Under the pieces are notes generated by a model. That model was not told where the DNA came from. It saw nothing but the letters and a program-made list of their open reading frames with translations, and made no database searches. The position numbers and the translations under genes were made by a program. A DNA stretch of 41,384 nt from Nitrospirota bacterium (lineage in GTDB: Bacteria > Nitrospirota > Thermodesulfovibrionia > Thermodesulfovibrionales > JdFR-86): the NCBI GenBank assembly GCA_016207905.1, contig JACQZC010000020.1, positions 1 through 41,384 on the forward strand, in the 5' to 3' direction. The first letter of the stretch is position 1; the number at the start of each line of letters is the position of its first letter. Shown here piece after piece: positions 1 to 41,384 of the stretch.

Positions 1-59
1 AGCCAGTCCGAAATCAAACTCACTCTCTCGTCCATAGGTCTCACCTCTCTCCATGGCAT
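1..59 (-). CDS. IS481-like transposase, N-terminal fragment cut by window edge
   Basis: Reverse-strand ATG at 59 is preceded by a strong AGGAGGT ribosome site and opens with MPWREVRPMDERV followed by SLISDWL. The MPW-x-E-x-x-PMDER opening is, from memory, that of IS481-type DDE integrase-core transposases, which continue with a helix-turn-helix region. Only about 19 codons are inside the window, so the catalytic core cannot be inspected. The imperfect repeats just upstream (89-134) look like the terminal sequences of the element. Family assignment rests on the short N-terminus and the adjacent repeats. Confidence 0.7.
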   Translation of the reverse strand, partial: MPWREVRPMDERVSLISDW

Positions 60-88
60 CGCAATACCTCCTTGCTCTGCCATTATAC

Positions 89-134
89 TGTTACCCATGT
101 CCGTAGGTTAATCTGTTACCTATGTTAGCAGGTT
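89..134. repeat. Terminal repeats of the IS481-like element
   Basis: Two imperfect direct copies, 89-109 and 114-134, each start TGTTACC and end AGGTT and match at 17 of 21 positions. They lie directly upstream of the transposase start on its promoter side. Tandem TGTTACC motifs at the outer end are what I would expect of transposase-binding repeats in this type of element. The outer boundary of the insertion is therefore probably near 134. The target duplication cannot be checked because the other end is outside the window. Confidence 0.5.
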
Positions 135-186
135 GCACCCTCCCCTAACCCTCTTTGCTAAAAGGGGGATTACTTCTAAAAATTCC

Positions 187-215
187 TTGACAGAAAGGAG
201 GCGGCTGCTTAATAT
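187..215 (+). promoter_or_regulatory. Promoter for the lipoprotein gene
   Basis: TTGACA at 187-192, a 17-base spacer and TAATAT at 210-215 form a near-consensus sigma-70 promoter. It lies about 95 bases upstream of the lipoprotein start at 311. Region 134-180 holds only a degraded C-rich dispersed repeat, like the one at 6181-6317. Confidence 0.6.
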
Positions 216-310
216 AAAATGTAACCTGTCTGCGTGCATCGCACAGGCAGGCCAGAGCCCTTCTTACTTCAACGAAAGGAAGGGACAATATCACTATAAA
301 TGGAGAGTCG

Positions 311-907
311 ATGATACGCAAAGGAGTATTTTTAGCATTGAGCATATTGCTTTTCACATCTTGCTCCAGTGAAAAGTTTTCTGGCGGGGAATATAAGAAC
401 CGGGATATGGGCTTTTTGGTTCAGTTCCCGGATAGTTGGATTCAAGGGGAAAAATCATCGAGGTTACTCGGAACTGTAGTAACAATATTCAACTTTCATA
501 ATCGCAGTTTACCTGCAGATGCTACGGTAAGCATCACTGTCGTAAACCAGATACCAGATTTGCAGTCAGAGGTTGATTTTGAAGATTATTACCGTTCGGT
601 CATTCTCATCGAAGAAACGGGTTTAACATCCGAAACGAAGCCTGAAGAAGTGCTTGAAAAGGTATTGCCATATATGGAGGCGAGAAAAGAAATAAGCTCG
701 GGAAGAACAACGCTTGATACAACATCTGCCTGGTGGTTCAGCATCAATCACGAACGGAACAGGTCGCAATATAAGTCTACCGTATATTATGCGATTAACA
801 ATGGACGGTGGTACGCCGTCAGATGTGAGGCATCGGAAGACAATTACCATGCCTTCAAAGACACATTTGAGGAAATCATAAAAAGCTTCAAGTTTCTCGG
901 TAATTAA
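311..907 (+). CDS. Putative lipoprotein, PsbP-like fold possible
   Basis: This is a 198-residue exported protein of unknown function. Residues 1-17 form a signal peptide ending in a lipobox (LLFTSC), so Cys18 should be lipidated. The mature part contains a segment near 33-45 reading MGFLVQFPDSW, followed by alternating strands, and ends with an ESF/KSF-type helix (IIKSFKF). That layout resembles small PsbP/Mog1-like lipoproteins, but this is inference from pattern only. The start ATG at 311 has a weak GGAGAG upstream. The gene stands alone between the IS end and rplU. Confidence 0.75.
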   Translation: MIRKGVFLALSILLFTSCSSEKFSGGEYKNRDMGFLVQFPDSWIQGEKSSRLLGTVVTIFNFHNRSLPADATVSITVVNQIPDLQSEVDFEDYYRSVILIEETGLTSETKPEEVLEKVLPYMEARKEISSGRTTLDTTSAWWFSINHERNRSQYKSTVYYAINNGRWYAVRCEASEDNYHAFKDTFEEIIKSFKFLGN

Positions 908-953
908 TAAATAAACCCTTTCTAAATTGGCTTGACACCTTCCATAGGTAGCA

Positions 954-983
954 TTGACAAAGGCACTAAAATAATGCTAAGTT
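954..983 (+). promoter_or_regulatory. Candidate rplU operon promoter
   Basis: TTGACA at 954-959 is followed after 18 bases by TAAGTT at 978-983. The latter is preceded by TGC, giving an extended -10. It sits 21 bases before the rplU start. The -10 hexamer itself is a poor match. A second TTGACA at 932-937 has no good partner. Confidence 0.4.
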
Positions 984-1004
984 TAAAGTCTTAGAGGTGA
1001 TTTC

Positions 1005-1319
1005 ATGTATGCGATAATACAAACAGGTGGAAAGCAATACAGGGTCTCGGAGGGAGACAGTATTAAAGTAGAGAAGCTCCCCGGGGAGACAGGCTCAGAG
1101 ATAAGATTAGACAGGGTAGTTGCACTCATAAAAGACTCAGGGAGTGTTTTTGGAAACCCTTATGTCTCAGGTGCTTCTGTGGTTGCAGAGGTGATGGGCT
1201 CTGGTAAAAAGGAAAAGGTTATTGTATTCAAGCAGAGGCCAAGAAAGGGCTTTAGAAAATTAACAGGGCACAGACAGCCCTTCACGACCCTGAAGATAAA
1301 GGAGATACAGGGAGGCTGA
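1005..1319 (+). CDS. rplU: Large ribosomal subunit protein L21
   Basis: A 104-residue protein matching L21 along its whole length. It has the [14 protein letters not shown] opening, a central VxGxP-like loop ([11 protein letters not shown]), and the basic 23S-rRNA-binding tail ([14 protein letters not shown]) before TTLKI. It binds 23S rRNA in the 50S subunit. A GAGGTGA ribosome site lies 4-5 bases before ATG 1005. It is first of the rplU-rpmA-obgE-proB set, the common bacterial order, with one base between it and rpmA. Confidence 0.97.
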
Positions 1320-1320
1320 T

Positions 1321-1587
1321 ATGGCACATAAAAAAGGCGTTGGCTCTACAAGAAATGGCAGGGATTCGGAATCAAAGCGTCTTGGAGTTAAAAGATTTGG
1401 AGGACAGTTTGTCAGAGGAGGCACTATATTAGTAAGACAAAGAGGGACGAGATTTCATCCTGGTCTTAATGTGCAGAAGGGCTCTGATGACACCTTGTTT
1501 TCGAGGATAGACGGGGTTGTCTCATTCGAAAGAAAAAATAGGGATAAAATGCAGATAAGCGTTTATCCTGTCGAGGCAACAGTTTAA
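1321..1587 (+). CDS. rpmA: Large ribosomal subunit protein L27
   Basis: An 88-residue L27. The mature-type N-terminus [16 protein letters not shown] reaches toward the peptidyl-transferase centre. The family core [22 protein letters not shown] follows in two adjoining stretches. There is no N-terminal propeptide of the Firmicutes type. It is co-transcribed with rplU and followed by a clear intrinsic terminator at 1627. Confidence 0.97.
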
Positions 1588-1626
1588 ATTGGCATTGCCC
1601 CTGAATGGGGTAAATCTATTTCATCG

Positions 1627-1650
1627 AGGCGGTTGAAACCGCCTTTTTTG
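1627..1650 (+). terminator. Rho-independent terminator after rpmA
   Basis: The stem AGGCGGT/ACCGCCT (1627-1633 with 1638-1644) closes a TGAA tetraloop and runs into six Ts. It lies 40 bases after the rpmA stop and 21 bases before obgE. It probably terminates most ribosomal-protein transcripts and lowers obgE-proB expression. Confidence 0.85.
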
Positions 1651-1670
1651 TTTTAAAATAAGGCAAAACG

Positions 1671-2666
1671 ATGCAATTTATAGATTATGTAAAAATATCC
1701 GTTAAGGCAGGTAATGGCGGAAGAGGCTGTGTGAGCTTTAGAAGGGAAAAGTATGTCCCCCGCGGAGGCCCTGATGGCGGAAATGGAGGAAGAGGCGGAC
1801 ATGTGCTTTTTATGGCAGACAGTGAGCTAAATACCCTTCTTGATTTAAGATACCAGCAAAGTTATAAGGCAAAAAACGGCATGCACGGAAAAGGCAAAAA
1901 CATGACGGGTAAAGACGGAGACGACCTTATAATTCATGTGCCTGTTGGAACCATTATAAAAGATGCTGCAACAGATGATGTGCTATTGGACCTCGATGAG
2001 GAAGGCAAACAGGAACTTATTGCAAAAGGAGGTAGAGGCGGATTAGGAAATGCCCATTTCAAGGGCCCTGTAAGGCAGGCACCAAGGTTTGCCCAGCCAG
2101 GTGAGCAGGGTGAGGAAAAAGACCTTATAGTGGAGCTTAAACTCCTTGCCGATGTCGGGCTCATAGGACTGCCTAATTCAGGGAAATCCACATTAATCTC
2201 TGTAATCTCTTCTGCAAGACCAAAGATAGCTGATTATCCGTTTACAACCCTTACGCCAAACTTAGGTGTTGTAAAGCTCAAGGACATGAGGAGCTTCGTT
2301 GTTGCAGACATACCCGGTCTTATAAGTGGTGCTCATAAAGGAGCTGGGTTGGGTTTTCAGTTCCTAAGACATGTAGAGAGAACATCTGTATTGGTTCATC
2401 TCGTGGATGTCTCATCCATGTCGGAGGCTGACCCTGTGAGTAGCCTCGAGACAGTGGAAAAAGAGCTTTCCCTTTTTAGCCCTATGCTCGTGAAAAAACC
2501 ACTTGTTGTTATAGGCACAAAGATAGATATCGTGGATAAGAAAAAACTTGACAGGCTTTCAAAATACTGTAAGACTAAAAGAATTGATTTCTTCCCTATA
2601 TCGGCAGTTAAAGGAGAAGGCGTAAAAGAACTTATCTTATACCTTGCAGGAAAGGTCTTAAAATGA
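1671..2666 (+). CDS. obgE: GTPase Obg/CgtA, ribosome assembly
   Basis: A 331-residue Obg GTPase acting in late 50S assembly and stress signalling. The glycine-rich Obg fold occupies about 1-158. The G domain has P-loop GLPNSGKST at 165-173, switch I TTLTPNLG, DIPGL at 213-217 and a GTKID G4 motif. The C-terminal OCT domain seen in longer Obg proteins is absent, giving the short form. No good Shine-Dalgarno precedes ATG 1671, but the protein begins exactly where the family does. Its last four bases overlap proB (ATGA), implying translational coupling. Confidence 0.96.
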   Translation: MQFIDYVKISVKAGNGGRGCVSFRREKYVPRGGPDGGNGGRGGHVLFMADSELNTLLDLRYQQSYKAKNGMHGKGKNMTGKDGDDLIIHVPVGTIIKDAATDDVLLDLDEEGKQELIAKGGRGGLGNAHFKGPVRQAPRFAQPGEQGEEKDLIVELKLLADVGLIGLPNSGKSTLISVISSARPKIADYPFTTLTPNLGVVKLKDMRSFVVADIPGLISGAHKGAGLGFQFLRHVERTSVLVHLVDVSSMSEADPVSSLETVEKELSLFSPMLVKKPLVVIGTKIDIVDKKKLDRLSKYCKTKRIDFFPISAVKGEGVKELILYLAGKVLK

Positions 2667-3769
2667 CAATAGTCATAAAGATTGGCAGTAATATCATAGC
2701 AGACGAAAAAGGACTCGCTGAAAAAGAGATGCAGGCAATCGTAGCGGATATATCCTCTGTCTCTGATATGGGACATGATGTAGTAGTTGTCTCTTCAGGA
2801 GCAGTTGCCGCAGGCATGAGGAAATTAGGGCTTAAGAGAAAGCCAATGGACATAAAGCTCAAGCAGGCATCTGCGGCAATAGGACAGTCCTCGCTCATGT
2901 GGGCATATGAAAGATGCTTCAATGCTCATGGCAAAAAGGTTGCACAGGTTCTTCTTACCCGTGATGACATATCAGACAGAAAAAGATATATGAATTCGAG
3001 GAACACCCTTCTGACCCTGATTTCCTATGGAGTCATACCTGTGATTAACGAAAACGACACAGTTGCAATAGATGAGATTAGGTTTGGCGACAATGACCAG
3101 CTTGCGGCAATGGTAGCCTCGCTTGTTTCAGCAGAAAGGCTGATTATACTTTCCGATGTCGAGGGGCTTTACTCAGAAGACCCTAAGAAAAACCCAAGGG
3201 CAGAGCTTATAAAAACCGTGAATGAGATTACCGCTCACATGCTAAAGACTGCTAAGGGAGAGGGTGCACTCGGCACAGGCGGAATGCTCTCGAAACTCCT
3301 TGCCGCAGATAAGGCAGTTGGCTCAGGGATAACAGTAAACATCATAAACGGAAAAAAGCACGGGCTCCTTCAGAGCCTTCTTAATGGACATTCTCATGGA
3401 ACGGAATTCTCCTCGAGAAAAGGAAGGCTTTCAGCTAAAAAAGGCTGGATAGCATTTGGCATAAAGCCAAAGGGCTCGATTGTCATAGATGAGGGTGCAA
3501 AGAAGGCACTCATCAGTCTCGGCAGAAGCCTTCTTCCATCTGGAATCATAAAGACCGAGGGAAGTTTTGAGGCAGGAGATGCTGTTTATTGTCTTGATTC
3601 AGGAGGAGTGCGAATTGCAAAGGGCTTGACTAATTACTCCTCAGAGGAAATCGAAAAGATAAAAGGTAAAAAGACCTCTGACATAGAGAAGGCTCTTGGG
3701 TTTAAATACTCCGATGAGATTATTCATAGAGACAATATGGTGATACTACTTAGGGCATCGGGTAATTAG
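2663..3769 (+). CDS. proB: Glutamate 5-kinase
   Basis: A 368-residue enzyme phosphorylating glutamate to gamma-glutamyl phosphate, the first step of proline synthesis. The N-terminal amino-acid-kinase domain (about 1-255) shows VIKIGSN, VSSGAVAAGM, NENDTVA and the GTGGM motif. A C-terminal PUA domain (about 270-355) follows, as in the long bacterial form. The start overlaps the obgE stop. The stop overlaps the convergent aspS stop by four bases. No proA is present in the window. Confidence 0.96.
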   Translation: MTIVIKIGSNIIADEKGLAEKEMQAIVADISSVSDMGHDVVVVSSGAVAAGMRKLGLKRKPMDIKLKQASAAIGQSSLMWAYERCFNAHGKKVAQVLLTRDDISDRKRYMNSRNTLLTLISYGVIPVINENDTVAIDEIRFGDNDQLAAMVASLVSAERLIILSDVEGLYSEDPKKNPRAELIKTVNEITAHMLKTAKGEGALGTGGMLSKLLAADKAVGSGITVNIINGKKHGLLQSLLNGHSHGTEFSSRKGRLSAKKGWIAFGIKPKGSIVIDEGAKKALISLGRSLLPSGIIKTEGSFEAGDAVYCLDSGGVRIAKGLTNYSSEEIEKIKGKKTSDIEKALGFKYSDEIIHRDNMVILLRASGN

Positions 3770-5544
3770 CCCTCTATTTTTACACGAAGCTCTTTTAGCT
3801 GTTTTTCATCCACTACATTTGGTGCACCACTTAAGAGGCAGACCGACTTCTGTGTCTTTGGAAATGCAATCACATCCCTTATCGAGTCTGCACCAGCCAT
3901 AATCATTAGAAGCCTGTCAAGACCTAATGCGATGCCTCCGTGCGGAGGCGCTCCAAAGTCAAGTGCATCTAACAAAAAGCCGAATTTCACCCGTGCCTCA
4001 TCCTCTCCTATTCCCAAAAGCTCAAACATCTTTCTCTGTATGTCTCTTCTATGGATTCTTATACTTCCGCCTCCTATCTCATAGCCATTAAGAACAATGT
4101 CATATGACTTTGCAGAAAGTCTTAAAAGCCCATCCTTATCGTTTATATCCTCTTTCAGCATCATTTCCATGTCCTCATCGGTTGGCGATGTAAATGGATG
4201 ATGCATTGCAGTGAGCCTTCCTTCTTCTTCATCCCACTCAAAAAGCGGATAATCCGTGACCCAGAGAAATTTGTAGCCTGTGCTAATGAGATTAAGTCTT
4301 TTGCCTAATTCGAGCCGAAGTCTGCTTAAGACATCATGGACAACCCTCTCTTTGTCAGCCACAAAGAGCATGAGGTCTCCGGGCTCAGCCTCAAGCCTCT
4401 GAGACATTTCTTTCAGCACTTCTTCTGGAAAGAATTTTACGATGGGAGAATCAAACTTCCCATTAGGCTCTATGACCTTTATCCATGCAATGCCCTTTGC
4501 ACCAAAAGTCTTTGCCTCATCTATGAGGGTGTCTAAGTCTTTTCTCGACAATCCTGCCATACCTTTTCCATTTATAGCCTTAACCCTTTCTCCTTGACCG
4601 AGTGCATCTAAGAAGACCTTAAAAGAGCCCTTCCCTACAAGGTCTGCCATATCCTTAAGAGGCATGCCAAATCTTATATCAGGCTTATCGTTTCCAAACC
4701 TCTCCATGGAGTCCTTGTAAGTTAATCTCGGAAACGGAACCGAAAGCTCAGTATCGAGCACCTCCTTAAAGACATATTTCATCATGCCCTCTATTATGCC
4801 GATTATGTTTTCCCTGTCTATGAATGAGCTTTCTATGTCTACCTGTGTGAATTCAGGCTGTCTGTCTGCCCGTAGGTCTTCGTCCCTGAAGCACTTTACT
4901 ATCTGGAAATATTTCTCAAATCCAGATACCATAAGAATCTGCTTAAAAAGCTGTGGGGACTGTGGAAGTGCATAGAAATGTCCGGGATTAAGCCTGCTTG
5001 GAACAAGATAGTCCCTTGCACCTTCAGGAGTGCTTTTTGTAAGCATTGGGGTCTCTATCTCTAAGAATCCGCATTTATCGAGATAATCCCTTATAGTTTT
5101 AACTGCACGATGTCTTAAAATCAGGTTTTTCTGCATCTCGGGTCTTCTAAGGTCAAGGTACCTGTATTTATACCTTAAGGCTTCTCCTACTTCTTCCTCA
5201 AGTCCAAATGGAAGAGGCAGGGACTCGTTAAGCACTTTGAGAGAGTCTGCATAAAGCTCAACCATGCCTGTTGGTAGCATGAGGTTCTCTGTGCCTTCGG
5301 GTCTTTTTTTGATGGTGCCCTTTACAGAGATGACATACTCTGCCCTTAAGCTGTGTGCAAGCTTATGTAGTTGTTCTGAGACCTCAGGGTTAAAAACAAC
5401 CTGGATGATACCTGACCTGTCCCTTAAATCGATGAATATCAATCCGCCATGGTCACGCCTTCTGAATACCCAGCCAGAGACAGTAAGGCTCTGCCCTATA
5501 TCGGATTGTCTTATTTCGCCACAGCCTTTATCTCTGAGCATCAT
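3766..5544 (-). CDS. aspS: Aspartyl-tRNA synthetase
   Basis: A 592-residue bacterial-type class IIb synthetase charging tRNA-Asp. It has an N-terminal OB-fold anticodon domain (WVFRRRDHGGLIFIDLRDRSG), class II motif 1 near 165-180, motif 2 (FRDEDLRADRQPEFTQVD), a GAD insertion (about 295-420), and motif 3 (GIALGLDRLLMI) near the C-terminus. Whether it is discriminating or also charges tRNA-Asn cannot be decided here. Two adjacent ATGs (5544 and 5541) sit immediately after GGAGGT, which is unusually close. Convergent with proB, overlapping by four bases. Confidence 0.96.
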   Translation of the reverse strand: MMLRDKGCGEIRQSDIGQSLTVSGWVFRRRDHGGLIFIDLRDRSGIIQVVFNPEVSEQLHKLAHSLRAEYVISVKGTIKKRPEGTENLMLPTGMVELYADSLKVLNESLPLPFGLEEEVGEALRYKYRYLDLRRPEMQKNLILRHRAVKTIRDYLDKCGFLEIETPMLTKSTPEGARDYLVPSRLNPGHFYALPQSPQLFKQILMVSGFEKYFQIVKCFRDEDLRADRQPEFTQVDIESSFIDRENIIGIIEGMMKYVFKEVLDTELSVPFPRLTYKDSMERFGNDKPDIRFGMPLKDMADLVGKGSFKVFLDALGQGERVKAINGKGMAGLSRKDLDTLIDEAKTFGAKGIAWIKVIEPNGKFDSPIVKFFPEEVLKEMSQRLEAEPGDLMLFVADKERVVHDVLSRLRLELGKRLNLISTGYKFLWVTDYPLFEWDEEEGRLTAMHHPFTSPTDEDMEMMLKEDINDKDGLLRLSAKSYDIVLNGYEIGGGSIRIHRRDIQRKMFELLGIGEDEARVKFGFLLDALDFGAPPHGGIALGLDRLLMIMAGADSIRDVIAFPKTQKSVCLLSGAPNVVDEKQLKELRVKIEG

Positions 5545-5597
5545 ACCTCCATAGAAATGTTATTTCTGAAAAAATCAGAAAGCCAATTATTTTACCA
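5545..5597 (-). promoter_or_regulatory. aspS promoter and leader with small hairpin
   Basis: On the reverse strand TGG-TAAAAT (extended -10, hexamer 5589-5594) lies about 45 bases before the aspS start. The leader contains a 7-bp hairpin (TTTCTGA/TCAGAAA, about 5560-5580) and a GGAGGT site at 5545-5550. I saw no T-box-like structure. Confidence 0.4.
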
Positions 5598-5680
5598 TAA
5601 TGCCTAATGGTTTAATGCCCTTGTTGTTTCTTTTCAAAATCGTTGCCATCTCCTTTTTTTATAGGTTCAAGTTGAATTCC

Positions 5681-6087
5681 CTAAGTGCTTGAATTATCTT
5701 CATTTTGATCGTTTGAGTGTTCAATCTTTTTCATTTTGTTCAAGTTGCAGTCTTTTTCATCAGACTCTATGAGCCTTGCCTTATCCATGAGAATTGCAGA
5801 GGCAATAACCTTATCTTTTAAAGAAGCATATATGAGGTTTAGCCATATATCAGGTTTAGCTCACTTATCCTGCTTAGGATATGGTCTGAAAGAAGCCAGT
5901 ATTTCATGGCTGCCCTTTTTTTAATCTCATCTATAAAAGGGCTTAAATTTTCAGTTGGCTCTTTTACGATGTTATGCAAACTTCCTATACTTATCTCAAG
6001 CGTAGAGGCTATTTCCCTGTAGGGCTTACCCTCAGCCAGTAAAATCCTTGCACTTAGTCTTTTTTCCTCTGTGATTTTTTTATTCAT
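5681..6087 (-). pseudogene. Broken small HTH gene, 17-bp tandem duplication
   Basis: From ATG 6087 (GGAGGT seven bases upstream) the frame reads MNKKITEEKRLSARILL and on into an HTH (KPYREIASTLEISIGSLHNIV, read in two parts) before stopping at 5839. The frame breaks inside a tandem repeat. CCATATATCAGGTTTAG at 5843-5859 repeats GCATATATGAGGTTTAG at 5826-5842 with 15/17 matches. Removing one unit joins ...SELNLIY to ASLKDKVIASAILMDK and runs to TAG at 5681-5683, giving about 129 residues. The C-terminal half recurs at 27558 and its extreme 3' part at 22331. Function is unknown; a phage- or element-type DNA-binding protein is plausible. Confidence 0.75.
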
Positions 6088-6100
6088 AAGTCTTACCTCC

Positions 6101-6173
6101 AACTATGGTTTTATAAGCTATAATCTATTAAAACTATAGTTAGTAGTATAAGGCATGGTTTTTGATTTGTCAA
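6101..6173 (-). promoter_or_regulatory. Promoter and two-site operator of the broken HTH gene
   Basis: Reverse strand: TTGACA (6168-6173), a 17-base spacer and TATACT (6145-6150) make a near-perfect promoter. AACTATAGTT, a palindrome, lies at 6132-6141 close to the expected start site. A near copy, AACTATGGTT, lies at 6101-6110, exactly 31 bases away centre to centre and next to the ribosome site. Two same-face sites spaced three helical turns apart suggest autorepression by the HTH protein. This is inference. Confidence 0.6.
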
Positions 6174-6180
6174 GCCCTTT

Positions 6181-6317
6181 TTTGCCTTTCCCCTCTATTA
6201 AGAGGGGTCAGGGGTGTGTAATCCCCTCTCCCCTTGCGGGAGAGGGCGAGGGTGAGGGGTGATTGGACTTTTCTGTTCACCCTCCCCCAACCCCTCCCCT
6301 CAAGGGAGGGGATTTTT
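6181..6317. repeat. C/G-rich REP-like dispersed repeats
   Basis: This stretch carries several imperfect copies of motifs such as CCCCTCTCCCCTTGCGGGAG and its complement. It ends in a strong hairpin CCCCTCCC/GGGAGGGG (6291-6298 with 6304-6311) followed by ATTTTT. A degraded relative is at about 138-172. The type is common in intergenic regions of many bacterial genomes. The last hairpin could act as a terminator on the plus strand, although no gene precedes it in that direction. Confidence 0.6.
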
Positions 6318-6324
6318 AGAGAGG

Positions 6325-6351
6325 TCATTCTGAATTCGTTTCAGAATCTCA
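6325..6351. repeat. Dispersed palindromic repeat (TTCTGAA-type)
   Basis: The sequence TCATTCTGAATTCGTTTCAG and the following bases form an imperfect palindrome (TTCTGAA...TTTCAGAA). It recurs almost unchanged at 27874-27900, differing mainly by AATTC versus AACTC. A decayed third version is visible at about 27914-27938. Confidence 0.65.
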
Positions 6352-6354
6352 GCT

Positions 6355-6420
6355 TCCTTATTTCTGTCTTACTAACCCTTGCAATAATCCTTATTTCTGT
6401 CTTACTAACCCTTGCAATAA
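6355..6420. repeat. Two perfect 33-bp tandem repeats
   Basis: Units 6355-6387 and 6388-6420 are identical, starting TCCTTATTTCTGTC and ending TTGCAATAA. There is no open reading frame of note across them. They may be a recent slippage product or a two-unit binding array upstream of the gene at 6483. Confidence 0.8.
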
Positions 6421-6465
6421 GTCATTGAAAAGAAATATTATTTAGGGGAATAAATATGGCTATTT

Positions 6466-6474
6466 TGTTATAAT
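6466..6474 (+). promoter_or_regulatory. Extended -10 just upstream of the 6483 gene
   Basis: TGT-TATAAT occupies 6466-6474 and only eight bases separate it from ATG 6483. No good -35 or ribosome site is present. Transcription from here would begin at or next to the start codon. Confidence 0.45.
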
Positions 6475-6482
6475 TCGCAGGT

Positions 6483-7268
6483 ATGAAAAACCACAGCTCA
6501 ATCTTTATGAGAAACCTCCAAAGAGGTATAGAAAAAGGCTATATCTCTTTGTCTTCTGACAATTCCAAGATTACCTACCATTGCCATAGGGACTATACAA
6601 CGAGTTTTAAGAAGCCAGAGGAAAAAGTAAGGGCATCATATTTTGCCGAGCTTATATTGGATTACGGTTATCCAAATAAAAGAATTGATATAGAGGTTAT
6701 TGTTCCAAGAAGAAAACCAGAGGACAGAGCAGATATTGTTGTTTATGAAGATGACGAGCTAAAAAAACCTTACTTAGTTGTTGAGTGCAAGAAAGATGGC
6801 ATTACCGATGCTGAATTTAAGCAGGCTATTGAGCAGGCTTTTGGAAATGCAAATAGTTTAAGGGCAAAATTTGCTTCTGTAATAGCCGGAATAACTAAGA
6901 CAACCTTTGACATCGCAGGATTTAAGCCAAGTGAAAGAGAAAAGAATGTTATATCAGATATTCCTATAAAATATGGCAAAACCCCAAAATATAGAAATGA
7001 AGTAAATAGAGATTTTTTATTCTATGTTTTAAGGACAACCCTATGTTTAAACCAAATGCTTCAAAGAAGTAGTGGCGGTAATTATCCAGCCATAACTCCA
7101 GAAGATCTTAAAAAAATTAAAGTTCCTCTCCCTCCTCTTGAAATCCAAAACAAAATCGCAGAGGAAGTTAAAAGACGAATATCTGAGGCTGAAAAGCTAA
7201 AGGCAGAAGCAAATAAAATTATAGAGTCAGCCAAAAAGCAGGTTGAAGAAATGATACTAAGCAGTTAA
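6483..7268 (+). CDS. HsdR-N nuclease / HsdS tail chimera, probable deletion remnant
   Basis: A 261-residue hybrid of two restriction-modification parts. Residues 1-170 match the N-terminal nuclease domain of type I R or fused R-M proteins: D84 in DRADIVVY and E101-x-K103 in VVECKK form the PD-(D/E)xK core, followed by the Q-rich helix AIEQAFGNANSLRAKF. From about 172 the protein becomes the C-terminal end of a specificity subunit: NRDFLFYVL, SSGGNYPAITPEDLKKIKVP, LPPLEIQNKIAEE, then a long coiled coil to the end. The methylase and most target-recognition sequence expected between these parts are missing, and the junction is in frame. Activity is doubtful; an expressed stump is possible. Confidence 0.7.
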   Translation: MKNHSSIFMRNLQRGIEKGYISLSSDNSKITYHCHRDYTTSFKKPEEKVRASYFAELILDYGYPNKRIDIEVIVPRRKPEDRADIVVYEDDELKKPYLVVECKKDGITDAEFKQAIEQAFGNANSLRAKFASVIAGITKTTFDIAGFKPSEREKNVISDIPIKYGKTPKYRNEVNRDFLFYVLRTTLCLNQMLQRSSGGNYPAITPEDLKKIKVPLPPLEIQNKIAEEVKRRISEAEKLKAEANKIIESAKKQVEEMILSS

Positions 7269-7288
7269 TTAAAAGGTAGGAGGTCTCT

Positions 7289-7636
7289 ATGCCATTACCA
7301 GTCTTAATAAGAACACTTATTGAAAAGAAAGTTGGTGAATTCTGCAAAAAGGGAGTTCCGCCACATGTGCTTGATCAAGTAAATCTTTCTTATAAAATAA
7401 GAGGCAATAGTGTGACTATTTTTGAAAACAGGGCCCCGTGGCATAGGGACATGGAAAAGTGGACTTCTATGGCAATAGCTCAGCTTAGATATGATGAAAA
7501 GACACAAAAATGGGCTCTTTACTGTGCTGATAGGAATGATAGATGGCATGAATATTACGATATAAAACCAACAAAAGATATAGATAAAATTTTAACTGAA
7601 ATAGATGAAGATCCTACAGGGATTTTCTGGGGATAA
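7289..7636 (+). CDS. DUF3024 family protein
   Basis: A 115-residue protein that, from memory, matches DUF3024 from end to end. Typical signatures are VPPHVLDQVNLSYKIRGNSV, the WTSMAIAQLRYD block, a tryptophan-rich strand (WALYCADRNDRWHEY) and the terminal DPTGIFWG. Function is unknown; such proteins are small, cytosolic and often found in accessory regions. AGGAGGT lies about eight bases before ATG 7289. It follows the restriction remnant by 20 bases and may share its transcript. Confidence 0.85.
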   Translation: MPLPVLIRTLIEKKVGEFCKKGVPPHVLDQVNLSYKIRGNSVTIFENRAPWHRDMEKWTSMAIAQLRYDEKTQKWALYCADRNDRWHEYYDIKPTKDIDKILTEIDEDPTGIFWG

Positions 7637-7706
7637 AAATAAGAGCAGGCAAACTTATCAGGGCAGCTGTATACTGCTATGCTATAATTACACAAAACAG
7701 GTAACC

Positions 7707-7970
7707 ATGCCAAAAAACATTAAACACAGCAACCACCTTCTGCTAAAGATTGAGCTACTGAAAGCTCACGGCCTTGAGCTTTCCAAAGAAAAGATTGACG
7801 ATATCATAAGATTTTCTGATAAAATAGAAAAAGGCCATAAGGGCAGGCTTATTGCCCAGAAAAGGCTTGATGATGAACATGTCCTAAGAGTTGTATACGA
7901 GGAACATGAAGATAAGATTTTGGTGATAACAGTTTATCCGGGAAGGAAAATAAGATATGAGAAAGATTAG
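7707..7970 (+). CDS. DUF4258 family small protein
   Basis: An 87-residue protein with the DUF4258-like pattern: a basic N-terminal helix, RLIAQKRLDDEHVLRVVYEE in the centre, and the final strand ILVITVYPGRKIRYEKD. These proteins are commonly paired with DUF2283, and the pair is often suspected to be a toxin-antitoxin module, which is unproven. ATG 7707 is chosen because a TGC-TATAAT extended -10 at 7680-7688 lies upstream and the protein pattern begins here. It overlaps the next gene by 14 bases. Confidence 0.75.
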   Translation: MPKNIKHSNHLLLKIELLKAHGLELSKEKIDDIIRFSDKIEKGHKGRLIAQKRLDDEHVLRVVYEEHEDKILVITVYPGRKIRYEKD

Positions 7971-8187
7971 ATATAGCAGGGATGTGGATGCCCTTATGGT
8001 GGAGCTTTCGGATAAGCCTATTGATTACGCAGAAGAAGAAGGGCAGGTTATAGTGCATTTCTCACATGATGGCGAGCCTGTGCTTATTGAGATTCTTGAT
8101 GCAAAGGAATTTATTCTCAGCACCCTTTCAAGTGTTATAATGGAGACAATTGAAAAATTCGTTGAAGGCAAAGAGTTTAAGGGCTGA
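7957..8187 (+). CDS. DUF2283 family small protein
   Basis: A 76-residue protein with the DUF2283 pattern: RYSRDVDALMVELSDKPIDY, EEEGQVIVHF, then EPVLIEILDAKEF. It overlaps the preceding DUF4258 gene by 14 bases, the usual arrangement of this two-gene module, and is probably translationally coupled to it. It stops one base short of the convergent rluB stop. Role is unknown beyond the association. Confidence 0.8.
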   Translation: MRKIRYSRDVDALMVELSDKPIDYAEEEGQVIVHFSHDGEPVLIEILDAKEFILSTLSSVIMETIEKFVEGKEFKG

Positions 8188-8188
8188 T

Positions 8189-8902
8189 TTATTTGCATCC
8201 CGTAACCCTTTTTATCTCTTCCTCACTAAGGTATCTTATCTCACCTGTCCTCATCCCCCCTAATCTCAGATTTCCAATGCTTATTCTTTTGAGCTTTAGC
8301 ACAGGATGTCCTACCCTTTCGAGCATCCTTTTTATCTGTCTTTTCCTTCCCTCGTGGATTGTGACTTCGAGCCATGAGTTCTGCTCGGTTACACTGATTT
8401 TTCTTACCCTCGCAGGTGCTGTGAGTATGCCCTCAAGTTTGATGCCTGCTCTGAGTTTTTTGATATCTGCATCTTCTATTATGCCTTTTACCTTGACCAT
8501 ATATGTCTTTGGAATTTCCTTTGATGGGTGAAGAAGGCTGTGGCTAAAATCTCCATCGTTTGTAATGATAAGAAGCCCTTCTGAGTCATAGTCAAGCCTT
8601 CCAACAGGATAAACCCTTTCCTTTATAGCCTTTAAAAAGTCCTTTACAGTTGGTCTTCCTTCGGGATCATAAAGGGATGTAACAACACCCTTTGGCTTGT
8701 TCATCATGAGATACAGTTTTTTTTCAGGCCTTCCGAGGAGCTTTCCGTTAACCTTTATGTGGTCAAAGAAAGGGTCTGCCTTGGTGCCTAATGTGGCAGG
8801 CTTTCCATTGACAGTAACCCTGCCTTCGGCTATAAGCTCCTCTGCCTTTCTTCTTGAGGCAATCCCCCTTTCGGAAAGTATCTTCTGAAGCCTCATCTGC
8901 AT
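8189..8902 (-). CDS. rluB: 23S rRNA pseudouridine synthase, RsuA/RluB family
   Basis: About 237 residues. An S4 RNA-binding domain (residues 3-60, MRLQKILSERGIASRRKAEE) is followed by the pseudouridine synthase domain. Catalytic Asp104 lies in GRLDYDSEGL, with MNKPKGVVTS and the terminal VTIHEGRKRQIKRM block also present. It modifies ribosomal RNA. RluB versus RluE or RsuA cannot be settled from sequence alone. I place the start at ATG 8902: TGT-TATCAT lies eight bases upstream, an upstream ATG at 8920 would fall before it, and ATG 8896 is another option. Confidence 0.88.
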   Translation of the reverse strand: MQMRLQKILSERGIASRRKAEELIAEGRVTVNGKPATLGTKADPFFDHIKVNGKLLGRPEKKLYLMMNKPKGVVTSLYDPEGRPTVKDFLKAIKERVYPVGRLDYDSEGLLIITNDGDFSHSLLHPSKEIPKTYMVKVKGIIEDADIKKLRAGIKLEGILTAPARVRKISVTEQNSWLEVTIHEGRKRQIKRMLERVGHPVLKLKRISIGNLRLGGMRTGEIRYLSEEEIKRVTGCK

Positions 8903-8993
8903 AGTGATAAATGATAACATACAAAGGCAGGAAGTATTAAAGCAGGCTCGAGCCCATAAAGATTCCTGAATACATGCCTGAAGGGAGAGTCTC

Positions 8994-9471
8994 CTATTTC
9001 TTACCGGTCACCTTTTGCAATGCCGCACTTAGCTCTGCAATAGCATAAGGCTTGCTTAGGACGCCTTTAAAGCCAAATTCCCTAAATGAGCTGACAACCG
9101 GGTCTTCCGAGTAACCGCTTGACACAATGGCAGTGATATTCGGGTCTATTTCAATAAGCCTTTTTATTGCCTCCTTGCCTCCCATGCCACCTGTAATAAT
9201 TAAATCTATAATAACTGCATCAAACGGCACTCCTGAGTCTTTGGCTGTAGTATATAAGGCGAGCATCTCATCGCCATCTCTTGCGCATTCTGCCTCAAAA
9301 CCACACTGCTCAAGCATCTTGCTTACAACTGTCCTTATAATCTCCTCATCGTCCATGGGCATCCTTGAAATATATACAATCAGGAATTACCTGAATGAGG
9401 GCTTGAAATTGAGGAGAAAGAGAAACAGCATCTTTTAAGGGCTCAAGCTTATTGGAAGGCTTTTTGTCCAT
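8994..9471 (-). pseudogene. Deletion remnant of a PAS/receiver hybrid histidine kinase
   Basis: ATG 9471 starts MDKKPSNKLEPLKDA and reaches a PAS-domain opening (ALIQVIPDCIYFKDAHGR) before a TGA. In the next frame an almost complete receiver domain follows at once (MDDEEIIRT..., 122 residues from 9362), with acidic pair D4/D5, phospho-acceptor D53 and Lys103. Receivers of this type normally begin ILVMDDEE and sit at the C-terminus of hybrid kinases. The two parts meet at ATGGACGA, compatible with a microhomology deletion that removed the rest of the PAS, HisKA and ATPase domains. The receiver could still be made alone from ATG 9362 or 9356. Confidence 0.75.
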
Positions 9472-9482
9472 TTGTTAATGAA

Positions 9483-9511
9483 ATTTAATATGAAGTTTCA
9501 GAATTAGTCAA
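9483..9511 (-). promoter_or_regulatory. Promoter of the hybrid-kinase remnant
   Basis: Reverse strand: TTGACT (9506-9511), a 17-base spacer and TTAAAT (9483-9488), 11 bases before ATG 9471. It is divergent from the XRE promoter, whose operator starts six bases away. Confidence 0.45.
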
Positions 9512-9516
9512 GTCCC

Positions 9517-9556
9517 TATATCCTAATTTGGGATATTCTAAATTAGGATATATTAT
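9517..9556 (+). promoter_or_regulatory. Operator/promoter of the restriction controller
   Basis: TATATCCTAATTT (9517-9529) and its exact complement AAATTAGGATATA (9540-9552) form a perfect 13-bp-arm inverted repeat around a 10-base centre. A promoter overlaps it: TTGGGA at 9528-9533, 17 bases, TATTAT at 9551-9556. A regulator bound here would cover both the -35 and the edge of the -10. The adjacent XRE protein is the obvious ligand, as for controller proteins of type II restriction systems. Confidence 0.75.
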
Positions 9557-9572
9557 TTATTATCACAAACAT

Positions 9573-9797
9573 ATGGGCAAAAGCATTTATTCAAAAGAAT
9601 ACGAGTCGATTCTCAAGCAGTTGAAAAAGGCTCGCATTGAAGCGGGATTAACACAGAAAGCTGTTGCAGAAAAAATGAAGAGACCACAGTCCTACATATC
9701 CAAATGCGAATCAGGTGAAAGACGGCTGGACATTATTGAGCTGATTGAATTGGCAAAGCTTTATAAAAAGCCTCTATCTTTCTTTGTGGGGAATTAA
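9573..9797 (+). CDS. XRE-family controller protein of a restriction system
   Basis: A 74-residue single-domain HTH protein. The HTH occupies about 12-68 (LKKARIEAGLTQKAVAEKM, QSYISKCESGERRLDIIEL), followed by a FFVGN tail. Size and position directly upstream of the endonuclease match restriction-modification controller proteins that bind the inverted repeat at 9517-9552. ATG 9573 is chosen because upstream TTG codons lie inside the promoter. Its TAA is followed directly by the endonuclease TTG, suggesting coupled translation. Confidence 0.85.
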   Translation: MGKSIYSKEYESILKQLKKARIEAGLTQKAVAEKMKRPQSYISKCESGERRLDIIELIELAKLYKKPLSFFVGN

Positions 9798-10508
9798 TTG
9801 TCATTCACTGTACAAAAACTCAAAAAGAGGCTTGAAGAAATAAAAGCCTTAGGGTATGTAAAAACCCACAGGGCACATGATACAGGAGTTGGTAAAACTT
9901 TAGAAGACCTTTTGGGCATAAAGGAGAATAATATCCGTTTGCCTGATATTGGGGAAGTCGAAATTAAGGCTAAGCGTATCGATTCAAATAGTATGCTGAC
10001 ATTGGCCACTAAAGCTCCTAAACCCCGCCGGGTAAATCGTTTAATATTTGAGCACTACAAATACTTAGATAAGGAAGGTTCTTCTAATCTTCATTCAACG
10101 GTATACGGTTCCAGATATAATTCCCAAGGATTTAGAGTTCGGGTTAAAGAGAATAAATTGTTTTTAGAAAACAGACCACATAATATAGAAGCCTACTGGG
10201 ATGAAAATATATTTAGTGATGTCTTATTCTCTAAGTCAAATTATATCCTTTTGGTTTTCGCTCAGACAAAAGGAGAAAGAAAAACTATAAATGAGCATTT
10301 TCATTATACAGAGGCATATCTATTGCGAGACATGAACGCTGATAAATTTTATGCATCTATTGCAAATGATTTTCTAAAAGTTGACATCAGAATCGGTGTT
10401 TATAGAAGCGGTAAAAATAAAGGGAAATATCACGACCATGGCACAGGATTCAGAATGAGTAAGCAGAATTTTCTACAGTTATACGATTCCTATGAAAAAA
10501 TCCTATAG
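9798..10508 (+). CDS. MvaI/BcnI-family type II restriction endonuclease
   Basis: A 236-residue protein fitting the MvaI/BcnI family: THRAHDTGVGKTLEDLLGI, then Asp50, Glu55 and Lys57 in LPDIGEVEIKAKR (the D-xn-E-x-K nuclease core), and the late HDHGTGFRM segment. Known members are monomeric nickase-like enzymes cutting CCWGG or CCSGG; the target here is not predictable with certainty. The start is TTG at 9798, abutting the controller stop with GGGGAA before it; a rare start codon would keep nuclease levels low. The methyltransferase lies downstream in convergent orientation. The region is AT-richer than its neighbours, consistent with transfer. Confidence 0.88.
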   Translation: MSFTVQKLKKRLEEIKALGYVKTHRAHDTGVGKTLEDLLGIKENNIRLPDIGEVEIKAKRIDSNSMLTLATKAPKPRRVNRLIFEHYKYLDKEGSSNLHSTVYGSRYNSQGFRVRVKENKLFLENRPHNIEAYWDENIFSDVLFSKSNYILLVFAQTKGERKTINEHFHYTEAYLLRDMNADKFYASIANDFLKVDIRIGVYRSGKNKGKYHDHGTGFRMSKQNFLQLYDSYEKIL

Positions 10509-10543
10509 CTAAATAACCTTTACTCTCCCATGGAGATGGAAAT

Positions 10544-12148
10544 CTAAATCTTCTTAAGTAAAACTATACTTTCTTTCAGCATAGTAGAACAAGTTTTACC
10601 GGGCTCATTAGTCGGACTGTTTTTAAGCGGCATTCGTTTGTTGGGAATATTTCGATATAATATCCCCTGAGAAATAAACCCTATTTTTTCTGCAAGCTCA
10701 CAGATTATTTCATCAGTTTTTAATTGCAATTCCTTAACAGTCCGATTTCCAACGATAAGACAGGAATATTTTTGGGGCTTAAGGATTTTATGTGCTTGCA
10801 TAAGAGCTTTATACAAATCAATATAAAAGCTCAAAACATCCTTAGCCCGTTCTTTATCTCTTTCAGAAATAATTTTTATGCTCAACCTTAAAGTCTCAGA
10901 TAAACCATGTATCGGGTCTTTAATATCAACATTGTTTTTGCCACCGAGCAATTCCTTATCTATATCCTTTATGTATGGAGGTAATATTTCTAACCACTGT
11001 GCGGGTAGTCTTGAAAATTGACCATATGCTACAGTAGTTCTGCTGTCACCATAAGGAGGCGAGGTAATAATGAAATCTACCGCACTTGCTGGTATGCCGT
11101 TATCTTTTGTTGAATCGCCAAGTATAATCTTTGCACTTATATTAGGGCTCACATCATTAAGATATTCCTTCATGCCAAGGATATTGTTTTCAGATATTTT
11201 GATGAATTCGCCAATTACATTAGGAGAAAAAGATTTATCTAATTTCTTTTTATCCCTATAGAGCTTGAATTCACCATGTCTTGTAAAAGAAACAATACGG
11301 GCAACCTCGCTAAAACATACGGAAAAGAAATTTCTTACATTTTCTTCGGAAATATTCCATATCGCATGTTTAAGCCTTGTCAAGTTTTCAATGACCGATT
11401 TACAAAACCAGAAGTCTATGTTTGTGAAAATAGGTGGTGCAATATTTCTTATGGATTTATAGTCAGATAAGATTGATTTAAGTCTATTCGTTAGAGTTTG
11501 CGGGTCAATCGGTGTTGTTTTTGCTTTGGCTATCAAAGCAGCTAAAGGATTAAGCTCTATACCAATAGAATTTCTATTGAGCAGACTGCTTTCAACGAGA
11601 GTGGTTCCTGAGCCGCAAAAGATGTCACAAACCAATTCGCCTTCAGATGAAAATGTATGAATCAGTTTCCGTGCAATCTGAGGGATAAACATTGCAGGGT
11701 AAGTATGAAAACCGTGGGTATAAGTTTTCGTTTGATATGTTTTGAAATCCCATTCATTTATCCATTTAAAGACATCGGTTTCTGCGTCATAGTATTGTTT
11801 ATGGCTTTTTACATTTTTGGAGGAAATTAATTCTTGCAGCCGTGAAATATTTGCTGATAGCTCAAGTTCTTGTAATGGAAAAAGAGAGAATTCAGCGGCC
11901 TGTTCTTTAATAGATAGATGAGTAGGCGGTAAACTGTTTCTGTACCTGCTGGGGTTTTGAGGCGCAATAAATGCTACGCTTGCTTTTAAATATGCAAGGA
12001 GATCTTTTTTATTAAATCTGCGTTGTCCTCCAGGCGTCCTAATAGATTGAATAAGACCTTTTTCTTCCATCCTATAAATTGTTTTTGTGCTTACCCCAAT
12101 TAGTTGAGCAGCTTGTTTTGTGTTGATCATTTCAATATTCTTGTCCAT
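10544..12148 (-). CDS. N4-cytosine-type DNA methyltransferase with MerR-like HTH head
   Basis: A 534-residue methyltransferase. Residues 8-55 are a MerR/excisionase-type HTH (TKQAAQLIGVSTKTIYRMEE, then GGQRRFNKKDLLAYL). Motif I DIFCGSGTT is at 165-173, after PAMFIPQIARKLI. The catalytic TSPPY is at 352-356, a tetrapeptide typical of N4-cytosine enzymes. Motif I preceding TSPPY by almost 190 residues leaves room for target recognition between them. It should protect the host from the convergent endonuclease. ATG 12148 follows GAGGAAAG. The fused HTH suggests that it regulates its own promoter. Confidence 0.87.
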   Translation of the reverse strand: MDKNIEMINTKQAAQLIGVSTKTIYRMEEKGLIQSIRTPGGQRRFNKKDLLAYLKASVAFIAPQNPSRYRNSLPPTHLSIKEQAAEFSLFPLQELELSANISRLQELISSKNVKSHKQYYDAETDVFKWINEWDFKTYQTKTYTHGFHTYPAMFIPQIARKLIHTFSSEGELVCDIFCGSGTTLVESSLLNRNSIGIELNPLAALIAKAKTTPIDPQTLTNRLKSILSDYKSIRNIAPPIFTNIDFWFCKSVIENLTRLKHAIWNISEENVRNFFSVCFSEVARIVSFTRHGEFKLYRDKKKLDKSFSPNVIGEFIKISENNILGMKEYLNDVSPNISAKIILGDSTKDNGIPASAVDFIITSPPYGDSRTTVAYGQFSRLPAQWLEILPPYIKDIDKELLGGKNNVDIKDPIHGLSETLRLSIKIISERDKERAKDVLSFYIDLYKALMQAHKILKPQKYSCLIVGNRTVKELQLKTDEIICELAEKIGFISQGILYRNIPNKRMPLKNSPTNEPGKTCSTMLKESIVLLKKI

Positions 12149-12166
12149 GGTCTTTCCTCGGTAAGA

Positions 12167-12195
12167 ACTATACAACATTAGACAATATTAGTCAA
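12167..12195 (-). promoter_or_regulatory. Methyltransferase promoter with direct repeat in spacer
   Basis: Reverse strand: TTGACT (12190-12195), a 17-base spacer and TATAGT (12167-12172). The spacer region carries two 10-base direct repeats, CTAATATTGT and CTAATGTTGT (9/10 identical), placed where a repressor would block polymerase. The MerR-like head of the methyltransferase is the candidate ligand. Confidence 0.55.
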
Positions 12196-12224
12196 CAGGG
12201 CATTAGAAAGGGCTTTGTAGGATG

Positions 12225-14096
12225 TTATTTAAGAAGGGATTTTCTTATATCGCCTACCCTCAGAGTTATCTTATTGGAATCGAGGTATTCGAGGAAGGGC
12301 ACTGCGTATTTCCTCGTTGTCCCCAGAAGGTCTCTGAATTCAGCCACTGTCATTTCGGGTTTTTCTCTAAAGAACTTTTTGAGGAGGTCAATCATCTTTT
12401 GATACGAAGATTGGCTGAGATAAAGGCTATCGTTTATCCGAACTATAACTCCTTGTCTTTCAAGGTGTTTTAGTATGTCGCCTACCTTTTTTTCATCCAC
12501 TGAAAGCATGGATGCAAGGTCTGCCTTAAAAGGAGGCAGGAATTGTCCTTTATCGAGGGCATCGAGGACAATCTTTTTATCTTCAGGAGAGACCTCGATA
12601 CTAAAGCCCTTGAGACTTATGGAGTCTTTTTCAGCCTGAATCTCATCGATGAGCGAGATAGATATGTTGAATATCTTTATGTCAAGCCTGAGGAATGCCC
12701 TTACCTCTTCTTTTGGCATTCCCTGTTTGAGCGGATTGCTTTTATGAAAATCGGTAAGCCTTTTGATAAGAGAGGTCTTATAAGAATTAAATGCATCCTT
12801 ATGCATCAAGATGTCTTCGAACCGAATGAGTCGTCCTTGTTCCTTAAGGGAAGAGATGGAGTCGCTTATAGAGGGAATCTCTGCTTTTATCCAGCCTTCA
12901 ATAGCTGTTTTTTTCATGCCTCCTCCACCTGCCTTTTTAATCTTCAGAGCTATTTTTTCGTGAAGACTGCCATGTTCGAAAACCCTGAGGTCTTCTATGC
13001 CTTCCTTTTTTTTCCGTTTCAAAGGAGATGTATCTAAAATCTCGCCACCACCGATTGTTATTTGAGGAGAAGATCTCCTTAAGATATATCTATCTCCTGA
13101 CTGAACGACTACAGGGTCATCGAGCCTCATCTGGCAGTAGCAGGATTGTCCTGAAGACAGTTCTTCCCTGCCGTATAAAATACATCGGGCAATAGTCTCT
13201 GATGTGCCTGTGTGGAAGTGAAAAAGTGCCCTGTTTTTGACTAAAGGTGCATCCTTAAGAAGTTCAAGACTAACATCTATAAGAGTGGTTGGAATAAACC
13301 TATTTGGCTCTACGAGGGTATCTCCTCTTTTAAGCTCTGTCTTGTCTATGCCTTGAAGATTGATTGCTACCCTCTGACCTGCATAGGCAGTCTTAACAGG
13401 CTTTCCGTGACTTTGAATGCCTCTTGCCTTGGAGTTTAGACAGCTTGGCAGGAGCTCAACAGTATCCTCGATGGATATACTGCCTGAAAGAGCTGTGCCT
13501 GTAACAACTGTGCCAAAGCCTTTAAGCGTAAACACCCTGTCTATGGGCAGTCTGAAAAGCCCCTTGGTTGGTTTAGGCTTAACCTTAAGAGCGGATTCCT
13601 TTATCTTTTCCTTAAGAAGATTCAGGTTATATCCTGTTTTTGAAGACACAGGCAGAATCTCTGAGGATTCAAGAAATGTGCCCTTTACAAAATCTCTTAC
13701 CTCGTCTTTGACGAGTTGCAGCCATTCAGGCTGAACGAGGTCTGTCTTCGTAATGGCAATAATACCTGCCTTGATATTAAGGAGGTCGCAGATGTAAAGA
13801 TGCTCTTTTGTCTGAGGCATGATTCCTTCGTCAGCCGCTATGACAAGCAAAACCATGTCAATACCGCCTGCACCTGCAAGCATATTCCTTACAAGCCTTT
13901 CATGCCCGGGAACATCGACGATGCCAACTGTGAGGCTATGTTCCGGGTATTGGAGGTCTGCAAACCCTAAGTCTATGGTTATGCCACGCTCTTTTTCCTC
14001 TTTGAGTCTGTCAGGGTCTATTCCAGTGAGTGCCTTGACAAGGGCACTTTTTCCATGGTCTATATGCCCTGCTGTGCCTAAGATTACATAATGCAT
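12225..14096 (-). CDS. selB: Selenocysteine-specific elongation factor SelB
   Basis: A 623-residue translation factor delivering Sec-tRNA to UGA codons that carry a SECIS element. The G domain has GHIDHGKS at 10-17, [15 protein letters not shown] and TKTD. Domains II and III follow, then C-terminal winged-helix repeats (about 380-623) for mRNA binding. No ribosome site precedes ATG 14096; instead TATAAT lies six bases upstream (14103-14108). The first 16 codons are duplicated at 14922-14968, on the far side of a toxin-antitoxin insertion. No selA, selC or selD is in the window. Confidence 0.95.
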
Positions 14097-14097
14097 A
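14050..14097. repeat. Direct repeat A: 5' end of selB
   Basis: These 48 bases, covering the first 16 codons of selB plus one upstream base, match 14922-14969 at 47 of 48 positions in the same orientation. The one difference is a silent third-position change (GGG versus GGA). The two copies bracket the TumE/antitoxin pair. Confidence 0.9.
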
Positions 14098-14102
14098 GAT
14101 TA

Positions 14103-14108
14103 ATTATA
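14103..14108 (-). promoter_or_regulatory. Candidate -10 of current selB promoter
   Basis: TATAAT on the reverse strand lies six bases upstream of the selB ATG. No convincing -35 is visible at 14126-14131. If used, the selB transcript would be essentially leaderless. Confidence 0.35.
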
Positions 14109-14215
14109 ACTCTATTAGCTTTGGATAGACTACTACAAAGAGATTCAGCTTTTATATAGATTTTACGGGATTTATTTGCTTAAGCAGGGGAGGCGTTTTT
14201 TCAGAGTGAAAATTA

Positions 14216-14581
14216 TTATACTGCTATCTCTAAAGCTATACGGTCATAACTAATAACTGCTGTTGTTTTTTTGTCCGTCTCTTTTTTTTCTATCAGCCCC
14301 ACTTGTTCTAAATATTTAACATCCTCTGCTACATTTTTTATATCCCTCTTAGCCATCTTCGCAAGCTCATTAATTGAAGATGGTTTGTTTGTCTTGATGA
14401 TATGCAGTAGTTCGAGCCTTTTAGGTGTTAATGCCTTTCTAAAAGCCTCAAAACTGGTAAAGTAAAGCCCTGTCTCTTTTTTAACCTTTTCCCCTCGTTC
14501 AATGGCTTCTCCTGTCTTTACAAAATCATCAAGGACAGTCTTTAAATCCTTAATACCTATTTTAATCCTCTTTACCTTCAC
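14216..14581 (-). CDS. HTH antitoxin partner of TumE, MarR-like
   Basis: A 121-residue protein with a winged helix at about 50-115: LTPKRLELLHIIKTNKPSSI, NELAKMAKRDIKNVAEDVKY, then LEQVGLIEKKE. This pattern matches the HVO_A0114-like DNA-binding proteins often found after DUF6516/TumE toxins. It starts with GTG 14581, overlapping the toxin stop by four bases (GTGA), and probably neutralises the toxin and represses the operon. The N-terminal 45 residues may be the toxin-binding part; this is inference. Confidence 0.75.
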   Translation of the reverse strand: MKVKRIKIGIKDLKTVLDDFVKTGEAIERGEKVKKETGLYFTSFEAFRKALTPKRLELLHIIKTNKPSSINELAKMAKRDIKNVAEDVKYLEQVGLIEKKETDKKTTAVISYDRIALEIAV

Positions 14582-14868
14582 ACCTCACCTCCTTTATATC
14601 TTTCAATATCCCTGTAAAAGTCCTGTGCTAATTTTTTAAGACTAATAAACTTATATGTTTCTATAGTCCCTTTTATATGCCTGTGGTCTCCTTTACTTTT
14701 TGCATTGTCATAACCAATTACCCTGATTTCATCAACGATGTAAACCAGTGAATATTTATAACCATGTGGTTTATCCTTTGTCGGTCCTGGTAACCTCCAC
14801 ATCTTAATTTCAATAATGTTGCCGAGCTCGTCTATAACTTTTTCATGCCTGACAAGCTCTGTTTTCAC
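14578..14868 (-). CDS. TumE-family (DUF6516) toxin
   Basis: A 96-residue protein that, from memory, fits the TumE/DUF6516 family. Visible blocks are IIEIKMWRLPGPTKDKPHGY, KYSLVYIVDEIRVIGYDNA, then KGDHRHIKGTIETYKF. TumE proteins are reported toxins, whose biochemical target I do not assert. GTG 14868 is used as start; it is nine bases after the -10 at 14878-14883 and has no ribosome site. First of a two-gene operon inserted between duplicated selB 5' ends. Confidence 0.8.
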   Translation of the reverse strand: MKTELVRHEKVIDELGNIIEIKMWRLPGPTKDKPHGYKYSLVYIVDEIRVIGYDNAKSKGDHRHIKGTIETYKFISLKKLAQDFYRDIERYKGGEV

Positions 14869-14870
14869 CT

Positions 14871-14906
14871 TATTGGTAGTTTAAACCAATAGAAAGAGCA
14901 TGTCAA
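14871..14906 (-). promoter_or_regulatory. TumE operon promoter with palindromic operator
   Basis: Reverse strand: TTGACA (14901-14906), 17 bases, TAAACT (14878-14883). The inverted repeat TATTGGT...ACCAATA (14871-14891) spans the -10 and ends two bases before the GTG start, an ideal autorepression site. Confidence 0.7.
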
Positions 14907-14921
14907 TAAAAGATGGTGCCC

Positions 14922-14969
14922 TTTCCATGGTCTATATGTCCTGCTGTGCCTAAGATTACATAATGCATA
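14922..14969 (-). pseudogene. Direct repeat B: orphaned selB 5' end
   Basis: ATG 14968 reads [20 protein letters not shown] and stops soon after. The first 16 codons equal the functional selB. This copy, unlike the functional one, keeps a Shine-Dalgarno (GGGAGGA, about 14974-14980) and a TATAAT at 14998-15003 on the reverse strand. It therefore appears to occupy the original selB leader, which the inserted toxin-antitoxin pair cut off from the rest of the gene. Confidence 0.8.
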
Positions 14970-15063
14970 TCAGTCCTCCCCCCCATCGCAGGACTTTATT
15001 ATAATATTCTTTTGGAACAAATACCGACATTTCTAAATTGGCAAGACATAATCCCCCATTTTA

Positions 15064-15092
15064 TTGATTTTTCAAAGGTTTTTCGTTATCAT
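15064..15092 (+). promoter_or_regulatory. argD promoter
   Basis: TTGATT at 15064-15069, 17 bases, TATCAT at 15087-15092. Only nine bases separate the -10 from ATG 15102 and there is no ribosome site, so the mRNA may be leaderless. Confidence 0.5.
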
Positions 15093-15101
15093 TCAATCTA
15101 T

Positions 15102-16307
15102 ATGGACACAAAAAGGGCAATAGAGGATGCAAGCACTTATTTAATGAACACCTATAACAGGTACCCTATCCTTCTAAGGAAAGGCAGGGGTATGAAGGTG
15201 TGGTCTGCGGATGGAAATGAGTATCTGGATTTTGTAGGAGGAATCGCAGTAAATGTGCTTGGGCACTGTCATCCAAAAGTAGTTGTTGCAATACAGAAGC
15301 AGGCTCAGAGGCTTTTACATGTATCGAATTTTTATCACATCGAGCCACAGATTGAGCTTGCAAAGCTCCTTGTCGAGCATTCATTTGCAGACAAGGTGTT
15401 TTTTTGTAACTCAGGAGCAGAGGCAAACGAGGCAGGAATAAAGCTTGCCCGAAAGTATGCAAAGGAGGCGCTCGGGCCCGATAAATTCGAGTTCATCTCT
15501 GCACAGAATTCCTTTCATGGAAGGACACTGGCAACGCTTTCAGCAGGAGGTCAGGAGAAATTCCAGAAAGGCTTTGAGCCCATGATGCCTGGCTTCAGGC
15601 ATGTCCCTTTCAATGACATCTCTCAGATTGAGAAAGCCATTACACCAAAGACCTGTGGAGTTTTGCTTGAGCCAATACAGGGCGAAGGAGGGGTAAATGT
15701 GCCTCACCCCGAGTATTTGAGTCAGGTGCGACAGCTCTGCAACGAGAGAAAATTACTTTTTATCCTCGATGAAGTCCAGACAGGCATGGGAAGGACAGGT
15801 AAACTCTTTGCATACGAGCACTATGGCATAACCCCTGACATCATGACACTTGCAAAGGGTCTTGGAGGTGGGGTTCCTATTGGCGCTATGCTGGCATCCA
15901 AAGAGGTCTCAGGTGCATTTAAGCCTGCTCTGCACGGAACAACATTTGGAGGAAACCCCCTTGTATGTGCCGCAGGTATTACAGTATTAAACACAATACT
16001 TGAGGATGGCTTTATACTTGAGCAGTGCGTAAGAATGGGCGAGTATCTCATCGAAAAGCTCAATTCGCTCAAAAAGGACTTTCCAAGCATTGTGGTGGAT
16101 GTCAGGGGTAAGGGGCTTTTGGTAGGAATGGAAATCACAAAGGAGGGAGGTCCCATTGTAAATACATGCATGCAAAGAGGTGTTTTGATTAACTTCACGG
16201 CTGGGAATATCCTCAGGTTTATGCCTCCACTTATAGTGCAGAAAAAAGACATCGACCAGTTAGCAAATGTGCTCGAGGAGGTTTTTCATAGCCTTCAGCG
16301 CGAATAA
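15102..16307 (+). CDS. argD: Acetylornithine aminotransferase
   Basis: A 401-residue class III PLP aminotransferase that makes N-acetylornithine in arginine synthesis. FCNSGAEANEAGIKLARKY binds the cofactor phosphate, DEVQTGMGRTG is at 223-233, and Lys252 in LAKGLGGG is the Schiff-base lysine. Family members begin near MDTKRAIEDA, which supports ATG 15102. A longer frame from TTG 15012 would read through the promoter. It is followed 22 bases later by argF. Succinyldiaminopimelate or ornithine aminotransferase activity is possible in this family, but the argF neighbour favours arginine. Confidence 0.93.
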   Translation: MDTKRAIEDASTYLMNTYNRYPILLRKGRGMKVWSADGNEYLDFVGGIAVNVLGHCHPKVVVAIQKQAQRLLHVSNFYHIEPQIELAKLLVEHSFADKVFFCNSGAEANEAGIKLARKYAKEALGPDKFEFISAQNSFHGRTLATLSAGGQEKFQKGFEPMMPGFRHVPFNDISQIEKAITPKTCGVLLEPIQGEGGVNVPHPEYLSQVRQLCNERKLLFILDEVQTGMGRTGKLFAYEHYGITPDIMTLAKGLGGGVPIGAMLASKEVSGAFKPALHGTTFGGNPLVCAAGITVLNTILEDGFILEQCVRMGEYLIEKLNSLKKDFPSIVVDVRGKGLLVGMEITKEGGPIVNTCMQRGVLINFTAGNILRFMPPLIVQKKDIDQLANVLEEVFHSLQRE

Positions 16308-16329
16308 CAGAGGGGGTTTTTAAAAAAAG

Positions 16330-17238
16330 ATGGCTAAAAGGGATTTTTTAACCATATGGGATTTATCCACTGAAGAGATACAGGCTCTTATAAACCGCGC
16401 TATGGAGCTAAAAGCAGGCAGGGACAGAAACAAATGCCCTCTTATTGGAAAAAGTATCGGGCTTATGTTCGAAAAGACCTCCACACGGACGAGGGTCTCC
16501 TTTGAGGTCGGTATCTACCAGCTTGGCGGCAATGCCATCTATTTGGATTCAAAAGACATACAGATTGGAAGAGGAGAAACTATAAGGGACACTGCAAAAT
16601 CCCTTTCGAGATACCTCGATGCCCTCGTCATAAGGACATTCGAGCATCAGAGGCTTGTAGAGTTCAAAGAGCACTCAGATGTGCCAGTTATAAATGCCCT
16701 TACGAACCTACATCATCCCTGTCAGGCACTTGCAGACCTTATGACGATATTCGAGAAAAAAGGCAAACTAAGGGGCATTAAGTTAGCTTATGTAGGAGAT
16801 GGAAACAATGTTTCCAATTCCCTTATAGAGGCATCTTCTAAAACAGGGATTAATCTGGTTATAGCCTGTCCAGAGGGTTACGAGCCTGACCCCGATGTGC
16901 TCGAAAGAGGAAGAGAAACTGCAAAAAGCGAGATAATCGTTCTGAGGGACCCTAAAGAGGCAGCAGGCAGGGCAGATGTGCTTTACACAGATGTCTGGGT
17001 TAGTATGGGCGAGGAGGCTCATGCTCAGGAGAAAATCAGAAGGCTCAGGGACTACCAGATAAACCCAATGCTTTTGTCCTGCGCCAGAAAAGATGTCATT
17101 GTCATGCACTGCCTTCCTGCACATAGGGGTGAGGAGATAACGGATGAGATAATCGATGGCCCTCAAAGCGTTGTCTTTGACCAGGCTGAAAACAGACTGC
17201 ATACCGAGAAGGCACTGCTTGAAGTCTTGTTGAGGTAA
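16330..17238 (+). CDS. argF: Ornithine carbamoyltransferase
   Basis: A 302-residue enzyme converting ornithine and carbamoyl phosphate to citrulline. The carbamoyl-phosphate motif STRTR is at 51-55, HPCQ at 129-132, DxWxSMG (DVWVSMGEE) and the ornithine-binding HCLPA follow in order. It is directly downstream of argD, forming a small arginine operon; the other arg genes are elsewhere. Confidence 0.96.
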   Translation: MAKRDFLTIWDLSTEEIQALINRAMELKAGRDRNKCPLIGKSIGLMFEKTSTRTRVSFEVGIYQLGGNAIYLDSKDIQIGRGETIRDTAKSLSRYLDALVIRTFEHQRLVEFKEHSDVPVINALTNLHHPCQALADLMTIFEKKGKLRGIKLAYVGDGNNVSNSLIEASSKTGINLVIACPEGYEPDPDVLERGRETAKSEIIVLRDPKEAAGRADVLYTDVWVSMGEEAHAQEKIRRLRDYQINPMLLSCARKDVIVMHCLPAHRGEEITDEIIDGPQSVVFDQAENRLHTEKALLEVLLR

Positions 17239-17256
17239 TAGGTGATATGCTAAAAT
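17227..17256 (+). promoter_or_regulatory. Candidate promoter for the DUF4124 gene
   Basis: TTGTTG at 17227-17232, 18 bases, then TGC-TAAAAT (hexamer 17251-17256), overlapping the argF 3' end. An AAGGGAG ribosome site precedes ATG 17285, so this mRNA has a normal leader. Confidence 0.45.
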
Positions 17257-17284
17257 TAGCAAAATTTCTCTTAAGGGAGACCCT

Positions 17285-18091
17285 ATGAAAAGGAAATATT
17301 TTACGCTGATAGCTTCAGTCGTTGCTATATTAGTTTTTGTGACTTATGGCTTTTCGGAAATCTACAGATGGGTTGACGAAAAAGGGCAGGAGCATATAAC
17401 AGACTATCCCGCCCCCACACAGAAGAAGGAAAAACTAAAGCCGATTGAGCCGCTCCCTGAGGTCAAAGTCAAAGACGAGCCAGTTGCAATAAAAGAACCA
17501 ATAAAAGAGCCTGTAAAAGAGGCACTAAAGCCCAAACCTCAACCAAAGGTGGAAATTCAAAACAAGCCTCTACCCTCAAAGCAGTTAGTAATTCCTGTTA
17601 AAAATGTGCCTGAGACAAAGCCGGTTGAGCCAAAGGCAATCCAGCCTTCTTTAGTGGAAAAAGGAAAGATTTCCGAGGTTATTAATAAAATCGTTGCCGG
17701 TGCAAAAGATATTTTTTCTAAATATGGCTTGATTTTAGCCGTTTCCCTTTCTGTATATATATTGTGCTCTTTAGGTCTTTTCCTTATTGCAAGAAAGCTC
17801 GGTGTGGCTCTGGCATGGCTTTCATTGATTCCGATTGCCCAGATATGGATATTGGTAAGCTCGATTAAAGAGGCATTCTCAAGGAGAGGCATCACCAAAC
17901 AGTCAAAAGAGGAGGAAACACTCGAAGGCAGTCCGTTCGATGAGAAATCAGAAGAGGAAGACCTCTTTGGCGAGAAATCGACCGAAAAAGACCTATTTGG
18001 CTCCGAGGATAAGCCTAAAGACAGTCCATTTGATGAGAAGTCTATGGAAGAAGACATCTTTGGTGAGGATAAGCCTGAAGATAAAATCTAA
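17285..18091 (+). CDS. DUF4124 envelope protein with acidic repeat tail
   Basis: A 268-residue protein of unknown role. A signal or anchor segment spans about 5-24, followed by a DUF4124 motif (EIYRWVDEKGQEHITDYPAP). A Pro/Lys-rich linker covers about 40-120. One or two membrane segments lie at about 155-190 (LILAVSLSVYILCSLGLFLI and following). The acidic C-terminus carries degenerate repeats of the type SPFDEKSEEEDLFGEKS, with SPFDEKS twice and (D/E)(L/I)FG four times. The tail is probably cytoplasmic or periplasmic depending on whether the signal is cleaved. It abuts the RNase J gene. Confidence 0.75.
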   Translation: MKRKYFTLIASVVAILVFVTYGFSEIYRWVDEKGQEHITDYPAPTQKKEKLKPIEPLPEVKVKDEPVAIKEPIKEPVKEALKPKPQPKVEIQNKPLPSKQLVIPVKNVPETKPVEPKAIQPSLVEKGKISEVINKIVAGAKDIFSKYGLILAVSLSVYILCSLGLFLIARKLGVALAWLSLIPIAQIWILVSSIKEAFSRRGITKQSKEEETLEGSPFDEKSEEEDLFGEKSTEKDLFGSEDKPKDSPFDEKSMEEDIFGEDKPEDKI

Positions 18092-18094
18092 CTA

Positions 18095-19750
18095 ATGACC
18101 AGCCTGCTTTCTGTTATACCCTTAGGTGGCGTTGAGGAGATAGGGCTCAACATGACAGTCATCGAGTATCTCGATGACATGCTCGTCGTCGATGCCGGGC
18201 TTATGTTTCCAGAGGAGGATATGCTTGGAGTCGACTTTGTTATCCCGGACTTCTCCTATATCATAAAAAACAAGGAAAAGGTAAGGGCTATAATACTGAC
18301 CCATGGACATGAAGACCATACAGGCGCACTTCCATTCCTTTTGAGAGAGATAGATGTGCCTGTCTATGGCACAGCCCTTACATTGGGATTAGTCTATGAA
18401 AAATTAAAAGAGCATGGATTGGAAAACAGAAGACTTATTCCCGTAAGACCCAGAGACACTGTAAACCTTGGCGTATTCTCGGTAGAATTCATAAGGGTCA
18501 CCCATAGCATTGTGGATGGAGTTGCACTGGGGATTCAGACCCCGTTTGGAAGGATTGTTCATACAGGAGACTTCAAGATAGACCCAACACCTGTGGACGG
18601 AGAACTTCTTGACTTTCATAAATTTTCAGAATACGGAGAGACAGGAACGCTCCTTATGCTTTCAGACAGCACAAATGCAGAAAAGGGTGGATTCACATTC
18701 TCCGAAAAAGAAGTCAGGAGGGCTTTTGAGGATATATTCCAGAGTGCCGAGGGAAGGATAATAATCTCCACATTCGCATCGAACATACACAGAATTCAGC
18801 AGGCAATAGATGTTGCCCTGATGTTTTCGAAAAAGGTGATTCTTTGCGGGAAAAGCATTGTCTCTAATGCCCAGATTGCACTGGACTTGGGCTATCTTAA
18901 GATGCCTGAGGGCACATGGCTCAGGCTCGAGGACCTTAAAAAGCTCAAGGACAATGAGGTCGTGATAATAACGACAGGCTCACAGGGAGAGCCAATGAGC
19001 GTTCTTTCGAGGATTGCAACAGGCGAGCACAAACACATAAAAATAAAAGAAGGAGATACGGTTATTCTTTCGGCAAAGATGATACCCGGCAATGAGCGCT
19101 CCATTGGCAGGATTATAAATCATCTTTTCAGAAGAGGCGCAAATGTCATCTATGAGAAGGTCTCTGAAATCCATGTATCGGGCCATGCCTCGAAAGAAGA
19201 ACTGAAGCTCATGCTTAACCTCGTAAAACCAAGATACTTTATGCCTGTTCATGGCGAATACCGTCATCTTGTTTATCACTGCCATCTTGCCCTTAAACAG
19301 GGGATTCCAAAAGAAAATATCTTTGTAGTTGAAAACGGAGATATACTTGAGATATCCAAAGAAGGTGCAGTAAAAAACGGAAAGGTGGACTCAGGCAGGG
19401 TCTACATAGATGGAAAAGGCTTAGGCGATGTAAGGGAGATGGTACTAAGGGATAGGCTAAGACTTGCTCATGACGGCATCGTCCTTATACTTATAGCAGT
19501 AGAGAAACTCACAGGCAGGATAGTCTCCGGGCCCGACATAATCTCAAGGGGCTTTATATTCGAGGATGTCTCTGAGGAGATAATAAACAATGTGAAAGAG
19601 GCAGTCTTAATTACGATTAAAGAGCTCGATAAAGAGGTAATATCGGATTCCACATTGCTAAAGGCAAAACTAAGAAGCATGCTAAAAAAATACATTCGCA
19701 ACACCATGGAAAGAAGCCCCATGATTCTGCCGATTATATTTGAGGTGTAG
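18095..19750 (+). CDS. rnj: Ribonuclease J
   Basis: A 551-residue metallo-beta-lactamase/beta-CASP ribonuclease with 5'-exo and endonuclease activity in RNA decay and maturation. HGHEDH (70-75) binds the catalytic zinc ions after VVDAGLMFPE. The beta-CASP block is in the centre (STFASNIHRIQQ), and HVSGHAS plus MPVHGEYRHL follow near 360-390. A C-terminal domain completes a full-length enzyme. Its presence indicates B. subtilis-like mRNA turnover. It starts four bases after the DUF4124 stop. Confidence 0.95.
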   Translation: MTSLLSVIPLGGVEEIGLNMTVIEYLDDMLVVDAGLMFPEEDMLGVDFVIPDFSYIIKNKEKVRAIILTHGHEDHTGALPFLLREIDVPVYGTALTLGLVYEKLKEHGLENRRLIPVRPRDTVNLGVFSVEFIRVTHSIVDGVALGIQTPFGRIVHTGDFKIDPTPVDGELLDFHKFSEYGETGTLLMLSDSTNAEKGGFTFSEKEVRRAFEDIFQSAEGRIIISTFASNIHRIQQAIDVALMFSKKVILCGKSIVSNAQIALDLGYLKMPEGTWLRLEDLKKLKDNEVVIITTGSQGEPMSVLSRIATGEHKHIKIKEGDTVILSAKMIPGNERSIGRIINHLFRRGANVIYEKVSEIHVSGHASKEELKLMLNLVKPRYFMPVHGEYRHLVYHCHLALKQGIPKENIFVVENGDILEISKEGAVKNGKVDSGRVYIDGKGLGDVREMVLRDRLRLAHDGIVLILIAVEKLTGRIVSGPDIISRGFIFEDVSEEIINNVKEAVLITIKELDKEVISDSTLLKAKLRSMLKKYIRNTMERSPMILPIIFEV

Positions 19751-19766
19751 TAGAGGAACTGCTTGA

Positions 19767-20021
19767 ATGAAAGAAAAAAATAAAGAGCCTGAAAAACCAT
19801 TATTTAAACAGCTCCTTAAGGCAAGCACAGTTGGGCTTACCCTTGTCATATCCACATTCGTTGGTCTTGCGATTGGCTGGTTACTGGACTATAAGCTCTT
19901 CAAGGGTAAGACAGCACCTTATCTTACGATAATATTTCTTATCTTAGGCATAATCACAGGCTTCAAAGACCTTATAAGAATGGCAAGGGAAGGAAATGGA
20001 GATAATAAAAAGAATCCATAA
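19767..20021 (+). CDS. AtpZ-like small membrane protein
   Basis: An 84-residue protein with two predicted helices (about 20-40 and 50-68), separated by WLLDYKLFKGKTAP and ending in GFKDLIRMAREG. This is the AtpZ/F0F1-associated pattern with a glycine-rich first helix (VGLAIGWLLD). Such proteins are normally encoded just before atpI and the a subunit of ATP synthase. It overlaps the next gene by 26 bases. Here no structural ATP synthase gene follows. Confidence 0.75.
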   Translation: MKEKNKEPEKPLFKQLLKASTVGLTLVISTFVGLAIGWLLDYKLFKGKTAPYLTIIFLILGIITGFKDLIRMAREGNGDNKKNP

Positions 20022-20346
20022 GCAGGTAGTCATTGTGGTTTTTTTCGTTGCAATAGGCTCTTTACTGATAGAGCCAAAGAAACTTCCTTTAAGCATAATC
20101 TTAGGAGGGCTTTTAGGGATTTTAAACCTCAAGGTGCTTTCGTGGGGTATAGAAAGCCTTCTACATACTCAAAAGGCAACAACAAAGCTCATATTCCTGA
20201 CTATCATCAGGCTGAGTATCCTTGCCTCTGTTATCACTTCGCTTGCAATATTAAGGCTCATAAACCTTTTTGGAATACTTATCGGATTTAGCATCGTGTT
20301 TGCAATTCTTCTTAAAGAGGGACTTAGAATCTCAAAAGAGCAATAA
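19996..20346 (+). CDS. atpI: AtpI-like ATP synthase subunit I
   Basis: A 116-residue protein with four predicted membrane helices (about 9-24, 30-46, 64-86, 90-108), consistent with ATP synthase protein I, which helps assemble the c ring. The short length and position after an AtpZ-like gene support this; sequence identity in the family is low. Downstream, where atpB/atpE would be expected, lies about 110 bases of non-coding DNA and a MazEF pair on the other strand. Confidence 0.7.
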   Translation: MEIIKRIHKQVVIVVFFVAIGSLLIEPKKLPLSIILGGLLGILNLKVLSWGIESLLHTQKATTKLIFLTIIRLSILASVITSLAILRLINLFGILIGFSIVFAILLKEGLRISKEQ

Positions 20347-20455
20347 AGCTTCCTGACCCACAAACCCCAGTTACTTTTCTTCATGCCCATTTCTGCCTCT
20401 AAAAGTTAGTGCCCTTAAAAATGTACCTGTCCCTATTGTTCTTTTATTTGTTCTT

Positions 20456-20779
20456 TCAATCTACAAGCATCTCTCTTATAATGTCTTTAATCTGAAGAAT
20501 CGCCTTTCCGCTTAAAACTCCAAGTTTCTTAACCAGCCTCTGTTTGTCAACCGTTCTAATCTGGTCAAGCACTACCCAGCTTTCCTTGCCCTGAAATGTA
20601 GTTTTCACCCTTGAAGGGTATGTATGGGATTTTGTTGTCATTGGCGCTATGATGACTGTCTGGATATGTTTGTTCATCTCATCAGGAGATATCACAACGC
20701 AGGGACGGGTTTTCTTTATTTCATGTCCGATAGTTGGCTCAAGACAGATGAGATAAACCTCATACTGCCTTATTTCCAC
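20456..20779 (-). CDS. mazF: MazF/PemK-family mRNA interferase toxin
   Basis: A 107-residue toxin of the MazF fold. It shows IRQYEVYLICLEPTIGHEIK, KTRPCVVISPDEMN, VIIAPMTTK and VVLDQIRTVDKQRL, the usual order of family blocks. It should cleave mRNA at a short motif when free of its antitoxin. Its start overlaps the mazE stop region by 10 bases, giving tight coupling. Confidence 0.92.
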   Translation of the reverse strand: MEIRQYEVYLICLEPTIGHEIKKTRPCVVISPDEMNKHIQTVIIAPMTTKSHTYPSRVKTTFQGKESWVVLDQIRTVDKQRLVKKLGVLSGKAILQIKDIIREMLVD

Positions 20780-21018
20780 TCAAGGGCCTCCAGCTCCTCA
20801 ACCCCTTCATCAAGCAAAAGGGCATCTTCCCTTTTTTTGTGCATCCTACTGAAAGCCTTCTCCCATCCCTGACGCGGATAGGACCTTACAGGCATTATTA
20901 TAAGCCTTCTCCCCTCTCTTTCCATCTCCACTTTGTCTTCAATATTGCATTCCTTAAGCATTACCTTGGGTATCCTTATGCCCCTTGAATTTCCTACAGG
21001 CACGATATTTGTCTTCAT
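20770..21018 (-). CDS. mazE: MazE/AbrB-family antitoxin
   Basis: An 82-residue antitoxin. The swapped-hairpin AbrB domain is at 1-48 (IVPVGNSRGIRIPKVML, KECNIEDKVEME). An acidic C-terminal tail (about 55-82) would bind MazF. A GGAGG site seven bases before ATG 21018 supports the start. The inverted repeat at 21043-21061 is its probable operator. Confidence 0.9.
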   Translation of the reverse strand: MKTNIVPVGNSRGIRIPKVMLKECNIEDKVEMEREGRRLIIMPVRSYPRQGWEKAFSRMHKKREDALLLDEGVEELEALEWK

Positions 21019-21042
21019 GTTTAAACCTCCAAAAAGATATAT

Positions 21043-21061
21043 GTAATTATAATGTAATTAC
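21043..21061 (-). promoter_or_regulatory. Probable MazE operator
   Basis: GTAATTA and TAATTAC form a perfect inverted repeat around a five-base centre, 25 bases upstream of mazE. The AT-rich stretch around it also offers TATAAT (reverse strand: ACATTATAATTAC) as a -10. Confidence 0.55.
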
Positions 21062-21222
21062 TGAGATGAAAGCAATACAGACATTTCAAGGGGAAATATG
21101 GGAAGTAGGGATTACATCACTCCGTTAAAAAAGTTACCTAATTACTGAGCATGTACAACCGTCCCCTTTTTTTCTTTTTCTAAAATAGTATTTGAGATAT
21201 TTTTCTAAATTGTCCATAGATT

Positions 21223-21894
21223 TTATTCCAAATTGCTTTTACCGATATTACATCTTGAACAAAGCGTTTCCAAATTTTCAAGTACTGTTTCGCCACCATT
21301 TGCCCAAGCTGTTTTATGGTCAACCTGAAGAACTATTTTCGGGTCGGTCGCCGGTGACCCTCCGCATTTCTTACATCTAAAATTATCCCGCCTCATCACA
21401 ATAAAACGTAGACGCCAATTTATTTTTCGTTTAGTTTTGTGCTTTGTAGATGGTTCTATTTCTAATTTTTGAATTGCTTCTTCAGATGAAATATTTTCTT
21501 CGTTATTAATATAAGCGACGAACTTTTCTAATGCTTCTCGCCAGGTACCAAAGCGATATCCGTAAGTTCCGGCACTATATTTTGAGAGTGGTTTGTGAAA
21601 TTCGTCATATCGTGGTTGTCGTCCCAGCTTTATCCAAACTTCCTCCAAATTTTGAAAAAGTTCTTCTTCGGGAATGTTAAGTTGACTTCTTGTTCTGCTC
21701 AAACCTGCATTTTCAAGGGCTTTAAACCAACTACCGCCGAACCGCCGCGATAATGTCGTGCTGTAATAAGTTCCACGCTCATTATATTCGTCAATTGTTG
21801 GACTTTTTTCCAAATCATTCGCTACACGTTTTAAATCGGCGATTAGTTCTTCGTCTGAAGTATTGCGATGATATTCTTCTAGTTCAAATTTCAT
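21223..21894 (-). CDS. HNH endonuclease with homing-endonuclease-associated repeats
   Basis: A 223-residue protein. Two DNA-binding repeats occupy about 13-65 and 74-125; each ends with a RFG(G/T)SW/TW..AL element (RRFGGSWFKALENAG and YRFGTWREALEKF). A C-terminal HNH domain follows: C174-x2-C177, VDHKTA at 191-196 and C212-x2-C215. The protein resembles free-standing HNH nucleases of phages and genomic islands, and may act as a selfish homing or defence nuclease. No intron or intein surrounds it. The start ATG lacks a ribosome site and has CTGCTTAAGATAA just upstream, a string also found before hicA. Confidence 0.85.
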   Translation of the reverse strand: MKFELEEYHRNTSDEELIADLKRVANDLEKSPTIDEYNERGTYYSTTLSRRFGGSWFKALENAGLSRTRSQLNIPEEELFQNLEEVWIKLGRQPRYDEFHKPLSKYSAGTYGYRFGTWREALEKFVAYINNEENISSEEAIQKLEIEPSTKHKTKRKINWRLRFIVMRRDNFRCKKCGGSPATDPKIVLQVDHKTAWANGGETVLENLETLCSRCNIGKSNLE

Positions 21895-21928
21895 AGTTTA
21901 TCTTAAGCAGACCCCTTACTGTCTTATT

Positions 21929-22138
21929 TTATGCAAAGGTTAATCGCCCTTTTGGCTCAGGAACAGGGTCTCCAAACTCTCTGGCTGTATCAAGCCATAA
22001 TTGAATTGCTTCTTTGGCATTTTTTAATGCATCTTCCGGAGTCTCTCCATGTGCCATACATCCCGGAAGCTCAGGCACCTCTGCTATAAAAGCCTCATCT
22101 TCTTTACTCCAATAAATTATAATCTCATACTTATACAT
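21929..22138 (-). CDS. hicB: HicB-family antitoxin
   Basis: A 69-residue protein with the partial RNase H-like HicB fold: YEIIIYWSKEDEAFIAEVPE, LPGCMAHGETPEDALKNAKE, then AIQLWLDTARE. There is no added HTH or RHH domain at the C-terminus, so this is the short UPF0150-like form. AGGAGAT precedes ATG 22138, the site preserved even though the upstream toxin gene is damaged. Its cognate toxin is truncated, leaving an orphan antitoxin. Confidence 0.87.
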   Translation of the reverse strand: MYKYEIIIYWSKEDEAFIAEVPELPGCMAHGETPEDALKNAKEAIQLWLDTAREFGDPVPEPKGRLTFA

Positions 22139-22271
22139 TAATATCTCCTCTAACCCGCATTTCAAATCCAAGGTTTTTCAGCAAATCGCAGAGCTCATCA
22201 AAATGAATATTTGCATCGGCAGTTCCACGCAGAATTTTAAGCAGAAGCTTTTCATGTTTGCTCATTGCCAT
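22131..22271 (-). pseudogene. hicA: 3'-truncated HicA toxin gene
   Basis: From ATG 22271 (or 22265) the frame reads MAMSKHEKLLLKILRGTADA, then NIHFDELCDLLKNLGFEMRVRG, then DINV and stop. HicA proteins normally continue after RVRG with SHHIF and about 25 further residues; the catalytic histidine lies in that missing part. The truncation falls immediately before the hicB ribosome site, so an internal deletion removed the toxin tail and spared hicB. It overlaps hicB by eight bases. Confidence 0.75.
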
Positions 22272-22330
22272 TATCTTAAGCAGGCGCAGGCTGAGGTTCA
22301 AGGCTGATGCTACGGATGACAAAACAGCTT

Positions 22331-22414
22331 ATTTGAACAAAATGAAGATAATTCAAGCACTTAGGGAATTGAACTTGAACCTATAAAAAAAGGAGATGGC
22401 AACGATTTTTGAAA
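22331..22414 (+). repeat. Remnant copy 2 of the dispersed HTH module (3' end only)
   Basis: This plus-strand segment runs TTTGAACAAAATGAA then AGATAATTCAAGCACTTAGG and on to GGAGATGGCAACGATTTTTG. It matches the 3' end of the broken HTH gene at 5681 and its downstream flank, and the copy at 27517-27600. Relative to both it lacks about 25 bases between two AATGAA strings. After the conserved GGAG-ATGGCAACGATTTT the three copies diverge. Region 22272-22330 holds nothing I can identify. Confidence 0.75.
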
Positions 22415-22466
22415 GGGTGGAATCAGAGAGGGTTAAGGCAGGAGATAAAGAGATTGCTACTACCTG

Positions 22467-22475
22467 TGATATAAT
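22467..22475 (+). promoter_or_regulatory. Extended -10 upstream of ilvA
   Basis: TGA-TATAAT ends six bases before ATG 22482 and no ribosome site lies between. It is a strong candidate for a leaderless start. Confidence 0.5.
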
Positions 22476-22481
22476 CCCTTT

Positions 22482-23684
22482 ATGCTAACACTGTCCGATA
22501 TTAAATCCGCCAGTCAAGCCATAAAGCCTTATATATATAAGACCCCACTTATATACTCGGATTCCTTAAGCAAAAGGCTTGGCGCAGATGTTTATCTTAA
22601 ATGTGAAAACCTCCAGAGAACAGGCTCTTTTAAGGTAAGGGGTGCATTCAATAAGATTATAGGAATTGCAAAGGGTGCAAAAAAAACACTGAAGGGTGTT
22701 ATAACTGCCTCTATGGGAAACCATGCACAGGGTGTTGCTTATGCGGCATCTACAGTCGGAGTCAAAGCAAAGGTAGTTATGCCAAAAGGTGTATCCATCG
22801 TAAAGGAAGAGGCTGTAAGGTCATACGGTGCAGAGGTCGTTCTTTATGGAGAAAACCTTAAAGATGCCCTTAGTTATGCAAATGCACAAAAAGACTACAC
22901 CTTCATTCATCCCTATGATGACGAAGATATAATCTCAGGTCAGGGAAGTATTGGCATAGAGATATCGGATGAGATGGATAACATAGATTTTGCGTTAGTG
23001 CCAGTAGGAGGAGGAGGACTCATCTCAGGGGTTGCAGTAGCCCTCAAGTCCATTTTGCCTCACACATTGGTTATAGGCATTCAAACAGAGTCCGCAACAT
23101 CTGCACTAAGCTCATTCAGGAAAAAGAAACTCATAGAGAGTGTTCCTCTTCCAACATTGGCAGATGGAATAGCAGTAGGAAGGGTAGGAAAACTACCGCT
23201 TAAGATTATGCAGAGGTTTGTAGATGACATGGTCTTTGTCCATGAGGGCTCGATAGCAAAGGCAATACTTCTTTTCCTTGAAAGAAAAAAGCTCGTTGTC
23301 GAAGGAGCAGGTGCGGTGCCACTTGCCTACTGTCTCGAAGATGGCAACAGGTTTAAGGGGAAACGCATCGTCTTACTTATAAGCGGAGGTAATATAGATT
23401 TTACACTTATAGACAGGATAATCCATAGAGGGCTTATCGAAAGCAGAAGAATCGGGATTTTCGAGGTAGTTATCAGCGACACACCCGGCTCTCTTCATGC
23501 AGTTACAGGCATTATCTCAGCAGAAAGAGGCAATATCCTGAATGTCATTCATAACAGGCTTTCAGGAGATATCCCTATTGGAAAGACAAAGGTTCAGTTC
23601 ACAGTAGAGCTTAAAAACAAAGAGCATCTCGATAAGATTATATCTGCCCTTAAATCAAAAGGGATAAGTGCAGTTGAAATTTGA
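22482..23684 (+). CDS. ilvA: Threonine ammonia-lyase
   Basis: A 400-residue PLP enzyme converting threonine to 2-oxobutanoate for isoleucine synthesis. The Schiff-base Lys51 lies in RTGSFKVRGAF; ASMGNHAQGVAYAA and the phosphate loop VGGGGLISG follow. A C-terminal ACT domain (about 325-400, FEVVISDTPGSLHAVTGIIS) suggests feedback control. This is the shorter single-ACT form. The TdcB-like catabolic role cannot be excluded, but no degradative neighbours are present. Confidence 0.94.
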   Translation: MLTLSDIKSASQAIKPYIYKTPLIYSDSLSKRLGADVYLKCENLQRTGSFKVRGAFNKIIGIAKGAKKTLKGVITASMGNHAQGVAYAASTVGVKAKVVMPKGVSIVKEEAVRSYGAEVVLYGENLKDALSYANAQKDYTFIHPYDDEDIISGQGSIGIEISDEMDNIDFALVPVGGGGLISGVAVALKSILPHTLVIGIQTESATSALSSFRKKKLIESVPLPTLADGIAVGRVGKLPLKIMQRFVDDMVFVHEGSIAKAILLFLERKKLVVEGAGAVPLAYCLEDGNRFKGKRIVLLISGGNIDFTLIDRIIHRGLIESRRIGIFEVVISDTPGSLHAVTGIISAERGNILNVIHNRLSGDIPIGKTKVQFTVELKNKEHLDKIISALKSKGISAVEI

Positions 23685-23703
23685 GGCTGTCGAAAAACTC
23701 TAT

Positions 23704-24024
23704 CTATGATTCCTCAACAGGCGTTACCACTGCCATGACAACAAGCCTCTCACCCTTGTCTGCCATAAAGCCATGATGCACCATTGGCTCACAGAGTATG
23801 CAGGTCTTCTCCTCAGCCTCAATTGTCTCATCTCCTACAATAAATGTCCCTTTTCCGCTAACGCAGTACATAAGCAGCCTTAAAGGTGCTTTATGAGGCT
23901 CAAGCCTCTGCCCTTTTTCCAAACACATAAGGGCAATCCGCATCTCAGGCTTATCTGAAAGCATCTCCCGAAAAATCCTGTCAGGATAAAACTTAATCAG
24001 TTTTTTGAGGTCAAGGACTTCCAT
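23704..24024 (-). CDS. Small single-domain cupin protein
   Basis: A 106-residue beta-barrel protein with cupin-like spacing. KGQRLEPHKAPLRLLMYCVSGKGTFIVG represents the first motif (read in two parts) and PMVHHGFMADKGERLVVMAV the second. Metal ligands are partly kept (His in EPHK, His-His in VHHG), but the usual HxH of motif 1 is not. Function is unknown; sugar- or metal-sensing roles are common in the fold. GGAGG precedes the start. It is convergent with ilvA. Confidence 0.75.
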   Translation of the reverse strand: MEVLDLKKLIKFYPDRIFREMLSDKPEMRIALMCLEKGQRLEPHKAPLRLLMYCVSGKGTFIVGDETIEAEEKTCILCEPMVHHGFMADKGERLVVMAVVTPVEES

Positions 24025-24127
24025 AAAAACCTCCTTTTAAGAAAGGATAACAGAAAACAAGGGGCTTGACACTGTTTTAAATTATATTTTGAGACTGCTG
24101 AAAAATACCGCTAACTTCCCTTTTTTT

Positions 24128-24154
24128 CGTCATTCCTGCGAAACAGGGAACCCA
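24128..24154. repeat. Dispersed palindromic repeat (CGTCATTCCTG-type)
   Basis: CGTCATTCCTGCGAAACAGG with its following GAACCCA is a version of the widespread CGTCATTCCTG...CAGGAATCC palindrome. A better-kept copy lies at 27834-27859. The rest of 24025-24178 shows nothing I can identify. Confidence 0.6.
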
Positions 24155-24178
24155 GCGTAAGGCGCATAACACCTTGAA

Positions 24179-24207
24179 AATAGTTGTGTCATTTTGACAC
24201 AACTATT
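24179..24207. promoter_or_regulatory. Perfect 13-bp-arm inverted repeat upstream of relE-like gene
   Basis: AATAGTTGTGTCA and TGACACAACTATT are exact complements separated by TTT. The right arm contains TTGACA (24194-24199), a possible -35 for the toxin gene 45 bases downstream, although the -10 is weak. There is no T-tract after it, so an operator is more likely than a terminator. The regulator is unknown. Confidence 0.65.
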
Positions 24208-24243
24208 GTTGAAATGATTCTAAAATCCGTGTTAGGCTAAAAT

Positions 24244-24519
24244 ATGCGTAAATACATACTTACTCGTCGCTTCGAGAAATCACTAACTGACCTGCCTGCT
24301 GATATTGCCCGACTCTTTGAAAAGAAATTAGGATTGTTCCTTGAAGACATATTTCATCCATCTTTCAGGGCAAAGAAAATAGCAGGTACCAAAAACCCTG
24401 ATATATGGGAGGCATCGTTGACAATGGATTATCGTTTTACTTTTCAGATAGATAAGGACGGAGTGCTCATCTTTAGGAACATAGGCAAGCACTCTATTTT
24501 AGAGAGAAAGAAGGTTTAA
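24244..24519 (+). CDS. RelE/YafQ-like mRNA interferase toxin
   Basis: A 91-residue RelE-superfamily protein: YILTRRFEKSLTDLPADIAR, the FHPSFRAKKIAGTKNPDIWE block, then SLTMDYRFTFQID and IFRNIGKHSILERKK. The FHPS-R-K-L/I-G-T motif and final GxH are typical of the group paired with AbrB-type antitoxins. The expected antitoxin is present but lies on the opposite strand, convergent and overlapping by four bases. No ribosome site precedes ATG 24244. Confidence 0.82.
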   Translation: MRKYILTRRFEKSLTDLPADIARLFEKKLGLFLEDIFHPSFRAKKIAGTKNPDIWEASLTMDYRFTFQIDKDGVLIFRNIGKHSILERKKV

Positions 24520-24833
24520 CCGCTTTTTCTTTTTGCCTTTTTAAGCTCTTTCCGTCGTTTTCTTAGATAAGCAATTCCTTCCTCTGCGGATGTAAAGACC
24601 TTTGAGAGCCTGCCTTTTTTGATGTCTTCTTCTGCTTCCCTTTCAGCCTCCTGCCATTCCTTTTCCCAGAACCATGCTTGGTCAGCATCTATGAGCTTTT
24701 TTGCCTTAACAACGACACTGCCTTCCACAAAATCAAAGTCCAGATAATCTCCTGCTGAGATTTTCAGTTTCTCCATGACCTTCTTTGGGACCCTTACCTG
24801 ACCCCCAGGACTTATCTTTACTACAGTAGCCAT
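24516..24833 (-). CDS. AbrB-family antitoxin
   Basis: A 105-residue antitoxin. The AbrB domain is at 1-50 (VVKISPGGQVRVPKKVMEKL). A charged tail (about 58-105) with WFWEKEWQEAEREAEEDIKK and SKVFTSAEEGIAYLRKR would wrap the toxin. This tail is characteristic of partners of FHPS-type RelE toxins. Those genes usually lie in the same direction with the antitoxin first; here the toxin is convergent. Its start codon is inside its own operator repeat. Confidence 0.85.
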   Translation of the reverse strand: MATVVKISPGGQVRVPKKVMEKLKISAGDYLDFDFVEGSVVVKAKKLIDADQAWFWEKEWQEAEREAEEDIKKGRLSKVFTSAEEGIAYLRKRRKELKKAKRKSG

Positions 24834-24868
24834 ATGTTTATATTACACTTTTAAACATATGATGTCAA
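24831..24868 (-). promoter_or_regulatory. AbrB antitoxin promoter and operator
   Basis: CATATGTTTA (24831-24840) and TAAACATATG (24852-24861) form a perfect 10-bp-arm inverted repeat. The reverse-strand promoter TTGACA (24863-24868), 17 bases, TAATAT (24840-24845) overlaps it. The ATG (24833-24831) lies in one arm, six bases after the -10. Confidence 0.7.
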
Positions 24869-25017
24869 GAAGATGAAATGCTTCACTTGAACTGTTTCAT
24901 ATAGACAATTTCCGAATACATATGATATAAGGTATAGGCTTGGTCAGAGACCGAGGAATGACAAGGGGAAAGGCAAATATGGGAAATACGAGATTGCTTG
25001 TATGATAAAAAGGAGGC

Positions 25018-26355
25018 ATGATGATAACTCTTAATATTGGCAATATGATGTCTGAGATTATGGGTGAAAAAGGATTATCCGAAAGACAAATAGAGGATAT
25101 AAAAGACAGAGCCCTTTCTGCTCATAAAGAGATAATCTCGAGGGAAAGGGCGGGTCTTGGATTTATCGACCTTATAGATGAGGACACATCTCGAAGTATC
25201 GGGATTAAAAAGCTTTCTACTAAGATTACAGAGTCCTCCGATGCCTTCCTCATTTTAGGTATAGGTGGCTCTGCATTAGGTCCAAAATGCATCCTCGAGG
25301 CATTAAGTCCAATGCATAACCTCAGGAAAACCCCAAGGGTTTTTATTTACGATAATGTAGACCCAATAACGCTTCATAACATCCTGTCGGTTATAGACCT
25401 TAAAAAAACCACAGTGAATGTCATAACCAAGTCTGGCTCGACCTCTGAGACAATGGCATCTTTCATGATTCTTTTTGAAAAACTAAAAGGCTATGAGAAA
25501 AACTTTATAGCAACCACAGACCCTGAGAAAGGAAGCCTGAAAAAGATAGCATCTAAGAAGGGGTTCGAGACCCTTCATATCCCTCATCAAGTTGGCGGAA
25601 GGTATTCTGTTTTAAGCCCTGTTGGTTTGCTCCTCACAGAGGTCATTTCAGCAGGCTCATCGGATGAGCTTCTAAGAGGTGCAAGGGAGATGAAGGACAG
25701 ATGCTCCACCCATGAGTTATGGGAAAACCCTGCCTATTTATTTGGTGTTTTGCTTTATCTCATGGACAAGGTTAAAGGCAGAAGGATAAATGTCCTCATG
25801 CCTTATTCGGACAGGCTCAAGAATGTTTCCGAATGGTTTTCACAGCTCTGGGCAGAAAGCCTTGGAAAGCAGGGCATCGGACTTACCCCTTATCCATCTT
25901 TAGGTGTAACTGACCAGCACTCACAGCTTCAGCTATGGATGCAAGGACCAGAGGACAAGGTCATCATATTCATAAAGGTCTTAGAGCATGGTAAAGACAT
26001 AAGGATTCCCAATATCTTCAAGGACACTGAAACAGGCTATCTCGGAGGTAAAAGCCTATCTCTGCTTATGAATGCAGAAGAGGAATCCACAGAGCTCTGC
26101 CTTCAAAAGGCAGGAAAGCCGAATATGACACTCACACTTCCTGCCATAAATGCCTATTACTTAGGACAGCTTTTTTATTTCTTTGAGATTGCCACTACAT
26201 TTACAGGTCTCCTTTATGGCATAAACCCCTTTGACCAGCCTGCTGTCGAGGAGGGTAAAAACTTCACTTACGGCATGATGGGAAAAAAGGGGTTTGAAAC
26301 AAAAAAGAAAGAGGTCGAGGCTCAAAGACAGAGAAAGTCTTGCTGGGAGGTCTAA
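25018..26355 (+). CDS. pgi: Glucose-6-phosphate isomerase
   Basis: A 445-residue SIS-domain isomerase interconverting glucose 6-phosphate and fructose 6-phosphate. It shows LGIGGSALGPK, ITKSGSTSETM, VGGRYSVLSPVGLL and the late QLFYFFEIATTFTGLLYGIN, with PFDQPAVEEGK near the end. The length fits the shorter bacterial form. AAGGAGG lies just before ATG 25018; ATG 25021 is an equal choice. It ends overlapping convergent tsaE by four bases. Region 24869-25017 has no gene that I can see. Confidence 0.94.
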   Translation: MMITLNIGNMMSEIMGEKGLSERQIEDIKDRALSAHKEIISRERAGLGFIDLIDEDTSRSIGIKKLSTKITESSDAFLILGIGGSALGPKCILEALSPMHNLRKTPRVFIYDNVDPITLHNILSVIDLKKTTVNVITKSGSTSETMASFMILFEKLKGYEKNFIATTDPEKGSLKKIASKKGFETLHIPHQVGGRYSVLSPVGLLLTEVISAGSSDELLRGAREMKDRCSTHELWENPAYLFGVLLYLMDKVKGRRINVLMPYSDRLKNVSEWFSQLWAESLGKQGIGLTPYPSLGVTDQHSQLQLWMQGPEDKVIIFIKVLEHGKDIRIPNIFKDTETGYLGGKSLSLLMNAEEESTELCLQKAGKPNMTLTLPAINAYYLGQLFYFFEIATTFTGLLYGINPFDQPAVEEGKNFTYGMMGKKGFETKKKEVEAQRQRKSCWEV

Positions 26356-26783
26356 AGGAGTTTCTTTTCATCTATTCCGCTTATGAGAATCTCTCTTTTT
26401 TCCTTTGAAAGAATCTTTATGGATACCTTTATTACATCCTCTACATGGGAGAGTTTCTCTGCCCACTCTATGACAGCTATACCGTTTCCTCCGATGAGTT
26501 CATAGATGCCTGTTTCTTCTATGTCTTTTGCGTTTTCAAGTCTGTAGAGGTCAATGTGATAAAAGGGCATATCCTTTGCTTTATGCTCTCCTACTATGAT
26601 AAAGCTCGAGCTTGAAATCTCTCTTTCAGGTATTCCAATGGCAGTTCCTATGCCTTTTATGAATGTTGTTTTTCCAGAGCCTAACTCTCCGTAAAGGCAT
26701 ACGGTATCTCCTGATTTAAGAAGTTTTCCAAGCCTTCTACCGATGTTTTTCGTATCTCCTTCTTTATTACTTACGACCTTCAA
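26352..26783 (-). CDS. tsaE: tRNA threonylcarbamoyladenosine biosynthesis ATPase TsaE
   Basis: A 143-residue P-loop ATPase of the t6A37 synthesis complex with TsaB and TsaD. Walker A GELGSGKTT is at 32-40; SSSFIIVGEH and FYHIDLYRLE give the threonine and aspartate of the family, then VIEWAEKL. It overlaps pgeF upstream by four bases, forming an operon. A nearby nnrD fragment (28480) is interesting because nnrD and tsaE are often neighbours. Confidence 0.93.
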   Translation of the reverse strand: MKVVSNKEGDTKNIGRRLGKLLKSGDTVCLYGELGSGKTTFIKGIGTAIGIPEREISSSSFIIVGEHKAKDMPFYHIDLYRLENAKDIEETGIYELIGGNGIAVIEWAEKLSHVEDVIKVSIKILSKEKREILISGIDEKKLL

Positions 26784-27460
26784 CTCCGAATCCCTATAAA
26801 TCCGCCCTGTCTTCCCGTAGTGCCTTTGGTCTTTCTATAAGAGTAAAACCTTTCGGATGAGCAATATGTGCACTCATCGGACATCCAGATGTTTTCCTTA
26901 GAGATTCCCATAGACATTGCCTGATACATATTAGCATATGATAAATCAAGACGATTCGCACCATTTCTCTGAGTATAATAGTCTCCCTTACCTGTTTCCT
27001 TTATGACGGCTTGAAGGACATCCAATCCAACCTTATAACAGCACCCTCTTATGGCAGGGCCAATTGCCATGAGGATATTGTCGGATTTAGAGGAATTAAG
27101 CATCTTCCTCAGGGTTTTCTTTAGTATGCCCTTTACAGTTCCTCTCCAGCCTGCATGAACAGCTGCAATTAGATTACTGTCTCTACTATAGATGAGTATT
27201 GGCACACAGTCTGCGGTCTGAATGCCAATAAGCACATCTTTTCTTCCTGTTATTACTGCATCGGCTACCTGTGGTGTCATATCCATCTTTAGCTCAATTA
27301 CTTTGCCTGTGTGGAGTTGTTTTGGAAAATAAATATTATCTTTGCTGACAGAGGCAATCTCGGCAATCCTTCCTATATGGGCACCCGGGGATTTGCCTGT
27401 AAAGAATGCCTTAACACCTTTACCAAATATCTCAGGATATATGATATAGTCAATCGGCAT
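26780..27460 (-). CDS. pgeF: Multicopper/LACC1-type purine nucleoside phosphorylase (YfiH family)
   Basis: A 226-residue member of the YfiH/PgeF (DUF152) family, also described as a peptidoglycan editing factor. It contains DAVITGRKDVLIGIQTADCV, VHAGWRGTVKGI and GPAIRGCCYKVG, the conserved His/Cys metal-site blocks, and DECTYCSSERFYSYRK near the end. The protein starts near MPIDYIIYP; TAAAAT lies five bases upstream with no ribosome site. It is in an operon with tsaE. Confidence 0.9.
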   Translation of the reverse strand: MPIDYIIYPEIFGKGVKAFFTGKSPGAHIGRIAEIASVSKDNIYFPKQLHTGKVIELKMDMTPQVADAVITGRKDVLIGIQTADCVPILIYSRDSNLIAAVHAGWRGTVKGILKKTLRKMLNSSKSDNILMAIGPAIRGCCYKVGLDVLQAVIKETGKGDYYTQRNGANRLDLSYANMYQAMSMGISKENIWMSDECTYCSSERFYSYRKTKGTTGRQGGFIGIRS

Positions 27461-27557
27461 AAACTATTTTACCTTAAGAGTGTGTTTTCTGATGCACTTT
27501 TATATCATCAAAAAAATCGTTGCCATCTCCCTTTTTTATAGGTTCAAGTTCAATTCC

Positions 27558-27726
27558 CTAAGTGCTTGAATTATCTTCATTTTTATCGTTAGAGCGTTCA
27601 ATCTTTTTCATTTTGTTCAAATTGCCGCCTTTTTCATCAGCCTCGATAAGCCTTGCCTTATCCATGAGTATTGCAGAGGCAATAGCCTTGCACTCAGCCT
27701 TTTTCATCAGAAATCTTTTTGCTCAT
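27558..27726 (-). pseudogene. Remnant copy 3 of the dispersed HTH module (internal deletion)
   Basis: ATG 27726 reads MSKKISDEKG then stop, matching the first ten residues of the gene at 6087 (MNKKITEEKR). Immediately after, in the frame opened by the stop, comes KAIASAILMDKARLIEADEK and NLNKMKKIERSNDKNEDNSS, ending at TAG 27558-27560. That equals the C-terminal third of copy 1. About 200 bases encoding the HTH core are missing. The flank to 27517 also matches copy 1, ending at ATGGCAACGATTTT. Confidence 0.75.
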
Positions 27727-27780
27727 ATGTCGCCTGTCATAGCTTAAATCAAAAGGGGATGAAGCAGTCAAGATGAAGTA

Positions 27781-27814
27781 TTTCACCTGAAATGTTTCAC
27801 CTGAAATGTTTCAC
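27781..27814. repeat. 14-bp tandem repeat
   Basis: TTTCACCTGAAATG occurs twice in tandem and a third unit is started (TTTCAC). A related phrase, CTTCACTTGAACTGTTTCAT, lies at 24881-24900, preceded there as here by AAGATGAA. It appears to be a small dispersed intergenic element. Confidence 0.6.
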
Positions 27815-27833
27815 TATGTCCATTTCCACATCC

Positions 27834-27859
27834 CGTCATTCCTGCTTGTCAGGAATCCA
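27834..27859. repeat. Dispersed palindromic repeat (CGTCATTCCTG-type), copy 2
   Basis: CGTCATTCCTGCTTGTCAGG followed by AATCCA; CATTCCTG pairs with CAGGAATC around a short loop. Same family as 24128-24154. Confidence 0.65.
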
Positions 27860-27873
27860 TCCGTTTTAAACTG

Positions 27874-27900
27874 TCATTCTGAACTCGTTTCAGAATCTCA
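27874..27900. repeat. Dispersed palindromic repeat (TTCTGAA-type), copy 2
   Basis: TCATTCTGAACTCGTTTCAG followed by AATCTCA, nearly identical to 6325-6351. A decayed neighbour (CTGAATTTATTTCAGGGTCT) follows at about 27914-27935. Confidence 0.65.
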
Positions 27901-27945
27901 TTCTGTCTTTGCCTCTGAATTTATTTCAGGGTCTCAAAGGATTTC

Positions 27946-28456
27946 TGTTATAATCCTTTACTATGTCTAATCTCATAGAATCTCTGCCTGAGAAATTAAA
28001 ATCAGGGCTGAGCTTCTACACTGGTTATGCACCAATCAAAATGCCAAAGCCTCTATCTCAAATAAAGGCATTCAAATCACAGGTGCAAAGATTGAAGGAA
28101 TACTTGATTTTCAGTCACTCAACCTGCCTTTTATCTTTGGATTGTTTAGATGCTCTATGGAAGATGTCATATTGCGGTATGCAGAAACAAAGAGTCTGAA
28201 TTTTAATGAAAGCCATATTGCCTCTTTCATTGCAGATGGGCTTACTGTTAAAGGAGGTATGTTTTTAAGAAAAGTAAAAGCAAAAGGAGAGGTTCGTCTT
28301 CTGGGTGCTAATATAGGTGGTAATCTTGAATGCATAGGAGCAGTCTTTGAAAACCCTAAAGGCACTGCTTTCACCGCAGAGAATCTAATAGTAAAAGGTG
28401 CGCTGTTTTTAAACTATAAAAGGCTTGATGGTGCAGGCTTAATCCGCAAGGACTGA
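27946..28456 (+). pseudogene. Frameshifted fragment of a large beta-repeat membrane-associated protein
   Basis: An extended -10 TGT-TATAAT (27946-27954) precedes ATG 27963, whose frame gives MSNLIESLPEKLKSGL and then nonsense. From about 27995 the next frame carries the real protein: KIRAELLHWLCTNQNAKASI, SNKGIQITGAKIEGILDFQS, and GEVRLLGANIGGNLECIGAV, ending RLDGAGLIRKD at 28456. The LL.WLC and GEVRLLGA.IGGNLEC repeats belong, from memory, to a family of roughly 500-residue proteins often labelled oxidoreductase or membrane protein without evidence. Only about 155 residues remain, with a frameshift and both ends lost. Confidence 0.65.
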
Positions 28457-28479
28457 TCTAAATCTCACTCTCCTTAACC

Positions 28480-28626
28480 TTACAAAACGCACTCTGGTAT
28501 AGCCTCTATAATATCACCTGCTAAAAGTGAGTGATAGCCTTTCTCTTTTGCAGATATATCACCTGCCAATCCATGTAAATAACCCCCCGGGTTTCCAGTT
28601 GTATTTATAAATGCGCCTTTTTGCTG
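28480..28626 (-). pseudogene. nnrD: 3' remnant of nnrD (NAD(P)HX dehydratase)
   Basis: The reverse strand encodes QQKGAFINTTGNPG followed directly by GYLHGLAGDISAKEKGYH and SLLAGDIIEAIPECVL, then TAA. AFINTTGNPG and YLHGLAGD..A are both NnrD signatures. In intact proteins about 25-30 residues with the catalytic GSGD segment lie between them. Here these are deleted and the two flanks are joined in frame. Upstream the frame is closed by TGA. It is non-functional. Confidence 0.7.
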
Positions 28627-28702
28627 TCAAGGGAATTTCTGCTACATAGAAATGCCGATAGAGGTTTTTTATTCGGTAGATGTGTTATTTTATATAGATA
28701 TT

Positions 28703-28775
<73 letters not shown>

Positions 28776-28794
28776 CTTTATGCCCTAACAATCA

Positions 28795-28803
28795 TGTTAT
28801 ATT
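28795..28803 (+). promoter_or_regulatory. Extended -10 upstream of the DRG-like GTPase
   Basis: TGT-TATATT ends five bases before ATG 28809 with no ribosome site between. Another leaderless candidate. Confidence 0.4.
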
Positions 28804-28808
28804 AGATC

Positions 28809-29741
28809 ATGCCTGCTAATCTTCCGCCTGAGTATTTTGAGGCAGAAAAAGCCTTTAAAGAGGCTCAAAGCCCTTCTGAGAAGATTTCTGCTTTAGAGGC
28901 ACTTATTGCCACGGTTCCAAAGCATAAGGGCACTGACAAGCTAAGAGCTGACTTGAGAAGAAGGCTTTCAAAGCTTAAAGATGAAGCAATCAAAAGAAAA
29001 AAAGGCGGAAAGGGCGACCTATACTCAGTTGAAAAAGAAGGTGCAGGACAGGCAGTGCTTGTAGGTTTCGCTAATTCAGGGAAATCATCTCTTCTACAGG
29101 CACTAACGAATGCAAGGCCTCAAATCGCAGATTATCCCATGACTACAGTCATGCCTCTTTCGGGAATGATGCCTTTTGAGGACATACAGTTTCAGGTTGT
29201 TGACCTTCCGCCAATAGGCAATCCTGCAACTGACGGCTGGGTATCAGCCATAATGAGAAATGCAGACATACTGCTCCTTGTAGTTGACCTTACCCATGAT
29301 GACAAGGCAGAAGAGCTCATAGAGGAGCTTTTGAGGTGGAAGGTCATAAAGGGCCCTGAAAAGACCATACTTATTGGGAATAAAAAAGACATTGCAGAAA
29401 AACACTCGGAAGACTTACTCAGGAGTAAATACAATGGCATCTTTCCCCTTGCCTTTGTGTCAACAAAGACAAAGGAAGGGCTTGAGAAGCTAAAAGGCAT
29501 GATATTTAAGGCATCTGGCATTATAAGGGTATATTCAAAAGAGCCGGGCAAGCCACCTGACCTTAATGTGCCCTTTACAGTGCCAGAGGGCACTACTGTC
29601 CTTGAGCTTGCAGAGGCAATACATAAGGACTTTGTGAATCTGAGGTATGCCTGTGTATGGGGCTCATCGAGGTTTCAGGGTCAGAGGGTCCTTAAGACAT
29701 TCGTTCTTAAGGACAAGGATGTTGTGGAGTTTCATGTTTAG
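28809..29741 (+). CDS. Obg/DRG-superfamily GTPase with C-terminal TGS domain
   Basis: A 310-residue GTPase. A charged helical N-terminus (about 1-72) precedes the G domain: P-loop GFANSGKS at 86-93, a TT switch I (MTTVMPLSGM), G3 at 132-135 and G4 IGNKKD. A TGS domain ends the protein (about 250-310, VPEGTTVLELAEAIHKDF, GQRVLKTFVLKDKDVVEF). It resembles archaeal/eukaryotic DRG more than bacterial ObgE. G3 reads DLPPI rather than DxPG, so the usual glycine is absent. It probably interacts with ribosomes or tRNA, as TGS proteins do. Confidence 0.88.
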   Translation: MPANLPPEYFEAEKAFKEAQSPSEKISALEALIATVPKHKGTDKLRADLRRRLSKLKDEAIKRKKGGKGDLYSVEKEGAGQAVLVGFANSGKSSLLQALTNARPQIADYPMTTVMPLSGMMPFEDIQFQVVDLPPIGNPATDGWVSAIMRNADILLLVVDLTHDDKAEELIEELLRWKVIKGPEKTILIGNKKDIAEKHSEDLLRSKYNGIFPLAFVSTKTKEGLEKLKGMIFKASGIIRVYSKEPGKPPDLNVPFTVPEGTTVLELAEAIHKDFVNLRYACVWGSSRFQGQRVLKTFVLKDKDVVEFHV

Positions 29742-29780
29742 GATAAATATTTTATTAGGCACATTTCTTAGGGGGAGTCC

Positions 29781-29981
29781 TTGACATTAAGTCGGACTGC
29801 GGCAATTAGAACTAAATGGATAACTTTTGTGTTATTTGCTCTCGGTGCATTGGCAATATGGTCAGGCAGTGAGGCAGTGCTTCCAGCTAATATCGCAGGA
29901 ATGATACTGGCAGGCTCTACTGCGAAGGATACATTCTTTATACACCGCTGCCCCGTGTGCCTAAAGCTGAAGAGGATATGA
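29781..29981 (+). CDS. Small membrane protein, unknown
   Basis: A 66-residue frame from TTG 29781, four bases after GGGGGAG. A hydrophobic segment spans about 14-45 (WITFVLFALGALAIW, then ANIAGMILAG), followed by HRCPVCLKLKRI with a CxxC pair. I do not recognise a family. The good ribosome site and codon pattern make it plausible. Confidence 0.5.
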   Translation: MTLSRTAAIRTKWITFVLFALGALAIWSGSEAVLPANIAGMILAGSTAKDTFFIHRCPVCLKLKRI

Positions 29982-30016
29982 GCGAGGAATAAGGCAGTGT
30001 AAATACAAAATTGCTA

Positions 30017-30222
30017 TGTTATAATTGACAAGGTATATGAAGGGGAAGAGACTGCGGAGGAAGATAGAAAGCCTGAAAAGACAAATTGAAGAGCATAAGG
30101 TGAAAATAAAAGAAGAAAGGCAAATATCCTTTCCCGATGAAGGCTGCATAGCCCACTGGGGAAAAGAAATTGCGGCTTTTGAAAACCAAATTAAAAAAGC
30201 CATGCAGAAGTTGGAGGGGTGA
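30017..30222 (+). CDS. Small coiled-coil protein, unknown
   Basis: TGT-TATAAT (30017-30025) lies 11 bases upstream of ATG 30037, which starts MKGKRLRRKIESLKRQIEEH. A TTG at 30025 in the same frame would overlap the -10. The 61-residue product is charged and heptad-rich (about 5-30 and 45-58), with GCIAHWGKEI between. It stops one base before the next small gene begins. Function is unknown. Confidence 0.55.
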
Positions 30223-30223
30223 G

Positions 30224-30424
30224 ATGTTAACGAAAAACAAGCTTTCGGAGACCTTACTGAAAGAACTCAAAGATGAGTGTCTTATCATATTAAGTCTTCT
30301 TAACCAGTTGGAAACTCCTGGAATCTCTGAGACACAGGAGGATGAAATCCTTGGTGAGCTTTCAGCACGGCTTAGTCATCTTGAGGTTCATGCAAGGGAA
30401 ACACAAGAGCATATTGATTCGTAA
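30224..30424 (+). CDS. Small helical protein, unknown
   Basis: A 66-residue frame starting MLTKNKLSETLLKELKDECL with GGAGGGG about eight bases upstream, inside the previous gene. It is strongly helical and acidic (ELSARLSHLEVHARETQEHI). Tight spacing to 30037-30222 suggests one operon and a possible two-protein complex. I do not recognise it. Confidence 0.55.
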   Translation: MLTKNKLSETLLKELKDECLIILSLLNQLETPGISETQEDEILGELSARLSHLEVHARETQEHIDS

Positions 30425-30447
30425 AAACTGCGATTTCAACTTGTATT

Positions 30448-30885
30448 CTAAACTTGTTTTCCCCTATTCTTCTCAATTGCCTTTTTAATAATAAAATAGC
30501 TCAACACCGATGAGACAACTCCAACCACTATTGTGCCTATGACAAATGGCAAAAGAAGGAACTTAAGCTCACTGACAAGACTGCTTAGTGTTATGTGGCT
30601 CCAGTCTATGTTTGGAATTACCCTATCCGTTCCAATGAGCAATGCTCCGACCCATGTGCAGAATGTATATATGGGGATGATGCTCCATGGGTTTGTGATA
30701 TAGACGCCTACGATTGTGGCAAGCCTGTTGAGCCTGAAAAGCCATGCTGAAATCAAGGCAAGTATCGTATGTAAGCCAATCAGGGGCGATATGCCAAAGA
30801 AAACACCAACTGCAAACGACATGGCAACCTTGTGAGGGCTGTCTTTAATGCTTAATAAGCCTCTTAGTTTATCCCTTAGTTTCAT
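30448..30885 (-). CDS. DUF2062 membrane protein
   Basis: A 145-residue protein with the DUF2062 pattern: DSPHKVAMSFAVGVFFGISP, the LNRLATIVGVYITNPWSIIP block, and a final hydrophobic helix (IGTIVVGVVSSVLSYFII). Three or four membrane helices are likely. Function is unknown. It overlaps the end of thiL by 17 bases and is the last gene of the galU-lon-thiL transcription unit. Confidence 0.88.
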   Translation of the reverse strand: MKLRDKLRGLLSIKDSPHKVAMSFAVGVFFGISPLIGLHTILALISAWLFRLNRLATIVGVYITNPWSIIPIYTFCTWVGALLIGTDRVIPNIDWSHITLSSLVSELKFLLLPFVIGTIVVGVVSSVLSYFIIKKAIEKNRGKQV

Positions 30886-31876
30886 TAAAGTGCTTATAGC
30901 CCTCTGGTTTAATCGGCAATTCCTTACCTTTACTGTCTATGATTATGCGCTCCTTTCTTGTTATCTCTCCTATACACACTGCATTTATCTTTCTGCTAAA
31001 GGGTGCAGAAAAAAGAAGCTCGTAGTCCTCTCCTCCTTTAAGGGCAAGCTGAAGGGGATTAAGTCCGAGGTAGATGCAGGCTGATTTTAGCTCATTTGAA
31101 ATAGGGATTTTATCTTCATATATCCTTGCACCTACCTTGCTTTCATCGCAAAGCCTTATAAGGTCTATAAGAAGGCCATCGCTGATGTCTATCATGGAAG
31201 TCGCATGGCTTTTAAGGAAACTCTTTGGGTCTCTAACAAAAGGCATGAGATGTCTTTCAAGAAGGGGTCTCATTATATCCCATCTAAGTGGTGTATTAAG
31301 TGGTCTATGAAGAACAATGGGTCTTTTAATCTTTTTAAGAAGATAAAGACCTCCTGCCGAATCCCCGAGCGTGCCTGTAACATAAATCTTGTTGCCCACC
31401 CTTGCGCCCTTTCTCATAAGGGGTTTTCTGACAGAGCCAATGAGGGTGGCTGAAACCGTCATGCCATTTGGAGACGATGATAAATCTCCTCCTACGAGGG
31501 AGACCTTGTAAAGTTTAAGGGCATTGTCTATGCCATCGAGAAAACTGTAAAGATTAGAGATGTCTGTGTCGGATTTTAGGCTTACATTAAGAAGGGCATA
31601 ATGTGGTGTGGCTCCCATGGCATATATATCGCTTACATTGACTGAGATAAGCTTAAAGCCTATCTGAAACGGTGTGGCAAAGGAAAGGCTAAAATGCACA
31701 CCCTCTACCATCATATCGGTTGTAGCAACGAGGGGGCACTGCCCCCTCAGAAATCTGCTCGGCTCAATGACTGCTCCGTCATCTCCAATGCCAACTATTA
31801 TTGACTTTTCCCTTTTTGAAAACCTTTTTCTTATCTCGGCAAGAAGGGTGAGCTCTCCTATCTGAGAAAGCCTCAT
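30869..31876 (-). CDS. thiL: Thiamine-monophosphate kinase
   Basis: A 335-residue kinase making thiamine diphosphate. GIGDDGAVIEP near 29-39, TTDMMVEGVHF, SVNVSDIYAMGATP, VGGDLSSSPNGM, VTGTLGDSAGG and ISDGLLIDL follow the AIR-synthase-like order of the family. GGEDYELLFSAP lies near the C-terminus. The start MRLSQIGELTLLAEI matches the family. It is seven bases downstream of lon. Confidence 0.94.
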   Translation of the reverse strand: MRLSQIGELTLLAEIRKRFSKREKSIIVGIGDDGAVIEPSRFLRGQCPLVATTDMMVEGVHFSLSFATPFQIGFKLISVNVSDIYAMGATPHYALLNVSLKSDTDISNLYSFLDGIDNALKLYKVSLVGGDLSSSPNGMTVSATLIGSVRKPLMRKGARVGNKIYVTGTLGDSAGGLYLLKKIKRPIVLHRPLNTPLRWDIMRPLLERHLMPFVRDPKSFLKSHATSMIDISDGLLIDLIRLCDESKVGARIYEDKIPISNELKSACIYLGLNPLQLALKGGEDYELLFSAPFSRKINAVCIGEITRKERIIIDSKGKELPIKPEGYKHFNETKG

Positions 31877-31883
31877 GAGGGGG

Positions 31884-34250
31884 TCACAGACCCTTTTTGG
31901 CTTTCAAGGCATGCTTAAGGACATCGTCCATTGTCTCGACTAACAGGAACTTCATATCCTTCTTCACATATTTTGGAAGGTCCTCGAGGTCTTTTTTGTT
32001 TTTGGCAGGTATGATTACTTTCTTGATACCCATCCTTTTTGCGGCAAGTGCCTTTTCCTTAAGACCTCCGATTGGAAGTATCCTTCCTCTTAATGTCACC
32101 TCTCCTGTCATGGCAATGCTTCTTTTGACTGCTTTACCAGTAAGGGCAGAGGCAATGGAGACTGCCATTGTAATGCCTGCTGATGGGCCATCCTTTGGAG
32201 TAGCACCTGCTGGCACATGTATATGTATGTCTGTCTTTGAGAATACCTCGTCTTTTATGCCGAGGCTTTTTGAACGCGACCTCACATAGCTTAATGCGGC
32301 ATGTGCCGATTCCTTCATTATATCGCCAAGCTGTCCTGTAAGGGTGAGACTGCCTTTGCCTTTCATAGTCGTGGCTTCTACATAGATTATATCTCCGCCT
32401 GCTTCGGTCCATGCAAGGCCAGTTGAAACACCAACCTCGTCTTTAACCATCTCTTCTTCAGGCAGGTATTTTGGAACACCTAAGAATCTGCTCAGGTTTT
32501 TCTGGGTTATGACAAACTTTTTCTTTTTGCCCTCTGCAATCATCCTTGCTACTTTTCTACAGAGATTGGCTATTTCCCTTTCGAGGTTTCTCACGCCTGC
32601 CTCCCTTGTGTACTGTGAGATTATCAGTGAAAGGGCAGGGGCAGAGATAGTCAATATCTTTTTTGAGATTCCATGCTCTTCAAGCTGTTTTGGAATCAGG
32701 AAGTTCTTTGCAATACCTGTTTTCTCCTCTGCTGTATAGCCTGAAAGGTATATTATCTCCATCCTGTCCCTAAGGGGGCTGGGTATAGTGTCAATTAAAT
32801 TTCCCGTTGTAATGAACATGACATTTGACAGGTCAAATGGCACTGTGAGGTAATGGTCTGCGAATGTGTTATTCTGCTCCGGGTCAAGTACCTCAAGGAG
32901 TGCCGATGATGGGTCTCCCCTGAAGTCCGTTCCAATCTTGTCTATCTCATCGAGCATAAAGATAGGGTTGTTTGTGCCTGCCTGCTTTATGCCCTGTATG
33001 ATTCTTCCGGGAAGGGCTCCGACATAGGTTCTCCTATGGCCTCTGATTTCAGCCTCGTCCCTTACGCCTCCTAAGGACATCCTTACGAATTCCCTTCCCA
33101 ATGCCCTCGCAATGGATTTCCCTAAGGATGTCTTTCCAACACCAGGTGGACCTATAAAACACAGGATTGGGCCTTTCATCTTCTCCTTAAGCTTCCTCAC
33201 GCTTAAGTATTCAAGTATTCGCTCCTTTACCTTTTCGAGGTTATAGTGGTCTTTGTTGAGAACCTTTTCAGCGGACTTTATGTCAAGTATATCCTTTGTG
33301 AATTTAGACCACGGAAGCTCGACCATCCAGTCAAGGTATGTCCGAACGGTTGCGGCCTCTGCGCTGTCAGGGTGCATCTTCTGAAGCCTTTTTAGCTGTT
33401 TTTCGGCCTCCTTCATAACCTTCTCAGGCATTTTTGCATCGTCTATTTTTTTCTTAAGCTCCCTGATTTCCTCTGCCCTGTCGTCTATTTCGCCAAGCTC
33501 TTTCTGTATTGCCTTAAGCTGTTCCCGCAGGAAATACTCCCTTTGAGTTTTATCTATCTCTCCTCTTGCCTCGGACTGGATTTTCTGTTGTACTGTAAGA
33601 AGCTCTACCTCTCTTCCTAAGACATCGCTAATCTTTTTGAGCCTTTTGACCGGGTCTGTTATCTCTAAGACCTCCTGTGCAAGCTCTGTCTTAAGGCCTA
33701 TGTTGGATGCCACGAGGTCTGCTAACTTGCCCGGCTCATCGAGGTTCTCTATGACTACCATTATGTCAGGCAGGATTTGTTTTCCTAAGGACACTGCCTT
33801 GTCAAGCAGTTCCTTTACATTCCTTATGAGTGCTTCAAGCTCTATAGTTACTGTAGGAGAGGGCTCTTCTGTTACTTTTTCTATAGAGGCGACATAGAAC
33901 GGTTCTCTCTGGGAATAGTCAATGACCTTTGCCTTGGAAATGCCCTGAACAAGGATTTTTACCCTTCCATCGGGAAGCTTAAGCATCCTCATTACAAGAC
34001 CAACCACGCCTGTGCCATAAAGGTCCTCAGGAGTTGGGGATTCCACTGTCATATCCCTCTGTGTAAGGAGCATCATCATTCTGTTGGTGCTCAGGGCACT
34101 GTCAATTGCCTTTATGGAGCCTTCTCTGCCTACAAAAAGAGGTAATATCATGTAGGGGAATACGACTATGTCCCTTATAGGAAGCACAGGCATAGTATCT
34201 GGTATCTCAGGCTCTTTTTCTTCCTTTTCTATCTCAGGCATATACTTCAT
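31884..34250 (-). CDS. lon: ATP-dependent Lon protease
   Basis: A 788-residue LonA-type protease. The N-terminal substrate domain (about 15-215, [20 protein letters not shown]) leads to a coiled coil and an AAA+ module with Walker [10 protein letters not shown] and Walker [12 protein letters not shown]. In the peptidase domain the catalytic dyad is Ser690 ([10 protein letters not shown]) and Lys733, 43 residues apart as usual. It degrades misfolded and regulatory proteins, including antitoxins, which is relevant to this toxin-antitoxin-rich window. It overlaps galU by four bases. Confidence 0.97.
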
Positions 34251-35128
34251 TTTTTCAACCTCGATGCTGTCTTTATTATAAAATCCTTAAACCCGTTTGA
34301 GACCTCCAGGTTTTCAATAGCCATCTCAACGGTTGCCATGAGGAAGCCAAGCTTGTCGCCTGCATCATATCTTTTACCTTTGTAAAGGAACCCGTATATG
34401 GGCTTTTTCTTAAGTAGCATCCTCAGGGCATCGGTAAGCTGAATCTCGCCGCCTTTTCCTGGTCCCGACTTTTCGAGCATCTCGAATATATCCGGAGTAA
34501 GCACATATCTTCCGATAATTGCAAGTTCCGAGGGTGCTTCTTCAGGAGATGGTTTCTCCACAAGGTCGTTAATCCTGTATAAGCCACTGCTTTCTTTCAG
34601 AGCATCTACTATACCATATCTACTGACCTCTGACCTATGAACCTTCATAATGCATAAAATCGAGCATCTCACGCTCTCATAGAGCCTGAGCATCTCCGAC
34701 AAAAGCCTCTCTTCAGCAGGAATAATATCATCGCTTAAAAGAACAGCAAAAGGCTCATCCTTTACAAATGGCTTTGCAGTAAGTATAGCATGTCCCAGTC
34801 CGAGTGTGGCTTTTTGCCTGATGTATGCGAAATTTATATGGCTCAGCTTGTTTATCTCTTCGAGGAGTTTTCTCTTGCCTAACTTCTTTAGGTTTTCCTC
34901 AAGCTCGAATGCAGAATCGAAGTGGTCCTCTATTGCCCTTTTATGCTTTCCTGTAATAATGAGGAACTCCTCTATACCGCAGGAAAGTGCCTCTTCCACT
35001 GCATACTGTATCATTGGCTTGTCGACAATAGGCAACATCTCTTTAGGAGATGCCTTTGTAGCAGGCAGAAACCTTGTGCCAAGACCTGCGGCTGGAAGTA
35101 TTGCCTTTCTTATCGTAGTCCTCTCCAT
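34247..35128 (-). CDS. galU: UTP-glucose-1-phosphate uridylyltransferase
   Basis: A 293-residue nucleotidyltransferase making UDP-glucose for envelope polysaccharides. The nucleotide-binding signature [18 protein letters not shown] is at 8-25, [18 protein letters not shown] follows, then LLSDDI and [29 protein letters not shown] (hexamer 35138-35143, reverse strand) lies nine bases before ATG 35128 with no ribosome site. First gene of galU-lon-thiL-DUF2062. Confidence 0.95.
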
Positions 35129-35137
35129 GATTTTTTT

Positions 35138-35146
35138 ATTTTACCA
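35138..35146 (-). promoter_or_regulatory. Extended -10 of galU
   Basis: Reverse-strand TGG-TAAAAT identical to the one before aspS (5589-5597), nine bases from the galU start codon. No -35 stands out. Confidence 0.4.
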
Positions 35147-35155
35147 TAAGAGGGC

Positions 35156-36385
35156 TTAATCAGGCAGTTTTATCCTGAATGAAGCACCTTGTGGGCTGTC
35201 AATCACCTCTATAGAGCCACCATGCAAGGATATGATTCTATGCACTATGGCAAGCCCCAGTCCTGTGCCTTTTTCCTTAGTCGTATAGAAAGGAAGGAAT
35301 ATTTTATCCCTTATTGCAGGCGGAATGCCGTGTCCTGTATCAGAGACGGTTATGGCAACGCTGTCAGGCTCATGGATTGCGGAAAACCTGATTGTTTCTC
35401 CCTTTGCCTCGATGGAGTTCTGTATAAGGTTAGTGCATGCCTGCTTAAGAAGGATCTCGTCTCCTTTAATGGTTATGTCACTACTAACCTCATTAGAGAG
35501 CAAAATGTTTGGGTTTTTAAGTAGAATGCTTTCCGTGGAGGCAGATATAATATTTCTAAGATTTACCTCTGAAATATTAAGCTCCCCGGGCTTTGCAAAG
35601 GAGAGGAATTCATTTATGATAGTATCCATTAAAGAGACCTCTTTCGATATAGCATCCACTGTTTTTTTGAGGGAGCCTTCTACCTGCCTTTCGAGGAGCT
35701 TTGTATATCCTGCTATAACACCCATTGGGTTTCTGAGCTCATGTGCAATGCCTGCGGCCATCTCTCCTAAGCTCGATAATCTTTTCCTGAGCTCTGCCTG
35801 AGCCTCAAGTGCCTTAAGCTCGGTAAGGTCGGTGAATACAAAAAGTTTTCCAATAGGCTTTCCTTTTGCATTTAAAAGAGGTGTGAGGGAAAAACCAAGG
35901 TAGAGCCTTTTACCCCTTTCTGTAACATATTGTGTCTGCCCCCTTTCGATATCTCTGTCTAAGAGTCGGGATAGCTGACCCAATGTTGTCTCTTTTAGGT
36001 CCCTTCCAATGACATCCTCCCTGTTTATTGCAAGGATTCTCTGACCTGCCGAGTTTATCTTGGTTATCTTCATTGTCTCATCCAGACTTATAACTCCGCT
36101 TGGAACGCTCTCGAGGATGTTCTCGTTATAACCTTCAACTATCACTGCCCTTTCCTCAGCCAGCCTTCTTAATACCTCAAGCCCCTGTCCCTTATCTTTT
36201 AATGTAGAAACAAGCCCATGAAATGTATCGAGCACAAAGCCCATCTCTGATGTGCGCTGGGCTTTCAGGGCTTTCTTCTGTGCTCTGAAATACGCCCTGA
36301 GAACAAACAGGACTACAAGCAGTACGAATAAGATAAATAAAGAAAAAAGCAGTAGATATATTAAAAAGCCCTTAGAGCCATCCAT
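35156..36385 (-). CDS. Membrane-anchored PAS sensor histidine kinase
   Basis: A 409-residue kinase. One N-terminal membrane helix (about 7-30) is followed by a short coiled linker and a PAS domain (about 80-190, ILESVPSGVISLDETMKITK). The HisKA H-box has His215 in GIAHELRNPMG. The ATPase domain has N-box SIEAKGE, VSDTGHGIPP and GTGLGLAIVHRI. It resembles NtrB-type kinases that partner with NtrC-like regulators of pili or nitrogen genes. No response regulator is adjacent. It overlaps the prepilin peptidase by 14 bases, hinting at a type IV pilus link. Confidence 0.9.
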   Translation of the reverse strand: MDGSKGFLIYLLLFSLFILFVLLVVLFVLRAYFRAQKKALKAQRTSEMGFVLDTFHGLVSTLKDKGQGLEVLRRLAEERAVIVEGYNENILESVPSGVISLDETMKITKINSAGQRILAINREDVIGRDLKETTLGQLSRLLDRDIERGQTQYVTERGKRLYLGFSLTPLLNAKGKPIGKLFVFTDLTELKALEAQAELRKRLSSLGEMAAGIAHELRNPMGVIAGYTKLLERQVEGSLKKTVDAISKEVSLMDTIINEFLSFAKPGELNISEVNLRNIISASTESILLKNPNILLSNEVSSDITIKGDEILLKQACTNLIQNSIEAKGETIRFSAIHEPDSVAITVSDTGHGIPPAIRDKIFLPFYTTKEKGTGLGLAIVHRIISLHGGSIEVIDSPQGASFRIKLPD

Positions 36386-37145
36386 ACATATACAACCTGA
36401 GTAGTTCCTGACCCCAGAAAAGGGTTATTACTGCACCCAGAGCAAGAAATGGACCAAAGGGGATTTTGGTTTTTCTTCCTTTGCCTTTGAATATCATGAG
36501 GAACAATCCCACCAAAGAGCCAAATAGGCTTCCAATGAATGTCGTAGTAAGCACAGATTTCCAGCCCATGAGCGCACCTACCATAGCCATCATCTTTATA
36601 TCGCCTCCGCCCATACCGCCTCTACTTAAGAAAGCAGTAAGATAAAAAAGCGAAAACCCACTGAATGCACCTATTATGGAGGTCTTAAAGCCTAACATCT
36701 CTGCCCTTATGAAAGGGTCAGGAAGGAGTAGACTGCCTGCAATAAGACCAATCGGGATGCCTGTAAGGGTAATGCCATTTGGTATTATCTGAAAATCCAA
36801 ATCTATAAATGTGATTACTATTAAGGAAGACAGAAAGGCAAGATAAATTGGCGTGTGCCAGCCTATGCCAAAGCGATATACGAGGCTCATATAAAGGATA
36901 CCATTAAGTGCCTCTATGAGCGGATACCTTAGAGAGATTTTGGCTCTACAGTGCCTGCACCTGCCTCCTAAGAGCACATAGCTTATAATCGGGATATTGT
37001 CCAACGGACTTATGGGCTGACCGCATGAGGGACATCTCGAGGATGGGCTTACTATTGAGAGCCTTCTTGGAATCCTGTAAACGCATACATTAAGGAAAGA
37101 GCCAACAACTAATCCAAACACACCTGCAATAATATAAATAGCCAT
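36372..37145 (-). CDS. pilD: Type IV prepilin peptidase / N-methyltransferase
   Basis: A 257-residue inner-membrane aspartic protease that cleaves and methylates prepilins. The cytoplasmic zinc-binding loop has Cys38, 41, 63 and 66 (CPSCGQ...CRHC). Catalytic aspartates lie in FIDLDFQIIPNG and in GGMGGGDIKMMAMVGALMGW. Eight or so membrane segments are evident. Pilin genes are not in the window, so targets could be type IV pili or a type II secretion system. Confidence 0.94.
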   Translation of the reverse strand: MAIYIIAGVFGLVVGSFLNVCVYRIPRRLSIVSPSSRCPSCGQPISPLDNIPIISYVLLGGRCRHCRAKISLRYPLIEALNGILYMSLVYRFGIGWHTPIYLAFLSSLIVITFIDLDFQIIPNGITLTGIPIGLIAGSLLLPDPFIRAEMLGFKTSIIGAFSGFSLFYLTAFLSRGGMGGGDIKMMAMVGALMGWKSVLTTTFIGSLFGSLVGLFLMIFKGKGRKTKIPFGPFLALGAVITLFWGQELLRLYMYGWL

Positions 37146-37457
37146 TTATTTTTCGCTTTGAACCTCGGATACTCTATGCGTGAGTTCCTCCATGTCTTTA
37201 TTGAGCTTTTCTATATCCTTCAGAGCATCCTTGATTTTTCCATCTTTCAGCATGTCTACTCCCTCCTGATTTCTCAGCTCAAAGACCCTCATACCCAGTG
37301 CTTTTAGGGCATCGTTCATTTTCGATTCTACTACGCGGTGCTCGTTCATAAGCCTTAAGACCGAGACCTCGACCCTTACCCTTTCTGAAAAAATGGTTGC
37401 AAACCATTTGAGCCTCTCAATGCCCGAAACGAAGTTATCCCTTATCTTTTCAAACAT
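37146..37457 (-). CDS. Coiled-coil protein, unknown
   Basis: A 103-residue, highly helical protein: SGIERLKWFATIFSERVRVE, then VESKMNDALKALGMRVFELR and a terminal coil DIEKLNKDMEELTHRVSEVQ. No signal or membrane segment. Its stop touches the pilD start, so they share an operon. AGGATG-type ribosome signal precedes ATG 37457. I do not recognise a family. Confidence 0.7.
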   Translation of the reverse strand: MFEKIRDNFVSGIERLKWFATIFSERVRVEVSVLRLMNEHRVVESKMNDALKALGMRVFELRNQEGVDMLKDGKIKDALKDIEKLNKDMEELTHRVSEVQSEK

Positions 37458-37496
37458 GGCATCCTCCTACAGCATAATATATTACCATTAAGGAGT

Positions 37497-39596
37497 CTAT
37501 GCAGTCTTAAAAAGTTCGATCCTTCCTTCCCAGAATCTTTTAAGCCCTGACTTAAGAAGTAAGTGGCTTTGAAGAAGTGGCTCTTCCTCGATAATAGCGA
37601 AAGCCTCTTTTCTTGCAATCTCAAGGAGACTTGCATCCCTTAGGAGACTTGCGATTCTGAGGTCTGGGATGCCTGACTGCTTCGTGCCAAAGAGTTCTCC
37701 GGGGCCTCTTATCTCAAGGTCTTCCTCTGCAATCCTAAAGCCATCCGTTGTTTTGACCATAGCATCGAGCCTTCTTCTTGCCACCTCGCTTAAATCTCCA
37801 TACGCCAGAAGAAGGCATCGGGATTGTTTGCCTCCTCTTCCCACTCTTCCTCTTAACTGATGAAGTTGGCTTAGACCGAATCTCTCGGAATGCACCACAA
37901 CCATCAAGGAGGCATTTGGCACATCCACTCCAACCTCTATCACGGTTGTGCTTACGAGTATGTCGATTTTACCTTTTTTAAATTCGGTCATGATGGATTC
38001 CCTCTCAAAAGGCTTCATCTTTCCATGGATAAGCGAGACCCTCAAAGACGGAAATATCTTTTTCAGGGTTTCCTGTCCTATGATTGCCGATTTCAGGGCA
38101 GTTTTTTCGGATTCCTCTATGACAGGGTAAACCACATAGACCTGCCCTGCCTGCCTTACCTCTTTTAAGATTTCCTCATATACCTGTTTTTTATCTCCGG
38201 ACATAACGAGTCGGGTTACCACTGGCTTTCTGCCTGGCGGAAGATCATCTATCCGAGAGTAATCGAGGTCTCCATAGAGGGTCATGGCTAATGTCCTTGG
38301 AATTGGGGTTGCAGTCATTACTAAGACATCAGGGGCTTCTTGAGACTTTCTCCTTAGACCTGCCCTCTGTCTTACGCCAAACCTGTGCTGTTCATCTATT
38401 ACTATAAGTCCGAGTCTTTCGAACCTTAAGGTCTCCTCTATCAGGGCATGTGTGCCGATAACGATATTCACCCTGCCTTTGGCTATGTCATCGAGAGGCT
38501 TTTTCTTGACACTACTTGTAACAAGACAGACCCTCAAGCCCAGCGACTCAAGCATACCGTGGATGTTTATATAGTGCTGTTCGGCAAGAATCTCGGTTGG
38601 TGCCATTATTCCTGCCTGATACCCTGCCTCCACTGCAAAGAGCATTGCCATAACTGCCACAATGGTCTTTCCACATCCTACATCTCCCTGAAGGAGCCTG
38701 TTCATTTGATAAGGGCTTTTCATATCGTTAAGTATCTCACCGAGTGCCTTTCCCTGCTCCTCAGTGAGTCTAAAAGGCAATGTCTGCCTCAGCCTTTCCA
38801 TAAGCGTCCCTTTTGAATCGAATGCAATCCCTTTGCCATGCAGTCGTCCTCTTCTTAAAATGGCAAGCCCTGACTGGAGCATAAACAGCTCATCAAAGAT
38901 AAGCCTCTTTTGAGGCTCGCTCTGCCATTGGTTAAGCAGAGAGACATCAAGTTCGTCTTCTGGAAAATGACAGCCCATTATTGCACTTTTAAGCCCGATG
39001 AGTTTATTTCTTTTAAGAATCTCTTGAGGGATAGGGTCTTGGATGTCATTTAGATGGCTTTTGAGGACATTATATATTATACTTCTGAGCTGTCTTGAGC
39101 TCACCCCCTCGGTTACACTGTAGACAGGCACAAGCCTACCAGTATGAATCAGGGCATCCGTATCATCTCCTATTAGCTCATACTCAGGGTTTTCCATTTC
39201 AAAGCATCTGCCACGATATGGATATTTCACGGTGCCTGATAAGACAACATCAATTCCTAAGGTAAACTTTTTTTTAAGAAACCTCTGATTGAACCACTTA
39301 CCCACGATAAATCCGCTTCCATCTGACACTGTAAGCTCTAATATCTCAAGTCTGCCTGAGATGCGCTTAATGTCAGCCCTTATGACCCTGCCTGAAACGG
39401 TCTGAATGCCAGATGAGAGGAATCCTACGGTTATGTCTCTGATGGGCTTGATATTTCTTCTGTCTTCGTATCTATATGGAAGGTAATAGAGCAGGTCATG
39501 GACTGTTTTCGTTCCGAGCCTGTTTAGAAGTTTTGCCCTTTGAGGGCCAACGCCTTTTATGTACTGGACATTCAGTTCGGATAAGTCTTTAACCAT
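37497..39596 (-). CDS. recG: ATP-dependent DNA helicase RecG
   Basis: A 699-residue branch-migrating helicase for fork regression and recombination. A wedge/OB domain fills about 60-160; Walker A GDVGCGKT is at 304-311, the Walker B box is DEQH at 401-404, VMTATPIPRTLA and VSTTVIEVGVDVPNAS follow, and LHQLRGRVGRG closes the helicase core. It lacks the N-terminal extension of about 100 residues found in some lineages. It overlaps nusA by eight bases. Confidence 0.96.
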   Translation of the reverse strand: MVKDLSELNVQYIKGVGPQRAKLLNRLGTKTVHDLLYYLPYRYEDRRNIKPIRDITVGFLSSGIQTVSGRVIRADIKRISGRLEILELTVSDGSGFIVGKWFNQRFLKKKFTLGIDVVLSGTVKYPYRGRCFEMENPEYELIGDDTDALIHTGRLVPVYSVTEGVSSRQLRSIIYNVLKSHLNDIQDPIPQEILKRNKLIGLKSAIMGCHFPEDELDVSLLNQWQSEPQKRLIFDELFMLQSGLAILRRGRLHGKGIAFDSKGTLMERLRQTLPFRLTEEQGKALGEILNDMKSPYQMNRLLQGDVGCGKTIVAVMAMLFAVEAGYQAGIMAPTEILAEQHYINIHGMLESLGLRVCLVTSSVKKKPLDDIAKGRVNIVIGTHALIEETLRFERLGLIVIDEQHRFGVRQRAGLRRKSQEAPDVLVMTATPIPRTLAMTLYGDLDYSRIDDLPPGRKPVVTRLVMSGDKKQVYEEILKEVRQAGQVYVVYPVIEESEKTALKSAIIGQETLKKIFPSLRVSLIHGKMKPFERESIMTEFKKGKIDILVSTTVIEVGVDVPNASLMVVVHSERFGLSQLHQLRGRVGRGGKQSRCLLLAYGDLSEVARRRLDAMVKTTDGFRIAEEDLEIRGPGELFGTKQSGIPDLRIASLLRDASLLEIARKEAFAIIEEEPLLQSHLLLKSGLKRFWEGRIELFKTA

Positions 39597-40710
39597 CTTT
39601 TTTGGATGGTGGTTTTCTCTTTGCCTTTTCTCTCAGGGCATCTTCAAGGGTTCTGTCTGCTTCCTCTACCTTCATCTTTGAGTATTCCGATTCGCTCAAT
39701 ATGTCTATGTCCCAGCCAGTGAGCTTCATTGCCAGCCTGACATTCTGTCCTTTCCTTCCAATGGCAATAGAAAGCTGTTGGTCTGAGACAACAACCATTG
39801 CGGATTTCTCCTCCTCGTTAACGCCAACCTTGTCAATAGTGGCTGGACTTAATGCCCTCGCAATAAGCATTCTCGTGTCATCTGTCCACGGGATAATATC
39901 TATTCTTTCGCCTTTCAGCTCCCTGACAATCGACTGAACCCTCGTGCCCTTCATCCCAACACAAGCACCCACAGGGTCTACCGAGGGGCTGTTTGAAGAA
40001 ACAGCTATCTTTGTCCTTTCTCCTGGTTCTCTGACAACATCCTTGATGTTAACGAGTCCCTCGCTAATCTCAGGCACCTCCATCCTGAAAAGCCCCTTTA
40101 TGAAATCAGGGTTTGTTCTCGTTATATGTATGAGCGGGCCTCTCGATGTGAGCTGTATATCCTCTATATATGCCCTTATGGTATCTCCTCTTTTAGGCAA
40201 CTCTCCGGGCAGGGCGTCCTTTATAGGCAAAACAGCCTCTGCCTTGCCTATGCTTACAAAATAACAGCCCTTTTCTTTTCTAAGCACAGTCCCGCTTATA
40301 ATTGTGCCTACCTTGCCCTTAAACTCGGTATATATTACTTCACGCTCTGCCTCCCTTACCCTCTGGAATATAACCTGTTTTGCAGTCTGTGCCGCAATTC
40401 TGCCAAAATCCTGAATACTTAACGGGATGTTTATCTCCTCTCCTATACCTTTATCAGGACTCAGTTTCTTTGCATCCTCGAGGGAAATCTCCTCATCTAA
40501 GTTAGATGCCTTCTCGACTATCTTTTTAGTCTCATACAGAGAGATGTTAGAGGTCGTCCTATCTATTTGAAGGCTAATATTCATTCTGCCTCCATATTTT
40601 TTCCTTGCCGCAGAAAGAAGTGCCGACTCTAAGGCAGAAAATAGCACCTCTTTACTGATGCCCTTTTCCTTTGCCATCTGCTCGATTAGATGTAAAAGCT
40701 CCTTTGTCAT
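39589..40710 (-). CDS. nusA: Transcription termination/antitermination factor NusA
   Basis: A 373-residue NusA. The RNA-polymerase-binding N-domain (1-~125) is followed by S1 (about 133-200, GKVGTIISGTVLRKEKGCYF) and two KH domains (DPVGACVGMKGTRVQSIVRE and SIAIGRKGQNVRLAMKLTGW). No acidic C-terminal repeats, so it is the short form. It promotes pausing and intrinsic termination. It overlaps rimP by four bases, the usual rimP-nusA order; infB does not follow, recG does. Confidence 0.96.
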   Translation of the reverse strand: MTKELLHLIEQMAKEKGISKEVLFSALESALLSAARKKYGGRMNISLQIDRTTSNISLYETKKIVEKASNLDEEISLEDAKKLSPDKGIGEEINIPLSIQDFGRIAAQTAKQVIFQRVREAEREVIYTEFKGKVGTIISGTVLRKEKGCYFVSIGKAEAVLPIKDALPGELPKRGDTIRAYIEDIQLTSRGPLIHITRTNPDFIKGLFRMEVPEISEGLVNIKDVVREPGERTKIAVSSNSPSVDPVGACVGMKGTRVQSIVRELKGERIDIIPWTDDTRMLIARALSPATIDKVGVNEEEKSAMVVVSDQQLSIAIGRKGQNVRLAMKLTGWDIDILSESEYSKMKVEEADRTLEDALREKAKRKPPSKKDG

Positions 40711-41162
40711 AGCTCTACCTCGAGTCTTGCACTCGATATATCATCGAAGGGTATGGTAACCTGTTTTTCAGCCACTATAAGACTAAGAGAGTCCTCGCCC
40801 ACAGAGAGGATTCTTCCTATAAAAAAACTCTGGTTGTCAATCTTCTTAAGGGTCACGAGCCTTATAAGTTTTCCAATATGTTTTCTAAAGTCCTCGGGCT
40901 TTCTAATCGGCCTGTCAAGTCCCGGAGAGGAAACCTCTAATGTGTAGGTCCCCTTAATCGGGTCTTCGACATCCATGAGTGCCTCAAGCTCCCTGCTCAT
41001 CCTTTCGCAGTCATCGAGTGTGACTCCACCGGGCTTGTCTATTGTGACCCTGAGAAGCATCTTTTTTCCTTTCCGCATAAGCCTGACCTCTTCCAGAGCA
41101 AGGCCCTGCGAAGTAGCAACCTCTTTTGCCATCTCATTTATCCTGTCTTCAATCCATGACAT
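40707..41162 (-). CDS. rimP: Ribosome maturation factor RimP
   Basis: A 151-residue RimP for 30S assembly. The N-terminal alpha/beta domain (RINEMAKEVATSQGLALEEV, LRVTIDKPGGVTLDDCERMS, LEVSSPGLDRPIRKPEDF) precedes a C-terminal SH3-like barrel (RLVTLKKIDNQSFFIGRI). ATG 41162 (MSWIEDRI) fits the family start. The frame stays open to TTG 41240, but that extension would run through an intrinsic terminator and encodes an atypical hydrophobic peptide. No ribosome site precedes 41162. Confidence 0.9.
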   Translation of the reverse strand: MSWIEDRINEMAKEVATSQGLALEEVRLMRKGKKMLLRVTIDKPGGVTLDDCERMSRELEALMDVEDPIKGTYTLEVSSPGLDRPIRKPEDFRKHIGKLIRLVTLKKIDNQSFFIGRILSVGEDSLSLIVAEKQVTIPFDDISSARLEVEL

Positions 41163-41165
41163 ATC

Positions 41166-41195
41166 AAAATAAAAAAAAGTGGGAAAACCCCACTT
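41166..41195 (-). terminator. Intrinsic terminator/attenuator in front of rimP-nusA
   Basis: On the reverse strand AAGTGGG (41195-41189), loop GTTTT, CCCACTT (41183-41177) is followed by a T-rich run to 41166. It ends only a few bases before the rimP ATG. It must either end the upstream transcript or attenuate the rimP-nusA-recG operon. Confidence 0.8.
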
Positions 41196-41276
41196 CTGAA
41201 AAATCCACCTGAAAAACCTTATAAAGCTTAACAGTTCCAAAAGATAAATGCAAGCCTGTGTATGGGGGAGGTAGTG

Positions 41277-41384
41277 TCAATCATTTTGTGTAAATTCCTT
41301 TAAGGGGTGTTTTCCCCATTGCTCGTTCAATCGGCTCAGCACCGCATAAACAATCCTCTCAATGCTTTGAACATTATTAAAGCA
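41277..41384 (-). CDS. Unidentified protein, C-terminal fragment cut by window edge
   Basis: An open reverse-strand frame enters from the window end and stops at 41277-41279. It encodes CFNNVQSIERIVYAVLSRLN then EQWGKHPLKEFTQND. The codon pattern looks real and the sequence is reminiscent of a transposase C-terminus, but I cannot name a family. Between it and rimP (41196-41276) is a leader-like stretch with TATAAG near 41220. Confidence 0.45.
   Translation of the reverse strand, partial: CFNNVQSIERIVYAVLSRLNEQWGKHPLKEFTQND

Follow-up and report, generated by a model that had tools for sequence, protein, structure and literature searches.

The broken HTH gene in the stretch of DNA analysed here (the window, 41,384 nucleotides long) is probably a decayed copy of the one gene that a scattered, MITE-like repeat of Nitrospirae carries, and copies of this repeat element without the HTH gene have spread. 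Discrete copies of the element are dispersed through the genome from which the window comes (the own genome), deletion joints are common to copies at different loci, and left and right segments of the element occur as pairs in four other genomes. The features of the window are collected in Table 1. The left edge of the long window copy was placed by eye with the help of other copies of its left module, m1; on the right, homology between copies ends 2-6 bp past the right-end motif.

Table 1. Element copies, their parts and the adjoining genes in the window, with the basis of each assignment.
Feature	Position	Strand	Basis
Aspartyl-tRNA synthetase-type gene (aspS), downstream of long copy	3766..5544	-	Pfam tRNA-synt_2, GAD, tRNA_anti-codon
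Long element copy: left promoter/operator module, HTH gene, right motif	5635..6180	-	56 own-genome DNA matches
Right-end motif AACCTATAAAAAAAGGAGATGGCAACGAT	5639..5667	-	37 own-genome copies
Displaced HTH C-terminal frame and old stop	5681..5842	-	Match to C45 residues 77-133
17-bp tandem duplication, 2 units, 15/17 identical	5826..5859	.	Tandem Repeats Finder; C45/C75 comparison
A-type HTH gene, 82 residues up to the duplication-made stop	5839..6087	-	ORF reading; comparison with paralogue C45
Two-site operator-like block: AACTATAGTT 6132-6141, AACTATGGTT 6101-6110	6101..6141	.	Motif match; recurrence
m1 sigma70-type promoter TTGACA-17-TATACT	6145..6173	-	Read from sequence
Right-end element remnant	22335..22411	+	95% identical over query 431-511
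PALP + ACT-domain enzyme gene, downstream of third copy	22482..23684	+	Domain match
PF02578 (laccase-type) gene, downstream of second copy	26780..27460	-	Domain match
Internally deleted element copy under m2 module	27513..27830	-	93% identical over query 329-505
Tandem 14-bp operator-like units, module m2	27781..27814	.	Tandem Repeats Finder; recurs at other m2 copies

The long window copy finds 56 DNA matches in the own genome, which is a 2.03-Mb assembly of 98 contigs. The right-end motif, 25-29 nt in length, has 37 own-genome copies with at most 3 mismatches to its 25-nt form and none in a backwards control, and in a search of 295 genomes it was confined to the own genome, being absent from the 294 others sampled from the phylum. 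Intact HTH frames are present solely on contigs C45, C17 and C93, one for each of three subfamilies: the A type at C45 (133 aa counted from an internal ATG), the B type at C17 (148-152 aa) and the C type at C93 (165 aa). Identity to the A protein is 51% for B and 48% for C, and each of the three intact genes ends at the same right motif, next to its stop codon. A further copy, at C75, retains an in-frame HTH remnant of 95 aa. Most other copies lack the HTH, yet they possess the promoter/operator left end and the TTGAAC-(A)7-GG right end.

Module matching shows that a copy starts with one of the left modules m1-m5; the HTH, or what is left of it, comes next, and a subfamily tail leads on to the right motif. 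Module m1 consists of a TTGACA-TATACT promoter with AACTATAGTT sites, and m2 of tandem 14-bp GTGAAACATTTCA units with TTGACT-TATAGT. The intact A gene is paired with m2, the B gene with m1 and the C gene with m4; the window copy and the copy at C40 have an A-type gene under the B-type m1 module, and the modules have therefore recombined. Judged from its modules, the window copy is itself a mosaic. It retains, as the original prediction had stated, its promoter and two-site operator: the boxes TTGACA and TATACT, read from the sequence at 6168-6173 and 6145-6150 with a 17-bp spacer, are accompanied by two AACTATAGTT-like sites, and three other m1 copies have the same promoter, with a score of 13.8. 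By number alone the AACTATAGTT-like sites are within chance in the window (4 matches against 1.65 expected, with 6 of 100 shuffles as high); their support comes from the two-site block, which is found again at seven further own-genome positions. The related copy that had been reported near 27.5 kb does exist (27513-27689, 93% identical). It is not a second gene, however, but a derivative with an internal deletion, an m2 module at -245 and an A tail, a point that the original prediction overlooked, as it did the dispersed, high-copy nature of the element. The right-end motif of the remnant copy lies at 22382-22406.

Some of these blocks are also found in other settings. Seven tandem 14-bp GGTGAAGGATTTCA-type units lie upstream of a small gene at C1:30386 (L184 886-969), and two m2-type 14-bp units with a -10 box lie directly upstream of a folD-like gene at C28:24567 (L185), with no HTH remnant. 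At C75:29248 (L040 1049-1088) the m1 promoter block is followed by a different, C-rich 3' module (GGGTTATGAGGNACCCCCCC...) and by what we take to be a DUF1804-like HTH gene. The same C-rich module follows m1 at DNA-ligase-like, PilZ-like and PolX-like genes, and the combination looks like a second element family. Elsewhere in the window, a perfect 33-bp tandem duplication is present at 6355-6420, by repeat-rich DNA upstream of a gene at 6483; this gene, a 261-aa frame (6483-7268), fuses a type I restriction HSDR_N domain with a partial Methylase_S specificity domain, which is an unusual pairing. An Rfam scan of the window returned one tRNA and nothing else.

Identical deletion joints are found at unrelated loci within each of three groups, C21/C47/C62, C60b/C92/C95 and C50/C9, whose members are 89-98% identical inside; the joint-sharing copies without HTH were also counted as C21+C47+C62, six SB copies and three SC copies. 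Inside these groups the identity is mostly 88-98%. Similarity between HTH-less copies ends about 2-6 bp past the right motif in most pairs, and its left edge is near -270 to -355. There are exceptions: a few pairs are similar for 20-37 bp beyond the motif, some have extra short similar stretches that derive from other repeats, the alignment of C23 with C50 is longer, at 79%, and the copies on C92 and C95 begin near contig ends. Shared deletion joints at unrelated loci, together with the sharp edges, imply that the HTH-less copies have themselves propagated.

The family extends beyond the own genome. Among 60 further genomes from the order, 5 encode the HTH protein, and an alignment scan returned 13 loci matching it, 9 of which are titled as Nitrospirae MAGs; protein scans of viral contigs with the B type and of genome contigs with the A type gave no relatives. 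When the HTH loci of two relatives were used as DNA queries, with up to 40 candidates scored per genome, left and right segments were found dispersed without the middle in four genomes, with at least 34 matches in G058, 12 in G040, 53 in G008 and 53 in G049; the same queries gave no dispersed segments in G004. Neighbouring matches on the same strand were picked by hand to give 34 HTH-less pairs, 128-441 bp long, in which the left segment precedes the right in 34/34, the pairs having been chosen as such. The right motif, written as TTGAAC-N-(A)5+-GG, is present in 27/34 of the pairs compared with 2/771 control windows, and the left operator in 26/34 compared with 0/771; both patterns were written after examples had been seen, which, with the choice of pairs by hand, tilts the counts towards the element reading. 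In G004, a genome of the same family, AACTATAGTT sites are clustered upstream of the HTH gene (6 in locus L088 where 0.26 are expected, 5 of them within about 230 bp). Nine locus pairs are orthologous between G008 and G049, and the element is common to all of them, which indicates that many of the insertions are old; no empty site occurs among the nine, the loci compared being element-bearing ones only. At one such locus (L229/L212) the G049 copy has another repeat, of 526 bp, inserted in the middle of the element.

A different reading of the dispersal is that the element is a mobile promoter cassette, kept for regulated transcription of the downstream gene, with the HTH protein controlling a scattered regulon. 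In the own genome the gene that follows the right motif is co-oriented with it in 31 of 37 cases, opposed in 3 and undecided in 3, and the 31 co-oriented genes start within 220 nt of the motif. These orientation counts, like those for the relatives below, rest on gene calls from simple home-made finders, and the own-genome ones leave out the copies on C24 and C9 (motif indel), both of which have a co-oriented next gene. Strong outward promoters are present inside several copies, from a partial list of internal promoters, and m1 or m2 blocks that lack a right motif stand upstream of the DNA-ligase-like, PilZ-like and folD-like genes, as these were named by eye from their translations. However, divergent gaps, which make co-orientation inevitable, account for 18 of the 31 co-oriented cases, and among clear tandem gaps 4 are co-oriented and 2 opposed. 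The DNA separating motif and gene, moreover, already scores better for promoters than shuffles that preserve single-base composition only (mean 7.82 against 5.55, n=28), so that the downstream genes probably retain promoters of their own. Co-orientation of the following gene drops to 16/34 in the four relatives, a difference from the own genome at Fisher p 1.5e-4, and since these genomes have no orientation preference the cassette was rejected as a general role; as an account of the element we consider it unlikely. Of 10 HTH loci in relatives, 9 have a following gene in the same orientation. Placement upstream of genes is thus a feature of the own genome, perhaps also of HTH-bearing copies, and no general rule.

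The gene in the window that belongs to the repeat element is broken in the manner originally described. Its frame begins with the ATG at 6087 on the minus strand and, because of the 17-bp tandem duplication, stops inside the repeat after 82 codons. Tandem Repeats Finder reports a period-17 array at 5827-5860 with 94% matches; tandem identity of at least 15/17 at period 17 is found in the window solely at offsets 5826-5828, and 1 of 60 dinucleotide shuffles contains any such pair. The restored frame of about 129 residues that had been proposed agrees with the coordinates (76 + 53 residues), and the expectation that the downstream frame is conserved as protein was borne out. The post-repeat frame (5684-5842) is 75% identical to residues 77-133 of the intact paralogue C45, and the differences fall on codon positions 1, 2 and 3 in the numbers 6, 6 and 16, a third-position excess that marks the displaced frame as former protein. 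The part upstream is 77% identical to C45 across residues 1-81, and the dN/dS of the 82-residue part against C45 is 0.23. Together with the third-position excess, this value indicates that protein selection on the gene preceded its breakage, and past purifying selection on the HTH frame is evident from the codon comparison. The duplication is absent from C45, which is intact, and from C75, each with a single unit at the site; apart from the window copy, no others in the family retain this part as DNA. Simple decay of one family copy is the most likely explanation of the broken gene, because most other copies have lost the HTH by various different lesions.

The truncated 82-residue product might still be a DNA binder, the loss of its C-terminus being tolerated or even useful, since the HTH proper (about residues 6-43) lies entirely upstream of the new stop and the promoter is retained. 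Beyond the stop, however, the segment SLKDKVIASAILxDKA is nearly unchanged in all three intact paralogues and is probably required for function for that reason, and a working truncated product appears quite unlikely. The two units could alternatively be an artefact of assembly, a graph join of two repeat copies that is absent from the chromosome, which we regard as distinctly unlikely. Several contigs of the own MAG (C2, C4, C38, C47, C69, C78, C92 and C95) do end in or near an element copy, and the units differ at 2 positions, unit 1 having one base in common with C45 where unit 2 agrees with C75, as a join of paralogues would give. This difference suggests such a join, in the chromosome or in the assembly, but genuine unequal recombination would give the same picture, and outside the duplication both the copy and its flanking DNA are unique and colinear. 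The original prediction left the choice between decay and a reversible slippage switch, and the first of these stands. A switch toggling the HTH protein on and off, in favour of which are an intact promoter and operator and the in-frame reading of a one-unit allele, is very improbable and was rejected, because there are just two imperfect units with a longest perfect common run of about 8 bp, C45 and C75 have one unit, the two-unit state is found in none of the other copies, and large deletions account for the loss in those; ordinary decay, or the joining of two repeat copies, fits the duplication better.

Among profile matches of the HTH protein, HTH_23 reaches the Pfam cut-off in one relative (L082), and an NCBIfam search gave no match above cut-off. 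The best long profile match is PHROG 2538, the small subunit of terminase (E values: C type 9.5e-7, A type 0.0004, B type 0.002), which is matched at 0.01 or better by 1 of 8 A2 members; in the relatives other HTH families mostly rank first, and the best match varies by member. Most of the profile matches reflect the HTH alone, and the PDB profile match to 8vd6 (1.5e-8) covers only the HTH. The AlphaFold model is all-helical and of medium quality (mean pLDDT 69.5), and a Foldseek search with it gave no hit with an E value of 0.001 or below. The protein has no recognised catalytic domain.

The decay reading is part of a probable scheme for the element as a whole. An intact element has a left module, with a sigma70 promoter and operator sites; a gene for a small HTH protein of 130-170 residues; and, as its right module, TTGAAC sites that run into an A-tract and GG. 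Each subfamily has one intact gene left, A at C45, B at C17 and C at C93. Most other copies lost the HTH but not their ends and were afterwards copied to new loci, and the HTH protein may bind the left operators, the TTGAAC sites or both, and so mark the ends for a mover that acts in trans. The bolder version is that of a transposable-element family in several Nitrospirae genera whose sole gene encodes a terminase-like HTH protein, which by binding the ends would hijack a host or phage function and copy HTH-less elements in trans from one intact master per subfamily; this we hold to be rather improbable. In practical terms, intergenic “broken HTH genes” in such Nitrospirae MAGs may be copies of one repeat family, and contigs break at such places.

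No transposase linked to the element ends was found among the three candidates that were checked. ISKra4 was rejected as the mover because its transposase (NF033572) has 0 matches in the own genome, and Transposase_mut (PF00872) because it is present as partial frames with no full one. A RAYT-like Y1 transposase gene at C75:29477-30011 (L186) is bracketed by GACAGGCGTCTCGCCTGTC-type palindromes and was rejected as well, since these are its own REP palindromes and are unrelated to the element ends. Comparison of three copies gave no convincing end-to-end terminal inverted repeat, and inspection by eye of the flanks of several copies, whose left edge is not base-exact, gave no consistent target-site duplication. 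The family was not found in open-access PMC literature on mobile promoters, on Nitrospirae MITEs and repeats, or on HTH-only repeats.

The element has likenesses to several known systems. Its HTH protein has a weak but long profile similarity to small terminase subunits, although no phage genes were recognised alongside it and the annotated neighbours are housekeeping genes. Placement in the own genome resembles the oriented insertion just upstream of sigmaA promoters that is described for the Mutator-like elements TnGBS, ISLre2 and ISKra4 (PMC3942029). It differs in that their fixed distance of 13-17 bp to the -35 box is lacking, the best -35 positions being scattered from 1 to 150 bp past the right motif (28 sites), and also in the lack of an ISKra4 transposase and of an upstream preference in the relatives. 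With REPIN/RAYT systems (PMC3116915) the element has in common one chromosomal gene and many gene-less copies in the same genome, but its ends are not inverted REP doublets, and the single Y1 transposase of the genome has other palindromes. Like MITEs such as MITEAba12 (PMC6382973), the element has short, multi-copy, non-coding derivatives with sharp ends, many of them intergenic, and these are internally deleted relatives of a longer parent; unlike MITEs, it has parents (C45, C17, C93) that encode an HTH protein and no transposase, and no terminal inverted repeats or target-site duplication were identified. The family, in which parents with nothing but an HTH gene have given many HTH-less derivatives in several genera, is a full fit to none of those tested. 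If it does spread with one intact HTH gene per subfamily and no catalytic gene of its own, it would be parasitic DNA of an unusually minimal kind and a pointer to a mover as yet undescribed.
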